Assembly: GCF_034424315.1 (NCBI RefSeq)
Contig: NZ_CP139972.1
Coordinates: 6,200,001-6,264,000 of the forward strand
DNA length: 64,000 nucleotides
Direction: 5' to 3'
Source of the DNA: Chitinophaga sancti
GTDB taxonomy: Bacteria; Bacteroidota; Bacteroidia; Chitinophagales; Chitinophagaceae
The notes under the pieces are model-generated. The model searched no databases, was not told the DNA's origin, and was given only the letters and a program-made list of their open reading frames with translations. Positions 1-64,000 of this stretch are shown here, in pieces (the first letter of the stretch is position 1; each line of letters begins with the position of its first letter). The position numbers and the translations under genes were made by a program.

Positions 1-187
1 GCGTAACAATCGTTTTCAATTTTCTTGAATTTTACCGTTGCAGGTATGCTGAGTAGGTTCAGGAATGATCGCCTGCGTCAATAATATAGTATCTCCTGGA
101 CAATAGCGGGCATAAATATGGTGATATGCTCATCTTGTCGGCTGGTATTGGATACCTGTAGTTCGCAGGCTTAATTCGGGTAACTAC
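1..187. other. No supported gene at left edge
   Basis: I see no open frame of useful length and no RNA gene here. Stop codons interrupt all frames within short distances. The stretch lies downstream of the leftward permease gene, so it may hold its terminator or the remains of another gene, but no strong hairpin with a T-run is visible. Confidence 0.5.
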
Positions 188-1624
188 TCAGGTTATAGGT
201 TTTAATATATATCTCTGAAAGAACTTTTTTATCCTGTTGAAGATCCTCACATAGAATTCCTTATTGAACAGGTTGGAATCGTTCATGGCTTTTACGATCA
301 GGAACACGGCAATAGGTATCAATACAATGTTTGACAGCCACATACCACTCCAGGTAGCCATTACGTCCTTACGGGCCATTTTCTCGCCCGTCATAAAGAA
401 TATATTGAAGATCACAAAGAATGCTACGGCAAAGATGAGCGGGGTACCCAGGCCACCCTTGCGGATGATGGAACCCAGTGGTGCCCCGATCAGGAACATT
501 ACGATACAGGAGAAGGCGAGTGTAAATTTACGCTGCCATTCTACCTTGTGCAGGATCAGGGTATTGTGTTTATCCTGGAACTCCTTGGAGGGGCCTTCCA
601 GGTTACTCTGTCCATCGCGGATGCTCTGTTCAGCTCTCTCTATTACAAACCGGCGGGCATTTTCAGGGATCATCTCCTTGAAATTCGCTTGTTTTATGGG
701 AGGAGCGGTGTTCAGCCAGCCGGTATCTTTCCATTGTGCAAATGGGAAGCGGCTGGTGATATATACATTTACTGAACGGGTGAAGAGTTTCTCCTGGTCG
801 CGCAGTGAATCGATGGCTTTATCCAGTTGTCTTACATTCAGCATTTGCTGGTTAGAGGCAAAGAGGCCCATATCCAGCCGGCTGAAGGCAAAAGAGCTCA
901 GGTCAAATGCTTTTTTATACTGGTTGAACCCCAGCCTGATGAGGTCTCCTGGTTCATTGAAGTTGCGGTTGCCACGTTCTTCGTAGCGCCAGCCGTCTTC
1001 CAGGATGAAGTATAAGAAGCGTTTGTCGTTTGACAGGATCATTTCGCCTTTTTTGGCAAGGATCAGTTTGTCGCCACCGCCCGGGCTATGATCGACGATC
1101 ATGACCTGGTGAATGGTTTTGTTATCCTTTTCCTTTTCGGCTACTTTAATTGTATAGTCAGGAATGTCTGTATAGAACACACCGGCCTTGATGTTGAAGG
1201 CAGGTTTTGAGTTCGTAATATCGTAGAGGAGTGATTTGGCGCGCAGGTTTGCGACCGGCATCACGTAGTTGTTAAAGAGGAAGGCCAGTACAGCGATGGT
1301 GATACAGCAGTACAGTACAGGGCGCATAAAGCGGAGGAGGGAGATACCGGACGATTTGATGGCCACGAGTTCGAAGCTTTCGCCCAGGTTCCCGAAGGTC
1401 ATGATCGAGGACAGGAGTACTGCCAGGGGGAGTGCCAGTGATACCAGGTTTGCGCTGGTATAAGTGATCAGTTCGATGATCACAGGTGTATCCAGTCCCT
1501 TGCCCACCAGGTCATCGATGTATTTCCAGAGGAATTGCATGACCAGCACGAACAAGGTGACAAAGAAGGTAGCCACGAAGGGGCCCAGAAAGGTCTTTAT
1601 AATTAGCTTATCCAGTTTTTTCAC
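188..1624 (-). CDS. LptF/LptG family permease (LPS export)
   Basis: This is a 478-residue inner-membrane protein of the YjgP/YjgQ family. Family members pair with the LptB ATPase to extract lipopolysaccharide from the inner membrane and push it along the Lpt bridge. Three hydrophobic segments sit in the first ~120 residues and three in the last ~110, flanking a long soluble (periplasmic) domain, which is the family layout. The N-terminus MKKLDKLIIKTFLGPF is typical for the family. At 478 residues it is longer than E. coli LptF or LptG (about 360), as is common in Bacteroidota. The sequence alone does not tell me whether it is LptF or LptG. It stands alone, transcribed leftward. Confidence 0.9.
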   Translation of the reverse strand: MKKLDKLIIKTFLGPFVATFFVTLFVLVMQFLWKYIDDLVGKGLDTPVIIELITYTSANLVSLALPLAVLLSSIMTFGNLGESFELVAIKSSGISLLRFMRPVLYCCITIAVLAFLFNNYVMPVANLRAKSLLYDITNSKPAFNIKAGVFYTDIPDYTIKVAEKEKDNKTIHQVMIVDHSPGGGDKLILAKKGEMILSNDKRFLYFILEDGWRYEERGNRNFNEPGDLIRLGFNQYKKAFDLSSFAFSRLDMGLFASNQQMLNVRQLDKAIDSLRDQEKLFTRSVNVYITSRFPFAQWKDTGWLNTAPPIKQANFKEMIPENARRFVIERAEQSIRDGQSNLEGPSKEFQDKHNTLILHKVEWQRKFTLAFSCIVMFLIGAPLGSIIRKGGLGTPLIFAVAFFVIFNIFFMTGEKMARKDVMATWSGMWLSNIVLIPIAVFLIVKAMNDSNLFNKEFYVRIFNRIKKFFQRYILKPIT

Positions 1625-1713
1625 TCCTGCTCTAACGTTAAGGTGCTGTTTATTAGTACTGTTCTTTGGATTCTAAATCAGTGCAGCGGAAAGGGGATTC
1701 CTTTTTTACTGCG

Positions 1714-1763
1714 CTAAAGGCCTTTCTTTATGAGAGGCAGGGCCTTTAGAATTGGCAAATTTA
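1714..1763 (-). promoter_or_regulatory. Likely promoter and leader hairpin of the permease gene
   Basis: On the minus strand, TAAATTTG at 1763-1756 matches the Bacteroidota -7 consensus TAnnTTTG. Just downstream in the predicted leader is a perfect 9-bp stem (CTAAAGGCC at 1714-1722 with GGCCTTTAG at 1741-1749). The leader to the ATG at 1624 would be about 125 nucleotides. No transcript data support this; it is read from the sequence only. Confidence 0.4.
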
Positions 1764-1813
1764 ACATGATTTATGATAGTGCCGAATATCGGCATTTAAA
1801 ATAAGGTTAAATT

Positions 1814-1821
1814 TATCTTTG
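1814..1821 (+). promoter_or_regulatory. -7 promoter box five bases before a start codon
   Basis: TATCTTTG matches TAnnTTTG exactly. Only five bases separate it from the ATG at 1827, so a start site at the usual 5-7 bases downstream would give a leaderless or nearly leaderless mRNA. No clear -33 TTTG lies at the expected distance. Confidence 0.5.
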
Positions 1822-1826
1822 TGCTT

Positions 1827-2429
1827 ATGAACAAAACAATCCTGACTGTTGAGGAACAGGCACTTGTAACAAATCCTGACTGGATTTATCTTAAAAACAA
1901 CATTTTACAGAAAGTGATGAACCTGCTGGGCGACCTGCATATGGCTCTTAAGGCAACACTTCCCCTTCAGGGAATGTCATTCCCTGGAGACGGATCAGCT
2001 AAACTTAGCAAAGGAGAACGTTACAAAGACTTGCCTTATCTCATGCTGGATTATCCACGTTACTTCAACCGTGAGGACATTTTTGCATTCCGTACCATGT
2101 TCTGGTGGGGGCATTATTTTATCTCCACGCTGCATCTCGGGGGAGAATTGAAACAGCGGTATTCACAGACAATCATTGCTGGCTGGGAGGCATTAGCTGC
2201 CGCACAGTTTCAGATCTATGTACGAGCGGACGATCCCTGGCATCACGACTTTGAAAACGGAAATTTCAGATTAATATCAGCTTTGCCGGCATCGGAATTT
2301 GAAATGCTTATACACCGGCTTCCATTTATTAAGATCGCTAAGCCCTGGCCATTGGAGAACTGGGAAGGGCTAATACCTGGCGTAGTGGAAGATTACACAT
2401 TACTACTACAGTTATTGTGCGGCTTTTGA
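1827..2429 (+). CDS. Hypothetical protein, about 200 residues
   Basis: I do not recognise this family. The protein is soluble, has no signal peptide or membrane segment, and is rich in aromatic residues and Trp (FWWGHYF, DDPWHHDF). I chose the ATG at 1827, two codons inside the longest frame, which opens with GTG overlapping the promoter box. It converges on the START-like gene, whose stop lies 14 bases away. The codon use looks like that of its neighbours and the frame is clean, so I believe it is a real gene of unknown role. Confidence 0.7.
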   Translation: MNKTILTVEEQALVTNPDWIYLKNNILQKVMNLLGDLHMALKATLPLQGMSFPGDGSAKLSKGERYKDLPYLMLDYPRYFNREDIFAFRTMFWWGHYFISTLHLGGELKQRYSQTIIAGWEALAAAQFQIYVRADDPWHHDFENGNFRLISALPASEFEMLIHRLPFIKIAKPWPLENWEGLIPGVVEDYTLLLQLLCGF

Positions 2430-2443
2430 AAACGGTTGGTGTG

Positions 2444-2824
2444 TTAATTGCCAATACGGTGAAACAGGTCTTTTACCTGGTAATCCCAGAGTTGGCTCTG
2501 ATCAGCTATTTCTTTTTTCTCTGCAAAATCCCTTACAACCAGGATTGTTTCGTTTGTTACTTCGGAAATGGTAATGCGAAATTCAAAGAATTCTTCTTTG
2601 GGCGCATGTTTCCAATGTAAACGGATAAATTCATCTTCTTCCTGTTCCAGCACTTCTGCTTCTTCAACAGATCCATTCCAGGAGAAGGAAAATACGTTGT
2701 CCCTGTAATCTACTTTATCCGCAAACCACTCCTGCAATCCTGCAGGTGTCGAAAGGAATTCAAATAAGATACTGGGTGAGCACCGTACGGGGTATTCCAA
2801 CTCATATTGCACTTTCTTAGACAT
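2444..2824 (-). CDS. START-like (SRPBCC superfamily) domain protein
   Basis: This 126-residue soluble protein matches the small START-like proteins common in Bacteroidota. It starts with YELEYPVRCSPSILFEFLST, followed by AGLQEWFADKV, the helix-grip opening seen in AHSA1/START folds. The fold makes a hydrophobic ligand pocket; the ligand in this subfamily is unknown. There is no signal peptide, so it is cytoplasmic. It is a single gene, convergent with the upstream hypothetical and divergent from rpoD. Confidence 0.8.
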   Translation of the reverse strand: MSKKVQYELEYPVRCSPSILFEFLSTPAGLQEWFADKVDYRDNVFSFSWNGSVEEAEVLEQEEDEFIRLHWKHAPKEEFFEFRITISEVTNETILVVRDFAEKKEIADQSQLWDYQVKDLFHRIGN

Positions 2825-2887
2825 CGCTCAAAGTAATTAGTAAATCAATATCATCTGGCTGCAATTATAGAAAAATATTTATTCTGT

Positions 2888-2895
2888 CAAAATTA
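2888..2895 (-). promoter_or_regulatory. -7 box for the START-like gene
   Basis: The minus strand reads TAATTTTG, matching TAnnTTTG. It would give a leader of about 57 nucleotides before the ATG at 2824. Confidence 0.4.
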
Positions 2896-3100
2896 TTTTG
2901 CGTTTTTTTTTAATAATTGCCCAAATCTTTTCACACTTTATAAATAACAATTCTATTATGGAAATTAACAATACATTAGCGTTTCGCAGCACTTCTTTCA
3001 CAGCAATTTACTGTCAGATGAGCATTTCAGCCCTTTGATATGTACGTTGTGAATGGTGAAACGTTTTTGCTTAAAAATGATTCAATAAGTAACAATTTAT

Positions 3101-3131
3101 TTTGGCTACTGTCTAAAAAAACTTATTTTTG
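3101..3131 (+). promoter_or_regulatory. rpoD promoter (-33 TTTG, -7 TATTTTTG)
   Basis: TTTG at 3101-3104 and TATTTTTG at 3124-3131 are separated by 19 bases, which is the canonical Bacteroidota sigma-ABfr arrangement. The ATG lies 56 bases downstream. This suggests that rpoD is read by its own holoenzyme. Confidence 0.7.
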
Positions 3132-3187
3132 TCTGGCATTCATCAAAAAGGTAACGTTTTATTCACCTGTAACTGTTCCGAGTCTTT

Positions 3188-4063
3188 ATGTCAATGCGCC
3201 AACTCAAAATCACTAAGTCGATCACTAACCGTGAGTCCCAATCACTGGAAAAATATTTGCAGGAAATTGGGAAAGTAGACTTAATCACGCCGGAGGAAGA
3301 AGTGAACCTGGCTATCCGCATTAAGCAAGGAGATCAGAGAGCACTGGAAAAGCTTACAAAAGCCAACCTGCGCTTCGTGGTATCTGTTGCGAAGCAATAT
3401 CAGAACCAGGGTTTATCCCTTAGTGATCTGATTAATGAGGGCAACCTCGGTCTTATCAAGGCAGCACAGCGTTTTGATGAAACACGTGGTTTTAAATTTA
3501 TCTCTTATGCCGTATGGTGGATTCGCCAATCTATTCTGCAGGCATTGGCAGAACAAAGCCGCATCGTTCGTCTGCCGCTGAACAAGGTAGGCCTGAGCAA
3601 TAAGATCAGCAAAGCATACTCCCAACTCGAACAGGAATTTGAAAGAGAACCATCGCCAGACGAACTGGCTACTATTCTCGAAATCAATACAGAAGAAGTA
3701 GAAGCCACTTTAGGTGTTGCCGCACGTCACGTATCTATGGATGCGCCTTTTATCGACGGAGAAGATAACTCTCTCCTGGATGTACTGGCTAATCCAAATG
3801 CAAGCAGTGCAGATGAGGAACTGGATCACCATGATTCACTGCGTCGCGAAATAGAACGTTCTTTATCTACCCTCACAGATCGTCAGAAAGATGTGATCAT
3901 GCTGTATTTCGGTATTGCAGTAGAACATCCGATGTCACTGGAAGATATAGGGGAGAAGTTCGGTCTGACCCGCGAAAGGGTTCGCCAGATCAAAGATAAG
4001 GCGATCACTAAGTTAAGAACAACCAGCCGTAGCAAATTATTGAGGAACTATCTGGGTAACTAA
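3188..4063 (+). CDS. rpoD: Primary RNA polymerase sigma factor RpoD
   Basis: This 291-residue protein is the housekeeping sigma factor (sigma-ABfr type) that directs core RNA polymerase to TAnnTTTG promoters. It lacks region 1.1 and the long non-conserved insert, as expected in Bacteroidota. Region 1.2 ([20 protein letters not shown]), region 2 with [35 protein letters not shown] and the Trp-rich 2.3/2.4 segment ([14 protein letters not shown]), region 3 and the region 4 helix-turn-helix ([16 protein letters not shown]) are all intact. Two ATGs are possible: 3188 (MSMRQ) and 3194 (MRQ). The latter matches the usual family N-terminus. A strong terminator follows directly. Confidence 0.98.
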
Positions 4064-4088
4064 GATTCGTTTCCTGAAACATATTAAA

Positions 4089-4120
4089 GGATAATACCAC
4101 ACGGTATTATCCTTTTTTTT
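4089..4120 (+). terminator. Intrinsic terminator of rpoD
   Basis: There is a perfect 10-bp stem (GGATAATACC at 4089-4098, GGTATTATCC at 4103-4112) with a 4-base loop, followed by eight T residues. Confidence 0.9.
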
Positions 4121-4178
4121 ATGCCTTTTTGGGTCGGTTTACCAACCAGGCCCCGGGAGTAACTGGTTAAAAAGGGAG

Positions 4179-4263
4179 ATATCCCGCAGATAACCCGCCA
4201 ATAACCCGCCTATAAGCCGCCTATATCCCGCCTCTTTAAAGAGGCGGGATATAGGCGGCTTAT
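4179..4263. repeat. Five 11-bp tandem repeats merging into a 52-bp perfect palindrome
   Basis: Five consecutive 11-base units close to ATAACCCGCCT run from 4179 to 4233 (ATATCCCGCAG, ATAACCCGCCA, ATAACCCGCCT, ATAAGCCGCCT, ATATCCCGCCT). The last two units plus CTTT form the left arm of a perfect palindrome, 26 bp per arm with no spacer, spanning 4212-4263 and centred between 4237 and 4238. No T-run follows and the rpoD terminator lies upstream, so it does not look like a simple terminator. Confidence 0.9.
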
Positions 4264-4362
4264 GTACTGAATATGGATGGCTTATCCCCGGGATTGATTC
4301 GGTGGCAGACTATTTTCCTCTCCCTGAGGGCGGATACCCATTTCTTTTCGCTACCTTTTTAC

Positions 4363-4370
4363 TATTTTTG
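4363..4370 (+). promoter_or_regulatory. -7 box for ffh
   Basis: TATTTTTG matches TAnnTTTG and gives a leader of roughly 40 nucleotides before the ATG at 4415. Confidence 0.5.
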
Positions 4371-4414
4371 CATCCCTTAGGCTATTTCCCGGCTTAATTA
4401 AAAACAGGTTTTTG

Positions 4415-5740
4415 ATGTTTGAATCATTATCAGAGCGGCTCGACTCCGCCTTCAAGCAGTTGAAAGGTGAGGGCCGTATCAGTGAAATAAATATTGCCAG
4501 TACTGTAAAGGAGATCCGCCGTGCACTGGTAGATGCGGACGTTAACTACAAAATCGCGAAAGACTTTACCGACAGGGTAAGGGAAAAAGCGCTGGGCGAA
4601 AAGGTGATCACTGCCATTTCTCCGGGTCAGCTCATGGTGAAGATCGTGAAGGACGAGCTGGCGGAACTGATGGGTGGTACCGAATCAGAACTGGATATCA
4701 AGGCTAACCCTTCTGTGATCCTGATAGCGGGTCTGCAGGGTTCCGGTAAAACCACTTTCTCCGGTAAACTGGCCAACTTCCTCAAAACTAAGAAGGGTAA
4801 GAAGCCCCTGCTGGTAGCTGCTGACATCTACCGTCCTGCGGCGATCGATCAGCTGAAAGTACTGGGTGAGCAGATTGGTGTGGAGGTTTATAGCGAGCCT
4901 GAAAATAAGGACGCTGTAAAAATCGCCCAGAATGCGATCGCTCACGCTAAGCAGAATGGCAATACTGTAGTGATCATCGATACCGCTGGTCGTCTGGCAG
5001 TCGATGAGGTCATGATGAAAGAGGTAGCCAATGTAAAGGCTGCTGTAAAACCAAACGAAATCCTCTTCGTCGTGGACTCCATGACAGGGCAGGATGCCGT
5101 GAATACCGCCAAAGCCTTCAACGATCGCCTGGACTTCAGTGGGGTCGTACTCACAAAGCTGGATGGTGATACCCGTGGTGGTGCTGCGTTAACTATCAAA
5201 TATACCGTTGAGAAGCCCATCAAGTTCGTGAGCATGGGTGAAAAACTGGATACCCTGGATGTGTTCTACCCTGAGCGTATGGCACAGCGTATCCTGGGGA
5301 TGGGTGATATTACCACCCTGGTAGAACGCGCGCAGGCACAGTTCAACGAAGAGCAGGCGAAAAAGCTGGAAAAGAAGATCCGTCAGAACCAGTTTGATTT
5401 TGATGACTTCCGTGAGCAGCTGAACCAGATTAAGAAAATGGGTAACCTGAAGGACCTGATGGGAATGATCCCGGGGATCGGAAAGGCTATCAAGGATATT
5501 GATATCAGCGACGATGCATTTAAGGGTATAGAAGCGATCATTGGCTCTATGACCCCTGCAGAACGTAGCAATCCAGACCTGATTGATGGCAGCCGCCGTC
5601 GCCGTATTGCGAAAGGTGCCGGCAAAGACATCCAGGATGTGAACCAGTTTATGAAACAATTTGAACAAATGCGTCAGATGATGAAACAAATGAATAAATT
5701 TGGCGCAGGGGGCAGAGGGTTGAAAGCAATGGGAAGATAG
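4415..5740 (+). CDS. ffh: Signal recognition particle GTPase Ffh (SRP54)
   Basis: Ffh binds signal sequences of nascent membrane proteins together with 4.5S RNA and docks with FtsY. The 441-residue protein has the N-domain helical bundle, the NG GTPase domain with P-loop GLQGSGKTT, DTAGRL and TKLDGD, and the M domain beginning near GMGDITTLVERAQ. It ends in a methionine-rich tail (QMRQMMKQMNKFG). The start is the ATG at 4415; an in-frame TTG three bases earlier is less likely. It lies directly upstream of rpsP-rimM-trmD-rplS, an order seen in many bacteria, but the 214-base gap and a separate rpsP promoter suggest independent transcription. Confidence 0.97.
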   Translation: MFESLSERLDSAFKQLKGEGRISEINIASTVKEIRRALVDADVNYKIAKDFTDRVREKALGEKVITAISPGQLMVKIVKDELAELMGGTESELDIKANPSVILIAGLQGSGKTTFSGKLANFLKTKKGKKPLLVAADIYRPAAIDQLKVLGEQIGVEVYSEPENKDAVKIAQNAIAHAKQNGNTVVIIDTAGRLAVDEVMMKEVANVKAAVKPNEILFVVDSMTGQDAVNTAKAFNDRLDFSGVVLTKLDGDTRGGAALTIKYTVEKPIKFVSMGEKLDTLDVFYPERMAQRILGMGDITTLVERAQAQFNEEQAKKLEKKIRQNQFDFDDFREQLNQIKKMGNLKDLMGMIPGIGKAIKDIDISDDAFKGIEAIIGSMTPAERSNPDLIDGSRRRRIAKGAGKDIQDVNQFMKQFEQMRQMMKQMNKFGAGGRGLKAMGR

Positions 5741-5866
5741 TATAAAGCGGCTTCAGTGCTGAGTTTGAGGCCAGATTTTAACTTATAAAACCAGCTTTGG
5801 ATTTGATGCCAGGTAAACTGGAAATCAAACTTTTTGCAGCAAAAGAGAATTTTTAACAGAAAATAT

Positions 5867-5897
5867 TTTGAACTAATTCTTTTTAAGATTACTTTTG
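5867..5897 (+). promoter_or_regulatory. rpsP promoter (-33 TTTG, -7 TACTTTTG)
   Basis: TTTG at 5867-5870 and TACTTTTG at 5890-5897 are separated by exactly 19 bases, the same architecture as the rpoD promoter. Confidence 0.7.
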
Positions 5898-5954
5898 CTG
5901 CCCCAATTGAATAATATTTTTTAACAACTCGCAAAAAAATAATTCGAATTATTT

Positions 5955-6401
5955 ATGCCAGTCAAGATCAGATTACAACGTCATGGCGCTAAGAAGAGAC
6001 CTTTTTATTTTATCGTAGTTGCCGATGCTCGCGCGCCAAGAGATGGTAAATTCATCCAGAAGATCGGTACTTACAATCCACTGACAGTTCCTGCTTCTAT
6101 CAACATTGATACAGAAAAGGCACTGCGTTGGTTACAGAAAGGTGCTCAGCCAACTGATACCGTTAGAAGAATCCTTTCTTTCAAAGGTGTTCTCTACCTG
6201 AAACACCTGTTAAGAGGTGTGAAGCTCGGTCTGTTTGATGAGCCTACCGCTTTCCAGAAATTCGAACAATGGCAGGCTGAACACGAGCAGAAAGTTGCTG
6301 CACGTCGCGATAGCCACAAGAAAGCTAGAATCGCTACCCCAATAGTAAGAAGAGTAGAAGATGCTTCTGCTCCTCAGGCTCAGGAAGGTGGTGAAGCTTA
6401 A
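5955..6401 (+). CDS. rpsP: 30S ribosomal protein S16
   Basis: S16 is an early-assembling 30S protein. Residues 1-80 carry the conserved core ([33 protein letters not shown]). The protein is 148 residues, against 80-90 in E. coli. The extra C-terminal part (from about residue 95) is charged, with a Lys/Arg-rich helix ([16 protein letters not shown]) and an acidic, Gln/Ala-rich end, an extension usual in Bacteroidota. It is the first gene of the rpsP-rimM-trmD group and is followed by a hairpin that may attenuate transcription into rimM. Confidence 0.97.
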
Positions 6402-6427
6402 TCCAGCTTTCAAATAACATACTGAAA

Positions 6428-6456
6428 GGGAAATACTCTAGGGTATTTCCCTTTTT
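6428..6456 (+). terminator. Terminator or attenuator between rpsP and rimM
   Basis: GGGAAATAC (6428-6436) pairs with GTATTTCCC (6443-6451), followed by five T residues. rimM begins 20 bases later and has no clear promoter of its own. Partial read-through would fit the need for far more S16 than RimM or TrmD. Confidence 0.7.
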
Positions 6457-6475
6457 ACTTATTAGTCGTCAGATA

Positions 6476-6994
6476 ATGAATAACTACTTTAGCATAGGTA
6501 AACTGGTATCTGTATTCGGATTACAGGGCGAGTTTGTTCTGAAGCACAGCCTGGGAAAAAGAGCCTCCCTGCAAGGGGTGGAAGCCATCTTCCTGGAAGA
6601 GCGTAAGAACAGCTTTATACCTTATTTTGTGCAGAAAGCCAGTGTGAAAGATCATGAGCATACCTTTGTGAAGCTGGAAGGCATTGACACCAAGGAAGCT
6701 GCCCGTAAGCTGGTGCAAACGCCTGTTTACCTGGGAGAGGCTGATTTCAAATCACAGGCAGCATCATCTGCGCCACTGGCCATGCTGGGTTTTACCGTGC
6801 ATGACAAGGAACTGGGTGAACTGGGCGTGATAGAAGAGGTGATGGAAATGCCGATGCAGGTGCTGGTGAAGATCATGTATAAGGAAACAGAAGTGCTGTT
6901 ACCTTTGAATGAGCAATCACTGGTAAAGGTGGATAAGAAAGCTCAGATCGTACATGTAGACCTGCCTGAAGGATTGATGGACATTTATCTGTAG
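6476..6994 (+). CDS. rimM: Ribosome maturation factor RimM
   Basis: RimM binds S19 and assists maturation of the 30S head. The 172-residue protein has the N-terminal RimM beta-barrel (YFSIGKLVSVFGLQGEFVLK, with the G-x-x-G region) and a C-terminal PRC-barrel domain from about residue 95 (MLGFTVHDKELGELGVIEEV to DLPEGLMDIYL). Length and ends are normal for the family. It sits in the standard order between rpsP and trmD, 94 bases before trmD. Confidence 0.95.
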   Translation: MNNYFSIGKLVSVFGLQGEFVLKHSLGKRASLQGVEAIFLEERKNSFIPYFVQKASVKDHEHTFVKLEGIDTKEAARKLVQTPVYLGEADFKSQAASSAPLAMLGFTVHDKELGELGVIEEVMEMPMQVLVKIMYKETEVLLPLNEQSLVKVDKKAQIVHVDLPEGLMDIYL

Positions 6995-7088
6995 AATGGG
7001 GCCTGACTTAATTTGAGTGTTACATCGGGGAGGACCTGTGGCCAGCTTTGATACCAGGATAAGTCACAACCGTAGAATTAATTAACAC

Positions 7089-7769
7089 ATGAGGATCGAT
7101 ATTATTACCGTACAGCCAGGGTTACTGGAAAGCCCTTTTTCTCACTCGATCTTAAAGCGGGCGCAGACGAAAGGATTGCTGGAAATATACACCCATAATC
7201 TCCGGGATTATTCTACCCAGAAGCAAAAGCAGGTAGATGATTACCAGTTTGGGGGAGGGGCAGGTATGGTAATGATGCTGGAGCCTGTAGTAAGAGCGAT
7301 AGAGACCCTGAGAGAGAAGATCACTTATGATGAGGTGATCTACCTGACACCGGATGGAGAGACCCTGAACCAGGGGATGGCCAACCAGCTGTCACTAAAA
7401 GGGAACCTGCTTATGCTGTGTGGACATTATAAAGGTATTGATGAGCGGATCCGTCAGCATTTCGTAACGAAAGAGATCTCTATTGGTGATTATGTACTCT
7501 CCGGCGGCGAGTTGGCGGCAGCAGTACTGGTAGATGCAATAGGAAGATTGATTCCGGGAGTGTTGAATGATGAGCAGTCTGCCTTGCTGGATTCATTCCA
7601 GGATAATTTGCTGGCACCACCGGTGTATACCCGTCCTGAGGAATTCAGGGGCTGGAAGGTACCGGAAGTGCTGATGAGTGGGGATCATAAGAAGATAGAT
7701 GAATGGAGACACGATATGGCACTGGAGCGTACAAAGCAAAGGAGGCCGGATCTGTTGGACAGGCATTAA
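7089..7769 (+). CDS. trmD: tRNA (guanine37-N1)-methyltransferase TrmD
   Basis: TrmD is the SPOUT-class, SAM-dependent enzyme that methylates G37 next to the anticodon and prevents +1 frameshifting. The 226-residue protein shows the family markers [10 protein letters not shown], the loop with [14 protein letters not shown], the knot region [14 protein letters not shown], and [14 protein letters not shown]. The C-terminal helical domain includes [19 protein letters not shown], which packs against tRNA. It follows rimM; rplS comes next but behind its own promoter. Confidence 0.97.
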
Positions 7770-7950
7770 AGAGGCAATCCTGGCTTTAAAAGGGCATACT
7801 AGTGATTTAAAAGCCGCCCGCAGGGCCTTATGATTTTAAATTCTTTGCGAAGCAATGATTCCAGCAACTTCATCCATTAAAAAAGTTAAGCCAAAATTTG
7901 GCTCATAATCAATTAGTTAAAAAATTATTCCTTAATAAAGGGCACTGTTA

Positions 7951-7982
7951 TTTGGAAGTTGTGGAATTCTCACCTACCTTTG
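7951..7982 (+). promoter_or_regulatory. rplS promoter (-33 TTTG, -7 TACCTTTG)
   Basis: TTTG at 7951-7954 and TACCTTTG at 7975-7982 lie 20 bases apart, just upstream of rplS. The 237-base gap after trmD otherwise shows nothing I can identify. Confidence 0.7.
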
Positions 7983-8006
7983 CAGTCCGATAAATAAATT
8001 TGAAAG

Positions 8007-8357
8007 ATGAACGCGATTTCTTTTGTTCACGAGCAACTGACAGGTAATACAAAAAACTACCCTAAGTTTAAAGCCGGTGACAATGTCACTGTAAACTATA
8101 AAATTGTTGAAGGTAACAAGGAAAGAATCCAGTCCTTCAAAGGTGATGTAATTAAGATCCAGGGTACTGGTTTCACTGCATCATTCACAGTAAGAAAGAT
8201 CTCTGATGGAGTTGGCGTAGAGAGAGTATTCCCTCTGTTCTCACCAAACATCGATGGTATCGTACTGAACAAAGTTGGTAAAGTAAGAAGAGCAAGACTG
8301 TTCTACCTGCGTGAACGTGCTGGTAAAGCTGCTCGTATTAAAGAAAAAAGGGTTTAG
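8007..8357 (+). CDS. rplS: 50S ribosomal protein L19
   Basis: L19 lies at the 30S-50S interface near bridge B8. The 116-residue sequence has the family signature around [36 protein letters not shown] and [20 protein letters not shown]. The length is standard. It has its own promoter and is closed by a strong terminator, so it behaves as a single-gene unit despite lying in the rpsP-rimM-trmD-rplS order. Confidence 0.97.
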
Positions 8358-8381
8358 TATAAATACAGGGAAATTAGTGAT

Positions 8382-8412
8382 AACGGGGACCGTTCCGGTT
8401 CCCGTTTTTTTT
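8382..8412 (+). terminator. Intrinsic terminator of rplS
   Basis: An 11-bp stem (8382-8392 with 8396-8406, one G-T pair) with a 3-base loop is followed by a run of eight T residues at 8405-8412. Confidence 0.85.
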
Positions 8413-8540
8413 GTCGCTACCTGTAAGTACCAATCTCTACCCTATTTGATCCTACCACTGCAGGGAAAAGCCCCTTGCCGCCTCCGTTTGCCCCACTCTT
8501 AAAATAAGATTAAAGTTTCCCCTATCTTCGGACAGTACAA

Positions 8541-8570
8541 TTGAATCCCGGATTTTATTACCTATCTTTG
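8541..8570 (+). promoter_or_regulatory. tatA promoter
   Basis: TTG at 8541-8543 and TATCTTTG at 8563-8570 lie 19 bases apart. A second near-match, TATCTTCG, lies at 8523-8530. Confidence 0.6.
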
Positions 8571-8597
8571 TTAGCTTAACATTTTAAAACAGAGAAA

Positions 8598-8834
8598 ATG
8601 ACTGCCGTTATTGTGAAATCACCACTGTTATTGTTCCAGGATCTGGGTATGAGCGAATTGTTGCTGATCGCCCTGGTTGTATTACTGTTATTTGGTGGTA
8701 AAAAAATCCCTGAGCTCATGCGCGGACTGGGTAAAGGTATCCGTGAGTTCAACGATGCCAAAAACAATGTACGCAAGGAGATCGAAGATGGTATGAAAGA
8801 AACACCTTCCACCACTGATCAGAAAGGAGCTTAA
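8598..8834 (+). CDS. tatA: Twin-arginine translocase subunit TatA
   Basis: TatA oligomers form the pore for export of folded proteins. The 78-residue protein has a short N-terminal part, one membrane helix ([17 protein letters not shown]), the conserved [16 protein letters not shown] hinge and amphipathic helix, and a charged tail. A Tat substrate, the phospholipase C at 15229-17649, is present in the same window. No tatC is adjacent. TatA/TatE/TatB-like assignments can be confused, but the short length and the lack of a TatB-type extension favour TatA. Confidence 0.9.
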
Positions 8835-9021
8835 TTCCTTCCCTGTACTATTACGGACTAAAAAGATTCAAACGCAGGGGAGAAGTCGTGTGCCTATGAT
8901 AGTCATAGACTAGCATTTCACGTCATGGAACCTAAAGTATGCCACAACCTGGACGCAGCACTTTTTGTGTCCGGCTTACAAGTTTGACCTGATATTTTAT
9001 TTTTTCAAGCAATTAACTGGT

Positions 9022-10470
9022 TTGGCTTTGTCTGAATTCAGCAGTATATCGGCTTTTCATGAAGCATTATACGCCGGCAGAACAACCTGTACGGGAGTGG
9101 TGCAATATTACCTGGACCGTATAGCAAAGACAAAACATCTGAATGCATACCTGGAGGTTTGGGAAGAGGAAGCCCTTCAAAAAGCACGCGAGCTGGATAC
9201 CCGTCTACAAAATGGGGAAAAGCTGGGGTCGCTGGGGGGCGTTGTGATCGGGATCAAGGATGTGATCTGCTACAAAGGGCATAAAATAAGTGCGGCATCG
9301 AAGATGCTGGAAGGGTTTACATCTATGTATTCTGCCACCGCGGTCGAAAGATTGCTGGAGGCAGATGCCATTTTGATCGGTAACCTCAATTGTGACGAGT
9401 TCGCCATGGGGTCTACCAATGAGAATTCGGCACATGGACCCGTACTCAATGCATTGGATACTACCCGTGTACCTGGTGGATCATCAGGTGGATCGGCAGT
9501 AGCCGTGCAGGCAGATCTGTGTATGGTAAGCCTGGGTAGTGATACCGGGGGATCCGTACGTCAGCCTGCTGATTTCTGCGGAATCGTGGGTATGAAACCA
9601 ACTTATGGGCGTATTTCCCGCTACGGGCTGATCGCTTATGCTTCCTCCTTTGATCAGATTGGCATCTTTGGCAGGAATGTTGCGGATGTGGCAGGTGTAT
9701 TACAACAAATAGCAGGGCCTGATGCCTATGATAGCACAGCATCTTTAGAGGAAGTTGCTGATTATCAGACACGAGAACACAATAAATCTTTTAAAATAGC
9801 GTATTTAAAAGACGCATTGTTTCACCCGGGCCTGGACCCTGAGATGAAAGATGAGTACCAAAGCTTTTTTGAAGAACTGGAAGCCGCAGGGAATTCAGTG
9901 ACAGCGGTGGATTTCGCGTACCTTGATTATGTTGTTCCTGCTTATTACGTATTGACTACAGCAGAGGCATCTTCCAATCTTTCCCGCTATGATGGGGTAA
10001 AATATGGACATAGAACACCGCTTCAGAATTTAGATTTAACAGATTTTTATAAGAAAAGCAGATCAGAAGGTTTCGGTATAGAAGTAAAACGGCGTATCTT
10101 ACTGGGCACATTCGTGTTAAGCGCAGGATATTACGATGCTTACTTCACGAAAGCGCAGCAGGTGAGGAGATTGGTAGTGAACAAATTATCAGAAATCCTG
10201 TCAACTTACGATGCGATTTTGATGCCAACTGTGCCTTCTACTGCATTTAAAATAGGGGAAAAAACTGATGACCCCATTGCAATGTATCTTGCAGACATCT
10301 ACACGGTACTTGCAAACCTCGCCGGAGTTCCGGCTATTTCCGTACCTTTGCAACGGCATTCAAACGGGATGCCATATGGTGTACAGATCATCACAAAGCA
10401 ATTTAGCGAAGCGCGCCTGTTAGACATTGCAGAACAATTTATGCAAATGAGGCAGGACACTCCTGTTTAA
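9022..10470 (+). CDS. gatA: Asp-tRNA(Asn)/Glu-tRNA(Gln) amidotransferase subunit A
   Basis: GatA is the glutaminase subunit that supplies ammonia to GatB for converting misacylated Glu-tRNA(Gln) or Asp-tRNA(Asn). The amidase-signature triad is present. With the TTG at 9022 as start (M-A-L-S-E-F), Lys79, Ser154 and Ser178 (in GSDTGGS) fall at the same numbers as in the well-studied S. aureus enzyme, which supports that non-ATG start. No ATG lies near, and the frame extends upstream to 8965 only through unrelated sequence. The 482-residue length is normal. The transglycosylase gene follows after 7 bases. Confidence 0.93.
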   Translation: MALSEFSSISAFHEALYAGRTTCTGVVQYYLDRIAKTKHLNAYLEVWEEEALQKARELDTRLQNGEKLGSLGGVVIGIKDVICYKGHKISAASKMLEGFTSMYSATAVERLLEADAILIGNLNCDEFAMGSTNENSAHGPVLNALDTTRVPGGSSGGSAVAVQADLCMVSLGSDTGGSVRQPADFCGIVGMKPTYGRISRYGLIAYASSFDQIGIFGRNVADVAGVLQQIAGPDAYDSTASLEEVADYQTREHNKSFKIAYLKDALFHPGLDPEMKDEYQSFFEELEAAGNSVTAVDFAYLDYVVPAYYVLTTAEASSNLSRYDGVKYGHRTPLQNLDLTDFYKKSRSEGFGIEVKRRILLGTFVLSAGYYDAYFTKAQQVRRLVVNKLSEILSTYDAILMPTVPSTAFKIGEKTDDPIAMYLADIYTVLANLAGVPAISVPLQRHSNGMPYGVQIITKQFSEARLLDIAEQFMQMRQDTPV

Positions 10471-10477
10471 AACAAAT

Positions 10478-11815
10478 ATGTGTATGAGGAAAATCTTTTT
10501 ACTACTGCTGTTACCAACTTTGGGTGCATGGCATTTTGAAGCGATTGGTGGCAACAGCGTACCTAAGAAGGTGGTTACTCCCATAGGAGGCCCAGATACT
10601 ACGGTATTGAACCACAAAGTTCGGTTACCCAGGGACACATCAATTGTGCCTTCAGTAACCTCTCAGGCCGTGCGTCAAAACGCACAGAGCCTGCCGTCCA
10701 GCATCAGCAATCCGAAGGTCTATGAACAGATCAACAACAACATTGTAGCTGGATACATCAATAACTTTGCCAGCAGGTATAGTCAACATCTGCAGGTAAT
10801 GATCTCCAGAGGTCAGCCTTACTTTGTAATGGTAGAAAAGATCTTTAGAGAACATGGTATTCCTGAAGAAATGAAATACCTGGCCGTTATTGAATCTAGT
10901 TTTAACACCAACGCCCGTTCCCGCGTGGGCGCTGTAGGAGCCTGGCAGTTCATGTCCGGTACTGCACGCATCTTCGGTCTGAGCGTAGGTAAAAAAGTAG
11001 ATGAACGTAAAGACTTCTACAAATCCACTGTAGCAGCAGCTAAGTTCCTCAATGAACTGTACAACCAGTTCGGCGACTGGTTACTGGTAGTAGCAGCTTA
11101 CAACTGTGGCCCTGGTGGCGTACAACGCGCTATGGCAGCAAGTGGACGCAGCGATTTCTGGGGCATGCAATATTTTCTGCCTGCTGAATCCAGAAACCAT
11201 GTTTACAAATTCATCGCGACCGGTTACATCCTCGATAGGTTCAATACCTTCTTCGGTGTGGGGAATGATGACAACAATGACCATCCAGGCGTATCTACCA
11301 TCAATGTTCCGGCTTCTGCTGTAAATTTCGCTTCTACTGAACTGACAGAAGAAGAAATGTACAGTACTGTAGAGTTCAACATTACCGGCAAATATCGTCT
11401 CGAAGCCATTGCTAAGAAACTGAATATTGAACAGGCACAAATGGAACACCTGAATCCTGATTTCGCAAGAATGATGGCAGGCCCAGAAAATAGCTACGAC
11501 CTGCGTATTCCGAAAGATAAAATGAAGCAGTTCCAGGCAGAGAAAGAAGAGATCCTGAAAGAATCGCTGGCCCTCATACTGGATGAAAGAGCAACAGGTC
11601 TTGATAAGTCTAAGTTTCCACCGCCGGCTAAATTAACACCGACGGCAGAAGCAAAGGCAGGAAAAGCAAAAGCTACTCCTGCAGCCAAGGCAAAAGCACC
11701 GCTTGCTAAGAAGAAAGGAACAACTGCAGCAGCGAAAAAGAAAGCTACGGCAAAGAAAGCAGGCGCTGGCAAAAAGGCAGCAGCAACAAAGAAGAAAACG
11801 ACACACAAGAAATAA
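10478..11815 (+). CDS. MltD-like lytic transglycosylase with Lys/Ala-rich tail
   Basis: This enzyme likely cleaves peptidoglycan strands in the periplasm to give anhydro-MurNAc ends. A signal peptide (MCMRKIFLLLLLPTLGA) is followed by an SLT domain with catalytic Glu139 in AVIESSFN, then GAVGAWQFMSGTAR and VAAYNCGPGGV. Residues ~297-345 look like a LysM-type segment. The last ~65 residues are almost only Lys, Ala, Thr, Gly and Pro, resembling a histone H1 tail, which is unusual for an exported protein. It starts 7 bases after gatA (ATG 10478, or 10484), suggesting co-transcription. A strong terminator follows. Confidence 0.9.
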   Translation: MCMRKIFLLLLLPTLGAWHFEAIGGNSVPKKVVTPIGGPDTTVLNHKVRLPRDTSIVPSVTSQAVRQNAQSLPSSISNPKVYEQINNNIVAGYINNFASRYSQHLQVMISRGQPYFVMVEKIFREHGIPEEMKYLAVIESSFNTNARSRVGAVGAWQFMSGTARIFGLSVGKKVDERKDFYKSTVAAAKFLNELYNQFGDWLLVVAAYNCGPGGVQRAMAASGRSDFWGMQYFLPAESRNHVYKFIATGYILDRFNTFFGVGNDDNNDHPGVSTINVPASAVNFASTELTEEEMYSTVEFNITGKYRLEAIAKKLNIEQAQMEHLNPDFARMMAGPENSYDLRIPKDKMKQFQAEKEEILKESLALILDERATGLDKSKFPPPAKLTPTAEAKAGKAKATPAAKAKAPLAKKKGTTAAAKKKATAKKAGAGKKAAATKKKTTHKK

Positions 11816-11828
11816 GATATTGATTTCG

Positions 11829-11860
11829 AAAAAAGCCGCTCATACCGAGCGGCTTTTTTT
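11829..11860 (+). terminator. Terminator of the gatA-transglycosylase unit
   Basis: A 13-bp stem ending in GCCGCTC/GAGCGGC (11829-11841 with 11847-11859), a 5-base loop and a T-run are visible. The A-rich left arm makes it usable in both directions, also closing the leftward nuclease gene at 11862. Confidence 0.9.
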
Positions 11861-11861
11861 G

Positions 11862-12356
11862 TTAACAGATTTTAATATTTGCTTGTACAATTAATCTTAT
11901 TCGGTACTTACTGAAAAACTTTTGAGATAATTCCAAAGTACTTCTCTGAAATTTTGGATGAGCTCTATTCGCTGCATAAGCACGCTTGTGCTTAAACTTA
12001 TTAATATCATGATGAGCAATATAATACTGGATAGTTGTTTCTAATTGATCAACTGCATGCGAAATCCAGCGAGCCTGCTGATCTTTAAGTTCAATAAATA
12101 TTATATTGTCTGAGTATGTTAGCATACCATCACATCTATTATCCATAGATCCATCAGGACGCTTTAACTCAATGCAATAATCTATCGCAGTGAATGTCGT
12201 TTCAAGATTAGATGGGTTTTCAACTTTGGCCATCCATTTTTCAGGATAATTAACATCTGAATAAGCCTTCCGGGCATTTCCTTCATCACAAATACCAAAT
12301 TCTGAATCAGTTCTTGGTGATTCCTGACAATCTCCCCCGTGAAAATTTATACTCAT
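11862..12356 (-). CDS. Small PD-(D/E)XK-like protein, partner of the upstream ATPase
   Basis: This 164-residue soluble protein belongs to no family I can name with certainty. It shows a PD-(D/E)XK-like core: Asp76 in RCDGML, then Glu89-x-Lys91 in IIFIELKD, followed by a helix (AVDQLETTIQYY). The C-terminal KRAYAANRAHPKFQ and IRLIVQA continue the fold. The N-terminus is Cys/acidic-rich (GGDCQESP, FGICDEGN). Its ATG overlaps the last four bases of the ATPase gene, implying translational coupling. I infer a nuclease, or a nuclease-fold sensor, acting with the ATPase. The pair looks more A+T-rich than its neighbours. Catalytic activity is not shown. Confidence 0.65.
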   Translation of the reverse strand: MSINFHGGDCQESPRTDSEFGICDEGNARKAYSDVNYPEKWMAKVENPSNLETTFTAIDYCIELKRPDGSMDNRCDGMLTYSDNIIFIELKDQQARWISHAVDQLETTIQYYIAHHDINKFKHKRAYAANRAHPKFQRSTLELSQKFFSKYRIRLIVQANIKIC

Positions 12357-13600
12357 ACAATTTCCTCTTCTATTTCAAGCAACTTGTCGAATGAATCATT
12401 GATATCGGCAAGTATATGATTAAGATAATTATTATCAGAAGGTATGCCTTCAAAACTGGGGAGCTTGAAGATACTTCCATTTTCAGTTAACTGATAGATA
12501 ATCGTCTCTTCCCCATCTACACATGAGTTGAGGGGTACAATTTCGTTCAGTTTTTCCTGCAAGGATAGGTTTTGATCCCGTCCCTTCATTTTATTCCATA
12601 ATTGATATCCCTTTATGGCAATTGTCAGGTAATTAATTATATAGGGACTGTGTGTTGTAAGTATTAGTTGATTTTTTTCTAGTCGGTTGGCGTATTCAAT
12701 CAGCTTGAATAGGATGATCTTCTGAGATTGAGGAAATAGGTTTTGCTCGATTTCTTCAACAATATTGAGAAATGATTCATTTTTATATTTGGACGAAAGC
12801 AGACGCATCGCGTTTTCTTTTACTTCCTGTGAAATTGAAGTATCTAAAATGATCCTTTCAATTTCCATTTGCAGGCGTTGTTGTTGTTCGCCGCTTAACT
12901 GATTTTTAGAAGAGTTAGATTCCCTATTAATCGACATACTCAAATTCCTGGATACCAGAAACAAGGGAATAAATGATTGAAATCCACTTGATGCTTCTGA
13001 AAGTCTCAGCTTTCGACCTTCGCCAAGATCAATTTTAGGGATGCGATTAAGTTTATCATATTCAAGTTTGGCATTACCCAGTGGTAACTCAATAGAGGCT
13101 GAAAGTTCTTGTAATGAACGCTGCATCTCTTCCCAAAAAGTGGATAGGGTTTTGGGTAACCCTTTTAATTTCTCGGGATTTTCTACTGCACTTAGAAAAT
13201 TTCTTTCAGCAGGAACGTACATTATTTTGGGTGCACGATATACCTCTTCAATATTTCCCGGATTTCTATTTATCTGTAATTTCCCATCACGAAAATCGAA
13301 GTTGTAGGCTGCGCCCTCGTAGGTAATAACTGTGTTCTCCCTAAAATAATTACGGATATTCTGATAATTGACATATTCTTTTACAAATCTGTTGTATCCT
13401 GTAACATAATTTTCTTTTATTTCGCTTCTGAAAAGTGCCTTTTCCAGCCAACTTAAGGTAGAGATTAATTTTGCAACACTACTTTTCCCGGTTCCCTGGT
13501 TGCCAATAAAAACAGTGAATTTCTTAATATCCATGAACCCGTCATCATCAGAGAAACCTTCTCCAATGGGGCCAAAGTGTTGTATTTTAATCCTATTCAT
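12353..13600 (-). CDS. ABC/RecF-type AAA ATPase (AAA_15/AAA_21-like)
   Basis: This is a 415-residue ATPase of the OLD/RecF/SMC-like class. It has Walker A GNQGTGKSS at residues 33-41, an ABC-signature-like stretch (LSEASSGFQSF), Walker B near FLNIVEEIEQNLFP, and a switch motif LILTTHSPYIINYL. No TOPRIM nuclease domain is fused, unlike OLD. I start it at the ATG at 13600 (MNRIKIQHFGPIGEG), because a -7 box lies at 13643-13650 and the longer frame (from 13645) would begin upstream of the start of transcription. The downstream nuclease-like gene overlaps by 4 bases. The context suggests a phage-defence or DNA-damage module; this is inference. Confidence 0.8.
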   Translation of the reverse strand: MNRIKIQHFGPIGEGFSDDDGFMDIKKFTVFIGNQGTGKSSVAKLISTLSWLEKALFRSEIKENYVTGYNRFVKEYVNYQNIRNYFRENTVITYEGAAYNFDFRDGKLQINRNPGNIEEVYRAPKIMYVPAERNFLSAVENPEKLKGLPKTLSTFWEEMQRSLQELSASIELPLGNAKLEYDKLNRIPKIDLGEGRKLRLSEASSGFQSFIPLFLVSRNLSMSINRESNSSKNQLSGEQQQRLQMEIERIILDTSISQEVKENAMRLLSSKYKNESFLNIVEEIEQNLFPQSQKIILFKLIEYANRLEKNQLILTTHSPYIINYLTIAIKGYQLWNKMKGRDQNLSLQEKLNEIVPLNSCVDGEETIIYQLTENGSIFKLPSFEGIPSDNNYLNHILADINDSFDKLLEIEEEIV

Positions 13601-13642
13601 CTGTCTTCGGTATTTTACTCCTTGATAAAAGAGCGTTCTTAA

Positions 13643-13650
13643 CAAATTTA
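13643..13650 (-). promoter_or_regulatory. -7 box of the ATPase/nuclease operon
   Basis: The minus strand reads TAAATTTG, matching TAnnTTTG, 43 bases upstream of the ATG at 13600. Confidence 0.5.
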
Positions 13651-13779
13651 ATGTGAATTACATTAGTGTAGACCTATAATACATTTAAATATAGCCATAT
13701 TACGAATTATTGTATAACCACACGGATCATAGTGATCATAATAATCAAGTAACAAAGGCAATTTGTTTATTTCTGTAAG

Positions 13780-13801
13780 TATTTAGATTTTTGTCTAAAT
13801 A
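13780..13801 (+). promoter_or_regulatory. Operator palindrome over the sdpR-like promoter
   Basis: TATTTAGA (13780-13787) and TCTAAATA (13794-13801) form a perfect 8-bp inverted repeat around TTTTTG, which resembles the 3' part of a -7 box. It ends 8 bases before the ATG at 13810. ArsR-type repressors bind such sites, so autorepression is likely. Confidence 0.6.
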
Positions 13802-13809
13802 TGTAATCC

Positions 13810-14097
13810 ATGAACACCGTCTTCAAAGCACTCAACGACAAAACCCGTCGTGATATCCTGGAACTACTCAAAGACGGGGATAAGACCGCCGGGGACGTTG
13901 CCGATCATTTCCAGTTCTCGAAACCCACCATCTCGCATCACCTTGACCTGCTTAAACAGGCGGAGCTGCTAACCAGTGAAAAAAAGGGTCAATACATTTA
14001 TTACTCTTTAAATACCACTGTCGTAGATGAGCTCCTGAAATGGGTTTTACAATTCACACCATCAATTAATAAAATGCCCGCTTATGAAAACAAATGA
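13810..14097 (+). CDS. ArsR-family autorepressor, SdpR-like
   Basis: This 95-residue winged-helix protein (VFKALNDKTRRDILELLKDG, then DVADHFQFSKPTISHHLDLL as recognition helix region) fits the SdpR subgroup. In Bacillus, SdpR represses its own operon with the immunity and signalling protein SdpI, which sequesters the repressor at the membrane when the SdpC toxin is present. No Cys-rich metal site of the ArsR/SmtB type is seen. It overlaps the SdpI-like gene by 14 bases. An inverted repeat lies directly upstream as a probable operator. Confidence 0.85.
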   Translation: MNTVFKALNDKTRRDILELLKDGDKTAGDVADHFQFSKPTISHHLDLLKQAELLTSEKKGQYIYYSLNTTVVDELLKWVLQFTPSINKMPAYENK

Positions 14098-14920
14098 CTG
14101 GCTCAGAGAGCTGCCTTTTGTATTACTCATTGCCCTCCCATGGATGGTATTCCTATACCTGGCTGACAGCTTACCTGCCCAGGTACCATCGCATTATTCC
14201 ATTAGCAGCAATGGTTGGGTCGTAGATAGCTGGATGTCGCCTTCGGGCTTCGTTACCACCACTACACTGGTAACCTTATTTTTGTACCTGGTGATGACTG
14301 TTTCTGCTTATTTTTTCCCCGGAAAGCTGCCCTGGCTGTACTATTTTAAGTTGGCCCTCATCCTGTTTTTCGATGCCATCGCCATCTGCACCATTGCAGG
14401 TTCTAACATGGATATAACGATGTTTTCAAACCTCGTTATGCTGGGATCATGTGCAATCATCAATGGATTTGTTTTTTGGCTATTTAAATATGTGAAGAAA
14501 GTGGCGAAGGAGCCTATCTTCCCAAAGTATTATAATATCATCTGGGCCGGCACCCATTTTATCATTACCCTGCCCCTGATATTGATTATCTTCTCCCGGC
14601 AAAACTGGGTAGGGCACCGTACCATTCCGCAGGCAGTATTATTATTCTTTGCCGTATTGGCAAACCTGACTTATAATGTAAAACCAAACCGGTTTATTGG
14701 CATTCGTACGCCCTGGACCCTGGCAGATGAAGAGATATGGAGAAAAACAAACCGGGTGTGTTCCAAATGGTTTTTTATCGTCTCACTGGCGGGCTTTGTG
14801 ATCAGCGTTTTTGCGCCTGAACAATGGATCCCCCGTGTGATGATCATTGTACCACTTTTCTGTGCGGGGAGTGCGATGATCTATTCTTATTGGTTGTATA
14901 AAAAAAGAGGCAGTATGTAA
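14084..14920 (+). CDS. SdpI-family membrane protein
   Basis: This 278-residue membrane protein has about seven to eight hydrophobic segments. The N-terminal part (FVLLIALPWMVFLYLADSLP, then VPSHYSISSNGWVVDSW) resembles the DUF1648 region, and NRFIGIRTPWTLADEEIWRK is the characteristic SdpI motif. In Bacillus the family gives immunity to the SdpC cannibalism toxin and signals to SdpR. Its pairing with an SdpR-like repressor, with overlapping genes, supports the same two-part circuit, but no toxin gene (sdpC-like) is visible nearby, so the ligand here is unknown. Confidence 0.85.
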   Translation: MKTNDWLRELPFVLLIALPWMVFLYLADSLPAQVPSHYSISSNGWVVDSWMSPSGFVTTTTLVTLFLYLVMTVSAYFFPGKLPWLYYFKLALILFFDAIAICTIAGSNMDITMFSNLVMLGSCAIINGFVFWLFKYVKKVAKEPIFPKYYNIIWAGTHFIITLPLILIIFSRQNWVGHRTIPQAVLLFFAVLANLTYNVKPNRFIGIRTPWTLADEEIWRKTNRVCSKWFFIVSLAGFVISVFAPEQWIPRVMIIVPLFCAGSAMIYSYWLYKKRGSM

Positions 14921-15228
14921 AGTAAAATCACCCGGATTTAATTCGGGTAGCTGATGGAGAGCGTTTTTGTTTATGAAAGATCTGGCGCAGGAACTGCAGG
15001 TTCTTAAAACTGCAGGGCAATCTCTAATTGCAGTTGCAGGCTAACTTCAGTGATCGTTGATCACATGGCATTTAATAAAGCCGGCCGCAGGTCCTTTCAA
15101 CTCCACAATACAATAGCGTTGGGTAACAATGAATGACCATAACAAGCAAATTTCGCAGTATTAAAAAAAGATGAATCTTTTCAAATCCTATTAGTAGTTT
15201 GTAACTTCTACAATAACTTGTCACGCAT
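14921..15228. other. Intergenic region before phospholipase C
   Basis: A weak hairpin (about 6 bp, ACCCGGA near 14929 with TTCGGGT near 14941) follows the SdpI-like gene without a T-run. I see no gene, no clear TAnnTTTG box and no other repeat in the remaining ~280 bases. Confidence 0.5.
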
Positions 15229-17649
15229 ATGGATACCAGGAGAGATTTTCTAAAAAAAGCTGCGATATTATCAGGCAGCGCCGGACTTGCGGGCGTGTTA
15301 CCACCTGCCATTCAAAGAGCATTGGCCATTGACCCAGCTCCCGGCAGCACCTATATGGATGCTGAACATATTGTGATCCTCATGCAGGAGAACAGATCTT
15401 TTGACCACTGTTATGGTACCCTGCGTGGCGTACGTGGTTTCAATGACCCGCGTGCAATTCAGCTGGCGAATCAAAACCTCGTGTGGTTACAATCGAATAA
15501 AGCAGGTGAGACCTATGCACCTTTTCGCCTGGACCTGAAAGATTCAAAAGCCACCTGGATGAGCTCTTTGCCGCATAGCTGGGAGAACCAGGTAGATGCA
15601 CGTAATGGTGGAAAGTATGATAAATGGCTGGATGAAAAACGCTCGGGCAATAAAGAATATGCAGATCTGCCAATGACGATGGGGTATTACACGCGTGAAG
15701 ATATTCCATTCTATTATGCACTGGCAGATGCTTTCACGATCTGTGACCAGAACTTCTGTTCATCATTGACAGGTACGACCCCCAATCGTTTGTACTTTTG
15801 GACGGGTACACTGCGCAACCAGGAAGGGATTCCGGCAGTGCGTAATAATGAATGTGATTATCCTGAACCAGGTAGCTGGACGACTTATCCTGAGCGACTG
15901 GAAGATGCCGGCATTTCATGGAAGGTCTATCAGAATGAACTGAGTGTGGGTGTAGGATTTGATGGAGAGGAAGATGCGTGGCTGGCAAACTTTACAGACA
16001 ATCCACTGGAGTTTTTTACACAATATAAACCGCAGTTGTCCGAAGCGCATTTGAAACATGTGCAAAATGAGATAGCGCGTTACCAAAAAGAATTAGAGAA
16101 TAAATCATTGCCTCATGATGAGCGGGTGGAGCGGGAAGAGAAATTGGCAAGCCTGAAAAAACATCACGAGCAGTACAATGCAGCAGTATTTGCAGCTTTG
16201 TCGCAGCGGGAGAAGAACCTGCATGAGAAAGCATTTGTGACGAATAAGAAAGATCCGGATTATCATTCGCTCACGCCTTTGCGTTATCATGATGGGAATG
16301 TGGAAAGAGAAATAAAAGTACCGAAGGGAGATGTGTTATACCAGTTCCGGGAGGATGTGAAAACCGGAACTTTGCCTACAGTATCCTGGTTAGTAGCACC
16401 AGAGGCATTTTCGGATCATCCGGGTTCACCATGGTATGGTGCGTATTATATTTCTGAGGTGATGGATATACTGACACAGAATCCAGACGTGTGGAAGAAG
16501 ACTGTTTTCATTTTAGCATATGATGAAAATGATGGTGATTTTGATCACGTGCCGCCATTTGTGCCACCGCATGGAGAGGGCCATGGTAAGGCTTCTAAGG
16601 GCATTGACCTGGCAACGGAGTTTGTGACAAGGGAGCAGGAAATGAAGAAGAAAGGCTGGCAGGAGGAAGATATTCGTGAGAGCGTGATTGGTTTAGGTTA
16701 TCGTGTACCCTTAGTCGTTGCTTCACCGTGGAGCAGGGGTGGGGTGGTAAATTCCCAGGTGTTTGATCATACTTCGACCTTGCAGTTCTTAGAGAAATTC
16801 CTGGCGCATAAGACGGGGAAGAAGGTGATAGAAACGAATATCAGTACATGGAGACGTACGGTGTGCGGGGATCTCTCATCCGTATTCCAGCCCTTTACGG
16901 GTGATAAGCCGACCGGCTTGACGCCGATTGTCCGTGATGAGTATATCCAGACGATACATATGGCGAAGTTTAAAGGCATGCCGGCTGGGTTTAAGTTGCT
17001 GTCTAAGGCCGAAATAGCTGCTATCAATTCAGATCCCGCAAATGCGCCTTATATGGCGAAACAGGAGAAGGGTACGAAGCCGTCTTCTCCATTGCCGTAT
17101 GATTTGCATGTGGAAGGGGCTTTGAGTAAGGATAGGAAACATTTTGAGATCAGTTTTGGTAGTGGAAAAGGTATTGGTGCTCCATTTAATGTGTATAGAG
17201 TGGCAGATGCGCAGTCATGGGCGTATACAGTGGCAGCAGGAGATACATTGAAGGATGAATGGGCCCTGGCTCATTTTACAAATGGGGCGTATCATTTGAG
17301 GGTGTATGGACCGAATGGGTTCTTCAGGGAATTTAAGGGGGATGGGAATGATGCGGCGGTGGAATGTGTTTGTAAGTATGAGGGGAAGGGGAAGATCGCA
17401 TTTAATTTGCAGAATGTGGATGCGGCTAAGAAACATGAAATTGTTATTAGAGACAATGGGTATAAGAGAGAAGCGCAGCAATTTTCACTGGCAGCAAAGG
17501 CCGGTAAATCTGTAAGTTATTCCTTGCTGGATCATGGAGGATGGTATGATTTCAGTGTGATGATTGATGGTTGTGAGAAGAGGTATGCGGGTAGAGTGGA
17601 GACGGGAGCGATGAGTATAACGGACCCGGTGATGGGGCGTACGATATAA
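15229..17649 (+). CDS. Phosphocholine-specific phospholipase C (Tat-exported)
   Basis: This 806-residue enzyme of the bacterial non-hemolytic/hemolytic PLC family would hydrolyse phosphatidylcholine or sphingomyelin outside the cytoplasm. The N-terminus carries a twin-arginine signal (TRRDFLKKAA) with a hydrophobic stretch to about residue 33. The phosphoesterase domain follows (HIVILMQENRSFDHCYGTLR, FTICDQNFCSSLTGTTPNR, AYDENDGDFDHVPPF). Two C-terminal beta-rich DUF756-type repeats lie at about 630-800. Length and order are normal for the family. In species without phosphatidylcholine the substrate would be external. It is a single gene, convergent with the GH92 gene, separated from it by two strong hairpins. 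Confidence 0.92.
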   Translation: MDTRRDFLKKAAILSGSAGLAGVLPPAIQRALAIDPAPGSTYMDAEHIVILMQENRSFDHCYGTLRGVRGFNDPRAIQLANQNLVWLQSNKAGETYAPFRLDLKDSKATWMSSLPHSWENQVDARNGGKYDKWLDEKRSGNKEYADLPMTMGYYTREDIPFYYALADAFTICDQNFCSSLTGTTPNRLYFWTGTLRNQEGIPAVRNNECDYPEPGSWTTYPERLEDAGISWKVYQNELSVGVGFDGEEDAWLANFTDNPLEFFTQYKPQLSEAHLKHVQNEIARYQKELENKSLPHDERVEREEKLASLKKHHEQYNAAVFAALSQREKNLHEKAFVTNKKDPDYHSLTPLRYHDGNVEREIKVPKGDVLYQFREDVKTGTLPTVSWLVAPEAFSDHPGSPWYGAYYISEVMDILTQNPDVWKKTVFILAYDENDGDFDHVPPFVPPHGEGHGKASKGIDLATEFVTREQEMKKKGWQEEDIRESVIGLGYRVPLVVASPWSRGGVVNSQVFDHTSTLQFLEKFLAHKTGKKVIETNISTWRRTVCGDLSSVFQPFTGDKPTGLTPIVRDEYIQTIHMAKFKGMPAGFKLLSKAEIAAINSDPANAPYMAKQEKGTKPSSPLPYDLHVEGALSKDRKHFEISFGSGKGIGAPFNVYRVADAQSWAYTVAAGDTLKDEWALAHFTNGAYHLRVYGPNGFFREFKGDGNDAAVECVCKYEGKGKIAFNLQNVDAAKKHEIVIRDNGYKREAQQFSLAAKAGKSVSYSLLDHGGWYDFSVMIDGCEKRYAGRVETGAMSITDPVMGRTI

Positions 17650-17658
17650 AATAAAACA

Positions 17659-17701
17659 GCGTCAGCTAAGCGGTATCCTTTGGATGCTGCTGAGCTGACG
17701 C
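17659..17701 (+). terminator. Large hairpin after phospholipase C
   Basis: Two 20-base arms (17659-17678 and 17682-17701) pair almost fully around a TTT loop, with one mismatch and two wobble pairs. There is no T-run directly after, but together with the next hairpin it separates two convergent genes. Confidence 0.6.
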
Positions 17702-17705
17702 CCGC

Positions 17706-17750
17706 GTTCAAATTATTACGGCCTCTAAAGGAGGCCGTAATAATTTGAAC
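17706..17750. terminator. Perfect 20-bp inverted repeat at the GH92 3' end
   Basis: Arms at 17706-17725 and 17731-17750 pair perfectly with a 5-base loop. The right arm includes the first base of the GH92 stop codon. The A+T-rich outer ends can act in either direction, so this is a probable bidirectional terminator. Confidence 0.7.
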
Positions 17751-20020
17751 TATTTAGTTAAGGAGAATGGCCTGTCACTTTTTGAAATGCCTCTTGACAT
17801 CGCTGGTTTGTCAGACATTTCTAAGTGTAAGATGCCGCCATTGGTAATATCTGTATGAGATAACCAATCCTTCGTCAACACCTGCCCATTCAGCGTAGCT
17901 GATTGGATATACACATTTTTAGAAGAATTATTATTCGCTTCAATTACAAATTGCTTCCCGTTTTCCAAAGTGATCGTTGTTTTGTTAAACACCGGACTCC
18001 CCATCACATATTGATCCGTACCCGGGCATACACTATAAAAACCTAAGGCACTCAATACATACCATGAAGAAGTCTGTCCCTGGTCTTCATCTCCCGGATA
18101 CCCATTCTCCGTTGCATTATACAACTTCTCCATTACCGCTCTTGCCCAGTACTGTGCCTTCCAGGGCTGCCCGGCATAATTGTACAAATACACCATATGC
18201 TGTATTGGCTGATTCCCATGTGCATACTGCCCCATATTCGCCATCACCATCTCCGTCATCTCATGTATCGGTCCACCATAAGTACCTACTTTGAAATTAT
18301 TGGGAGAAGAAAACACGGTATCTAATTTATGTACAAAGGCACTATCACCCCCCATCATATTGATCAGGCCCCGGATATCATGAAACACTGACCATTGCCA
18401 GTGCACCGCATTCCCTTCTGTAAACGGACCACCCCACTCAATCGGATCAAAATCCGGCTTAAAACTACCATCAGCCTGTCTGCCTCTCATATAGCCAGTC
18501 AGGCTATCGTATACATTCCTATAGTTGTACATCTGCCTGCCAAACACATCTTCACAAAAAGTATTACCTGTTTGCTGCGCCAACGTATACCCGCAGAAAT
18601 CATCATACGCATATTCCAGTGTTTTTGCCGTTGCTTCCCTCACACCAGGATAAGGGCAGTAGCCTAAAGTGTAATACTCTTTCCAGCCATCACGGCCATT
18701 TGCGGGTCCCCATGGTCCTTTATTGGTCGCTTCATGCAAGTAAGCCTTCAATGCTTTTTGCGGATCGAAAGTATGCAAGCCTTTTGCCCACGCATCTGCC
18801 AGTAAGGAGATGGCGTGATTCCCGATCATACTACCCCCTTCACCAGGGAAAGACCAGGCTGGCAACCATCCGCACTGGTCATAAGCATCTAACAGGGCAG
18901 CTACATAACGGCCATGCATAGTGGGGTGCAACAATGCATTGAGCGGGAACTGTGCACGGAAAGTATCCCAGAATCCCGTATCTGTATAGAGATAACCTGC
19001 ATGTACCTTATCATCATATGGGCTATAGTAATAAGGCAGGCCATTTTTATCATATTCAAAGAACTGGCGGGAGAACAGGCTTGCTCTGAAAAAGCAGGAA
19101 TAGAAAGTCGCTTTTTGTGCAGGTGTACCACCTTCAACTTTTACTTTACCGAGGTAATCATTCCATACTTTCCAGGCAGCATTTTTTGTCTGATCAAAAG
19201 AAGCGAAGCTGCCCAGTTCCCTTTGCAGGTTGAGTTCCGCCTGATCCTGGCTAATATAGCTGCTGGCAGTTTTTACCTGAACAGCTGCTCCTTTTTTGAA
19301 TTTGATATATGCGTTTTTACCATTCAGGGTATCGGCAGTGAGGGTGCCTGTTTTGCTATCCCACACGCCATAGGCAGTGAATGGCTGATCGAACTGCAAT
19401 ACAAAATAACTGCGCAGTTCCCGGGATAACTGTTGGCCGTTGTTGATGTAGCCAATGATCTTTCTTTCAGCAGGAATGATCTTCACATCACTGATACGGG
19501 TATATCCGTCTAATACCAGCCATGCATCGCCGGAGCGGGGAAATGTAAAGCGGAGGTGTGCCCCTCTTTCAGTAGGCGCAATTTCGGTGGTGATGTGATT
19601 GTCGAGCGTAACCTTGTAATAGTTAGGTTTAGCAATCTCATTTTTGTGACTGAAGCGTGCCGCACGCTGGAACTGGTTAACGGCCAGTTTGCCTGTAACG
19701 GGCATCAGTGAGAATACACAGTAGTCATTGGACCATGAGCTACATTGATGGGCTTGTTGAAAGCCACGGATGCTGTCTTTTTCGTACTGGTATTTCCAGC
19801 CATCGCCATTTACACCTGTTTGCGGTGTCCAGGTATGCATTCCAAAGGGAAGGGCAGTAGTGGGATAGGTATTACCCCTGGTGAGGGTGAAACTGGAATT
19901 TGTACCCTGTAAGGTGTTTACGTACCTGACCCGGTCGGTAGTATCAGTTACGTTTGAAGTGTCAGCAAATAGGAACTGGCAGTACAATAGACTGCACAGC
20001 AGGAGACCTGTTCTAAGCAT
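17750..20020 (-). CDS. GH92 family alpha-mannosidase
   Basis: This 756-residue secreted glycosidase has the GH92 pattern: RVRYVNTLQGTNSSFTLTRG, YPTTALPFGMHTWTPQTG, RGFQQAHQCSSW near the start, then the (alpha/alpha)6 domain with GFWDTFRAQFPL, WSFPGEGGSMIGNHAIS and NGYPGDEDQGQTSSWYVLSALG. GH92 enzymes are calcium-dependent exo-alpha-mannosidases acting on N-glycan or yeast mannan side chains. I start at the ATG at 20020, because MLRTGLLLCSLLYCQFLFA is a good signal peptide; the longer frame from 20107 adds a poor N-terminus. No SusC/SusD pair is adjacent. Confidence 0.92.
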   Translation of the reverse strand: MLRTGLLLCSLLYCQFLFADTSNVTDTTDRVRYVNTLQGTNSSFTLTRGNTYPTTALPFGMHTWTPQTGVNGDGWKYQYEKDSIRGFQQAHQCSSWSNDYCVFSLMPVTGKLAVNQFQRAARFSHKNEIAKPNYYKVTLDNHITTEIAPTERGAHLRFTFPRSGDAWLVLDGYTRISDVKIIPAERKIIGYINNGQQLSRELRSYFVLQFDQPFTAYGVWDSKTGTLTADTLNGKNAYIKFKKGAAVQVKTASSYISQDQAELNLQRELGSFASFDQTKNAAWKVWNDYLGKVKVEGGTPAQKATFYSCFFRASLFSRQFFEYDKNGLPYYYSPYDDKVHAGYLYTDTGFWDTFRAQFPLNALLHPTMHGRYVAALLDAYDQCGWLPAWSFPGEGGSMIGNHAISLLADAWAKGLHTFDPQKALKAYLHEATNKGPWGPANGRDGWKEYYTLGYCPYPGVREATAKTLEYAYDDFCGYTLAQQTGNTFCEDVFGRQMYNYRNVYDSLTGYMRGRQADGSFKPDFDPIEWGGPFTEGNAVHWQWSVFHDIRGLINMMGGDSAFVHKLDTVFSSPNNFKVGTYGGPIHEMTEMVMANMGQYAHGNQPIQHMVYLYNYAGQPWKAQYWARAVMEKLYNATENGYPGDEDQGQTSSWYVLSALGFYSVCPGTDQYVMGSPVFNKTTITLENGKQFVIEANNNSSKNVYIQSATLNGQVLTKDWLSHTDITNGGILHLEMSDKPAMSRGISKSDRPFSLTK

Positions 20021-20122
20021 GATTGTGGATATTTTAGCAGCTGTGAAAGTAAATAAAATATTATCAGCATTCAATGATGCTGGTTTTGGGCGGTGGGTTC
20101 GCGCCACCCAAAATCTATTGCT

Positions 20123-20130
20123 TATATTTG
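20123..20130 (+). promoter_or_regulatory. -7 box for the SDR gene
   Basis: TATATTTG matches TAnnTTTG, 22 bases before the ATG at 20153. Confidence 0.5.
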
Positions 20131-20152
20131 CAACAATAAAATCAGCTAGCGT

Positions 20153-20869
20153 ATGGAATCATTAAAAGGTAAAAATGCGTTGATCACAGGCGCAGGTAAG
20201 GGAATAGGGAAGGCAGTGGCTCAACAGTTGGCAGCAGAAGGTGCGAACCTCGCACTGATTGCACGTACAGAAAAAGATTTACAGGCAGTGGCTGCTGAAC
20301 TGGCAGGTACCGGTGTAAAGATCGTATATGCTACGGCTGACGTAGCAGACAGGCAGGCAGTAGAAACTGCTATTGCAAAACTCAGTGCAGAACTGGGAAC
20401 GATTGATATCCTGATCAATAATGCGGGTGTAGGTAAGTTTGGCAAGTTCATGGATCTGTCACCGGAAGAGTGGGAAAACATTGTAAAGGTGAACCTGTTT
20501 GGTGCTTATTATACGGTTCGTGCGGTGTTGCCAGGGATGCTCTCCTGCCAGACAGGAGATATTGTGAATATCTCCTCTACTGCTGGTAAAAATGGAGCAG
20601 CAGTGACCAGCGCTTATAGTGCATCTAAGTTCGGATTGATTGGTATGTCTGAATCACTGATGCAGGAAGTGCGTAAGTCTAACATCCGTGTAACCACGCT
20701 GACGCCGAGCACTATTGCTACGGATATGGCGATTGATTTGAAACTGACAGATGGTAATCCTGAGAAGGTGATGCAGGCGGAAGATTTCGCGGAGTTGATA
20801 GTGAGTCAGCTGAAGCTGAACAGGAGAGTGTTTGTGAAAGAGGCGGGTATCTGGTCTACAAATCCCTGA
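20153..20869 (+). CDS. Short-chain dehydrogenase/reductase (3-ketoacyl-ACP reductase-like)
   Basis: This 238-residue classical SDR has the NAD(P)-binding [11 protein letters not shown] at residues 12-22, the NNAG strand, catalytic Ser in NISSTAGK and the YSASK active-site motif. An Arg in the first loop (ARTEKD) after strand 2 suggests NADPH. The family includes FabG, but sequence alone does not fix the substrate and this copy is not in a fab cluster, so I give no gene symbol. It is a single gene with its own promoter and terminator. Confidence 0.85.
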
Positions 20870-20918
20870 TAAAAGAAGATATTATTTTTTAGCTGGCCGC
20901 AGGCCACAGGCAACAATG

Positions 20919-20959
20919 AAAAAGGGGCTGTGTCATAAGTATGATACAGCCCCTTTTTA
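20919..20959 (+). terminator. Terminator after the SDR gene
   Basis: Arms of 19 bases (20919-20937 and 20941-20959) pair with one G-T position and end in a T5 run. The A5 on the left makes it usable by the leftward phosphotransferase gene too. Confidence 0.85.
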
Positions 20960-21047
20960 TTCGGGTTCCTGATGGAATTGTATCGTCTTTTAAACGATTT
21001 TCAAGAGGTATTTTTATTTGTGATACAAGCTCATTTTCGTTGCTGTT

Positions 21048-22058
21048 TTAATTCAATAATGCAAGTGATGCTTCAAATGCCGGTTGCTGCATTTCTGTCA
21101 GGGCTTCCTGCATCAGCATTTTCCCATACAGGATCTTCCCTTCATAGCTACCTAAGTTCACCTCATTCTTACTCATCATCTTTTTCACGTCCAGCAGGGT
21201 AGGCACTTTCATATCCTGGTCGTGTACATCCTTCATCTCTGCTGCCATTCTTAAAAAGATGGTACCATAATAGAGGAACACCACTTGCCGCATCAAGTAG
21301 AACTTCGCTTTTTGCAAAGCCGTTGGCGCTGCCCCAAAATACGCAGTAAGGAATGTATCGATATGCTGTTCATTCGCTGCAAAGTACAAGGCAACGACAG
21401 CCAGGTCTACGTAGCGGTCATTCTTAAAACCCGCCTCCCAGTCAATCATCCAGATCTTTTCTCCATCATACAATATATTCGCCGGATTCAGGTCATTGTG
21501 TGAAGAAACGAGTTCGTCATTGATAGGATAAATAGCTTTTATCTTGTCGAAATAACTAAAATGCTCAGCAGTTGCGCTTTCGGGAAACATCTTCATTTCC
21601 AGGAAGCGATCCCTGAAAACAATCACCCCTTCCAGGAAATTGATGAGTGGCGGAAAGAGCGGGAGGGCATGAATCGCCTTTACTTTTTCGGCAATGCTTT
21701 TGAGCTGTATATCTTTGTCCGGGAGCCCTACCCAGATGGGCGGACCGGCAATATATGCACAGATAGAAATTGCGGCAGCAGCATCCGCATATAATACGGC
21801 AGGAGCGATACCTGCATCTGCTGCGGCATGCAGACATACGTATTCACGTGCAGGATCTGCGAGTTCATTGATGGCCATTACCAGCCTCAGAATATAGTCT
21901 TTACCATTTACCCGGATCTTGTATACTAAAGCGGGTGAAAGCCCCCTTGTCATGAGCTCAATGGCTTCTATGGCGGGTGTTCCAAATGTTTGCTGCAGGG
22001 CAGTTTCTACCGCTGGTAGCTTATGTGCGGGCAGCATGGAAAGAAGGGAATTGTTCAT
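21048..22058 (-). CDS. APH/choline-kinase-like phosphotransferase
   Basis: This 336-residue protein has the eukaryotic-kinase-like fold of aminoglycoside and choline kinases. It shows the substrate-binding and catalytic loop SSHNDLNPANILYDG and the metal-binding MIDWEAG, with the helical C-lobe following. The closest pattern is the choline/ethanolamine kinase group (LicA-like), but the substrate cannot be read from sequence. It lies 3 bases after the MarR gene, so the two form an operon. The MarR regulator therefore probably senses something linked to its substrate. Confidence 0.8.
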   Translation of the reverse strand: MNNSLLSMLPAHKLPAVETALQQTFGTPAIEAIELMTRGLSPALVYKIRVNGKDYILRLVMAINELADPAREYVCLHAAADAGIAPAVLYADAAAAISICAYIAGPPIWVGLPDKDIQLKSIAEKVKAIHALPLFPPLINFLEGVIVFRDRFLEMKMFPESATAEHFSYFDKIKAIYPINDELVSSHNDLNPANILYDGEKIWMIDWEAGFKNDRYVDLAVVALYFAANEQHIDTFLTAYFGAAPTALQKAKFYLMRQVVFLYYGTIFLRMAAEMKDVHDQDMKVPTLLDVKKMMSKNEVNLGSYEGKILYGKMLMQEALTEMQQPAFEASLALLN

Positions 22059-22061
22059 ACA

Positions 22062-22511
22062 TTAAATAATGTTGCCACCAAGTTCTGTGAGCATGTCTGA
22101 AAAGGCGTCCAGTTTTTTGGCTTTGGCAGGGGTAATAGTATCGGTGGAAAATATATCCTGGGCTACGACTTCGGCAGCGCTGAGGGCTTCTCCGAAGATC
22201 TGTTTGCCAATATCGGTTAAACCTACATAGCTGACACGGGCATCTCTTTCATAGGCTTCGCGTTGTACAAGCCCTATTTTTTCTAAGGGTATCAGCATGC
22301 GGGTAACGCCCGAGGCAGTAAATCCTATTTTTTCGGCAAGGTCTACGCGGCGGAGTTTCTGGCCGGGTGCTTCATGCAGGATCAGGAGGATGGCAAAGTC
22401 GGTATAGCCAATGCCATGGCCGGAAAGACGGGTTTCCAGCCTGCGGGAAAGGATGACGTGGGCCTTTGAGAGATTGAGTATGAGCTTTAAAGATGGACTG
22501 ATGTTAGTCAT
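22062..22511 (-). CDS. MarR-family transcriptional regulator
   Basis: This 149-residue winged helix protein has the standard layout: a dimer helix (LILNLSKAHVILSRRLETRL), then LAEKIGFTASGVTRMLIPLEKIGLV as helix-turn-helix and wing, with the family motif DARVSYVGLTDIGKQIF. It starts 11 bases from a perfect 30-bp palindrome that also overlaps its predicted transcription start, so autorepression is very likely. It is co-transcribed with the downstream phosphotransferase. Confidence 0.9.
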   Translation of the reverse strand: MTNISPSLKLILNLSKAHVILSRRLETRLSGHGIGYTDFAILLILHEAPGQKLRRVDLAEKIGFTASGVTRMLIPLEKIGLVQREAYERDARVSYVGLTDIGKQIFGEALSAAEVVAQDIFSTDTITPAKAKKLDAFSDMLTELGGNII

Positions 22512-22522
22512 GGTGTTTAGTT

Positions 22523-22559
22523 GTAAAATACTTGACTTGTCAAGTATTTTACGAAGATA
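22523..22559 (-). promoter_or_regulatory. MarR operator: perfect 30-bp palindrome plus -7-like box
   Basis: Arms of 14 bases (22523-22536 and 22539-22552, core ACTTGAC/GTCAAGT) surround a TT spacer. On the minus strand TATCTTCG (22559-22552), one base off the -7 consensus, lies at its edge, so the transcription start falls inside the palindrome. Confidence 0.75.
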
Positions 22560-22565
22560 GGGGAT

Positions 22566-22775
22566 TTGGATGAATTTTTTAAAAGGGCGAAAAGAAATTT
22601 AAATTCAAAGGGAATTCCATCTCCACTGTATGAGCAATTTGACGACCATCAGGACCAGCTAATAATAAGTGTTGCTTTGACAGTTGTCTTTGTAACACTT
22701 ATAGTATATATTTATACCAAACTATCATGCAACGAATTTCCGTTATGTATTCAATTAGAAGGGCGCATAGTTTGA
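22566..22775 (+). CDS. Doubtful small membrane protein, 69 residues
   Basis: The frame encodes a charged N-terminus, one clear hydrophobic segment (LIISVALTVVFVTLIVYIY) and a short tail. I recognise no family, and there is no good promoter or ribosome-binding site. It fills the gap between the MarR gene and GH89. It may be a real single-pass protein or chance. Confidence 0.25.
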   Translation: MDEFFKRAKRNLNSKGIPSPLYEQFDDHQDQLIISVALTVVFVTLIVYIYTKLSCNEFPLCIQLEGRIV

Positions 22776-22822
22776 GAATTTAGTAATTACCGCGTTTACA
22801 CAAAAACAAGCATACAGTGTCT

Positions 22823-25021
22823 ATGAAAGTTTTTAGCAGGGTCCTTAGTATCTGTGGGTTCGTCATGTTTGCACATTCATCTGTGTCAGCACAATTGAAT
22901 AAGCCGGCAGCGCTGGCGCTCATTAAACGGGTACTACCCGAAAGAGCGGCTTCTTTTGAAGTAGGGGAGCTTCCCGCTTCTGAAGCAAAGGACGTATTTG
23001 AAATTGCACCACACCAGGGAAAGATCTTATTAAAAGGAAATAACGGGGTGGCTGTAGCTGCTGCCCTGTATTATTACCTGACTGAGTATGCCCATTGCCA
23101 GATTACCTGGAATGGCACGCAGCTGAAACTGCCTGCAAAATTACCGGTGCCGGCAGCAACGGTAAGGAAGACTACTCCTTATCAATACAGGTATTACCTG
23201 AACTATTGCACCTTCAACTACACCATGAGCTGGTGGGATTGGAAGCGCTGGCAAAAAGAGATAGACTGGATGGCTATGCATGGCATCAATATGCCCCTGG
23301 CCATTACCGGTGAAGAATATACCTGGTACGAAGTATATAAACAAATGGGCTTTACCGACAAGGAACTGGAAGGGTTCTTTTGTGGACCAGCTTACTTTTC
23401 CTGGTTCTGGATGGGCAATTTAGATGGCTGGGGAGGCCCCTTGCCGCTCAGCTGGATGAAAAGTCATAAAACCCTGCAACAGCAGATCTTAAAACAGGAG
23501 CGTGACTTAGGCATGAAGCCGGTATTGCCTGCGTTTACCGGGCATGTACCAGCTGCTTTCAAAAAGAAATATCCTAATGCAAAACTGAAGGCTACCAACT
23601 GGAACAATGGTTTTGCAGATACATATATCCTGGATTCAGAAGATCCTTTGTTTGCAAAGATTGGTAAGCAGTTCCTGGAAACACAGGCTAAATTGTTCGG
23701 AACAGATCATTTGTATTCAGCCGATACGTTCAATGAAAATGAACCTCCTTCTGATGATCCGGAGTTCCTGTCTAAACTGAGTGCGCGCATTTATGACGGA
23801 ATGAGACAGGCTGATACTGCTGCAGTGTGGGTCATGCAGGGATGGTTATTTTATAGTGACCGTAAATTCTGGAAAGCGCCACAGATTGAAGCACTGTTAA
23901 AAGCAGTACCGGATAATAAGATGATCTTATTAGACCTGGCGGCAGAAATTGAACCCGTGTGGAAAAGAACGGATGCATTTTATGGTAAGCCCTGGATCTG
24001 GAACCAGCTGAATAATTTTGGTGGAAATGTGAATTTATTCGGTCGCCTGGAAGGTGTAGCGGCAGGACCAGCAATGGCATTGCAGGACCGGGATTCAAAG
24101 AACCTGAAAGGGATTGGATTAACGATGGAAGCCATTGAGAACAATCCTGTGATCTATGAACTGACGATGCAGCATACCTGGCAAACGGAACCGGTGCAGC
24201 TGGATGAGTGGCTGAGAAAATATGCACGTAACCGTTATGGTGTGGATAATGATTCACTGGTGCAGGCATGGCAGGTGTTGCGTAAGACAGCTTATAATGG
24301 ACAGGCGATCCGCGATGGCGCAGAGTCTATCATTACCGGCCGGCCTACTTTTGATAGCACTACTACCTGGACAAGGACAAAGCTGAATTATGCCCCCCTG
24401 GATTTAATTCCTGCATGGGATTTATTCATACAGGCATCAAAGAAAGGTGTGCGTACAGATGGATTTACTTATGACCTGGTAGATGTGACCCGGCAGGTGA
24501 TGGCGAACTATGCTACACCGCTGCAACAGCAGTGGGTAAGGGCTTACAAGGCTCATAATATGAGCGCATTTCAGAAGTATAGCAATGCCTACCTGGAGTT
24601 GATTGATGATATGGATCGTTTATTGGCAACGAGAAAGGATTTCCTCCTGGGGCCATGGATTGCCAGTGCAAGAAACTGGGGAACGACGCCTGCAGAGAAA
24701 GCGCTGTATGAGCAGAATGCCCGTGACCTGATCACCTTGTGGGGGGATGCAGAAAGCCCCTTGCATGAATATGCAAACAGGCAATGGAGTGGATTGCTGA
24801 AAGATTTCTATAAGGTACGCTGGGAGCAGTTCTTTGATTACCTGATGACGGAAGAGAATCCGGATTTCAAAGCATTTGGTAAGAAGATCAGCCAGTGGGA
24901 ATGGCAGTTTGTGAATACGCAGAAGAATTATCCGTTGAAGACGAGTGGTGATCCGGTAGTGGTATCACAGCAGCTATATACAAAATATCATGACCTTATA
25001 GTGGCAGCTTATGAAAGATAA
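22823..25021 (+). CDS. Alpha-N-acetylglucosaminidase, GH89 (NAGLU family)
   Basis: This 732-residue secreted enzyme removes terminal alpha-linked GlcNAc. A signal peptide (ending near SSVSAQ) precedes a small N-terminal alpha/beta domain, then the TIM barrel with YRYYLNYCTFNYTMSWWDW, EIDWMAMHGINMPLAITG, WMGNLDGWGGPLP and SADTFNENEPPSDD, and the all-helical C-domain. These are strong GH89 signatures shared with human NAGLU (heparan sulfate degradation). The start is the ATG at 22823; an in-frame GTG lies two codons earlier. It overlaps the HGSNAT-like gene by 11 bases, so the two are co-translated. Confidence 0.93.
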   Translation: MKVFSRVLSICGFVMFAHSSVSAQLNKPAALALIKRVLPERAASFEVGELPASEAKDVFEIAPHQGKILLKGNNGVAVAAALYYYLTEYAHCQITWNGTQLKLPAKLPVPAATVRKTTPYQYRYYLNYCTFNYTMSWWDWKRWQKEIDWMAMHGINMPLAITGEEYTWYEVYKQMGFTDKELEGFFCGPAYFSWFWMGNLDGWGGPLPLSWMKSHKTLQQQILKQERDLGMKPVLPAFTGHVPAAFKKKYPNAKLKATNWNNGFADTYILDSEDPLFAKIGKQFLETQAKLFGTDHLYSADTFNENEPPSDDPEFLSKLSARIYDGMRQADTAAVWVMQGWLFYSDRKFWKAPQIEALLKAVPDNKMILLDLAAEIEPVWKRTDAFYGKPWIWNQLNNFGGNVNLFGRLEGVAAGPAMALQDRDSKNLKGIGLTMEAIENNPVIYELTMQHTWQTEPVQLDEWLRKYARNRYGVDNDSLVQAWQVLRKTAYNGQAIRDGAESIITGRPTFDSTTTWTRTKLNYAPLDLIPAWDLFIQASKKGVRTDGFTYDLVDVTRQVMANYATPLQQQWVRAYKAHNMSAFQKYSNAYLELIDDMDRLLATRKDFLLGPWIASARNWGTTPAEKALYEQNARDLITLWGDAESPLHEYANRQWSGLLKDFYKVRWEQFFDYLMTEENPDFKAFGKKISQWEWQFVNTQKNYPLKTSGDPVVVSQQLYTKYHDLIVAAYER

Positions 25022-26144
25022 TCAACGATTGCAGTCATTAGATGCGCTACGCGGCTTTGATATGTTCTGGATCATGAGTGGTGAGCATATCATACATGCG
25101 CTGGCAAAGGCGACCAAATGGGGGCCGGTAGAATGGATGTCAGCACAGTTAAACCATACAGAATGGAATGGGTTCACGTTTTATGATATGATCTTCCCGC
25201 TGTTCCTGTTTATAGCGGGGGTAACAATGCCCTTGTCTTTGCAAAAGAAGATGGAGGTGGCGGGTGTGAAGTATACTTATTTATTACCGGGAGAGGAGAA
25301 GCGGAAATTGTATATGGTGATGCTGAAAAGGGCTTTGATCCTGGTGGTGCTGGGTTTTATTGTGAATGGATTATTGAAGTTTAACGGGCTGGAAAATACA
25401 CGGTTCCCGAGTGTATTAGGCAGGATAGGTTTGGCGTGGTTCTTTGCCGGATTGATCAGCCTGAACTTTTCTGTAAAGGGGCAGATATATTGGCTGTTGG
25501 GCATCCTGCTGGGATATTGGGCATTGATGATGTGGGTGCCAGTACCTGGATATGGGGCAGGTGTGCTGACGATGGATGGATCACTGGAGTCTTATATTGA
25601 CAGGGTGCTGGTGCCGGGCAGGTTGCATGATAAGGTACATGATCCGGAAGGGGTATTGTCTACATTGCCGGCTATTGGAACGGCGCTGTTGGGTACCCTG
25701 GTAGGAACGTTTATACAGAGAGGTGTGCAGACGCCGTTGCGGAAAGGGGTAATGATATTGGGTTTCGGAGCGGTGTTGGTGTTGTTGGGATATGTATGGG
25801 ATTTTGGTTTCCCAATTAATAAGCGGCTGTGGACAAGTTCATTTGTGTTGTATGCGGGTGGATTTAGCGTCATGTTCTTATCTGCGTTTTATCTGATTAT
25901 AGACGTGTGGGGATTCAGGAAATGGGCCTTTCCATTTGTGATTATTGGTACGAATTCAATCCTGATTTATATGGCGGCAGAGGGAATGGTGGATTTTAAG
26001 TATACCGCGGGGTTTGTGTTTAATGGGGTGATCCAGTATGCGCCTTTGTTGTGGCAGCCGGTGTTTGCGGCAGTGTCAGTTACATTCGTACAGTTATGCC
26101 TGTTATATGTTTGCTATAAGAACAAACTGTTCCTGAAGATCTAA
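25011..26144 (+). CDS. DUF5009 membrane acyltransferase, HGSNAT-like
   Basis: This 377-residue polytopic membrane protein has 9-11 hydrophobic helices. Its opening RLQSLDALRGFDMFWIMSGE and the FYDMIFPLFLFIAGVTMPLS loop are the hallmarks of the DUF1624/DUF5009 group that includes human heparan-alpha-glucosaminide N-acetyltransferase. That enzyme acetylates terminal glucosamine across the lysosomal membrane so NAGLU can then remove it. Overlap with a NAGLU homologue suggests the same two-step logic in the bacterial envelope. Acetyl transfer by this protein is inferred, not shown; other family members modify surface glycans. Confidence 0.85.
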   Translation: MKDNQRLQSLDALRGFDMFWIMSGEHIIHALAKATKWGPVEWMSAQLNHTEWNGFTFYDMIFPLFLFIAGVTMPLSLQKKMEVAGVKYTYLLPGEEKRKLYMVMLKRALILVVLGFIVNGLLKFNGLENTRFPSVLGRIGLAWFFAGLISLNFSVKGQIYWLLGILLGYWALMMWVPVPGYGAGVLTMDGSLESYIDRVLVPGRLHDKVHDPEGVLSTLPAIGTALLGTLVGTFIQRGVQTPLRKGVMILGFGAVLVLLGYVWDFGFPINKRLWTSSFVLYAGGFSVMFLSAFYLIIDVWGFRKWAFPFVIIGTNSILIYMAAEGMVDFKYTAGFVFNGVIQYAPLLWQPVFAAVSVTFVQLCLLYVCYKNKLFLKI

Positions 26145-26149
26145 AAAAA

Positions 26150-26197
26150 GGGAATGACTTTTGGTCGGTTTTTAAGCCAGCCGAAAGTCATTCTCCC
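26150..26197. terminator. Bidirectional terminator
   Basis: AATGACTTTTGG (26152-26163) pairs with CCGAAAGTCATT (26181-26192), with GGG/CCC extending the ends. It lies between the convergent acyltransferase and DUF4349 genes, with an A-run on its left side. Confidence 0.65.
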
Positions 26198-26203
26198 AAT
26201 AGA

Positions 26204-27073
26204 TTATTGCTTTAAGATACCCAGTATGTTAAGCTTGTCTATAATCAACAACAGTATAAATACAAAAATCGCAAGTACTGTAAAGCCGATGACTGTATAC
26301 GTGAAGTAATGGATCGTCCACTGCAAAGCAATTTTGACCCGGTGGATAAACGAAATGGATTGGGCCGTCGCACCTTCATACAAAGACAATTTCACGGTAC
26401 AGAATTCATTCTCTGTATTGAAATTTCCTAAATCAACACCCAGGTTTTGTAATTTATCTTCCAGTTCCAATTGCCTGTCATAAATAGGTAGCAATTCCTG
26501 GTTGCCACCTGTCTGGTGTTTCAAGGCTTCCAGTGAGGCCACTGTTTTCTCTAAGGAGATCTTCTGTGCATTCAACTGCCTGTACTCATTTGTCTTATCC
26601 ACTTTGGTAATCGACATTGAATTGATCACACCAATTCTCTGTATCTCATGATAAAAGGAATCAAACTTTTCCGGATTTACGCCGATCATCAAATGCAATT
26701 CACGATCTCCTTTCCTGCCTAATGCTTTTTCATACTGGATCATGGCTTTATAACCATCGATCTTTTTCCGGATGTTCTCTTCATCTTTCTGGAACTCACT
26801 ACTGGTGGTTCTGACCACGGCTGTCTTTTCATACTTCTGGTTGGTAGAAAAGTCAGGTTGTGGTGTTGCCGTAGGCGACATTTTCATTTTAGAGGTAGCA
26901 TAGTTCTTTCTCAACCCATTCACCTGGTCAAAGTAATTCTCATAGTAATCCCCGGTACTGCTCGTATTCGACGCTACATACCCATAAATCAGTCTGAAAA
27001 TGAAGAGGAAACAGAACACTCCCGCCCCCCAGCGGAAGAAACGCCAGAACCTGGCCTTAATTGAGGCTTGCAT
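26204..27073 (-). CDS. DUF4349 domain protein
   Basis: This 289-residue membrane-anchored protein has one N-terminal hydrophobic segment (about 15-32) and one at the C-terminus (about 245-280). Between them is the DUF4349 region with a predicted coiled coil (LNAQKISLEKTVASLEALKHQ). The domain's function is unknown; members are often lipoproteins or membrane proteins of the envelope. It begins 27 bases after the topB stop and is probably in the same transcript. Confidence 0.8.
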   Translation of the reverse strand: MQASIKARFWRFFRWGAGVFCFLFIFRLIYGYVASNTSSTGDYYENYFDQVNGLRKNYATSKMKMSPTATPQPDFSTNQKYEKTAVVRTTSSEFQKDEENIRKKIDGYKAMIQYEKALGRKGDRELHLMIGVNPEKFDSFYHEIQRIGVINSMSITKVDKTNEYRQLNAQKISLEKTVASLEALKHQTGGNQELLPIYDRQLELEDKLQNLGVDLGNFNTENEFCTVKLSLYEGATAQSISFIHRVKIALQWTIHYFTYTVIGFTVLAIFVFILLLIIDKLNILGILKQ

Positions 27074-27100
27074 AGTTTAAAATTATAATGTGAATGTAGG

Positions 27101-29239
27101 TTATTTTTCTACTGAAATGTTGAATTCAGTGTTCAGTACCAGTTTACCCTCTACCTCTGTGCCGTCAGGTAGTTTCAGCCCTTTCAGTTTAGTGGTTTTC
27201 CCTTTGGTAAGCAGGTCCGCCAGTTGCTTATCAGACAATTTCTTACCATAAGATTCAAAAGGAACCTTAAATCCACAAACTTTGAAATTGGCACAGCCAT
27301 AGGCTGCATTTCCTTTGATCAAAGGGTGCTCTTTACACTTAGGGCATTGCAGGCTGGCAATTTCCTGTTTGGGTTTAGGTGCTTTTTTGGGTTTCTCTTC
27401 TTTGGCTTTCTCTTTCTCGGGTGCTGGTGGGGGTGTTTGTACGGCTACGATGGTTTTGTAAGAGGCGTTTTTCACTTCCCGGGTCAGGTCTACTACCATC
27501 TGGATCAGCTCTTGTTTGAAGGTATCCAGCTGGTATTCCCCTTTTTCTATCTGTCTTAATTTCCGTTCCCACTGGCCCGTCAGTTCAGCACTTTTCAGCA
27601 GGTCTGAGGTGATGGTATCGATCAGGTCCATGCCTGTCTGGGTGGCGAAGAGGTTCTTTTTTCTTTTCTCTATGTATTTTCGTCTGAACAGGGTTTCGAT
27701 GATGTTTGCACGGGTGGAGGGGCGGCCGATGCCGTTGTCCTTCATCAGTTCTCTCATTTCTTCATCGTCTACCTGCTTACCGGCGGTTTCCATGGCACGG
27801 AGCAGGGTTGCTTCTGTAAATGCCTTGGGGGGAGTGGTTTTACCCTGGTGTACCCTTGGGGTATGGGGGCCGGTTTCACCCACTACGAATACCGGTAGTA
27901 CTTTTTCTTCAACTTCTTCTTTCCCGTCTTTGGATTCTTTAGGAGCGGGTGCATCATTGGCATACACTTCTTTCCAGCCGGGTTCGAGGATCTGCTTACC
28001 TGTTACCTTGAATTCTACCTGGCCTACTACACCCAGTACGGTGGTATTCGAGATCTTACACTCGGGATAGAATGCGGCGATAAAGCGCCTGGCTACCAGG
28101 TCATAGATGCGCTTTTCTTCCAGTGGTAAATTACTGGGATATTCACCGGTAGGGATGATGGCATGGTGATCTGTAACCTTTTTATCGTCGAAGACGGATT
28201 TGAGTTTAGGAATCGGGTTCGCCAGGATAGGGGCGGTCAGGTTCGCGTATGGTTTCAGGTCCTGTAAGATGCCTGCTACTTTAGGATGCAGGTCTTCCGA
28301 GAGGTAGGTGGTATCTACCCTTGGGTAGGTGGTCAGTTTCTTCTCGTACAGGTTCTGGATATATTTTAAAGTATCGTCTGCAGTAAAGCCAAATTTCTTG
28401 TTGGCTTCTACCTGCAGGCCTGTGAGGTCAAATAAGCGGGGATTTCCTTCTTTTCCTTCTTTCTTTTCGAAACTGGTGATTTCGAAAGGGTGTTGCTTCA
28501 GGTATTCCAGTCCTTTATTGGCCCTATCCAGGTTTTTGATACGGTCAATGGTGGCAGTGAATTCTGTTTCGCGGTAGATGGTTTTGAGTTCCCAGTATTC
28601 TTCTGATACGAAGGCGTTGATTTCTTTTTGCCTTTGTACGATCATGGCGAGGGTAGGGGTTTGCACACGGCCGATAGACAAAACGGTTTTGCCGATGGCA
28701 AATTTCTTGGTGAACAGTCGGGTGGCATTCATACCCAGCAGCCAGTCGCCAATAGCGCGGGCACTGCCGGCAGCGTAGAGGTTGTCGTACTGGCTGGCAT
28801 CTTTCAGTTTCTGGAAACCGTCCTGGATGGCTTGTACAGTCAGGGAGGAGATCCACAGCCTTTTTACGGGTACGGTGCATTGGGCTTTGAGTAATACCCA
28901 GCGTTGAATGAGTTCTCCTTCCTGCCCGGCATCCCCGCAGTTGATGACCTCATCGCAGGCTTGTACTAATGATTCTATGACTTTGAATTGCTTTTCCACC
29001 CCTCCGTTTTCAATGAGTTTGATCCCGAAGTGGGAGGGGATCATGGGGAGATCTTCCAGGCGCCAGAATTTCCATTGCTCGGTGTAATCGTGGGGTTCTT
29101 TGAGGGTACAGAAGTGCCCGAAGGTCCAGGTGACCTGGTACCCGTTTCCTTCATAGTATCCATCTTTGCGTGTTTTAGCGCCGATTACTTCAGCGATGTC
29201 GCGGGCGACACTGGGTTTTTCTGCAATGCAAACCTTCAT
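27101..29239 (-). CDS. topB: DNA topoisomerase III
   Basis: This 712-residue type IA topoisomerase cuts one strand and passes another, decatenating DNA. The TOPRIM domain opens the protein (MKVCIAEKPSVARDIAEVIG), with acidic residues in CGDAGQEGELI. The active-site Tyr lies in TTYPRVDTTYL, and the family signature IGRVQTPTLAMI and NGIGRPSTRANIIETL are present. The C-terminus has a Lys/Pro-rich linker and a zinc-ribbon-like CPKC...C...C module. Such TopB copies can be housekeeping or sit on mobile elements; here no mobile genes are adjacent, so I take it as chromosomal. Confidence 0.95.
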   Translation of the reverse strand: MKVCIAEKPSVARDIAEVIGAKTRKDGYYEGNGYQVTWTFGHFCTLKEPHDYTEQWKFWRLEDLPMIPSHFGIKLIENGGVEKQFKVIESLVQACDEVINCGDAGQEGELIQRWVLLKAQCTVPVKRLWISSLTVQAIQDGFQKLKDASQYDNLYAAGSARAIGDWLLGMNATRLFTKKFAIGKTVLSIGRVQTPTLAMIVQRQKEINAFVSEEYWELKTIYRETEFTATIDRIKNLDRANKGLEYLKQHPFEITSFEKKEGKEGNPRLFDLTGLQVEANKKFGFTADDTLKYIQNLYEKKLTTYPRVDTTYLSEDLHPKVAGILQDLKPYANLTAPILANPIPKLKSVFDDKKVTDHHAIIPTGEYPSNLPLEEKRIYDLVARRFIAAFYPECKISNTTVLGVVGQVEFKVTGKQILEPGWKEVYANDAPAPKESKDGKEEVEEKVLPVFVVGETGPHTPRVHQGKTTPPKAFTEATLLRAMETAGKQVDDEEMRELMKDNGIGRPSTRANIIETLFRRKYIEKRKKNLFATQTGMDLIDTITSDLLKSAELTGQWERKLRQIEKGEYQLDTFKQELIQMVVDLTREVKNASYKTIVAVQTPPPAPEKEKAKEEKPKKAPKPKQEIASLQCPKCKEHPLIKGNAAYGCANFKVCGFKVPFESYGKKLSDKQLADLLTKGKTTKLKGLKLPDGTEVEGKLVLNTEFNISVEK

Positions 29240-29262
29240 AAATTACATCCCTGATAGGGAGG

Positions 29263-29270
29263 CAAATGTA
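29263..29270 (-). promoter_or_regulatory. -7 box for topB
   Basis: The minus strand reads TACATTTG, matching TAnnTTTG, 23 bases upstream of the topB ATG. Confidence 0.5.
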
Positions 29271-29285
29271 GGGAAAACAAACCAG

Positions 29286-29326
29286 CGAAAAAATCGATTT
29301 CACCTTCGGTAAAATCGATTTTTTCG
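29286..29326 (-). terminator. Perfect 15-bp hairpin upstream of topB
   Basis: CGAAAAAATCGATTT (29286-29300) pairs with the inverted copy at 29312-29326, loop of 11 bases. It lies 106 bases past the end of the leftward UBP zinc-finger gene and before the topB promoter, so it is the likely terminator of the kinase/oxidoreductase operon. Confidence 0.6.
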
Positions 29327-29431
29327 GGGAGGGGCCTGCGGCTGGCTGGAATGCAGGAACGTTTGCGGATGCATTGGGTCGGCCGGAAATGTAATTCGGT
29401 TGGTTACTGCCGGCTGAAAATGCATTTTGAA

Positions 29432-29698
29432 TTAATATTCAGCGAATTGTTCATCTACGTAACACCACAGCCACCTTTCTCCCGGCTGTGCCGATATTAC
29501 TACCGGGTGCTGTGTTTTATGAAAATGCTTCGTCATATGCTTTTCGGGCGACTGATCGCAACACAATGTTGCACCGCAGGTCTGACAGGTTCTGAGATGT
29601 ACCCAGTCAGATCCTATCTTTACACATTCCTCGCACACATGCTCTTCATCCACTTTCAGTGTCTTAATCGATGTAATATGTGAACAAATTGCTGCCAT
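29432..29698 (-). CDS. UBP-type zinc finger protein
   Basis: This 88-residue protein is nearly all one zf-UBP domain. It has the Cys/His ligands (Cys5, His7, CEEC, CQTC, a Cys pair, and the H-rich stretch HMTKHFHKTQHP) and the WCYVDE end typical of the domain. In eukaryotes the domain binds the free C-terminus of ubiquitin; bacteria have no ubiquitin, and the bacterial ligand is unknown. It is the last gene of an operon, 6 bases after the receiver/thioredoxin-reductase fusion. Confidence 0.85.
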   Translation of the reverse strand: MAAICSHITSIKTLKVDEEHVCEECVKIGSDWVHLRTCQTCGATLCCDQSPEKHMTKHFHKTQHPVVISAQPGERWLWCYVDEQFAEY

Positions 29699-29704
29699 AA
29701 TTAT

Positions 29705-31396
29705 TTATTTCACCTCTGCGAGGTATTTGTGTACAAAACTGATTGCCATTGATCCTTCGCCTACAGCTGCTGCCACCCTGTTCATGGCATTGGCCCTTAC
29801 GTCGCCAGCAGCAAAGATGCCCGGACAGCTGGTTTCCAGCAGGTAAGGATCTCTCTCCTGTTTCCAGATCTTTTCAAATTCAGGATGGGTGAACAGGTCA
29901 CGCCCGGTTTCTATAAAGCCCTTGTCATTCTTGATGATATTCATTTCCAGCCATTCTGTAAACGGCTTCGCACCAATGAAGATATACAGGCCATCTGCAT
30001 GTTCCTGCGTTTGTTCGCCTGTTTTGATATTGGAAATGACCAGGCATTCCAGTCTGTCAGAACCCCTGGCTTCCACCACTTCGGAGAATGCACGTACATG
30101 GATATTCGGCGTTTCCACGATGCGGTCTACCAGGTAGGCAGACATGGTGCTGGACAGATCTTCCCTGCGGATCAGGATACTCACATTCCGTGCAAACTTG
30201 GAAAGGTACATTGCTGCCTGGCCGGCAGAGTTGCCGCCACCTACGATGAACACATCCTTGTCTTTGCAGGCAGGTGCTTCTGTCATCGCTGCACCGTAGT
30301 AAATGCCGGCACCGGTAAAGTCAGCCACACCTTTTGTATCCAGGGTACGATAGTCTACACCGGTAGTGATCACCACACTTCTGCTGTTTACAAAAGTGCC
30401 ATCTTCCATGATGACCTTATTATAACCATCCTTTTGTTCGATGGCTTTCACCGATTGAGGCGTGATGAATTCAGTACCTAAACGTTGTGCCTGTGAAATA
30501 GCTCTGCGGGCCAGGTCTGCGCCACTCAGCCCTTTTGGAAAACCTAAGTAGTTTTCAATCCGGGAGCTGGTTCCGGCTTGTCCACCAGGGGCACGTTTTT
30601 CAATGAGCAGGGTTTTCAATCCTTCAGAAGCCCCGTACACACCTGCTGCCAGGCCCGCAGGACCCGCACCTATAATCACTACATCGTATACTTCGTGTTT
30701 GATCTGTGGATTCAGGCCTACTTTGCTGGCTGTTTCCTGGATAGAAGGATTGGAGAGGTAGGTACCATCTTCGAAGAAGATCACCGGTACATCTTTTTCA
30801 TCCAGTCCATTCAGGGCAAGGAGCTTGCAGGCTTCCTGTGTGGTGCGTACATCCAGCCATTTATAGGGAATGAGGTTGCCGGCCAGGAAATCTTTGATAG
30901 CATGGCAGGTGCGTGAGTACTGGTAGCCAACCACCTTGATGCCTTTGAATTCCGGGTGGTAATCACTCTTCCAGTCGTCCAGCAGGTCATCTATCACCGG
31001 GTAGAGCTTATCCTCCGGTGGATCCCATGGCTTTACGAGGTAGTAATCCAGCTGTACGGTATTGATGGCTTTGATGGCTGCATCGGTATCAGAATATGCG
31101 GTGAGCAATACTCTTTTTGCATCGGGGTAGAACTTAAGTGCTTTTTCCAGGAAGGTCACCCCATCCATCACGGGCATCCGCTGATCGCTGATGAACATGG
31201 CAATCGTTTCTCCCTTGTTCTTCAGTTCCAGCAGACTATTGAGGGCTTCCTGCACATCGGCGGTACTGATTATTTTATAATGCTGTCTGTACTTGTTTTT
31301 TATGTCACGTACAATGGCCCGCAATACCTGCGGATCATCGTCAATACAAAGAATAATGGGCTGATTCGTATTTTTCTCAGTGTCTTTCTCTGGCAT
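29705..31396 (-). CDS. Receiver / glutaredoxin-like / thioredoxin-reductase-like fusion
   Basis: This 563-residue protein joins three parts. Residues 15-135 are a response-regulator receiver (acidic cluster at 19-21, phosphoacceptor Asp71 in ISDQRMP, Lys122). Residues ~152-230 look like a glutaredoxin-type domain with one Cys (YSRTCHAI). Residues ~235-560 are an FAD/NAD(P)H oxidoreductase like thioredoxin reductase, with GAGPAGLAAGVYGASEG and GGGNSAGQAAM. The CxxC redox pair expected after GAGIYY is missing (the segment reads GAAMTEAPAC). It lies between the kinase gene (24-base gap) and the zinc-finger gene, so the kinase likely phosphorylates its receiver. Confidence 0.85.
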   Translation of the reverse strand: MPEKDTEKNTNQPIILCIDDDPQVLRAIVRDIKNKYRQHYKIISTADVQEALNSLLELKNKGETIAMFISDQRMPVMDGVTFLEKALKFYPDAKRVLLTAYSDTDAAIKAINTVQLDYYLVKPWDPPEDKLYPVIDDLLDDWKSDYHPEFKGIKVVGYQYSRTCHAIKDFLAGNLIPYKWLDVRTTQEACKLLALNGLDEKDVPVIFFEDGTYLSNPSIQETASKVGLNPQIKHEVYDVVIIGAGPAGLAAGVYGASEGLKTLLIEKRAPGGQAGTSSRIENYLGFPKGLSGADLARRAISQAQRLGTEFITPQSVKAIEQKDGYNKVIMEDGTFVNSRSVVITTGVDYRTLDTKGVADFTGAGIYYGAAMTEAPACKDKDVFIVGGGNSAGQAAMYLSKFARNVSILIRREDLSSTMSAYLVDRIVETPNIHVRAFSEVVEARGSDRLECLVISNIKTGEQTQEHADGLYIFIGAKPFTEWLEMNIIKNDKGFIETGRDLFTHPEFEKIWKQERDPYLLETSCPGIFAAGDVRANAMNRVAAAVGEGSMAISFVHKYLAEVK

Positions 31397-31420
31397 AAGC
31401 GCACCGTTTTTTTTAGTGAA

Positions 31421-32818
31421 TTAATGGATTGGAATAGACACCGCGAATTGTGTCCTTCCGGGAACTGAATTTACTTTAATATTTCCATGATGTTGCTTCA
31501 CGATCTGGGTCGTAATGTCCAGACCGAGGCCGGTACCTTTTCCAATTTCTTTGGTAGTAAAGAATGGATCGAAGATCCGGGAGACGATATTCTCCGGAAT
31601 ACCGGGGCCATTGTCGATGATGGAGACCTTTACACAGGTGCCATCTTTCTCCGTTTTTATTTCCAGCGTGCTGTTCTCTCTGCCCAGCATGGCATCCAGG
31701 GCATTATCGATCAGATTGGTCCATACCTGGTTCATTTCCCCGATCATGATGTTGACTGGAGGGAGGCTGGGATCGTAGTTTTCTATGAGCTGCACATTGC
31801 CTTTACGAAGTTTGTACTCCATGATGTTGAGGGTATTTTTGATACCATCGCGGAGATCAGTTGCTCTTTTATCATGGGATTGATCCATGTGGGTAAAGGT
31901 CTTTACAGAACCCACGAGTTTTACAATGCGTGCGGAGGCTTCTTCGATATCCAGCACCATTCTTTCGGTCACGAGGTTCTTGTCGATCCAGTTGAGTACA
32001 GCAGACAGTGAATCCGGCGACATATGCGATCTGAATTCTTCCAGTATATCGATCGTGCAACCAAATTCCACGAAGTTTTCTGCCATTTCCATAGCATTGG
32101 CCACATCGTGGTTATCCAGCCAGTCTACCATGGCATCTTCCTTTTCGCCTCTTTCCATCATGGAGAGTTTGGGGCGGTCGGTAGATTTCAGGATGGCGAA
32201 CATTTTTTCTTTTACGAAAGTAACATCCTCCGGCGTCATCTGTATGGCCATGATGTCCTGGAAGGTATCCGGCATCAGTTGCAGGTGCTTTCTTAAAGAG
32301 GAGGCGCCCCTTACGATGGCAGCAGCGGGATTGTTCAGTTCGTGGGCCAGGCCTGCGGAGAGTTTACCCAATGCCATCATCTTTTCGTTCTGCCGCATCA
32401 TGGTAGTATAATCCCTCACCCTGTTTGTCATGACATGTACCAGTGCCTGGGTGAGTTCAAACTGGGTATGGATCATGTCATCTATCTTCTCTATAGGGAA
32501 TACCATGAGTTGTGATTCCTCTACCGCTTCGCTGTAGATAGTAGCTTTCAGACCGCGGGAGAAGGGAAGATAACCACTGATGGTACCGGCTTCCATGACG
32601 AGTATTTCTACAGGGTCATTGTTCTGCAGGTAGTACAGGCGAATTTTTCCTGACAGGAGAATGTAGGTAGCATTGAGTGGATCATCTGGTTTGAACATGA
32701 ACTCCCCGGGGTGAAGGGTTTTAGGTTCGCTGTTTTCGGCCAGCCATTGCAGTTGCACGACGGGTACGTCCTTAAATGCCTCGACTGATTGTAGCCATTC
32801 GGTGGAAATGTTTACCAT
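31421..32818 (-). CDS. Cyclic-nucleotide-binding-domain histidine kinase
   Basis: This is a 465-residue soluble sensor kinase. Residues ~15-115 form a cNMP-binding fold ([26 protein letters not shown]). The HisKA box holds His159 in [12 protein letters not shown]. The HATPase domain has the N box ([12 protein letters not shown]), [24 protein letters not shown]. No membrane segment is visible, so the signal is cytoplasmic. I start at the ATG at 32818, since the frame upstream (to 32860) overlaps the promoter region. It is the first gene of the operon with the receiver fusion and zinc finger. Nucleotide binding is inferred from fold only. Confidence 0.88.
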
Positions 32819-33170
32819 AACCTTAAAGTTAAAGATATTTTGTCCCTGAGAAAAAAGCAAAAGGTGTTCCGGAAAGGAATGACGAGAGAAGCGATGAAAT
32901 GTACAAGTATCACCGGGTATTATTCATTTTAAATTATAATCAATCGTGGGAGTAATGCCTGGGGCCGGCTTTAAAAGAAAAGGGCATAATTGCCATATAA
33001 CTGGTTGCATTATAATAACATTAAATACTGGAACTTAATAAAAAAATCACTGGTGCTTTTGCAGTATTTTACGTAAGTTTAAATGACGAGCGCGTTTGCG
33101 CCATCCCTATTTGACCTATAAAAGCATATGGTTATGTCTAAGTAATTGTTTCAGTGATAAATGTAAGACG
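32819..33170. other. Divergent intergenic region
   Basis: This region separates the leftward kinase operon from the rightward response regulator. TAACTTTA (minus strand, 32831-32824) and TGCTTTTG (plus strand, 33053-33060) are each one base from TAnnTTTG and may be the two promoters. I see nothing else. Confidence 0.4.
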
Positions 33171-33617
33171 ATGTCTAAACGTGGAAAGAATATATTTTTA
33201 GCCGATGATGACGCTGACGATTGTCTGCTTTTTGAAGACGCACTCAAAGAGGTGGCAAACGACATTACACTGACTACAATTTCGGATGGTAAAGAACTCA
33301 TGGATATGTTAGAAGAGCGCGTTCCCCCGGCTCCGGACATGATCTTCCTGGACTTGAATATGCCCCGTAAAAATGGTTTTGAATGTTTGCGGGAAATCCG
33401 GACAGATCAACGCCTCAAGTCCATTCCTGTTATTATCTTTTCTACCTCATCTCAACCGGAATTTATCGAACAGGTGTTCATTTCAGGAGCTAACCGATAT
33501 ATCAGGAAGCCATCTTCCTTTTCGGAGCTGATGAAAGCAATAGCAGAAATGTTGTCTATTGATTGGGATACCAGTGAGAGATTTCCTAAACGGGATAATT
33601 TCTTTATCTCTTTTTAA
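33171..33617 (+). CDS. Single-domain response regulator (Rcp1-like)
   Basis: This 148-residue protein is a lone receiver domain: acidic cluster ADDDADD, phosphoacceptor Asp in FLDLNMPRKNGFE, Ser in IFSTSS, Lys in IRKPSSF. There is no output domain, so it works by protein contact, as in phytochrome- or PAS-kinase-linked regulators. I prefer the ATG at 33171 (MSKRGKNIFLADDD) to the longer frame from 33096. The PAS kinase gene follows after 29 bases and is the probable partner. Confidence 0.9.
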   Translation: MSKRGKNIFLADDDADDCLLFEDALKEVANDITLTTISDGKELMDMLEERVPPAPDMIFLDLNMPRKNGFECLREIRTDQRLKSIPVIIFSTSSQPEFIEQVFISGANRYIRKPSSFSELMKAIAEMLSIDWDTSERFPKRDNFFISF

Positions 33618-33646
33618 GAAAACAACGCTTACAATCGGCGACGACA

Positions 33647-36046
33647 ATGAATTTGACCAGGCTTGATTTTGAACAGGCGAGAACGATGCATCTGCATTTT
33701 AAAACGCAGTTACGATCGGTTCTCTACGGCGCAGCAGTAGACACTATTCCTCTTTTATCTGAACATGAATGTGCATTGGGGAAATGGATGCACGACCACG
33801 CATTACAGCGCTACCGTCATATACCGGAAATGCAACAGTTGGAGCGGGCGCATACAGCTATTCATAACTGTGCAGGGAAGTTAATTAGTTTGTATAAAGC
33901 GGGTGATGAAACAGCGGCAAGAGAAGGACTGACAGAAATGGAAAAAATTGCGGATGAACTGGTAGGCTTACTGGCTGGTATCGAAACGCAAATCTTATCA
34001 ACAGAAAATAACGACGATCCTGTCGTGGAAAGCATAGAACAACATTTAGAAATTTTACAGGCGCTACGCCAATCTGTGGAAAACCTGGATGAACAGATCA
34101 GGGTTGAAACGCAGAAAGAAGCTGTATCGAATGAAAGCCGTTTCCGTGAAAGCGTGGAACAGGCACCGGTAGGTATTGCTATTTTTCGCGGTAGGGATAT
34201 GGTGATTGAGATGGCAAATACCATGTACCTGGAACTGATCACCCGCCCGGCAGAAGCTGTGGCAGGCAGGTCACTCTACGAGGTATTGCCGGAAGTAAGA
34301 GATTCTGTAAAACCCCTGCTCGACAATGTATGGGATACTGCTACGCCCCATTATGGCAACGAGTTTCCGGTGATCCTTTACCGGCATGGGGTACCAGAGA
34401 TGGTGTATTTCAACTTCGTGTATCAGCCACTGAAAAACAGTAATGGAGAAATAGATGGTGTGATGGTTGCGGCCACAGATGTTACAGCGGCGGTAACTGC
34501 CAGGCATGCCCTGGTGGAAAGTGAGAACCAGTTTCGTAACCTGGTGATGCAGTCGCCTATTGCCATGGCTATTTTCAAAAGCAGGGATATGGTGATCGAT
34601 ATGGCGAACAATACCATGCTGCAGAAAATGTGGAGACGATCCGCTGCAGAAGTAAGCGGGCGTAAACTACTGGATGTATTTCCTGAACTGGCTGGACAGA
34701 AGTTCCCGGAGCTACTGCTATGGGTATATGATCATGGCATAGCGCACCAGGAGAAGGAGGCGATGGCTTATGTAGATGGGCCGGATGGTATGAAGCGGTT
34801 CTACCTCGACTTTGAATATACGCCTCTCTTTGACCTGGAGAAGAACGTATATGGCATCATGGCCACTGTATCGGACGTAACGGAGCGTAAAGAACATGAG
34901 ATGGCAATGCGCCTGTCAGAAGAAAAATTCAGGGTACTGGGCGATACCCTGCCACAGATGATCTGGACGACAGATGCTGATGGCAGGCTGAATTATGCCA
35001 GCAAGCGATATTTTGAGTTTACCGGCATGACCCTGGATGAGCTGAATGGAATAGGGTGGTTCAATGTTATACATCCGGAAGACCTGATGCGTAACTTGCC
35101 TGTATGGCAGGAGGCTGTTGCAAAAGGGATAGAGTACCAGATAGAGCATAGAATGCGGAAGGCGGATGGTACTTATCGCTGGCACCTAACACGCACTGTG
35201 CCGCAAAAAGATGCGGAAGGGAATGTGAAAATGTGGGTAGGTTCGACGACAGATATTCATGAAGGCAAAATGTCTATAGATAAACTGGAGGCTGAAGTAC
35301 TGGAAAGAACGAAGGAATTACAAAAGTCTAATGATGATTTGAGAAATTCAAATGAGGAGCTGGCGCAGTTTGCCTATGTGGCGAGTCATGACTTGCAGGA
35401 GCCTTTGAGAAAGATCCAGACATTTGCGAGCCGGTTGCTGGATACGGAGTATCATAACATTTCGGATAAGGGGAAGGATTATTTTGCCCGTATGCAGGCC
35501 GCGGCACAGCGGATGCGGCAGCTGATAGAAGACCTCTTATCATTTTCAAGAACGAGTAATAATGGGGAGCAGTTGTTTGAATATGTAGATCTGACGCAGG
35601 TACTGATGCGGGTAAAAGATCAGTTGAGTGATCAGATAGATAAGCAGGAAGCGGTGATAGCATATGATTTATTACCAGTGTTGTCTGCTATACCTTTCCA
35701 GATGGAACAATTGTTTATGAATTTGCTGAACAATGCATTGAAGTTTTCCAGGAAGGGTGTAAAACCTGTTATTAAAGTGAAGATGGAGGATAATGTGTAT
35801 ACCCTTGTAGGTGGATTACCTTATCATAAGATCACGATAGCTGATAATGGGATTGGGTTTGATCCACAGTTCAGTGAGCGGATCTTCCAGGTGTTTCAGC
35901 GTTTACATGTGCGAAACCAGTTTGAAGGAACGGGTATTGGTCTGGCGATCTGTAAGAAGATAATGGATAATCATAAGGGGGTAATAATCGCGGAAGGGGT
36001 ACCTGAGGCGGGCGCGGTGTTTACTTTGTTATTCCCGGTTGCTTAA
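33647..36046 (+). CDS. CZB-PAS multi-domain sensor histidine kinase
   Basis: This is a 799-residue soluble kinase. Residues ~1-115 are a chemoreceptor zinc-binding (CZB) domain: an early His (MHLHFK), Cys42 in HECALGKW and the pair His69/His73 in RAHTAIH are the expected zinc ligands. Three PAS domains follow (about 155-275, 285-405, 415-535), the last with the S-box motif WTTDADGRLNYASKRYFEFT. Then come a coiled coil, HisKA (YVASHDLQEPLRKIQTFASR) and HATPase (NLLNNALKFS, DNGIGFDP, GTGIGLAICKKI). It probably signals through the preceding receiver. CZB domains are usually found on chemoreceptors and diguanylate cyclases and sense zinc or hypochlorite. Confidence 0.9.
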   Translation: MNLTRLDFEQARTMHLHFKTQLRSVLYGAAVDTIPLLSEHECALGKWMHDHALQRYRHIPEMQQLERAHTAIHNCAGKLISLYKAGDETAAREGLTEMEKIADELVGLLAGIETQILSTENNDDPVVESIEQHLEILQALRQSVENLDEQIRVETQKEAVSNESRFRESVEQAPVGIAIFRGRDMVIEMANTMYLELITRPAEAVAGRSLYEVLPEVRDSVKPLLDNVWDTATPHYGNEFPVILYRHGVPEMVYFNFVYQPLKNSNGEIDGVMVAATDVTAAVTARHALVESENQFRNLVMQSPIAMAIFKSRDMVIDMANNTMLQKMWRRSAAEVSGRKLLDVFPELAGQKFPELLLWVYDHGIAHQEKEAMAYVDGPDGMKRFYLDFEYTPLFDLEKNVYGIMATVSDVTERKEHEMAMRLSEEKFRVLGDTLPQMIWTTDADGRLNYASKRYFEFTGMTLDELNGIGWFNVIHPEDLMRNLPVWQEAVAKGIEYQIEHRMRKADGTYRWHLTRTVPQKDAEGNVKMWVGSTTDIHEGKMSIDKLEAEVLERTKELQKSNDDLRNSNEELAQFAYVASHDLQEPLRKIQTFASRLLDTEYHNISDKGKDYFARMQAAAQRMRQLIEDLLSFSRTSNNGEQLFEYVDLTQVLMRVKDQLSDQIDKQEAVIAYDLLPVLSAIPFQMEQLFMNLLNNALKFSRKGVKPVIKVKMEDNVYTLVGGLPYHKITIADNGIGFDPQFSERIFQVFQRLHVRNQFEGTGIGLAICKKIMDNHKGVIIAEGVPEAGAVFTLLFPVA

Positions 36047-36056
36047 GATCTTTTAT

Positions 36057-36102
36057 AAAAAAGAACGCTTTTGCCAGGATGCGGCAAAAGCGTTCTTTTT
36101 TT
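36057..36102. terminator. Bidirectional terminator
   Basis: A 19-bp stem (36057-36075 with 36083-36101) with a 7-base loop and flanking A6/T7 runs lies between the convergent kinase and HEAT-repeat genes. Confidence 0.9.
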
Positions 36103-38692
36103 ATTGTTTGGGTAATTTAGCTTCAAATAGTTCCCATATTTCCTGGCTCCAGGGCCATTGCCGTTCTACGGTTTCTTTATCCATCTTATTTAATACAAGT
36201 GGAAATTGTTTTCCTGCAAAACCTGATTCCAGGCGTTGTACCACTTTACATACTTCAATGTATACCTGTGCGGCTGCTTCGGCCAGTTCCTGTGTAGGAG
36301 TGGCCTGTCTTGCATAGTCATTCCATTTTTTCCAGAATACATAGACCATCCTGTCTCTCAGTGCATTTCTTTCAGGTAATTGCCTAATGTTATTGTGTAG
36401 GAGTGTAAGGAAGGATGCTAACTGTTCTGCATTGCCGTAGGTAGCTTTTGCCCATTTACCGCCTGATTGTCTGAACAGGTGTTCTAATACGAGGTAAGGC
36501 AATGTTGCTGCTGGTTTCAGCGTGTCAGAAAGATCACTGAATACCTGGTTGATCAGATCGCCTGGTTCAAGGGCAAAGACTAATTCAGCAATAGGCCATT
36601 GGCTGTATAATGCTGCCCAAGCCTGGTATTCCCAGTCATTCAAGGTGGCGTATCGTCTCTTTGAGTGAAGTGTAGGCATACTGAACTCAATATGCTTTGC
36701 ATAGTTCTCTGCTGTGAATAAGCGATCAAGCTGTGCCCTGTATTCAGGATCTATGAACCCGGTTCCTTCCAGGTATTTACGCACCATATATTGTGCATCC
36801 TTGTCAGAAGCTTGCTGCAGGTAGTCAAGGCTGATCTGCACCAGTTCCGGTGTTACCAGTTTACCCGTTTGCATAACCTGTAATAACTGGTGGAGTATGC
36901 CACCCGGTTTAGGCATGCTTAATAAGAGCTTGTATAATTCTATAACTTCTGCCTTCTTAATAGTCCTGTTCTGCCATGCATCCTGGAGCATTCTTTCTGC
37001 TTCCATAAAGGTCTGCATCCCATTCTTCTTCATCATGGTCTGCCTGAAAGCAGGGAGGAAAGCGCCTGTCTGGTCGGCTTTGTCCGTGTCACTCAGCAGC
37101 CAGTTAGCTTTCGTGAGTGATACGATATGTGGAAGCTGTGCTCTGACTGTAGCATCAGTAGCGGCCAGTTTGCCCAGCATCTGTACCCATTCATCCAGCG
37201 GAGACTGCGGGTAGTAGGCAATATGCCTGTACAATGAAGTGATGATGGCGGGGGCTAATTCACTGAAATCTACTTCCAATGTTTTTAGCAGTGAGTAGGT
37301 AGCTGCCAGTTCGCGGATATCTTTAGACTGCTCCAGTAATAATCCCAGGCTGCGTTTCAGATCAGGAGAATCGCTGTAGGAAAAGGTTCTGAGACGTTCT
37401 ATCACTGCGGTGCGGGTCTGCTCAGGATACCAGTTGTTTTCCAGTACTTCTCTGAATAGCTGCAATAAAGTGTCTTTATTTTCAGGGCTTACTGGTACTT
37501 CGAGCGCGGCATTGATCAGCTGCGTTTTCAGGTAATGATCCGTTTCAGCAACTGCGAGTGTAGTGATGAGTGTTAAAGTTGTGGCCGATTTACGACCGCT
37601 ATTGAGGATCACGTTGATGAGTGCACTACGTAGGGCTAGTAATGGTTCCTGTTTAATGGCAGCTGCCAGTGCGGGTTCCAGCTGCTCCTGGTGCTGAACG
37701 AATTTCTTCTCCAGGTATGGAATGGCAGCCTCTCTTACATAAGGATTCTTATCCTGGAGTGCAGTGGTCAGTAATTCGGGAATGTCGCTATGCGCTAATA
37801 AAGAGAGCACGCGTATTTTCAAACCGGCAGAAGGTGTTTGTGCAAACAAAGCTGTGAGTGCTGTTTGCAACTCCGGGTGTGCGATCAGCCTGTCTCTGAT
37901 CATAGCCAGCAGTTCTGGTTGATCAGGTGCTTTCTGCAAAGCAGAGAAGATACCACTGAATAAGGTGGTGTCAATCTCACGGAGATTCGCGAGTAGTTTT
38001 ATGATAGCGGCTCTTACATACGGGTCTGTTTCTGACATGAATCTGGCAGAGAGATTTTCAATCACTGTAGCCGAAGGAGCTGGCAGGCTTGCCAGGAATG
38101 CAATGGCGTTTTCCCTGGTGGTATTGTCTTCCAGCGGGGAAAGGAACTGTAATGCCAGGGTAGCAGCCGTATCTGTTGGGAATTGTTTGATTAATTCCAA
38201 TAAAGCGGCTTTGGTACTGGCGGGAGACAAGGCAATAAACTCACTGACCTTAGTGATGGTATCAGCAGATTTATTCACGCTGCGCAGTAAGCCATCGATA
38301 CAATATTGCTGAATGAGGGGATCGAGGTCGTTCACCAGTGTATCGGCGAGTATTTCCTGTACACTATCCAGGTGAGCCGCGAGCTGGCTGAGGGTTGCTA
38401 TAGCAAGGAGGCGCAGCGGCCTTTCAGGTTCCAGGCAGGCAAACCAGCTCAGGGTATCGATCAATGCTTCCCGCTTGCTTAGGCGGGTAATGGGGATGTT
38501 CACTAACAAATCCAGCATGCGTGCCCGCACAGAAAGGGTATTTTCTTCCCTGGCAGCAGCCGCCAGTTTATCAACTGCTTCATCCGTTTCCAGGAAGGGT
38601 TGCAGGCTATTGAGTGCATCCAGTCTTTCATGTTCTGATCGTTCAGCAGAAATTAATATATCGAATAAAGCAAGTGCTTCTGACATCTTCAA
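36101..38692 (-). CDS. Large HEAT-like repeat protein (863 residues), third of three
   Basis: I recognise no named family. The protein is almost entirely alpha-helical and rich in Leu, Ala, Asp and Glu. It shows many helix pairs of the HEAT/ARM type, each with a Pro/Asp turn (DPYVRAAIIKLLANL, NPYVREAAIPYLEKK are good examples). The last ~190 residues, from about YATLNDWEYQAWAALYSQWP, look different, with many Trp and Tyr, and may be a separate domain. No signal peptide, membrane segment or catalytic motif is seen, so it is a cytoplasmic scaffold. It begins 11 bases after the second HEAT-like gene and ends the operon. Confidence 0.75.
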   Translation of the reverse strand: MKMSEALALFDILISAERSEHERLDALNSLQPFLETDEAVDKLAAAAREENTLSVRARMLDLLVNIPITRLSKREALIDTLSWFACLEPERPLRLLAIATLSQLAAHLDSVQEILADTLVNDLDPLIQQYCIDGLLRSVNKSADTITKVSEFIALSPASTKAALLELIKQFPTDTAATLALQFLSPLEDNTTRENAIAFLASLPAPSATVIENLSARFMSETDPYVRAAIIKLLANLREIDTTLFSGIFSALQKAPDQPELLAMIRDRLIAHPELQTALTALFAQTPSAGLKIRVLSLLAHSDIPELLTTALQDKNPYVREAAIPYLEKKFVQHQEQLEPALAAAIKQEPLLALRSALINVILNSGRKSATTLTLITTLAVAETDHYLKTQLINAALEVPVSPENKDTLLQLFREVLENNWYPEQTRTAVIERLRTFSYSDSPDLKRSLGLLLEQSKDIRELAATYSLLKTLEVDFSELAPAIITSLYRHIAYYPQSPLDEWVQMLGKLAATDATVRAQLPHIVSLTKANWLLSDTDKADQTGAFLPAFRQTMMKKNGMQTFMEAERMLQDAWQNRTIKKAEVIELYKLLLSMPKPGGILHQLLQVMQTGKLVTPELVQISLDYLQQASDKDAQYMVRKYLEGTGFIDPEYRAQLDRLFTAENYAKHIEFSMPTLHSKRRYATLNDWEYQAWAALYSQWPIAELVFALEPGDLINQVFSDLSDTLKPAATLPYLVLEHLFRQSGGKWAKATYGNAEQLASFLTLLHNNIRQLPERNALRDRMVYVFWKKWNDYARQATPTQELAEAAAQVYIEVCKVVQRLESGFAGKQFPLVLNKMDKETVERQWPWSQEIWELFEAKLPKQ

Positions 38693-38703
38693 ATTAGTTT
38701 AGG

Positions 38704-40830
38704 TTAATCAGCAAATCCGGGTCCATCGTCACTGGTAGCGGGGCGTATGTTACGCAGCAGGGTGTCTGCATCCAAACACGCGTTGCGGCAGGCATCTTTC
38801 ATTGCTCTCATGGCGTCATTATCCTGTGGTATAAATGGTTTTGCCATGATAGCCTGCAGGAGTTCCGGGACAGGCTCCCAGCTACAGTTTTTATCCAGGT
38901 AACTGATGTAAGGGAGCATACCGGCAGCGGTGGATTGTTTTTCAATTTGCTGCCTGAATTCGGCAGCTGTTGGTTGCAATACTTCGTCCAGCAAAATGAG
39001 GTTGATGTATCGGCCTCTTTTTTCCAGGAGTTGCCAGAGACCATCTTTCTGGTCAGGGAAGCCCGGGTTGCCTTTCAGCGCCAGCAGGTAGTGATTGAAT
39101 TTGGATTCATTGCCAAGGTCAGTGGTCAATAGCTGTGTAAGGGCGTACCTGCTCAGGTTATCGTCCATGCCCTTGTTCATAGACAGGAAGCGGAGAATTT
39201 CGATATCGCTTACCCCTTCCTGGTAAAGGCTGCTGCTGTTGCCAGGTGTGAGGGCTGCCCAGAGAATGCGATTCGCCATTTCCGGGTTTTCACCATAATA
39301 CATCCAGATGTGAGGGAAGATACCGGCAAAGTTATGCGCTACATCTGCCTTGTGCAACCATTGTTCCCAGTTGATGCTGGAGCTGCCAGCCTGCGAGATG
39401 GCGGTTTCCTGTACCCTGGTGCAGATCTCCTTTATGACCGGGTCCTGTTCGTGATCGGCCAGTTGACTGAACACCTGTACGGTAGCAGGATTAAGTTGTG
39501 GGATGGTACTGATTTTCCTGGCCAGCAGGCGACGGAGTTCCCTGTTTAACTGTGTATGCAGGAGCACCGGGGCTGCGGCTTCCACGACTTCGGTATTTGC
39601 TTTGGTCAGCGGAATGAGCAGGATACCTTTGATCCCGGCTTCTTTGATAGCTGGAGAGGGGGCCTGTAAAGCCTTGCTGTAAAAGCTGTTCAGGCTATCA
39701 TCATTTGGTGTGAAGCTGGTAATTGCCTGTAAGATAGCCGTACGGCATTCGTCTTTCTGTTCTTGTTCATAGGCCTGTACAAATCGTTCGAAGAGTGCAG
39801 GGCGCTGTGCGATGAGCTTTCCTAGAATGTTGTAAATGGCCACTGCCAGATCGGCCCGGATATTTTGTGTGGACAGTTCCAGCAGTGCGTGTACCAGTGT
39901 TTCATTTTTAGCAGTGTAAGGCGCTAAGAGATATAACAGTTGTAGGTTTTGAGCAGCAGCGAGTTGTGTACACAGGTGCTCAATGATAGCAGGTGTGAGT
40001 TGCAGGCTGTATTCAAATACTCTTAAAGCAGCCTGCTTTACATCCTGGTCAGGATCCTGCGTATAAGCATGCAGGATAGTGTTCGTCAGTTCGGTGCTGT
40101 CGATACCATGTACGGCCAGTAACTGGATACACCAGGTGCGTATAAAAGGTGTGGTGTCTGTTTTTAACAGCGTAGACAGGGCTTCTACGGGCACGAGAGA
40201 GCGATCAAAACAGCAACGTAGTACCATTTCCTTGATGGCAATGGGTTCTTCTGGTTTTAACAATGTTGCAATAGTGGCCAGCTCTAAGGTATCCTGTAGC
40301 AGGAGCCTGTTTACAATTACCAGTTTATCTGTTTCGTCTGCCTGGTGCATGATCTCTTTGTAGAAAGCAATGTCTTCGGGGCTGGCATCAAGGGGTATTA
40401 ATAACCAGGAGAGGATGAGGCGGCTGGTACCGGCATTCTCCTGTTGTTTATAGAATTGGATCAGGTGTTGCCTGGCTGTTTGATCGGTGACAGACAAGCG
40501 CCCTAAGATAGGGAGGATCAGGTCTCGCGACTCATCCTGTGCCAGGGAGGCGATCATAATGTTAATCAGCTCCGTGGTATTGTTTAGCTGGCGAAGGCCA
40601 GTGCCGGCCAGTTGGCGGATCATGTCTGCTTTCAGCGTGGTATCTGTTTCGGTAGCTATCAGCGACAACCATTTTTCTGCAATGGCGGGGTCGTGGAGAT
40701 AGCGGGTAGCGGCAGAGAGCAGTGAATACTTTGTATCGGTATCGGAGAGTGGCACGATGTCCAGCATCATCAGGGTCTGGGCGCTGTGTGCTGCCCTTCT
40801 TTCCCTGATCTCATCAGTGATCTTACTCAT
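38704..40830 (-). CDS. Large HEAT-like repeat protein (708 residues), second of three
   Basis: This helical repeat protein of the same general type as its neighbours belongs to no family I can name. Repeat-like units include DPDQDVKQAALRVFEYSL and PAIKEAGIKGILLIPL. The C-terminal ~170 residues again break from the pattern, with aromatic segments (HNFAGIFPHIWMYYGENPEM). It is cytoplasmic by lack of signal or membrane segments. Its start overlaps the end of the first HEAT-like gene by 8 bases, so translation is coupled. Confidence 0.75.
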   Translation of the reverse strand: MSKITDEIRERRAAHSAQTLMMLDIVPLSDTDTKYSLLSAATRYLHDPAIAEKWLSLIATETDTTLKADMIRQLAGTGLRQLNNTTELINIMIASLAQDESRDLILPILGRLSVTDQTARQHLIQFYKQQENAGTSRLILSWLLIPLDASPEDIAFYKEIMHQADETDKLVIVNRLLLQDTLELATIATLLKPEEPIAIKEMVLRCCFDRSLVPVEALSTLLKTDTTPFIRTWCIQLLAVHGIDSTELTNTILHAYTQDPDQDVKQAALRVFEYSLQLTPAIIEHLCTQLAAAQNLQLLYLLAPYTAKNETLVHALLELSTQNIRADLAVAIYNILGKLIAQRPALFERFVQAYEQEQKDECRTAILQAITSFTPNDDSLNSFYSKALQAPSPAIKEAGIKGILLIPLTKANTEVVEAAAPVLLHTQLNRELRRLLARKISTIPQLNPATVQVFSQLADHEQDPVIKEICTRVQETAISQAGSSSINWEQWLHKADVAHNFAGIFPHIWMYYGENPEMANRILWAALTPGNSSSLYQEGVSDIEILRFLSMNKGMDDNLSRYALTQLLTTDLGNESKFNHYLLALKGNPGFPDQKDGLWQLLEKRGRYINLILLDEVLQPTAAEFRQQIEKQSTAAGMLPYISYLDKNCSWEPVPELLQAIMAKPFIPQDNDAMRAMKDACRNACLDADTLLRNIRPATSDDGPGFAD

Positions 40831-42241
40831 ATTTTAATACGTTGGGTTTAATACCGGAAAGGGCATCAGCGAGTGCTTGTTGCTGAGAGGCATCCAGATC
40901 CAGTTTAACAATAGCATCGAGGGCTTTTTGCCTGGATAGTGTATCGATTAATTCATTGCGTACTACGGCGAGCAGTACATCGAATTGATGGGGAACGCCG
41001 GGGCGCAGGTAGCCATCGAGACAGAGGCGGAGCAGTTCTCTGTCGGTATCGTAGCGCAGTACATCTTCGAGGGCAGGGATCACTTGTGGGTAGATCTCTG
41101 CTACATTGGCCAGCAGGCCGGCACAGGTTACCCTGAACGGAGAACCGGGTTCTGTGAGCTCGGCAGCGAATACGTCTACCAGTTGCGGATGACGGGCTAC
41201 GGAGAGGGCTTTGACCTGGTGGAACAGAACTTCGCGGATGCTTTCGTCTCTTTCCCGTGTAAAGAGGGCTAAGAGTGGATCGAGGACCTGTTCAGTTTTC
41301 AGGCGGGTGGTTACGAGGGAGAGTACTTTTCTTCTGTGTGCTGGTATGGGCAGGTCTTTAATGCTTTCCAGCATGATATTGCTGATATGGGGATCTCTGC
41401 CCATGTAAGGTGCCAGCATATCGGTGATGGCGTCAAATTCTCCATCGTCATATACGGAAGGGTTGGTGGCGAAGGCGTTTGCCAGGGCCAGCCTGATTTC
41501 CGGAATACGCATAGCGGGTTTGATGAGTTCCAGCAGGTCGTAGCGGATACCGTTGGTTCCGGTATCCGGGAGTGTTGTAGCCAGGGTAATGAGCTGTGCA
41601 TCGCTCATTTGTTTATTGTCAGCGAGGCGGCGCATCACGCGAAGGCGGATGTCCGGATCGTTTTTAATATCGAGGTAAGGTTGTGCGGCAGCGAAGAGTT
41701 TATCGCCCCAGCGGGAGCATTTCTCGGCTAAGGTGAGGGCTTGCGATTGCAGCAGGGCAGGGGAGTTGCGATGTTTCTCCAGGGCGGCAACGGCCATATC
41801 TTCAGAGATGAGGGGCAGGTTGGCCAGGGTATCCTGGATGGCTATCATTTCGGGCTCACTCAGGTTAGGTGTGGCAGAGAGTTCGATGAAGAAATCGACC
41901 AGCTGCTGGTCCTGGTGAATACTTTCCTGTAGCCGGAACAGGAGGGCAACGCGGGTATCTCTTTCCTTTTCCTGTTTGAAGAACTGGAGGAGGGCATCGA
42001 AGAGGATGCGTGGCTCCGGAAAGCGGGAGGTGTTCAGGGAGGATAGGAAGAACATGACCTCATCCCGTAGTTTCTTGTCTTTTACATCGGGTAATACCTG
42101 TAGCAGGGCGGTAATGACTTCCGGTTCGTGCAGGTGGTTTTTGGCCAGTTGCAGGATCTGTGCTTTGATCACTGTTTCTGCGTGTAGGCTACCCAGTACC
42201 TGTCTGATCAGTCCCGGTAGGGATTGTTGGGTTTTGTCCAT
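40823..42241 (-). CDS. HEAT-like repeat protein (472 residues), first of three
   Basis: This soluble helical repeat protein has units such as DPDIRLRVMRRLADN, DESIREVLFHQVKAL and DTDRELLRLCLDGYL, which fit HEAT repeats with the conserved Asp/Arg pattern. I start at the ATG at 42241 (MDKTQQSLPGLIRQV). The longer frame to 42322 runs back through the end of the Sm-like gene. No catalytic domain is seen. It follows the Sm-like gene after 35 bases and overlaps the next HEAT-like gene, which makes a tight four-gene operon. Confidence 0.78.
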   Translation of the reverse strand: MDKTQQSLPGLIRQVLGSLHAETVIKAQILQLAKNHLHEPEVITALLQVLPDVKDKKLRDEVMFFLSSLNTSRFPEPRILFDALLQFFKQEKERDTRVALLFRLQESIHQDQQLVDFFIELSATPNLSEPEMIAIQDTLANLPLISEDMAVAALEKHRNSPALLQSQALTLAEKCSRWGDKLFAAAQPYLDIKNDPDIRLRVMRRLADNKQMSDAQLITLATTLPDTGTNGIRYDLLELIKPAMRIPEIRLALANAFATNPSVYDDGEFDAITDMLAPYMGRDPHISNIMLESIKDLPIPAHRRKVLSLVTTRLKTEQVLDPLLALFTRERDESIREVLFHQVKALSVARHPQLVDVFAAELTEPGSPFRVTCAGLLANVAEIYPQVIPALEDVLRYDTDRELLRLCLDGYLRPGVPHQFDVLLAVVRNELIDTLSRQKALDAIVKLDLDASQQQALADALSGIKPNVLKYE

Positions 42242-42276
42242 AATGTTTTCAATTAAAAGATATGCTGGATTGCTGA

Positions 42277-42471
42277 TTATAATGTGATGATGGCCTCGAT
42301 TTTGTCTAAGGCGACCACACATCTTTTGCCATCGTTTGTCCTTAGTTCTACGGCATCCGGGTGTAGATTGCTCACGATACCCTGCAGGGTGGCGTGGGTA
42401 ATGTAAATGCTGATTTGTTGCTGTTCCAGGCGGCTGCTTTCAAGTAAGGATATGAATATGGGTAATGGCAT
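42277..42471 (-). CDS. Small Sm-like beta-barrel protein (64 residues)
   Basis: The sequence QISIYITHATLQGIVSNLHP, then VELRTNDGKRCVVALDKIEA, alternates in the five-strand pattern of Sm/Hfq-type small barrels (strand-Gly-x-Val, then a VEL strand, then LDKI). The N-terminus (PLPIFISLLES) could be the short helix. I start at the ATG at 42471; the -7 box at 42534-42541 lies upstream and excludes the longer frame to 42600. Sm-like barrels often form rings that bind RNA, but the Hfq signature is absent, so RNA binding is only a hypothesis. It is the first gene of the HEAT operon. Confidence 0.6.
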   Translation of the reverse strand: MPLPIFISLLESSRLEQQQISIYITHATLQGIVSNLHPDAVELRTNDGKRCVVALDKIEAIITL

Positions 42472-42533
42472 GGATGATCCGTTTTTGTGAAAAAAGAGGC
42501 AACGGTAAAATTGCTTACGAACATTAACGGGCT

Positions 42534-42564
42534 CAAAAGTAAGGAAGTTTGATTTTAATAACAA
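42534..42564 (-). promoter_or_regulatory. Promoter of the Sm-like/HEAT operon
   Basis: On the minus strand TTG (42564-42562) and TACTTTTG (42541-42534) are separated by 20 bases, the Bacteroidota layout. The leader to the ATG at 42471 is about 56 nucleotides. Confidence 0.6.
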
Positions 42565-42716
42565 CCTTGGGGCTGGAACTGAAATAATTTCACATTTCAT
42601 TGATAAAAATGTCAGTTTCTCTGTAAAAAATTCAGTTTGCGTGGGCTGGCATTGGCTTTGAAGGTATAGAGGTGTTGAAATTATAGTATTGTTTAACTTT
42701 TAAAACGAGTTTGACT

Positions 42717-43154
42717 ATGTCTATCATTAAAAGAAATCACACATTCCCTTCAGTATTTGATGATTTTTTCAGCAGGGAATTAATTAACTGGGGTAATAAC
42801 AATTTTTCAGCAAGTAATACCACAGTTCCTTCCGTGAATATTAGGGAGTCTGCCGGCGAATTTGAAGTTGAGGTGGCGGCGCCAGGAATGGATAAGAAAG
42901 ATTTTAATATTACGCTGGATGGTACTATGCTGACTATTTCTTCAGAAAAGCAGCAGCGTGAAGAAAAGAAAGAAGAGAATTATACGCGTAGGGAGTTTAG
43001 TTATCAGTCATTCAAGCGGAGTTTTCAGTTGCCCAAAGATGTGGTAGATGCGGAAAAGATTAATGCGAGGTATGAGAATGGGTTGTTGCACCTGACAATT
43101 CCTAAAAAAGAGGAGGCGAAGAAACAGGGGCCAAGAATGATTGAGATAGTTTAA
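42717..43154 (+). CDS. Small heat-shock protein Hsp20 (alpha-crystallin family)
   Basis: This 145-residue ATP-independent holdase prevents aggregation of unfolded proteins. The alpha-crystallin domain runs from about residue 38 (VPSVNIRESAGEFEVEVAAP) through DKKDFNITLDGTMLTIS to RYENGLLHLTIPKK, with the conserved A-x-x-x-N-G-L-L box, and the C-terminus is short. The start is the ATG at 42717; a TTG two codons earlier is less likely. It diverges from the Sm-like/HEAT operon, sharing an intergenic region of about 245 bases. A terminator follows directly. Confidence 0.93.
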   Translation: MSIIKRNHTFPSVFDDFFSRELINWGNNNFSASNTTVPSVNIRESAGEFEVEVAAPGMDKKDFNITLDGTMLTISSEKQQREEKKEENYTRREFSYQSFKRSFQLPKDVVDAEKINARYENGLLHLTIPKKEEAKKQGPRMIEIV

Positions 43155-43159
43155 GAAGT

Positions 43160-43190
43160 AAAAAAGGCTGACCGTGAGGTCAGCCTTTTT
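43160..43190. terminator. Bidirectional terminator
   Basis: AAAAAGGCTGACC (43161-43173) pairs with GGTCAGCCTTTTT (43178-43190), loop GTGA. It lies between the convergent hsp20 and secreted-protein genes. Confidence 0.9.
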
Positions 43191-43744
43191 TATCCTGCCA
43201 TGGTGATTTTATCGAATTTTAGTTTGCCTGATTTTAGTTTGAATACATAGAAGATGGCGTATTCGCCACCGCCAATTTCGGGATCGACTTTTTTGTTATA
43301 GCCGCTGAGCTGGAGGGTGACGGTTTGTTCCTCTTTGTCGAAGGTGGCTTCCATGCTGTAGAATGCAGCCTGGTCGTCGGTGAATTCGGCAGTTTTGGAG
43401 GAGCCTTTTTCGTAGAGGTCTTTTGTTTTTATTTTCAGGAAAGAGGTGATGAATGCTTTATCGAAGATCTTGTCGAAGTAGAGATCGAAGGATTTCTCGG
43501 TGACGGGAGCTTCCTTTTCGGCAAGGTGAGGTACGTCGACGATGTACCAGAATTCGGCACTGTTGAAAGGGAAGCTAAAGAAGGTTTTGGTGGTTTCTTT
43601 ATCCCTGTGATAGATTGCATCTCTGAGGGTACGGATTTGGTCGATCCAGGAGCTGGTGGTATCAGTAGTGTTATGGGAGGCCATAGTTGCCATCGCGGAA
43701 TGGGCTGACAATATCAGGCAAAGGTACAGGATGTGTCTTTTCAT
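43190..43744 (-). CDS. Secreted hypothetical protein, paralogue of the IS-disrupted gene at 57 kb
   Basis: This 184-residue protein of unknown family has a signal peptide (MKRHILYLCLILSAHSAMA). The mature part begins with SSWIDQIRTLRDAIYHRDKE, followed by FFSFPF, and later FDLYFDKIFDKAFITSFLKI. It ends with SGKLKFDKITMAG. The same blocks occur in the broken gene at 56673-57169 plus 55251-55357, so the genome has at least two copies. The fold is probably a cystatin/NTF2-like alpha+beta domain, by pattern only. The envelope role is unknown. Confidence 0.75.
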   Translation of the reverse strand: MKRHILYLCLILSAHSAMATMASHNTTDTTSSWIDQIRTLRDAIYHRDKETTKTFFSFPFNSAEFWYIVDVPHLAEKEAPVTEKSFDLYFDKIFDKAFITSFLKIKTKDLYEKGSSKTAEFTDDQAAFYSMEATFDKEEQTVTLQLSGYNKKVDPEIGGGEYAIFYVFKLKSGKLKFDKITMAG

Positions 43745-44030
43745 GAAGTAAATTTAGAAATTTTATATTTGAATAGTATGTGCCAGGCAATCTCATTTGA
43801 TATGGTTCCCTGCCTTTGCAATCAGCATACAACCTGATCATATGTGCTTTTGGCGAATAGGCGGATCGGCAGGTAAATGAAGGATTTGTATCCTGGGTTG
43901 TCAGACAGGATTTAAGGGCAGGTATTGTTTTGCCTGGTGGATAAGGATTTTGCTTTGATAATGAAAGATATAGCTCGATAAAAGTCAGTACCTTGATATA
44001 AATCCTGCTTGTGGAGACGAGGATTGGTGA
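43745..44030. other. Intergenic region
   Basis: A TATATTTG box (43764-43771, plus strand) matches the -7 consensus but lies 260 bases before the next gene. TAAATTTA (minus strand, 43756-43749) is one base off consensus and close to the start of the secreted-protein gene. I see no other features. Confidence 0.4.
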
Positions 44031-44717
44031 ATGAAAATGATGTATAACTTACTACAATATTTGTTGCACCTGCCGGTTGGACTTGTGTGGCTCATTTTCC
44101 TTGTGGAAAATGCGATGATCACCTGTGGGGTGTTGTTATTAGGCCGGTACTTTTATAAAGGAGGATATACGGCAAGGGAGTGGGGGATTTGTGCGATTAC
44201 CAATATCCTGAATACGGTGGTGACTTATGGAGGGTTTTGGTTGTGGAAGCAAGGCGGGATAAAGGTTAGTATGGAGGGATCGTGGCGGGTGTTGGTTGAT
44301 TTTGTTTTATTGTTTGTGGCGATGGATTTGCTGATGTATGTTTTTCATATCGTTATTCACAAAACGTTTTTATATAAGGTGGTGCATCAGTTACATCATG
44401 AGGCGGTGGATCCGAAGCCTATAGATCTGTTTGTATTGCATCCGGTAGAGACGATGGGGTTTGGAAGTTTGTGGTTGTTGTTGCTGGTGGTGTATGGGTT
44501 TAATATTTATGCGATCATTATTTACCTGGTAGTGAATGTGATCTTTGGACTGGCGGGGCATCTGGGGGTGGAGCCATTACCTGCTAAGGTGCGGCAATGG
44601 CCGCTTGTTAAGTATTTAGGAACATCTACGTTTCATCATGATCATCACCGGGATATTCAGCATAATTTTGGTTTTTATACCAGTGTTTGGGATAGATTGT
44701 TTAATACATATAGATGA
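44031..44717 (+). CDS. Sterol desaturase / fatty acid hydroxylase family protein
   Basis: This 228-residue membrane di-iron oxygenase has four to five hydrophobic segments and the three histidine boxes: HIVIH, HQLHHE and FHHDHH. The family hydroxylates or desaturates sterols, sphingoid bases, fatty acids or carotenoids. Bacteroidota make sphingolipids, so a sphingoid or fatty acyl substrate is plausible, but it cannot be told from the sequence. It is a single gene with no clear promoter box and no adjacent lipid genes. Confidence 0.85.
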   Translation: MKMMYNLLQYLLHLPVGLVWLIFLVENAMITCGVLLLGRYFYKGGYTAREWGICAITNILNTVVTYGGFWLWKQGGIKVSMEGSWRVLVDFVLLFVAMDLLMYVFHIVIHKTFLYKVVHQLHHEAVDPKPIDLFVLHPVETMGFGSLWLLLLVVYGFNIYAIIIYLVVNVIFGLAGHLGVEPLPAKVRQWPLVKYLGTSTFHHDHHRDIQHNFGFYTSVWDRLFNTYR

Positions 44718-44832
44718 TCTTATAAAAGGCTGGCAACCGTCTCCAGCCCCGGCACTTCAATCTTTTTTCTCCTGGCTTCTTCCTGTACGTCGTGGCAAAA
44801 AGGCTTAGAAACGCTTTTAGCTTCGCATTAAA

Positions 44833-45177
44833 TCAATTGCGGAGCAACTTTCTTCTGTAAAAGAAGATCTTCACTAAAGAGACAAGTTCGCTGATGGCAG
44901 TAAGGCCCAGCGCGTATTTAAAAGTAGTTTGATCTACACCTAAGATAAATACGATCAGAATAACCGGGGGAAGTAATAACATACCATATCCTTTCCATCC
45001 AATCCACTTGTGAGAAAGAGAGGCCAGCACGGCCCAGATCCCACTGAAAAAAACAGCTGCCCCCAATAATAACAGCATCGCGAAACCACCTTTTTCCGGT
45101 ACGAAAAAATTATAGAACAGGATGCTCCATAAAGCGAGGAGGAGGATATAGAGCAAGATGTATGGTACATTTTTCAT
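44833..45177 (-). CDS. Small membrane protein, 114 residues
   Basis: I do not recognise this protein. It has three or four hydrophobic helices (about 5-25, 33-55, 62-80 and 88-108), short loops and a basic C-terminus (FFYRRKLLRN), so the C-end is probably cytoplasmic. A TATTTTTG promoter box ends five bases before its ATG, which suggests a leaderless transcript. Confidence 0.65.
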   Translation of the reverse strand: MKNVPYILLYILLLALWSILFYNFFVPEKGGFAMLLLLGAAVFFSGIWAVLASLSHKWIGWKGYGMLLLPPVILIVFILGVDQTTFKYALGLTAISELVSLVKIFFYRRKLLRN

Positions 45178-45182
45178 AGCGA

Positions 45183-45190
45183 CAAAAATA
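45183..45190 (-). promoter_or_regulatory. -7 box five bases before a start codon
   Basis: The minus strand reads TATTTTTG, an exact TAnnTTTG match. Five bases separate it from the ATG at 45177, the same spacing as at 1814-1827. Confidence 0.5.
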
Positions 45191-45325
45191 TGAGAAAATC
45201 TTAATAAAGAACTTTATTATCATGATGTTGCCGTGCAGGTACTTGTGCATGGCCATGATGGGTAAGATTTGGATGTGGTGTAACTTCTGTGGTTTATATT
45301 CCGTTTTATCTCTAAACCTATATTA

Positions 45326-45829
45326 ATGAAAAATGTTTACCCGCTTATCCTGTTGTTAATATTATCCCTGTTAGGGGCATGTAAGAAGGCAGAATATACC
45401 AGTGAGCTGTTTAAAAGCAAGGAAATCTATATTGCATTTAAGGCATCTACGGGCAATAACTATAAGTATGTGGTAGCTACCAGTAGCTGGACGGGGTATA
45501 GTAGTGCGACTACGTTGACTATTAAGGATGGCAAGGTGGTTGGGCGTGCTTATATCAGCAAAATGTTGGTTAATAATGTTGTAAAAGTTGATAAGGAATG
45601 GATAGAGGATGCTGCTACCCTGGGATCACATACTGAAGGGGCGGCATTGCGGAACCTGGATGATGTGTATGAGATAGCGAGGAAGGAGTGGTTGAAAAAG
45701 CGGGATGATGCGGATGTGTATTTTGAGGCGAAGAATGATGGGATGATATCATCGGCGGGGTATGTTAATAAGGGGTGTCAGGACGATTGTTTTAATGGGA
45801 TTTCGATTAGCGCTATCGCGAAGTTATAA
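45326..45829 (+). CDS. Lipoprotein, hypothetical
   Basis: This 167-residue protein has a lipobox (LLGAC, Cys at residue 19) and a short charged linker (KKAEYTSE), so it is a membrane lipoprotein. The mature part shows beta-rich sequence (YVVATSSWTGYSSATTLTIK) and ends with two close Cys (NKGCQDDCFNG), possibly a disulfide. I recognise no family. It is transcribed alone and ends at a hairpin terminator. Confidence 0.7.
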   Translation: MKNVYPLILLLILSLLGACKKAEYTSELFKSKEIYIAFKASTGNNYKYVVATSSWTGYSSATTLTIKDGKVVGRAYISKMLVNNVVKVDKEWIEDAATLGSHTEGAALRNLDDVYEIARKEWLKKRDDADVYFEAKNDGMISSAGYVNKGCQDDCFNGISISAIAKL

Positions 45830-45834
45830 ATGAA

Positions 45835-45862
45835 AAGGGCAGCTGAGATGCTGCCCTTCTTT
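45835..45862. terminator. Terminator
   Basis: AAGGGCAGC (45835-45843) pairs with GCTGCCCTT (45850-45858) around a 6-base loop, followed by TCTTT. It sits between convergent genes. Confidence 0.75.
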
Positions 45863-46433
45863 ATAGCCTGATATTATCTTCAAAGGTCTTCATCAGTAAC
45901 TCAATACCCTCCACCAGCTTAATCGTATCAATTTCAAGAGCTGGCAGCTCATCCCACAAATCAAACCTATTTCCTTCTGTAAACCGCGGCCAGAAGATCA
46001 CATCATAGTAATATTCCCATACCTCTTTCACATACCGGTCCTCCATAAATCGCCGTAGCTGAATATTGGCTTCGTCCTGATGCACATAATCGCCAAAAAG
46101 GTTTACGAACTTTGCAATGCCTTCGACAACAGGAATACTGAAATCCTCTGCCAGTATACCCTGATAGGCAAATTCCATGTCATAAAGCGTAGTCTCGGAG
46201 TCATCCTGCTCATTCAGCCATGGAATCAGGTTATCATATTCCTTCAGGTCTTCGAAATTCGTAGCTATACCGGCTTTGATAGCAGCTAAAGAACTAGCAG
46301 AAAAGATCTCTCCTGTTTTATACGTTAAGAATTTATCTGTCCTGTTATTATCAGTGTCTGTATACCAGATTAAAAATAAGGGCGCCTCAAGATTGGGCGA
46401 GCGATATTCTATTATCCAGGTATCAGTTTCCAT
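45861..46433 (-). CDS. Acidic hypothetical protein, 190 residues
   Basis: This is a soluble, acidic protein, rich in Trp, Tyr, Asp and Glu (METDTWIIEYRSPNLEAPLF, VWEYYYDVIFWPRFTEG). I prefer the ATG at 46433, because the longer frame runs through the AsmA terminator. I recognise no family. Acidity, size and aromatic content are like immunity proteins of polymorphic toxins, but no toxin is adjacent, so that is only a thought. Confidence 0.6.
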   Translation of the reverse strand: METDTWIIEYRSPNLEAPLFLIWYTDTDNNRTDKFLTYKTGEIFSASSLAAIKAGIATNFEDLKEYDNLIPWLNEQDDSETTLYDMEFAYQGILAEDFSIPVVEGIAKFVNLFGDYVHQDEANIQLRRFMEDRYVKEVWEYYYDVIFWPRFTEGNRFDLWDELPALEIDTIKLVEGIELLMKTFEDNIRL

Positions 46434-46453
46434 AGGGTTAAATTTCGCACAAA

Positions 46454-46480
46454 ATAAAAAAAGAACACCTGACGATGTTC
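46454..46480 (-). terminator. Terminator of the AsmA-like gene
   Basis: On the minus strand GAACATC pairs with GGTGTTC around GTCA, followed by a run of seven T residues. Confidence 0.6.
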
Positions 46481-46500
46481 CCTTTTTATAGTATTCCTGA

Positions 46501-49500
46501 TCATTTTTTTTCCCCTTCCCCGTCATCCGCATCTTCTGTTTCTTCCAGTTTATCCTGCTCGCTTCCTCTTTTAAGTTTCACTTTAGGGTTACTTTGTGTA
46601 CCCGTGACACTAAACGGAATTCCCAGGATGCCAAATGGGGGCAATCCCAACCTGCCTTTGAGGTTCAGCCTGCCATCAAAACTCACCTGTCCTTCAAATC
46701 TAGGGCGGAAGCCGGCTACGCGCATCTTTGTGCGCTCGACAGTAATGATATTATTATTGATCTTTGATTTGATATTGATCTTAGAAAGGTCCGGATCTCT
46801 TACATCTTCCTTACCTGTTGCGCTGCTGACAGCATTGAACAAGCGGAAGCCTTTCATCTTTACTTTCTTCACAGACAACACACCTTCTCCTTTCAGTGAG
46901 GGATAAACCGGGTTCATATTTTCATCCAGTCTGCCGCTTAAATGGTATTCCAGGCCCACGATGCCACTTGCGCTGCCTGCGGAGGTAGCCATGTCATGGA
47001 AGATCTTTATCTCTTTATAAGCCCGCTGTATATCAAATTCCTGTGCGCTGATCCTGTAATCAAAGCTAGCCTTCTTCGGACTGAGGCTGGTATACCTTGC
47101 ATCCATTTCTACTGGCGCGCCGATCAGGGTAAATCCGGTTTTATTTAGCTGAAGGTAGTTGCTGTCAATTACCAGCTGGCCGTGAAAATCGTTGATGTTG
47201 ATGCCGTTGAAAAGGATACGCGTTGCGTTGGCATTCAGGGTCAGTGACAGATTTGCAGGTACCATAACTACGCCGGAATGGGAGGAGGATGCGGAAGTAT
47301 TAGCGCTTGCCTCGGGGGAGGTGTTGCCCCCATATACCATCAGCTCATCTACAAGTATATAATCGCTTTTCAGATCAAAATTGCCGTGTAATACCTGGTC
47401 CTTTTGCATAGCATAACCAATCACATTACTCAAATACCCATCCAGTCTGATAGCTGACTTACCATAATGCGCATTGAACTGATCGAACCACATTTTATCC
47501 TGATCAAAACGGAACACACCATTAGAAATATAAAATGGCAAAGGGAACAGTTCTGATGAAAGGGTGATATCTTTTACTATCAGTGTGCCTTTATTGTACA
47601 GCTTATTATAACGCCCCGCCATCGCATCGCTTTGGGTACCGCGCAGTGACAGGTTGGTCTTAATCAGCCCTTTTACATCATAACCTTGTTGCGCAAATAC
47701 TTTGTATATTTTTCCTAAATCTATACTCCCATTAGAGTTGATATCATAACGCAGGTTATCGAAATTATTCAGATCTGCTTTCAACACAAAAGCTTGTCCT
47801 TCGAATTCAAACGACACCGGTTTGAGATTCACGGCCAGTGATTTGAAAGTGCCAGTGGTATTGGTAATGGAAGCATCGATATTGATCTTCTCCAGCGGAC
47901 TGGGATAATACTTTGTATGCACAATGCCGTTATTCATGATGAGTGTAGCTGTAGTAACAGGGAATAAGCGCTTAACAGGTAGATAGCTGCCTTTCGTCAC
48001 AATGTTGAAATGCAGGTCACCAGCCAGGGATGTACTATCCAGGGGGTAGAATTGCTTAACATCTTCCAGGTGAAGGATTCCTTCCAGGCTGGCATCTACC
48101 AGGGGACTGGCGCCATTGCTCAAATTGAAATAACCTTTGATGTAGTTATTCAGCACATTTGCATTGATGTTTTTGATTGCAAACAAGGCATGTGCATAAT
48201 TACTATCAGGGCAGGAAGCCTGGATGTTAAAATTGATGTTGTCCACCGCCTTTGGCAGGGAACCATATTTCAACATGCCATTATGGAAAGATGCCTGCAG
48301 ACTGAATGTGGGAATGCTGCTAATGACAGTATCGGCCTGTTTCCGCAAGCCGCGGTAGATGACCGATTTCGCATACTTACCATCTGCCAGCAGGTGTGCC
48401 TGGAAGCGGCCTTTCATTTCGAAAGATTGAAGGCCCACGGCTTTGCTCCATTTTTCAAGGTCTATATCGGTATTGAGTTTTACATGTAGCTCCGGAGTGG
48501 TTAGACCTTTTAGTTTCATGATTGCACTAAAATAATCCTTGTCTATATTAAAGAAAATGGAGTCGATATTGACGGTCAGGCTATCGGTATTCAAATGCCG
48601 AAGCTGTGACTGAAAATTGAGGAACAGGTTTTTGACCGGGGCAGGTGCTTTGGTATTGGCGATCATACCGTTCCTGATCTGCACATTAAAAGTCAGGTCG
48701 GGCATGGTGTTCGTTTCCGCAATGTATTCACCAATCAGGGAGGCGTTTACATCCGCAGCTCCTTCGATATGTGTATGATCCAGCCAGGTGGTATATTCAT
48801 GTGGTAATGCAGTGAAAATCGCTGCCAGGCTGGATTCTTTTGAGCGGAGTTTGAAATCCATGGTATAGCCATTTTTCAGGAAACCGAATTTTCCTTTGAA
48901 TTGGACCGGGAGTTCATTTATTTTCAGATCGTTCTTTTCGAACACCAGGTCCAGTGAGTTGGTATTAACCTTAGTAATGAGTTCTCCGTCCAGTTTTTTG
49001 TTCTGGATGTAGGGGGTATTGCCATAGGAAAGGTCGAAAGAGGAGGCCTGCAAGTGAGAATAGAGGTCAAACTGTGCCTTGCTGAGATCACCTTTACCCA
49101 GGTAATCCACATCCTGGGCTTTGACGTAGAGGGGGAGGGATTGGTCGTTGTAGATGATGTTACAATGTTCCAGCTGGATCCTCGCTATTTTCAGAGACGC
49201 GCTGCCACTGTCAGTTTTAGCCGGGTTGGTGGCGGGGGCGGATTGATATACGTTATAGTTGGGATGGCCTGCGGAATCTACCATGATATGGATATTTCCT
49301 TTGGTAAGGTAGATCTCATCGATTTTGACGGCACTGGAAAACACGCTGGCCAGGTTGACACCGAGGGCGACCTCGTTAGCAGCGATGAGCGTATCCTGCT
49401 GGAAAGGGGCGGCTCCTTTCAGACTGAAATCATAGAGTGTTAAGGTAAGGGATGGAAAGTGATTGAAGAAAGAGAGCCTTGCTTTTGAGAAGTTGAGATC

Positions 49501-49659
49501 ACCTGTGATAGTGTTATTGGTCCACGTCTTGATCTTATTGGAAATAGTGGTAGGAAAGAGGACGGGGAGGAGAAATAACAGTAATAAAATTGATACAATA
49601 GTGATGGAAGCAATCTTCAGTGTTCTTAATGCTGTTCTTTTGAATTGGACGAAGCTCAT
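46501..49659 (-). CDS. AsmA-like protein (1052 residues)
   Basis: This large protein is anchored by one N-terminal membrane helix (about 15-37) with the rest in the periplasm. The N-terminal AsmA domain (NKIKTWTNNTITGDLNFSKA, SFFNHFPSLTLTLYDFSL) and the C-terminal AsmA-like region (NNIITVERTKMRVAGFRPRF, GRLGLPPFGILGIPFSVTG) flank a long beta-strand-rich middle. AsmA/TamB-like proteins form hydrophobic grooves that move phospholipids to the outer membrane. The tail (residues ~1030-1052) is strongly charged. It is a single gene, probably expressed from a box at 49692-49699. Confidence 0.88.
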   Translation of the reverse strand: MSFVQFKRTALRTLKIASITIVSILLLLFLLPVLFPTTISNKIKTWTNNTITGDLNFSKARLSFFNHFPSLTLTLYDFSLKGAAPFQQDTLIAANEVALGVNLASVFSSAVKIDEIYLTKGNIHIMVDSAGHPNYNVYQSAPATNPAKTDSGSASLKIARIQLEHCNIIYNDQSLPLYVKAQDVDYLGKGDLSKAQFDLYSHLQASSFDLSYGNTPYIQNKKLDGELITKVNTNSLDLVFEKNDLKINELPVQFKGKFGFLKNGYTMDFKLRSKESSLAAIFTALPHEYTTWLDHTHIEGAADVNASLIGEYIAETNTMPDLTFNVQIRNGMIANTKAPAPVKNLFLNFQSQLRHLNTDSLTVNIDSIFFNIDKDYFSAIMKLKGLTTPELHVKLNTDIDLEKWSKAVGLQSFEMKGRFQAHLLADGKYAKSVIYRGLRKQADTVISSIPTFSLQASFHNGMLKYGSLPKAVDNINFNIQASCPDSNYAHALFAIKNINANVLNNYIKGYFNLSNGASPLVDASLEGILHLEDVKQFYPLDSTSLAGDLHFNIVTKGSYLPVKRLFPVTTATLIMNNGIVHTKYYPSPLEKINIDASITNTTGTFKSLAVNLKPVSFEFEGQAFVLKADLNNFDNLRYDINSNGSIDLGKIYKVFAQQGYDVKGLIKTNLSLRGTQSDAMAGRYNKLYNKGTLIVKDITLSSELFPLPFYISNGVFRFDQDKMWFDQFNAHYGKSAIRLDGYLSNVIGYAMQKDQVLHGNFDLKSDYILVDELMVYGGNTSPEASANTSASSSHSGVVMVPANLSLTLNANATRILFNGININDFHGQLVIDSNYLQLNKTGFTLIGAPVEMDARYTSLSPKKASFDYRISAQEFDIQRAYKEIKIFHDMATSAGSASGIVGLEYHLSGRLDENMNPVYPSLKGEGVLSVKKVKMKGFRLFNAVSSATGKEDVRDPDLSKINIKSKINNNIITVERTKMRVAGFRPRFEGQVSFDGRLNLKGRLGLPPFGILGIPFSVTGTQSNPKVKLKRGSEQDKLEETEDADDGEGEKK

Positions 49660-49691
49660 ATAAGCGCCCGGTATTTTTTTAAACCTGGGTA

Positions 49692-49699
49692 TAAAGGTA
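49692..49699 (-). promoter_or_regulatory. Possible -7 box of the AsmA-like gene
   Basis: TACCTTTA on the minus strand is one base from TAnnTTTG and lies 32 bases upstream of the ATG. The remaining ~300 bases up to 50022 hold no gene, RNA or repeat that I can identify. Confidence 0.35.
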
Positions 49700-50022
49700 A
49701 GTAGAATTTCATGAGCCCGACAGGCTAATGGTTCAATGTCAAATAGTTATAAAGAATTATTCGTATGTGTTCGCCTGAGTATTCAATATATTGCGGGAAA
49801 TAATTATTCATTTGCGGAGGGTTGACAGTTGGTTGTGTCTATTGTGGCTGAATTCAAACAGTTAATTGAGAAAAATGTTAATTAGAGAAGGTTTGGGGTG
49901 AGTGGGGGAGCAGGGATCAAGAAAGACATTATGAAAAAATAATACTATGTTATAAATTCGCTTTTTCCTGGCAGAAAAAGATATAGTCAGGTTCTTTTTA
50001 ACACTTAATCATAAAAGGAAGT

Positions 50023-50478
50023 ATGGTAATCGTCAATAGTTTCGCAGAATATCAAGCATTTGAAGGTAAAGAAATTGGTAATTCTGAATGGCATAAAATA
50101 GACCAGGAACAGATCAATAAATTTGCCGATGCAACGCTTGATCATCAATGGATCCATTGCGATGAGGAAAGGGCAAAGAGAGAGGGGCCGTTTAAGGCGA
50201 CGATTGCCCATGGTTATCTGACATTGTCATTGATCCCTTATTTGTGGAAGCAGATTGCGGATATCCGTAATGTGAAGATGGAGATTAACTACGGAATTGA
50301 GAGTTTTAAATTTGGCCAGGCGGTGTTGGTGAATGATGAGGTGCAGTTGAATGCGAAGCTGAAGTCAATCGTTGATTTGAGAGGGGTGACAAAGGTGGTA
50401 ATTACGGCTACGTTGAATATTAAAGGGAAGAATAAGCCGGCTTATGTTGGGGATGTGGTGTTTTTGTACCATTTCTAA
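50023..50478 (+). CDS. MaoC-family (R)-enoyl-CoA hydratase-like protein
   Basis: This 151-residue single hotdog domain has the active-site pair of MaoC/PhaJ hydratases: Asp and His in FADATLDHQWIHCDEERAKR, with the GPFKATIAHGYLTLSLIP helix. Such enzymes hydrate trans-2-enoyl-CoA to (R)-3-hydroxyacyl-CoA. Length and motif spacing are normal. No fatty-acid genes are next to it, so the physiological substrate is open. Confidence 0.88.
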   Translation: MVIVNSFAEYQAFEGKEIGNSEWHKIDQEQINKFADATLDHQWIHCDEERAKREGPFKATIAHGYLTLSLIPYLWKQIADIRNVKMEINYGIESFKFGQAVLVNDEVQLNAKLKSIVDLRGVTKVVITATLNIKGKNKPAYVGDVVFLYHF

Positions 50479-50498
50479 TACAGGTAGTAAGATATTGG

Positions 50499-50536
50499 AA
50501 GAGGGAACGATACGCTTGTATTGTTCCCTCTTTTCA
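50499..50536. terminator. Terminator after the MaoC gene
   Basis: A 15-bp stem (50499-50513 with 50518-50532, one G-T pair) has a GCTT loop and a short T-run. The next ~160 bases hold no clear gene; on the minus strand a 50-codon open stretch follows the LTA-synthase remnant in the same frame. Confidence 0.7.
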
Positions 50537-50693
50537 TTTACCTCAGTCTTTCGGACTTATTAATAGAATTGTATAGCCGGGGCCAACGGGCCAATGAAGC
50601 ACCCACGGCTATGAGAATAAGCGCTACCCTGTTTTCAGCGATATCCGGGGCCTTAGTGAATATTCGGAATGCTTCTTTCAGAGCGCCAGGTGC

Positions 50694-51250
50694 TTATTCT
50701 TTCATTGCTCCCGTTTTATATAAATAATAGGTTGTTTGATAAGTGGCTATGGCTTTTTTTATAAGCGGACTATCTATCTTAATTGATTGTAAATCATCAG
50801 TTTGTTTTTCCCGTTTAAATACGCCAATCTGTTGTTGGTAACTTAACACTGCCAGACTATCATGTTGCATATAGCCCGGTTTTTGGTAGGTAGCTACCCA
50901 TGCTCTGGGTTGATAGGTTGGCTTCAACACATCCTGTACATACCAGATTGTTTCATATTGCCAATGAGGTAAACCCAATAATGTAGGGAATAAATCTATT
51001 TGTGAACACTGCTGATTGATAATTTCTGAGGCAGGAATAACAAGTATAGCGAATAACTGATACTGAAGAATAAAGCTACCAGGCTATCAACAACAAATCC
51101 CTTTGCATAGACATTCAATATCGCTGAAAATGTAATACCTGCTTTTTGCCATACCAATCCTAAAAATATCGTTCTTATTAAAAAGGAGACAAGCAGGAAG
51201 AAAATGACAAAATTAACCATGACAGAATACCGTGTTTTGCTAATGGTCAT
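50694..51250 (-). pseudogene. LTA-synthase/sulfatase-type membrane protein, internally deleted
   Basis: Two pieces of one protein remain. The 5' piece (51250-50996) encodes the N-terminal membrane part (RYSVMVNFVIFFLLVSFLIR, then KGFVVDSLVALFFSISYSLY). The 3' piece (to 50694) encodes the C-terminal end of the sulfatase domain (IDLFPTLLGLPHWQYETIWY, then VLKPTYQPRAW). The pieces are in different frames and join near 51020. The central membrane helices and nearly all of the catalytic domain, over 1 kb, are missing. The intact family has about 600-650 residues. This is a clear deletion pseudogene. Confidence 0.75.
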
Positions 51251-51405
51251 AACAAATAAACGGCAAAGTACTGTATAAAATCTGTAGAAATCCTGTAGCA
51301 GGTAGAAGCTTTCTATGAGTGCTTGATATAGAATTTTTTATTTAACGATATTTGGCAGCAATATTTTTCACGACCTCATATTACTAACAACCTTAATCGG
51401 ACAAC

Positions 51406-53649
51406 ATGGCAAACTTTGGGAAACAGATGCTGAACATTTTGGGAGAGATTAAAGGAACGGGCTCCTTTGTAAGTAGTGGAGTTCAGCCTTTCCTCTTCCC
51501 TGGTTTACAGATCCGGGGCATGGATGAAATCGGGTTTCCTATCAATGCTACCCAAATTAAAGCGCTGATCAAAATAGCACACCAGGCACCATTCGGTAAG
51601 GGGAGCAAAACAGTGCTCGACAAAGCCGTGAGGAGTGCGTGGGAAATTGATGCTAACCAGATAAAATTTGTTAATAAAAAATGGGGGGAATTTGTAGACG
51701 GTATTTTGAAGCAAATCAAGCCTTCTATGGGGCTTGAAGGGCTTTCGGTTTCTGCAAATCTGTACAAGTTGCTGATATATCAGAAAGGGGACTTCTTTCT
51801 ACCTCATAAAGATTCTGAGAAGGAGCCGGGAATGTTCGGTACGCTTATTATAGGTTTACCTTCCAGCCATACAGGGGGAGAGTTAGTTGTAAAATTTGAC
51901 GGATGCAGTGAGGTTATTGATTTTTCTGACCCGGTCAACAAGTATCAAATTCCATTTGCGGCCTTTTATGCTGATTGTGAGCATGAGATCAGGCCCATTA
52001 CATCCGGTTACCGGGTTTGCCTGGTATATAACCTGGTTCAGGTTAAGGCAGATAGGAAAATTCAGCCACAACAGCTGAACGATCAGGTAAAGCAACTCGC
52101 CGAACTTTTGAAGGCCAGTGAAGAAGACCAGGATATTCCCAAAATTGTGCTATTGGGGCATCAATATACCCCTTCCAATTTCACTATGAATGCCTTGAAA
52201 TTAAACGACAGACATAAGGCAGAGGCACTTATCAGGGCAGCGGAGTTAGCAGAATTTTATATAAAACCGGGTTTGGTTACGTCCTATCAAGTGGGTGAGC
52301 TAACGGAAGATGATACTAAACAATCGTCTTCAGGTCGTAACTATAGGAAACGGAATCGTTATTATGAGGAGTATGACGATGAGAATTTAACAGGAAATGG
52401 AATAATAGGGGAGGTGTATGATGAATATGTTTGCATCGAGCATTGGATGAAGGGAGGTATACCGCCATTGCGAAATATTCAGTTCGATGAGATGGACCTT
52501 ATATCAGCCATAACCCTTAATGAGGGAGAGCCCATAGAAAAGGCTGCCGAAGGCTATACTGGCAATGCAGGTATGGAAATGCAATATTGGTATCACTATG
52601 GCGCTATTTTCCTGTGGCCTCGAAAGTACCATTATGACATGGTGATAGATCTTGATGCTGAAAATAAGCTGGAATGGATAGACTATTATAACCGGCACTG
52701 GAAAACCCTCACAAAGGTAGATATCGCCCTCACAAAAAAACTGGTAGAAGCAGGGATGTCTGTAAAGCACCTGAAAGAGAAAGCTGATTATAGTCCATTG
52801 GCAGATTGGCTGATGAACCTGAATGATGAGAAGTATCTATTGAATAAAGGTTCGCAATTTTTGACGGATCATTTTGTACGGATCGCTGTTGACAAATGGA
52901 TAAAGCTGGTCAAACATTATCCAATAGACCAATTTGAAAATATTTTCTTAACCGCCGGCAATAAAAAAGAAGTGTCGGTTATCAGGCATCTGTTAGGCAT
53001 CTTCAATGATTTGTTGGAGGATAGTTCCTCTTCAGCAAGGGCATTTGTGGAACAACAAGCCTCGTGCATACCTGGCTATTTGGAAAACCTAAAATTAACT
53101 GCGGAAAATGAGAAAAAGGGTATCAGGGAGATCTTACGATACCTTTTGCAAATCGACGGGAAGAAAGTGATCAGAGAAAAAAACTGGCACAAGAAGATAA
53201 CAGCAGCCCTTACCCAAAAACTAACACGAGAATATGTAAATGACATTCTGATAGCTGAAATACTAGGTGCTGATAACAAATCAAATCTCGCCGAGCAATT
53301 ATTGTCAGTTTGCATAAGCGATCTACAGCGCAGGGTACTGGATAAACCTAAGCCTCCCATTAGCTGGTCAAGACCTGTGCCTAAAAAAGCTGGTATCTAT
53401 GGAGATGTTTGGGATATCCTGGCAGATTTTCTCAAATCTGCTACTGTACAAATTTTTAATTATCAGGCTATATTAGAAAAACGGAAGGAAATGGAGTATG
53501 CTATCGGAGATGTTGTTATTGACATTGAAATGGAAACCATCAGGAGGGGATCTCCTCATACACTCAGGCTTACTAAAACGCAATATGCATATGAAAGAGA
53601 GCTAGCTAAGTGGAAAGAGGATGTTGAAATATTAGAAAAAATAAAGTAA
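51406..53649 (+). CDS. Large 2-oxoglutarate/Fe(II) oxygenase-like protein (747 residues)
   Basis: The N-terminal third holds a prolyl-hydroxylase-type double-stranded beta-helix. His134 and Asp136 (LPHKDSEKE), His193 (DCEHEI) and Arg203 (SGYRVCLVYNL) supply the iron and 2-oxoglutarate ligands, with TLIIGLPSSHTGGEL between. The remaining ~530 residues show no domain I know; they include a charged Tyr/Arg/Asp-rich loop (~310-330) and helical segments. There is no signal peptide, so it acts in the cytoplasm. Long proteins of this kind are also known in fungi and plants. The gene is intact within a zone of decayed genes. The substrate is unknown; a protein side chain is one guess. Confidence 0.8.
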   Translation: MANFGKQMLNILGEIKGTGSFVSSGVQPFLFPGLQIRGMDEIGFPINATQIKALIKIAHQAPFGKGSKTVLDKAVRSAWEIDANQIKFVNKKWGEFVDGILKQIKPSMGLEGLSVSANLYKLLIYQKGDFFLPHKDSEKEPGMFGTLIIGLPSSHTGGELVVKFDGCSEVIDFSDPVNKYQIPFAAFYADCEHEIRPITSGYRVCLVYNLVQVKADRKIQPQQLNDQVKQLAELLKASEEDQDIPKIVLLGHQYTPSNFTMNALKLNDRHKAEALIRAAELAEFYIKPGLVTSYQVGELTEDDTKQSSSGRNYRKRNRYYEEYDDENLTGNGIIGEVYDEYVCIEHWMKGGIPPLRNIQFDEMDLISAITLNEGEPIEKAAEGYTGNAGMEMQYWYHYGAIFLWPRKYHYDMVIDLDAENKLEWIDYYNRHWKTLTKVDIALTKKLVEAGMSVKHLKEKADYSPLADWLMNLNDEKYLLNKGSQFLTDHFVRIAVDKWIKLVKHYPIDQFENIFLTAGNKKEVSVIRHLLGIFNDLLEDSSSSARAFVEQQASCIPGYLENLKLTAENEKKGIREILRYLLQIDGKKVIREKNWHKKITAALTQKLTREYVNDILIAEILGADNKSNLAEQLLSVCISDLQRRVLDKPKPPISWSRPVPKKAGIYGDVWDILADFLKSATVQIFNYQAILEKRKEMEYAIGDVVIDIEMETIRRGSPHTLRLTKTQYAYERELAKWKEDVEILEKIK

Positions 53650-53672
53650 GGAATGTTGGGTTTTCTCTTTTA

Positions 53673-53709
53673 CCATGCAGATTTAATACTTAATGTTAAA
53701 TCTGCATGG
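53673..53709. terminator. 14-bp inverted repeat after the oxygenase gene
   Basis: Arms at 53673-53686 and 53696-53709 (core CATGCAGATTTAA) pair perfectly around a 9-base loop. No long T-run follows. It may terminate the oxygenase transcript and also overlaps the first codon of the pseudogene at 53706. Confidence 0.55.
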
Positions 53710-54808
53710 GCCATTTAAAGAAGGTAGAAGTCAAAATCCCAAATGCATTAAAGCTAAGCCTCGCTGTTGTCTTAATGGAATCCACGTCAGGGAGCAAGAC
53801 AACTATTGCCCCATGTTTAAGCACTTATCTTGAAGATAAATTTATAGTTGGCGGAAATAATTATTTCTTCATAGATGAAGTACAGGAAGTGAAGGAATTT
53901 GAAAGAACCCTTCGTATTTGCTGGCGAAGGGTTCTTGTGATATTTACTGTACGGGTAGTAATGCAAATATGCTATCAGGTGAATTGGCTACATTTTTGTC
54001 TGGCAGATATTTAGTATTCAATATCCATAGTCTGAGTTATCAGGAGTTTTTGCAATTTCACCAACTTGAGAATAAATTCGAATCACTAATACTTTACCTC
54101 AGGTATGTAGGAATGCCATTTTTAAGTAATATCGGATTGCAGGAAGATCTACCTTATGAATATCTGCGAGATGTTTACTCCACTATTTTGTTAAAAGACG
54201 TTGTAGCCCGTGAGAATATCCGGAATGTTTCATTTTTAGAAAATCTGGTAACTTATCTCGCAGACAATACAGGCAGTTTTTTTTCTGCCAGCAATATCAG
54301 TAAGTATCTTAAATCCCAAAGAGTGGATATCTCTCCGTAGCTAACTATTAACTATCTGCAGGCGTTGTGCAATACCTTCTTTGTACATAAGGTGGTAAGA
54401 TCAGAAATTGGAAGACTGAAAATATTTGAAATCGGTGAGAAGTATTATTTTGAAGATCTGGGTCTGCGTAATGCAATTGTTTGTTTTAATCAAGGTGCCG
54501 ATATTCATAAACTTATGGAGAATGCTGTTTACTTATTTTTAATACAGCAAAACTATAAAGTGTTTGTAGGAACGTTAGGTGATAAAGAGATAGATTTTGT
54601 TGTAGATAAAAATGGGGCTAAAATTTATTTTCAGGTTTGTCTTACTATTATGGATGAAAGTACTGCCAACAGGGAATTTGGGAATCTGTTAAAAATAGAA
54701 GACAATTATCCTAAGTATGTGATTACGTTGAATGATTTGTTAATTGGTCAGGATAATAATGGAATAATTCAAAAAAACCTGATGGATTTCTTAACAAGTG
54801 AGCTATAA
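53706..54808 (+). pseudogene. AAA_14/DUF4143 ATPase, broken
   Basis: The pieces match the family of AAA ATPases with a C-terminal DUF4143 nuclease-like domain: Walker B (NNYFFIDEVQEVKEFERTLR), a sensor segment (CDIYCTGSNANMLSGELATF, then SLSYQEFLQFH) and the DUF4143 part (LKIFEIGEKYYFEDLGLRNA, then GDKEIDFVVDKNG). Three lesions show decay. The P-loop at the start is not recognisable, a frameshift lies near 53918-53950, and an in-frame TAG at 54338-54340 splits the downstream frame. It is therefore not functional as one protein. Confidence 0.8.
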
Positions 54809-55250
54809 AAAGTGGTAAGATATCAGGGGATGAAAAGAGAAATTGGTTTAAAAGAAGAAGGAACATCATGGTATAGAGAAAGGGTGCATGCATATAATCT
54901 GAGGTCTATTTCCCGCTTACATGAGAAGTAGTTATTATTCTCTAAAAGTAAAATTATTTCAGATATCTGAAATAATTTTAAAAGGGTGGTACCGAAGGTC
55001 GATTCGCCGGTTTTTGTATGGACTATTACGACAAGTATTTATTCATTGGGGCAGTCTTAAGGAGATTTTTTTGTGAGCGTACTGGGGGCTTTGATGATGA
55101 AAAGAAAGCGCGTGCGGTAGATTCGGGTATTCTAGAAGAGATGTTTATCAACAAAAAAAACTGCCCATTGGTAAAAAGGCTGCTTATTGACCAAACTTTT
55201 TCATGCGCTATTTTAATTTGATCACTACATTAATGTCAACATGGTGATAA
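54809..55250. other. Intergenic region with a 32-bp palindrome
   Basis: No convincing gene is seen. A 67-codon frame at 55018-55221 has no known family or ribosome-binding site. The region lies between two pseudogenes and is probably debris. Confidence 0.5.
54949..54980. repeat. Perfect 32-bp palindrome
   Basis: Two 16-base arms meet without spacer between 54964 and 54965 (centre CAGATATCTG, A+T-rich outside). No T-run follows. It could be an operator left from a lost gene, or a cruciform site. Confidence 0.85.
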
Positions 55251-55357
55251 TTATCCAGCCATCGATAATGTCATAAATTTTAGCTTGCCTTTTATGAAGG
55301 AGAACTGCATCATGATGTTTTCCCATTTGCTCCCACTGGGAGAGTCATCATCTTATA
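55251..55357 (-). pseudogene. 3' fragment of the IS-disrupted secreted-protein gene
   Basis: Read on the minus strand, this piece encodes SKWENIMMQFSF, then IKGKLKFMTLSMAG and a stop. It aligns without gaps to the end of the intact paralogue at 43190-43744 (KSGKLKFDKITMAG). It lies directly beyond the IS. Rejoining it to the 5' part leaves the frame off by one base, so a small deletion has also occurred. Confidence 0.85.
55353..55357. repeat. Target-site duplication, left copy (TTATA)
   Basis: TTATA occurs here directly before the left inverted repeat and again at 56673-56677 directly after the right one, as expected from transposition. Confidence 0.7.
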
Positions 55358-55370
55358 TACTCCCCATTTA

Positions 55371-56306
55371 TTAGACAGCAATAGGTGAATTATTAATTAA
55401 AGAATCAAATCTATTACTACTATTATAAACTTTCTCTTTTTTTGGTTCTTTTTTTCTCTTTGTTGATATCTGTGGATATGTGGATAACTTATCAGCTGCT
55501 CCATAAATCTCAGCAGGAGTCTTATATTCCAGGCCTTGATGTTTTCGTTCCCAGTTGTAGAATTCCACATACCTGTGAATTCCCTTGTATAAATCCAATG
55601 TACTATCATAAGCATTGAGATAGATATTCTCATACTTGATGCTACGCCAAAATCTTTCGATTGCGATATTGTCAGTGGCTCGTCCTACTCCATCCATGCT
55701 TAGGCGAATTTCAGCACCTAATACAGCTGTTGTAAAGTCTTCACTGGTAAACTGGCTGCCCTGATCCGTATTTAAGATCTCTGGTGCTCCATAAATAGAA
55801 ATGGCCTTTTCAAGCGCTTCCAGACAAAATTCCACTGTCATGGTATTGCTGAGTGTCCAGGATAACAGATAGCGGCTATTCCAGTCTATAATCGCACACA
55901 GGTACATAAAACCCTTCGGCATTGGAATATAAGTTATATCCATACTCCAAACCATATTATTCCGGTCTATTTTCAGGTTCCGAAGCAGGTATGGATATGT
56001 TTTGTGCCACTTACATGCCTCACTTGTATTAGGGGCGGGATATATGGCCGAAATATCCATTTTCCGCATCAATCGCCTTATCCGCTTCACATTAACATGT
56101 AGCTCTGGTGTACTCAGATGTTTTGCCATGCGCTCTGCCCCAAAATAGGGATGTTCCAAATGCATACGGTCTATCTGCTCCATCAGCTCCAGGTTTAATT
56201 TGCTTTCTCCTTTGGGCTCATGGTAATGGCTGCTACGAGATACTTCCAGCAATTGACACTGACGTACAATACTGAGCTCATTGTCCTCCTTATTTACTAA
56301 AGCCAT
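55371..56306 (-). CDS. IS3-family transposase OrfB (DDE integrase)
   Basis: This is the catalytic transposase subunit of the rve integrase fold. It has an N-terminal HTH_21-type region (MEQIDRMHLEHPYFGAERMA) and the DDE residues: Asp in WSMDITYIPM, Asp in LNTDQGSQFTS and Glu in NIAIERFWRSIKYE, with the usual 35-residue spacing before the Glu. The ATG at 56306 (MALVNKED) is the likely start; the frame is open to a TTG at 56324. It overlaps orfA but lies in the +1, not the -1, frame relative to it, so separate coupled translation is possible. Confidence 0.92.
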   Translation of the reverse strand: MALVNKEDNELSIVRQCQLLEVSRSSHYHEPKGESKLNLELMEQIDRMHLEHPYFGAERMAKHLSTPELHVNVKRIRRLMRKMDISAIYPAPNTSEACKWHKTYPYLLRNLKIDRNNMVWSMDITYIPMPKGFMYLCAIIDWNSRYLLSWTLSNTMTVEFCLEALEKAISIYGAPEILNTDQGSQFTSEDFTTAVLGAEIRLSMDGVGRATDNIAIERFWRSIKYENIYLNAYDSTLDLYKGIHRYVEFYNWERKHQGLEYKTPAEIYGAADKLSTYPQISTKRKKEPKKEKVYNSSNRFDSLINNSPIAV

Positions 56307-56616
56307 CTTTCCAGTTCTTCCCAAATGCCTGCTCAGATTTTTTTTTCAACCAGTCGACCTCTACCTTGAGTTGACCGATTTGCTTATATAGTTCGTCTTT
56401 TTCTTCCTGATGATCTGAGGCATCGCTACCTGCCTTCTTTCCCTGGTCAAACACATCCTCTGACCCTGATAGCAGTTGCTTCTTCCACTCTGTTATCTGA
56501 GTAGGATGTATATCATACTTCTCGGCCAGCTCTGCTAAGGTCAGCTGTTCCTTTAAGGCCTCGATAGCTACTTTCGCTTTAAACGCTGCATTGAACTTTC
56601 TTCTTCCCTTGTTCAT
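56290..56616 (-). CDS. IS3-family OrfA (transposase helix-turn-helix subunit)
   Basis: This 108-residue protein has an HTH_Tnp_1 domain (RRKFNAAFKAKVAIEALKEQ, LAELAEKYDIHPTQITEWKK) and a C-terminal leucine-zipper-like coiled coil (LYKQIGQLKVEVDWLKKKSE) used for dimer formation. It binds the IS ends. A run of nine A residues on its coding strand (56346-56338) lies near the end. Confidence 0.92.
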   Translation of the reverse strand: MNKGRRKFNAAFKAKVAIEALKEQLTLAELAEKYDIHPTQITEWKKQLLSGSEDVFDQGKKAGSDASDHQEEKDELYKQIGQLKVEVDWLKKKSEQAFGKNWKDGFSK

Positions 56617-56672
56617 ATTGTAAATTTAAGATGTTTTTCCACTTAAACTTACTGTCCGTTTTTAGGGGAGTA

Positions 56673-57169
56673 TTATACTCCGTGGACTTTATTTTAGGAT
56701 AAATCAAAAAATTAAGGGTAAGTATTTTTGATTCTGTCTCAAATTTGGCAATGATCTTATAAGCATAGACCTTATCCGCTGATAGTTCTGGTGTTTCTAT
56801 TTCTCTTTTTTGGAATAATTCTTTCGTCTTAATTTTTATTAAAGAAGAGATAAATTCTTTTGAGAAGATTTGATCAAAGTAAAGGTCAAATAGCTTCTCT
56901 GTGAGAGGACTAATATTTTTTTCCAGCTTTTGAAGTGCATTGTCAGTGGCTTTGTCATCATTAGCAATATTCATTCGTGCATAAGACCAACAATAATCTC
57001 CTTTTATAGGAAAATCAAAGAACTGTTTAACCGTTTCTTTGTCATGGTGATAAATTCCATCCCGAAATATTTTGAACTGTTCAATCCATGTGCTATCTTT
57101 TGTAGTTTGGGAAAAAACGCAGGTAGCTGTCAGCAGTAGGAATGCAAGGCAAAGGAAAGAGTGCTTCAT
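56673..57169 (-). pseudogene. 5' part of a secreted-protein gene cut by the IS
   Basis: It encodes a signal peptide (MKHSFLCLAFLLLTATCVFS) and a mature part with STWIEQFKIFRDGIYHHDKE, FFDFP and LTEKLFDLYFDQIFSKEFIS, clearly paralogous to the gene at 43190-43744. The reading frame now runs into the IS and ends at 56579 with foreign residues. The missing end is found at 55251-55357. It was probably about 195-200 residues long before insertion. Confidence 0.88.
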
Positions 57170-57245
57170 AGTTAGGAAATTCTATACACAATATATTGAA
57201 AAATATGAGTGTTAGGTGGGAGTGTTATAGGTAGGTTATAAAACA

Positions 57246-57275
57246 AAAGAGGAACATCAATTGATGTTCCTCTTT
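57246..57275 (-). terminator. Terminator of tRNA-Glu
   Basis: A perfect 30-bp palindrome (arms AAAGAGGAACATCAA and its inverse) begins 5 bases after the tRNA 3' end, with TTTTG following on the minus strand. Confidence 0.8.
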
Positions 57276-57280
57276 CTTCG

Positions 57281-57352
57281 TACCGCGTACGGGAGTCGAA
57301 CCCGTCATTCCTCCGTGAAAGGGAGGCGTCTTAGCCGATTGACCAACGCGGC
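57281..57352 (-). tRNA. tRNA-Glu (anticodon UUC)
   Basis: The 72-base cloverleaf has a 7-bp acceptor stem (GCCGCGT with ACGCGGT, first pair G-T), anticodon stem CCTCC/GGAGG around the loop CTTTCAC (anticodon TTC), and the T-arm ACGGG-TTCGACT-CCCGT. The discriminator base is A, and CCA is not encoded. It has its own promoter and terminator. Confidence 0.93.
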
Positions 57353-57370
57353 GTTTCGCGATTGGGATTG

Positions 57371-57400
57371 CAAAGGTAGACAATTATTTAATAATTCAAA
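57371..57400 (-). promoter_or_regulatory. tRNA-Glu promoter
   Basis: On the minus strand TTTG (57400-57397) and TACCTTTG (57378-57371) are separated by 18 bases, and the box ends 18 bases before the tRNA 5' end. Confidence 0.6.
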
Positions 57401-57445
57401 ATTTATTTCAAAAAAGTCGGACGTATTTTCGCATTTTCACGTTTT

Positions 57446-59251
57446 ATGATGCATTCACGTAAGGATAGGCTGTTCGATGCCATAGATTATCAACTCGAAA
57501 AGTTCCCTAAAGAAGACATGCTCGCGGCCAAGGTGAATGGCACCTGGACCCGCTACAGCACTGCTTTCGTAAGAGAAATCGCCGATAAATTCAGTGCCGG
57601 GTTACTGCAACTGGGCGTTAGTGGTAACGACGGTTCCGCTGCCGGAGCCGACAAAATTGCCATTATCAGCTCGAACCGACCAGAATGGATCTTTACCGAT
57701 CTGGCCGTTCAGCAAACCGGGGCGGTCCTCGTACCGCTTTATCCCACTACCAGCCTCCCGGAACTGGAATTTATCCTCAATGATGCCGAAGTGAAGTACC
57801 TCTTCATCGGCAATCAGGAATTGTATGACAAGATCAACAGCATACGACCGCAGTTGCCGTACCTGAAAGGGATCTACACCTTTGACCCCCTTCCTGATGT
57901 GTCGCATTGGTCGGCAGTCACAGACATGGCGACGCCAGAACTGCTGCAAAAAGTGCAGGAGGTAAAAGCAGGAATATCGCCCCGGCAGCTGGCTACTATC
58001 ATCTATACGTCGGGTACCACCGGTACGCCAAAAGGGGTGATGCTCAGTCATCACAATATTGTGAGTGATGCCTTCATGGGCAAGGTCTCATTCCCTTTCT
58101 ATGACGATCCTGCTAAAAAAGCGCTCAGCTTCCTTCCGCTGAACCATATTTTCGAGAAATGCGTCACCTATATCTACTTCTACAGTGGCACCAGCATTTA
58201 CTACGCTGAAAGTCTGGATACCATTGCCGATAACCTGCGGGAAGTAAAACCCGATGGATTTACCACCGTACCCCGCCTGCTGGAAAAGGTATACGATAAG
58301 ATCCTTGCCACCGGCAATAAACTGACCGGTATCAAAAAGACCTTATTCTTCTGGGCAGTAGGCCTCGCTACCCGCTATGACAACGTAAAAAGCGGAGGGA
58401 CCTGGTACAATCTGCAACTCGCGCTGGCCGATAAACTCATTTTTAGTAAATGGAGAGCAGCCCTTGGTGGCAGGGTGGATTTCATTGTAACAGGTGGTGC
58501 CGCCTGCCAGGAAAAATTACTCCGCATCTTCTGGGCCGCTAAAATACCCGTATACGAAGGTTATGGCCCTACCGAGAATAGTCCTGTGATCAGTGTAAAT
58601 ACCCGGAAAGAGGTCAGATTTGGCACCGTAGGACCCGTTTTAGAGGGCCTTCAGGTAAAGCTGGCTGAAGATGGGGAAATATGCGTTAAAGGCGATTCTG
58701 TGATGGTTGGATACTATAAGAGACCCGACCTGACAGCAGAGGTGGTAAAAGACGGCTGGCTACTCACCGGCGATATCGGTATCCTGCAGGAAGGAAAATA
58801 CCTGAAGATCACCGACCGTAAAAAAGAACTGTTCAAGACAAGTGGGGGTAAATATGTAGCCCCTCAGCCGATAGAAAATAAATGTAAAGAGGATCCTTTC
58901 ATTGAGCAGATGATGGTAATAGGGGCTGACAGGAAGTTTGTGAGTGCCCTGATCGTACCGGCATTTCCATATTTAAAACAATGGATGCAGCAGCAGGGAA
59001 TTCCTTTTACAAGCCATGAAGCGGCTATTAAAGAGCCGAAAGTGTTGGAAAAATACCAGGAGGTGATTGAAGGATATAATTCCGGGTTCAACCATGTAGA
59101 GCAGGTAAGGAAACTGGCACTGTTGCCGGATGAGTGGAGTGTGGAAGGAGGGGAGATGACGCCGAAAATGAGTTTAAAGCGGAAAGTGGTGCTGGAAAAG
59201 TACAAGGAGGTGATTGAAGGTATTTACAATGTAAAAAGTAATGCTAATTAA
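57446..59251 (+). CDS. Long-chain acyl-CoA synthetase (AMP-forming)
   Basis: This 601-residue ANL-superfamily enzyme would activate fatty acids through acyl-adenylates. It has the P-loop motif IYTSGTTGTPKGVMLSH, the A5-type motif YEGYGPTENSPVIS, the hinge LTGDIGILQEGKYLKITDRK and the catalytic-Lys motif region near the C-terminus (GEMTPKMSLKRK). It is the long-chain type (FadD15/ACSL-like) by length and by the FKTSGGKYVAPQPIE motif. TATTTTCG at 57424-57431, one base off consensus, is a possible -7 box. Confidence 0.93.
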   Translation: MMHSRKDRLFDAIDYQLEKFPKEDMLAAKVNGTWTRYSTAFVREIADKFSAGLLQLGVSGNDGSAAGADKIAIISSNRPEWIFTDLAVQQTGAVLVPLYPTTSLPELEFILNDAEVKYLFIGNQELYDKINSIRPQLPYLKGIYTFDPLPDVSHWSAVTDMATPELLQKVQEVKAGISPRQLATIIYTSGTTGTPKGVMLSHHNIVSDAFMGKVSFPFYDDPAKKALSFLPLNHIFEKCVTYIYFYSGTSIYYAESLDTIADNLREVKPDGFTTVPRLLEKVYDKILATGNKLTGIKKTLFFWAVGLATRYDNVKSGGTWYNLQLALADKLIFSKWRAALGGRVDFIVTGGAACQEKLLRIFWAAKIPVYEGYGPTENSPVISVNTRKEVRFGTVGPVLEGLQVKLAEDGEICVKGDSVMVGYYKRPDLTAEVVKDGWLLTGDIGILQEGKYLKITDRKKELFKTSGGKYVAPQPIENKCKEDPFIEQMMVIGADRKFVSALIVPAFPYLKQWMQQQGIPFTSHEAAIKEPKVLEKYQEVIEGYNSGFNHVEQVRKLALLPDEWSVEGGEMTPKMSLKRKVVLEKYKEVIEGIYNVKSNAN

Positions 59252-59276
59252 TTAAAAAGGTTTTCTTAAAATAAAT

Positions 59277-59301
59277 GGGCCGGCTGTCTGAAGGCCGGCC
59301 C
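59277..59301. terminator. Bidirectional terminator
   Basis: GGGCCGGC (59277-59284) pairs with GCCGGCCC (59294-59301) around a 9-base loop, followed by TGGTTTT, between the convergent synthetase and GH16 genes. Confidence 0.65.
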
Positions 59302-59321
59302 TGGTTTTGATCCTATTACTA

Positions 59322-60107
59322 CTAAAGCGCTGTAAAAGTGAATGAATGAACAATTAACTCCACCTCCTTTGCATTTGAAGGCGCATTACCATTAAACAAC
59401 CACAAATTCATGTGCACCGGCATCGCCACCGTACTCACATTATACCCTGAAGGCGTTGTCCATGGGAAAAATGCATTCGCAGCTGCCTGCGTATGTCCAT
59501 GGAACCCGGAAAATGACACACTACTGCTATTCCGTATAAACCTATAGGTAGTATAACTACCATTCAACTTCAGCTCCGCAGTGTAATTCGCATTCCCGCT
59601 CCCTGTCTGGGGATACACGGTATAGTTGTAATTAGGCCATGCATTATTCCCCCAGCGGGCGAACTCGATATCCATTTCATGGTGCCCGTCATCTCCTGAT
59701 TTGTAATTAAACAGGCCGAAAACAATATTCCTGTCCAGTGAATCAACCCTGCCTTCTACCTGCCATACATAGGTGCCATAGCCAAATGATTGATTAGTAT
59801 ACACTTCTGCACACAGCCACCTGCCCGTGGCAGCATCTTTCCTGATCTTAAGATGCAGGAAGCCATTGGCGTCTACCCATACATTGCTGGAACTATTACT
59901 CCAGTAATTAGGGCCCGGGCCGGAAGTGCCGGTTTCGTTGCGTACCGTCCAGTTATACCCGCTAAATGAAATTGTGGATGCCGCTGCGCTCACTTTGGCG
60001 CCAACAGCCATTTCCGTGGCAGGGGTCGCTGCTTGTTGCGTGGATTCTTTCTTACAGCTGCCAAAAGCAATGAAAGCTAGGGCCAGCGTCATGAATGTGT
60101 TTTTCAT
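59322..60107 (-). CDS. GH16-family lipoprotein
   Basis: This 261-residue protein has a lipobox (FGSC, Cys18) and a jelly-roll glycosidase domain. The catalytic signature EMDIE (Glu144, Asp146, Glu148) is complete, in HHEMDIEFARWGN. The strands YGTYVWQVEGRVD and VAMPVHMNLWLFNG also fit GH16. The family cleaves beta-1,3/1,4-glucans and related galactans; the specificity is not clear here. Lipid anchoring suggests a surface or periplasmic enzyme. Confidence 0.82.
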   Translation of the reverse strand: MKNTFMTLALAFIAFGSCKKESTQQAATPATEMAVGAKVSAAASTISFSGYNWTVRNETGTSGPGPNYWSNSSSNVWVDANGFLHLKIRKDAATGRWLCAEVYTNQSFGYGTYVWQVEGRVDSLDRNIVFGLFNYKSGDDGHHEMDIEFARWGNNAWPNYNYTVYPQTGSGNANYTAELKLNGSYTTYRFIRNSSSVSFSGFHGHTQAAANAFFPWTTPSGYNVSTVAMPVHMNLWLFNGNAPSNAKEVELIVHSFTFTAL

Positions 60108-60274
60108 GATGGTTTATTTTGATGAGGAAAAGAGGTTTTTTTAATATGGTCTATATAATGACATCGCAGAAATGTGTTACTTTGATGCGAAATCAAAAAA
60201 AACCGGGAACCTCCGGTTCTTAAAATCCCTATCCTCATCCATTTTAAGTTTACATCCCCTGGCTGACAAAATAC

Positions 60275-61561
60275 ATGAAGAAAAAGCAACTATACCTGCT
60301 TTTGGCAGGGTTATTTATGTTCAGGCTAATCTATGGCCTATGTGCGGAATTTTGGTTTGCAGATGAATTGCAGATCTACCTGATTGGGTTGAAGTCATAT
60401 ACTACGGGTACCTGGCCTTTTTATGGCCCCGATGTAGTCTATACTCATACACAGATCCCTGGTGCTCTACAGGGGCTGCTGGTAGCACTTCCTTTTTATC
60501 TCTGGAAATTGCCGGAACTTCCCACCTTTATTTTAAATGTCCTGTCCTTCAGCAGTCTCTGCATGCTGGCCTGGTATATTACCCGAAGGGTGAAAGGCGT
60601 GCCGGACTGGCTCGTATGGATCCTGTGTATGACCACCCCCTGGACCTTGTATTATAGTACCCGGGTTGTCAACCCATCCTATGTACTGGTCTTTTCCATT
60701 CCGTTTTTCATCGCTGTACTGGAATTACTGCCCATCTATACTGAAAAACTTATCAAGCCGGGGCTTGCTTATTTCATCATGGGCATCACCACTACCTTCA
60801 TAATGCAGTTGCACATGTCATGGGTGCTGATGATGCCATTTACCCTGGTGGCCATGGCTTTTTCCATAAAGACAGCCAATAAAAAGGTCATCCTTTGCTA
60901 TATCCTGGGTGGATTGCTGGGATTAGCCACCCTGATACCTACCTGGTTACATCCGGACCCAATGGCCGGTAAGGTAGGAGAGAACATCGTATTCAACTGG
61001 AGTAATTTCGGCAACATCGTCACGATCTTATTGCGTTACCTGTCATTTGCCACCTACGAAGTGCCTTATGTATTAGGGGATTCTACAGACAAGGATATCA
61101 TTATGCACACCCAATACTGGATGATTCCATTTATCGTGTTCTTGTTGGTGATAGGCTTCCTGCAGGTGGGCTTGTTAATTATCGGGTTCTTTATCAAAAC
61201 GCAGCATGAGCAGTGGAAAAAAATGCGCTGGCTGAATATCGCCGCATATGCCTTACTGTTTTTTAGCTTTTTCTTTTCTATCAAAGGACCCTCTTCACAT
61301 ACCTTCTATTTGTTGTTGCCACTGCCCATGATCTACAGCTTTTATTGTTATGAATGGCTGATCTCAAAAAAGGCAGTGGCGCTGAAAGTCTTAAAAGTAG
61401 TGGTCTGCTGTGGTTTCTTCTTTCATATAGGGCTGGGCATTTACAATTACCAGCACAAATCTATTTACAAAGACAGACCTAAGGTCACCGAAGCGCTGAA
61501 TAAGATGGATTACCGTGCATTAGGTGAGCGGCGCTCCGATCAGTTAGGCTACGGCTATTAG
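60275..61561 (+). CDS. Polytopic membrane glycosyltransferase-like protein
   Basis: This 428-residue membrane protein has about ten hydrophobic helices. An acidic motif in the first extracytoplasmic loop (FADELQIY, Asp-Glu after helix 1) resembles the catalytic acidic residues of GT-C glycosyltransferases (ArnT/PMT, GT39/GT83 group). A later HM/TTTFIMQLHMSW segment and the C-terminal cytoplasmic tail are unremarkable. The donor would be a lipid-linked sugar. TTACTTTG just upstream (about 60169) is close to the -7 consensus. The family assignment is by pattern, so moderate. Confidence 0.65.
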   Translation: MKKKQLYLLLAGLFMFRLIYGLCAEFWFADELQIYLIGLKSYTTGTWPFYGPDVVYTHTQIPGALQGLLVALPFYLWKLPELPTFILNVLSFSSLCMLAWYITRRVKGVPDWLVWILCMTTPWTLYYSTRVVNPSYVLVFSIPFFIAVLELLPIYTEKLIKPGLAYFIMGITTTFIMQLHMSWVLMMPFTLVAMAFSIKTANKKVILCYILGGLLGLATLIPTWLHPDPMAGKVGENIVFNWSNFGNIVTILLRYLSFATYEVPYVLGDSTDKDIIMHTQYWMIPFIVFLLVIGFLQVGLLIIGFFIKTQHEQWKKMRWLNIAAYALLFFSFFFSIKGPSSHTFYLLLPLPMIYSFYCYEWLISKKAVALKVLKVVVCCGFFFHIGLGIYNYQHKSIYKDRPKVTEALNKMDYRALGERRSDQLGYGY

Positions 61562-61579
61562 GGCAAGATTATCATCGCG

Positions 61580-62836
61580 CTAATGATGATCTTTATAGCT
61601 ATACACCGTGTACGGATATATTTTCCCGGCAGTATAACGGGCTACCAGGCTGGCTACCAGGATTGGAACAGTCAGTATGAAACTGCCTGATAAACGTACT
61701 GCCAGGGAAGATGAAGTCAGTGGTGCATGAATAGCGCCACTTAACATGGCCGCAATACCCAGGATAATAAAGTTACTTACGATCAGTTGCGTGTGGAAAA
61801 ACTGGTTACATGTCAATGCTACCAGTAACCCCAGCAAAGCACCTACTACAATGCTGGGTGCAAATACACCCCCATCACCACCTGCCCCCAGCGTCACTGA
61901 TGAAATAACCGGCTTTAGTAACACAATTCCCAGGATGGTGAATGCAAATGTAAAGGAGAGAGGGGTATGACTGGCATGATCAATCATATCTTTTACACCA
62001 CTATAGCTATCTCCAAACAGGTGAGGAAGGATGAAAATACCTATACCTATGATCGCTGCTCCCAGCCCGATACGCATATATTCATTCTTCATGATACCAA
62101 AGCGATGTTTGATACCAATCACCGTCTTTGTAAAGAACACCGAAATCATACCCGCAATCACACTCATACCGATCATATAGGGTACCGCCTGCCATTTCCA
62201 GGGAAATGCATTCAGTCCGAATAATACATGCTCATGGAATAAAAGTAACCAGGCCCAACCTATGACAACAGCAATGCCGGTACTGATCAGGATGGTCTTA
62301 GTCACCTTTTTTGCAATCACTTCCAGCGCAAATAATAAACCTACAAATGGACTGCCGAACAATGCTGTTAACCCAGCGGCTACACCTGCACAAATCAGTT
62401 CTGTTTTAAACCGGTTAGCAATGCCGGCTTTTTGCCTGGTCACAGCACCAATCGTAGCAGTTGATACCACTGTGGATACTTCCACACCGGTAGAGCCGCC
62501 AAAGATGACAGTCAGGAAGCCATTGATGAAGTGAGAAGGGATCTTATATGCAGGGAGTTCATTGCGGCGGGTATCCAAAGTGAGGTAGATTTCTTTAATA
62601 CCCTTATTGGGCTTCTTTCGGAAAGCATACTTGCGTAATACATGAATTAACACCAGGCCGATCAGCGGAAAAACAATAAATAAGAAGGAGTAAGGTCTGA
62701 TCGATTCAAAGAAATGGTCTTCGTAATACTCGGTAATATGTTTCAAAACACTGGCCAGGATGGCCGACAGTAAACCTGCAAAACACGAGGCAATTACCAA
62801 TTTGTAGTAATTGACCCTAATAATCTTATCGCGCAT
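61580..62836 (-). CDS. CLC-type chloride channel/antiporter
   Basis: This 418-residue membrane protein has 10-12 helices of the CLC fold. The second signature, normally GREGP, reads GVEVS, with the gating glutamate at Glu119 kept. The third (GGVFAPS) is intact. No C-terminal CBS domains are present. Retention of the gating Glu suggests either a channel or a chloride/proton exchanger. A -7 box (TAACTTTG) lies 32 bases upstream. It is convergent with the glycosyltransferase-like gene, only 18 bases apart. Confidence 0.9.
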   Translation of the reverse strand: MRDKIIRVNYYKLVIASCFAGLLSAILASVLKHITEYYEDHFFESIRPYSFLFIVFPLIGLVLIHVLRKYAFRKKPNKGIKEIYLTLDTRRNELPAYKIPSHFINGFLTVIFGGSTGVEVSTVVSTATIGAVTRQKAGIANRFKTELICAGVAAGLTALFGSPFVGLLFALEVIAKKVTKTILISTGIAVVIGWAWLLLFHEHVLFGLNAFPWKWQAVPYMIGMSVIAGMISVFFTKTVIGIKHRFGIMKNEYMRIGLGAAIIGIGIFILPHLFGDSYSGVKDMIDHASHTPLSFTFAFTILGIVLLKPVISSVTLGAGGDGGVFAPSIVVGALLGLLVALTCNQFFHTQLIVSNFIILGIAAMLSGAIHAPLTSSSLAVRLSGSFILTVPILVASLVARYTAGKIYPYTVYSYKDHH

Positions 62837-62868
62837 GAAATTTGATCTTTAAGTCCTAATTGGCGAGG

Positions 62869-62876
62869 CAAAGTTA
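62869..62876 (-). promoter_or_regulatory. -7 box of the CLC gene
   Basis: The minus strand reads TAACTTTG, matching TAnnTTTG. Confidence 0.5.
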
Positions 62877-62958
62877 GGACATAATGACCTGTTGACGATA
62901 GAATATTTTATTTATTATTGATAATCAGTTTAATACGAGAAGGGTGAAAATAAGAGGA

Positions 62959-63027
62959 CTGCCTTAAAAGTAATATGAAAACTTCGGTAAACGATCCCCG
63001 AAGCCTTCATATTACTTTTAAGACAGC
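62959..63027 (-). terminator. Long hairpin after the dienelactone hydrolase gene
   Basis: CTTAAAAGTAATATGAA (62963-62979) pairs perfectly with 63006-63022, and an inner CTTCGG/CCGAAG (62982-62987 with 62998-63003) extends the stem. There is no long T-run. Confidence 0.65.
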
Positions 63028-63036
63028 CGCTTTCAA

Positions 63037-63879
63037 TTATTTTAATTCAGCACCCAAAAATGCCTTCATATCATTCCAGCTGGCAGTATCAGCCGCCGCA
63101 TTATATTCAATAGGCATATTGAATTTCTTGCCGGTTGCTGTCGCAGCAGGATTCGTAAATGCATGGGTGGCATTTGGATATTCCTTGAACACATATTTCA
63201 CTCCCGCAGCATCCATTTGCTTTTTGAATGTAGCTACTTCTTCAGGAGATACAAACTTATCAGCCGCACCATGACAGATCAGGGCCGCTGCTGTGAACAG
63301 ATCTTTTGAAACAGGCAGTGAGGTAGCCAGCCCTCCATGGAAACTAGCCACCCCTTTCAGTGGCATCCCCAGGCGCGCCGCATTCAGTACGCAGGTACCA
63401 CCAAAGCAGAAGCCGATAGCAGCTACCTTTGAAGTATCCGCCTGAGCATAAGTCTTTGCTTTCGCTACAGCAGCAGCGATACGCTCATAAGCCATTTTAG
63501 GATTCTTATAGAAAGGAGTCGCCCATGCCTGGGCAGAATCCGGATTGTCAGCCAGTTTACCATTGCCATACATGTCCAGACCTACCGCAAAATAACCCAG
63601 TTCTGCCAGGCGCTGTGCCACCGTCTTTACATGGGTATCCAGGCCCCACCATTCCGGTACGATCACGATCACGGGTTTCTTTGTAGCTGTATCATCATTG
63701 AAAGCGACAACGCTGTTCAGCGGAACACCATTTGATTCGATAGTAACATCCGTAACCTGCACAGTAGGTGTCTTTGTGCTGTCTTTGTTTTCAGTATTCG
63801 TCGACGCGCCATTATTACATGCGGTCATCAAGAGCGCGGCTGCTGGTATCGCAAGCAGAGTTCCGAGTGTGAATTTCAT
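63037..63879 (-). CDS. Dienelactone hydrolase-family lipoprotein
   Basis: This 280-residue alpha/beta hydrolase has a lipobox (LMTAC, Cys21), so it is membrane-anchored outside the cytoplasm, unlike classic cytoplasmic dienelactone hydrolase. The catalytic triad is Cys158 (GFCFGG), Asp207 (GAADKFV) and His239 (ATHAFTN). The substrate is unknown; small esters or lactones are likely. It is a single gene, with TACCTTGC (minus strand, 63917-63910) as a possible -7 box. Confidence 0.88.
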   Translation of the reverse strand: MKFTLGTLLAIPAAALLMTACNNGASTNTENKDSTKTPTVQVTDVTIESNGVPLNSVVAFNDDTATKKPVIVIVPEWWGLDTHVKTVAQRLAELGYFAVGLDMYGNGKLADNPDSAQAWATPFYKNPKMAYERIAAAVAKAKTYAQADTSKVAAIGFCFGGTCVLNAARLGMPLKGVASFHGGLATSLPVSKDLFTAAALICHGAADKFVSPEEVATFKKQMDAAGVKYVFKEYPNATHAFTNPAATATGKKFNMPIEYNAAADTASWNDMKAFLGAELK

Positions 63880-63951
63880 CTGATAGTATTTGAAGTGAGT
63901 AATTGGATTTGCAAGGTAGGGAATTCTCCTTGTTTATTTGGAAGTACCAAA

Positions 63952-63959
63952 GTAACTTT
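63952..63959 (+). promoter_or_regulatory. -7 box at right edge, reading out of the window
   Basis: TAACTTTG matches TAnnTTTG on the plus strand. It may serve a gene beyond 64000; nothing more can be said. Confidence 0.35.
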
Positions 63960-64000
63960 GCAAAGTTAATTTAATAGGCATATGTTTAATAATCAGGACG

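Follow-up and report, generated by a model that had tools for sequence, protein, structure and literature searches.

The window analysed here, a stretch of 64,000 nucleotides from Chitinophaga sancti, carries on its minus strand two overlapping genes, A and B, within a short insert flanked by genes of the opposite strand. The features of the locus are the following:

12353..13600, minus strand: gene A, a 415-aa ABC-type (AAA_15/AAA_21) ATPase, PDC-M29A
11862..12356, minus strand: gene B, a 164-aa probable PD-(D/E)XK nuclease, PDC-M29B
12353..12356, minus strand: overlap of A and B, a 4-bp ATGA stop/start
11861..13761, no strand assigned: insert of 1901 bp, missing from the same site of a sister genome
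10478..11815, plus strand: left flank gene, an SLT-domain transglycosylase (Pfam SLT, 2.2e-26)
13810..14097, plus strand: right flank gene, a small regulator, ArsR-like by eye only
14084-14920: SdpI-like gene after the regulator (SdpI, 2.8e-17)

The coordinates, the strand and the 4-bp ATGA overlap had been correctly given in the initial annotation, and the same overlap recurs in 55 of 78 relatives. The ATG at 13600 fits the family start for gene A, the TTG at 13645 of the ORF list being upstream of it. The single promoter that had been proposed for both genes seems plausible from their overlap, but the promoter scan lent it no strength, since the 9 promoter-like sites found between 11500 and 14000 were no better than the 8.0 ± 3.0 of shuffled sequences.

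The ATPase, its partner and the catalogued system they match

Gene A matched Pfam AAA_15 (3.6e-13) and AAA_21 (2.1e-10), while no NCBIfam model reached its cut-off. It displays a P-loop (GNQGTGKSS), an SEASSG signature, EE at the Walker B position and a THSPYI switch. The P-loop, the ABC-like signature and THSPYI, which the initial annotation had read from the letters alone, are conserved in the alignment of A, whose 87 rows include that of the window: no row departs at G33, G38, K39, S40, S205, G206, E282, E283 or H317, and G36 is kept in 83. The fold of gene A matched PtuA, Rad50 and AriA, with PtuA tied with Rad50 as the best match, and its product is an ABC ATPase of the PtuA/Rad50/AriA type. 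As had been claimed, no nuclease is fused to it, its eight Pfam matches including no nuclease domain.

Gene B had no match in Pfam at E up to 1. Similarly, a PDB sequence search with the B profile gave three matches at chance level (the best, ribosomal eL13, at E 0.12), and Foldseek with the B model gave none below E 1e-3. The structure model of B, modelled singly (pLDDT 90.5), has predicted strands at 77-81, 84-91, 123-130 and 154-157 and predicted helices at 98-115 and 141-151, and displays the PD-(D/E)XK strand order, with a strand-strand-helix-strand core that would carry D76, E89 and K91. These are the residues (Asp76 and Glu89-x-Lys91) that had been singled out at the outset, and in 88 aligned rows, window included, they are conserved as a catalytic site should be: position 76 is D in 83 rows and E in five, while E89 is retained in 87, K91 in all 88 and Q104 in 87. 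The one departure at position 89 is a Q in the B gene of an embedded locus (L029, 9908-10399), possibly an inactive copy. On the basis of this model we consider B a probable PD-(D/E)XK nuclease, and the description of the locus as a two-gene module of an ATPase and a PD-(D/E)XK-like partner is supported.

Both proteins matched component models of PADLOC-DB 2.0.0 end to end. Gene A matched PDC-M29A with an E value of 4.9e-175 (residues 1-413, profile 1-409 of 410) and gene B matched PDC-M29B with 2.4e-65 (residues 1-162, profile 2-163 of 164), and no difference between the pair and PDC-M29 was found. Judging from these profile matches, the pair is a member of the catalogued candidate defence system PDC-M29 and not a new system. 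The initial annotation had regarded the module as unnamed, a view to be given up on a match to an already named system; since both proteins have such a match, it does not stand. PDC-M29 is, in turn, a candidate label. The PDCs are candidates obtained by 'guilt by embedding', most of them without experimental validation according to the available text of PMC12988326, and a full-text literature search for 'PDC-M29' found no paper and no functional test. Embedding of relatives in restriction loci, described below, may well be the origin of the label. To this label the present analysis adds a likely fold and catalytic residues for B, the strict pairing of the two genes, their clean insertion and a recurrent address between hsdS and hsdR, and with them a bare catalogue entry becomes a testable machine, for which a guard hypothesis (below) can also be tested.

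The partner gene separates the pair from the better known systems of similar build, as the initial annotation had argued for Septu, Gabija and PARIS: B is without PtuB, AriB or helicase match. With Septu and retron PtuAB the pair shares the two-gene arrangement of an ATPase and a nuclease, and PtuA is among the best fold matches of A; in one Septu, ATPase and nuclease residues were both needed for defence and tRNA was cut (PMC13096335). However, the PtuA models are weak on A (5.2e-9 or weaker), and at E up to 1 neither PtuB nor HNH profiles matched B. PARIS likewise joins an ABC ATPase sensor to a small nuclease, AriB being kept sequestered by an AriA hexamer pending the sensing of a phage protein (PMC12409363), and the AriA model matched A at 9.4e-16. 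In contrast to AriB, which is a Toprim tRNase (PMC12409363), B is predicted to have a PD-(D/E)XK-like core, and neither AriB nor DUF4435 matched it at E up to 1. For Gabija, GajA matched A only at 7.1e-10 and over residues 144-322, and the 164-aa partner has no helicase match. PrrC also brings ABC ATPase motifs and a nuclease together inside a type I restriction locus (PMC2610378, PMC12707154), but it carries an anticodon-nuclease triad in a single protein, whereas PDC-M29 has two proteins, another type of nuclease and mostly unembedded copies; the two separate ORFs, and the lack of a nuclease domain among the Pfam matches of A, led us to reject membership. PDC-S01 and PDC-S27 too combine an ATPase with a domain of the PD-(D/E)XK superfamily, but fused in one gene (PMC12988326).

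A 1901-bp insert and the distribution of the pair

The sequences on both sides of the insert are contiguous in the sister genome G425, where window positions 8000-11860 correspond to L142 2781-6638 at 92.7% and positions 13762-14907 to L142 6637-7781 at 71.9%. In genomes G420 and G404 the transglycosylase gene adjoins that of the regulator and the pair is absent. Three of the eight regions fetched keep the synteny, all three without the pair, and in the other five the regulator lies elsewhere. Gain in the lineage of the window is the simplest reading of these results, loss in the others being the less simple one. The insert has a G+C content of 35.1%, against 44.7% and 44.9% in its flanks, which bears out the higher A+T content noticed initially, and only 7 of 621 overlapping windows of the same length (its own included) are as low. 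No repeat of at least 9 bp is common to the two ends of the insert, which share one inverted 8-mer. Three relatives that share the flanking genes thus lack the 1901 bp, and acquisition as a unit, which had been suggested from composition, is probable. The flanks kept in sister genomes also provide a natural comparison with and without the pair.

A pattern scan derived from the B alignment, with two peptide patterns on 84,980 species genomes, yielded 102 confirmed loci, of which 80 were kept. An A match was directly upstream of B in all 80, near full length in 78, and, conversely, B was present at 20 of the 21 A loci of the phylum sample (that of the window included) and at 6 of 6 further A loci of relatives, so that the pairing held in both directions. 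The sole exception in the phylum sample is a PDC-M29A-like ATPase without B (L022, 1483-4177), preceded by a methyltransferase gene, cut by the end of the locus, and by a restriction-enzyme-like gene. The homologue search counted 5354 homologues among 7999 scored for gene A and 67 among 75 candidates for gene B, the A count saying little on pairing because the search sweeps in the wide AAA_15 family. Over 76 loci the distances of A and B were correlated (Mantel r 0.55, a value reached in 0 of 999 permutations), a result that joint inheritance could equally produce.

Among 36 genomes of the genus, 6 carry the family, as do 19 among the 395 that make up the phylum sample (own included), and the nearest relatives are spread over phyla. 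In a quick tree, the A gene of the window grouped with two Sphingobacteriales copies, the next branches being copies from Thioploca and cyanobacteria (97-98% SH-aLRT); the other copies of the genus did not group with it. The A proteins of two loci, L050 (Chitinophaga eiseniae) and L151 (the genus of the window), are identical. Searches for B in IMG/VR, with patterns for close relatives, and in phage records found no copy, and 72,556 plasmid records contained one distant copy (Persicobacter, 34.8%). In Sphingobacterium siyangense, a second, distant relative of the ATPase (25% identity; L049, 10838-11851) lies close behind the A-B pair.

Restriction genes next to relatives of the pair

Direct mapping showed that 14 of the 80 loci have a same-strand hsdR downstream of the pair, against none of 20 control regions of 12 kb. 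Among these 14 loci, hsdS was upstream in nine and hsdM in eight. Sequence of at least 3.5 kb was available downstream in 57 loci, with hsdR in 13 of them; no hsdR was seen at 66 of the 80 loci, a count to be read with the 23 of 80 that have under 3.5 kb downstream and with the seeds used, which were HsdR, HsdM and HsdS proteins matching PADLOC type I models plus one type IIG and would miss a distant HsdR. Layouts were drawn for 13 loci (L069 left out), and in 10 of them HsdR follows as the very next ORF; three ORFs intervene in L043. On the other side, one ORF separates hsdS from A in L029, L041 and L064, and more do so in L054.

The initial annotation had suggested counting how often homologues lie near other defence genes, and type I restriction genes stand out among the nearest neighbours. 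At a threshold of 1e-15, 227 PADLOC models were matched in a scan of 127 of the 144 nearest ORFs (loci L023 to L093, ORFs of more than 1500 aa dropped), and 13 in a scan of 117 control ORFs (of 145 chosen from 187), the comparison being coarse since the latter all came from four genomes. Among the matches listed, the models with most neighbour members were REase_I (up to 6) and Specificity_I (5), while each of the 13 control models was matched by one ORF.

In the window itself, the PADLOC matches of 45 ORFs included no restriction model, and in its genome HsdS and HsdM genes are present and HsdR was not found by two profiles. A type I system in cis, as expected of a PrrC-like guard, is thus not seen in the window and accompanies 14 of the 80 relatives. 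Elsewhere in the window genome (L160, 4879-10559; G000:C1:7605001-7624000), the ptuA and ptuB genes of a Septu lie between hsdS and hsdM, all on one strand, a further case of an ATPase-nuclease pair set among genes of type I modification. In Rufibacter hautae, the pair is followed by a type IIG restriction-methylation enzyme (L046, 2871-6116), and the restriction link may therefore extend beyond type I.

Proposed mechanism and alternatives

The computational results show two genes that stay together, with conserved active-site residues and a patchy distribution, that form one insert in the window and, in a minority of loci, lie inside type I operons. We believe that the PDC-M29 pair is probably a defence module in which an ATPase gates a PD-(D/E)XK nuclease and phage growth is stopped; the defence role put forward in the initial annotation is accordingly kept at that strength. 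B would be a metal-dependent nuclease, harmless while bound or controlled by A, and A would sense an infection cue and release or activate it. By analogy with the systems compared above, we infer that A gates B and that the sensing of infection licenses it, a model that the conserved active sites of both proteins and their strict pairing fit. PD-(D/E)XK enzymes mostly cut DNA, which favours DNA over tRNA as the nucleic acid that B would cut, and the outcome would be phage defence, growth of the phage being stopped probably at the cost of the cell. The recurring address inside restriction operons suggests a possible trigger, and in embedded copies this may be tied to restriction.

Sharing of the slot is a lead on such coupling and not its proof. 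DarTG2 is a toxin-antitoxin pair whose proteins are, to our knowledge, unrelated to A and B. The same slot between hsdS and hsdR takes DarTG2 in the RptR island and, in four genomes, a pair of an ATPase and an RNA-binding protein (PMC12255303), and for that reason position alone proves no coupling. It has somewhat less than an even chance that PDC-M29 is ordinary cargo, that is, an autonomous module of Septu-like logic that shares a hot spot and a promoter with restriction genes but is uncoupled from them. The other tenants of the slot speak for this, as do the loci at which no hsdR was seen, the clean solitary insert of the window and the Septu between hsdS and hsdM of its genome. What it accounts for less easily is the behaviour of the pair on the A tree, where repeated moves to or from one slot, always in one gene order, hint at a benefit of co-expression. 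With 55 rows, 13 of them embedded (L069 left out; quick method), the embedded state changes 7 times against 11.9 in shuffles, and well supported branches force at least five of the seven changes; a count with 13 labels that took in all rows gave 8, and such counts cannot separate gain from loss. The pair has therefore moved in or out of the restriction slot repeatedly, and its embedding is partly inherited, the clustering on the tree meaning that part of the 14 loci reflect shared descent.

A tentative alternative, to which we give a lower chance, is a guard of restriction, in which a PrrC-like pair would be held silent by the type I complex and set free by phage inhibition of the latter. PrrC sits in the type IC locus EcoprrI (PMC12707154), is silenced by it and is freed by Stp of phage T4 (PMC2610378), and the arrangement of our embedded loci, with a same-strand hsdR downstream in 14 of 14 and hsdS upstream in nine, is that reported for DarTG2 (PMC12255303). 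The coupling is also favoured by a distance of 6-10 bp between the end of the B match and the start of the HsdR ORF in five loci (L029, L060, L064, L090 and L102), by the three best models of the HsdR proteins scanned (PDLC03040, PDLC03041 and PDLC03049) and by the seven changes on the tree. Against it stand the other cargo accepted by the hsdS-hsdR gap, the clustering of the embedded state and the fact that most copies, that of the window too, were not seen embedded, the window genome showing no HsdR. In this reading, solitary copies would act in trans or, PARIS-like, sense phage anti-restriction proteins directly. If PDC-M29 were a guard of restriction enzymes, the strategy of PrrC and PARIS would exist with yet another kind of nuclease. 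More doubtful still is the full proposal of a two-protein guard whose ATPase restrains the nuclease, unleashes destruction of nucleic acid once a phage disables restriction, and works alone too; if true, PDC-M29 would amount to a 'plan B' of the PrrC/PARIS kind that uses a new effector fold and has made several moves into or out of the hsdS-hsdR slot in different type I systems.

Returning to the gated defence module, two readings would replace it altogether. The overlap of the two genes and their conserved order would suit a module for plasmid exclusion or for addiction of the toxin-antitoxin kind, in which B would be the toxin and A the antidote, but A has the intact catalytic residues of a full ATPase and the plasmid records contained one copy only, which makes this reading improbable. 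A housekeeping or repair pair of the Rad50-Mre11 kind is the least probable of all, given the presence in only 6 of 36 genomes of the genus, the absence as a unit from relatives, the spread of the nearest relatives over phyla and the restriction neighbours.

Two further observations concern the rest of the window. Among its 45 ORFs, one matched DpdF (1.4e-123) and one MzaA (4.2e-45), and these are possibly ordinary helicase or repair genes. The surroundings of the window's most A+T-rich kilobase contain, at 53706-54808, a gene with matches to PDC-S01 and AAA_14 that is broken up over different ORFs, apparently a decayed candidate defence gene, and, near this remnant, an rve-type transposase (55371-56324).
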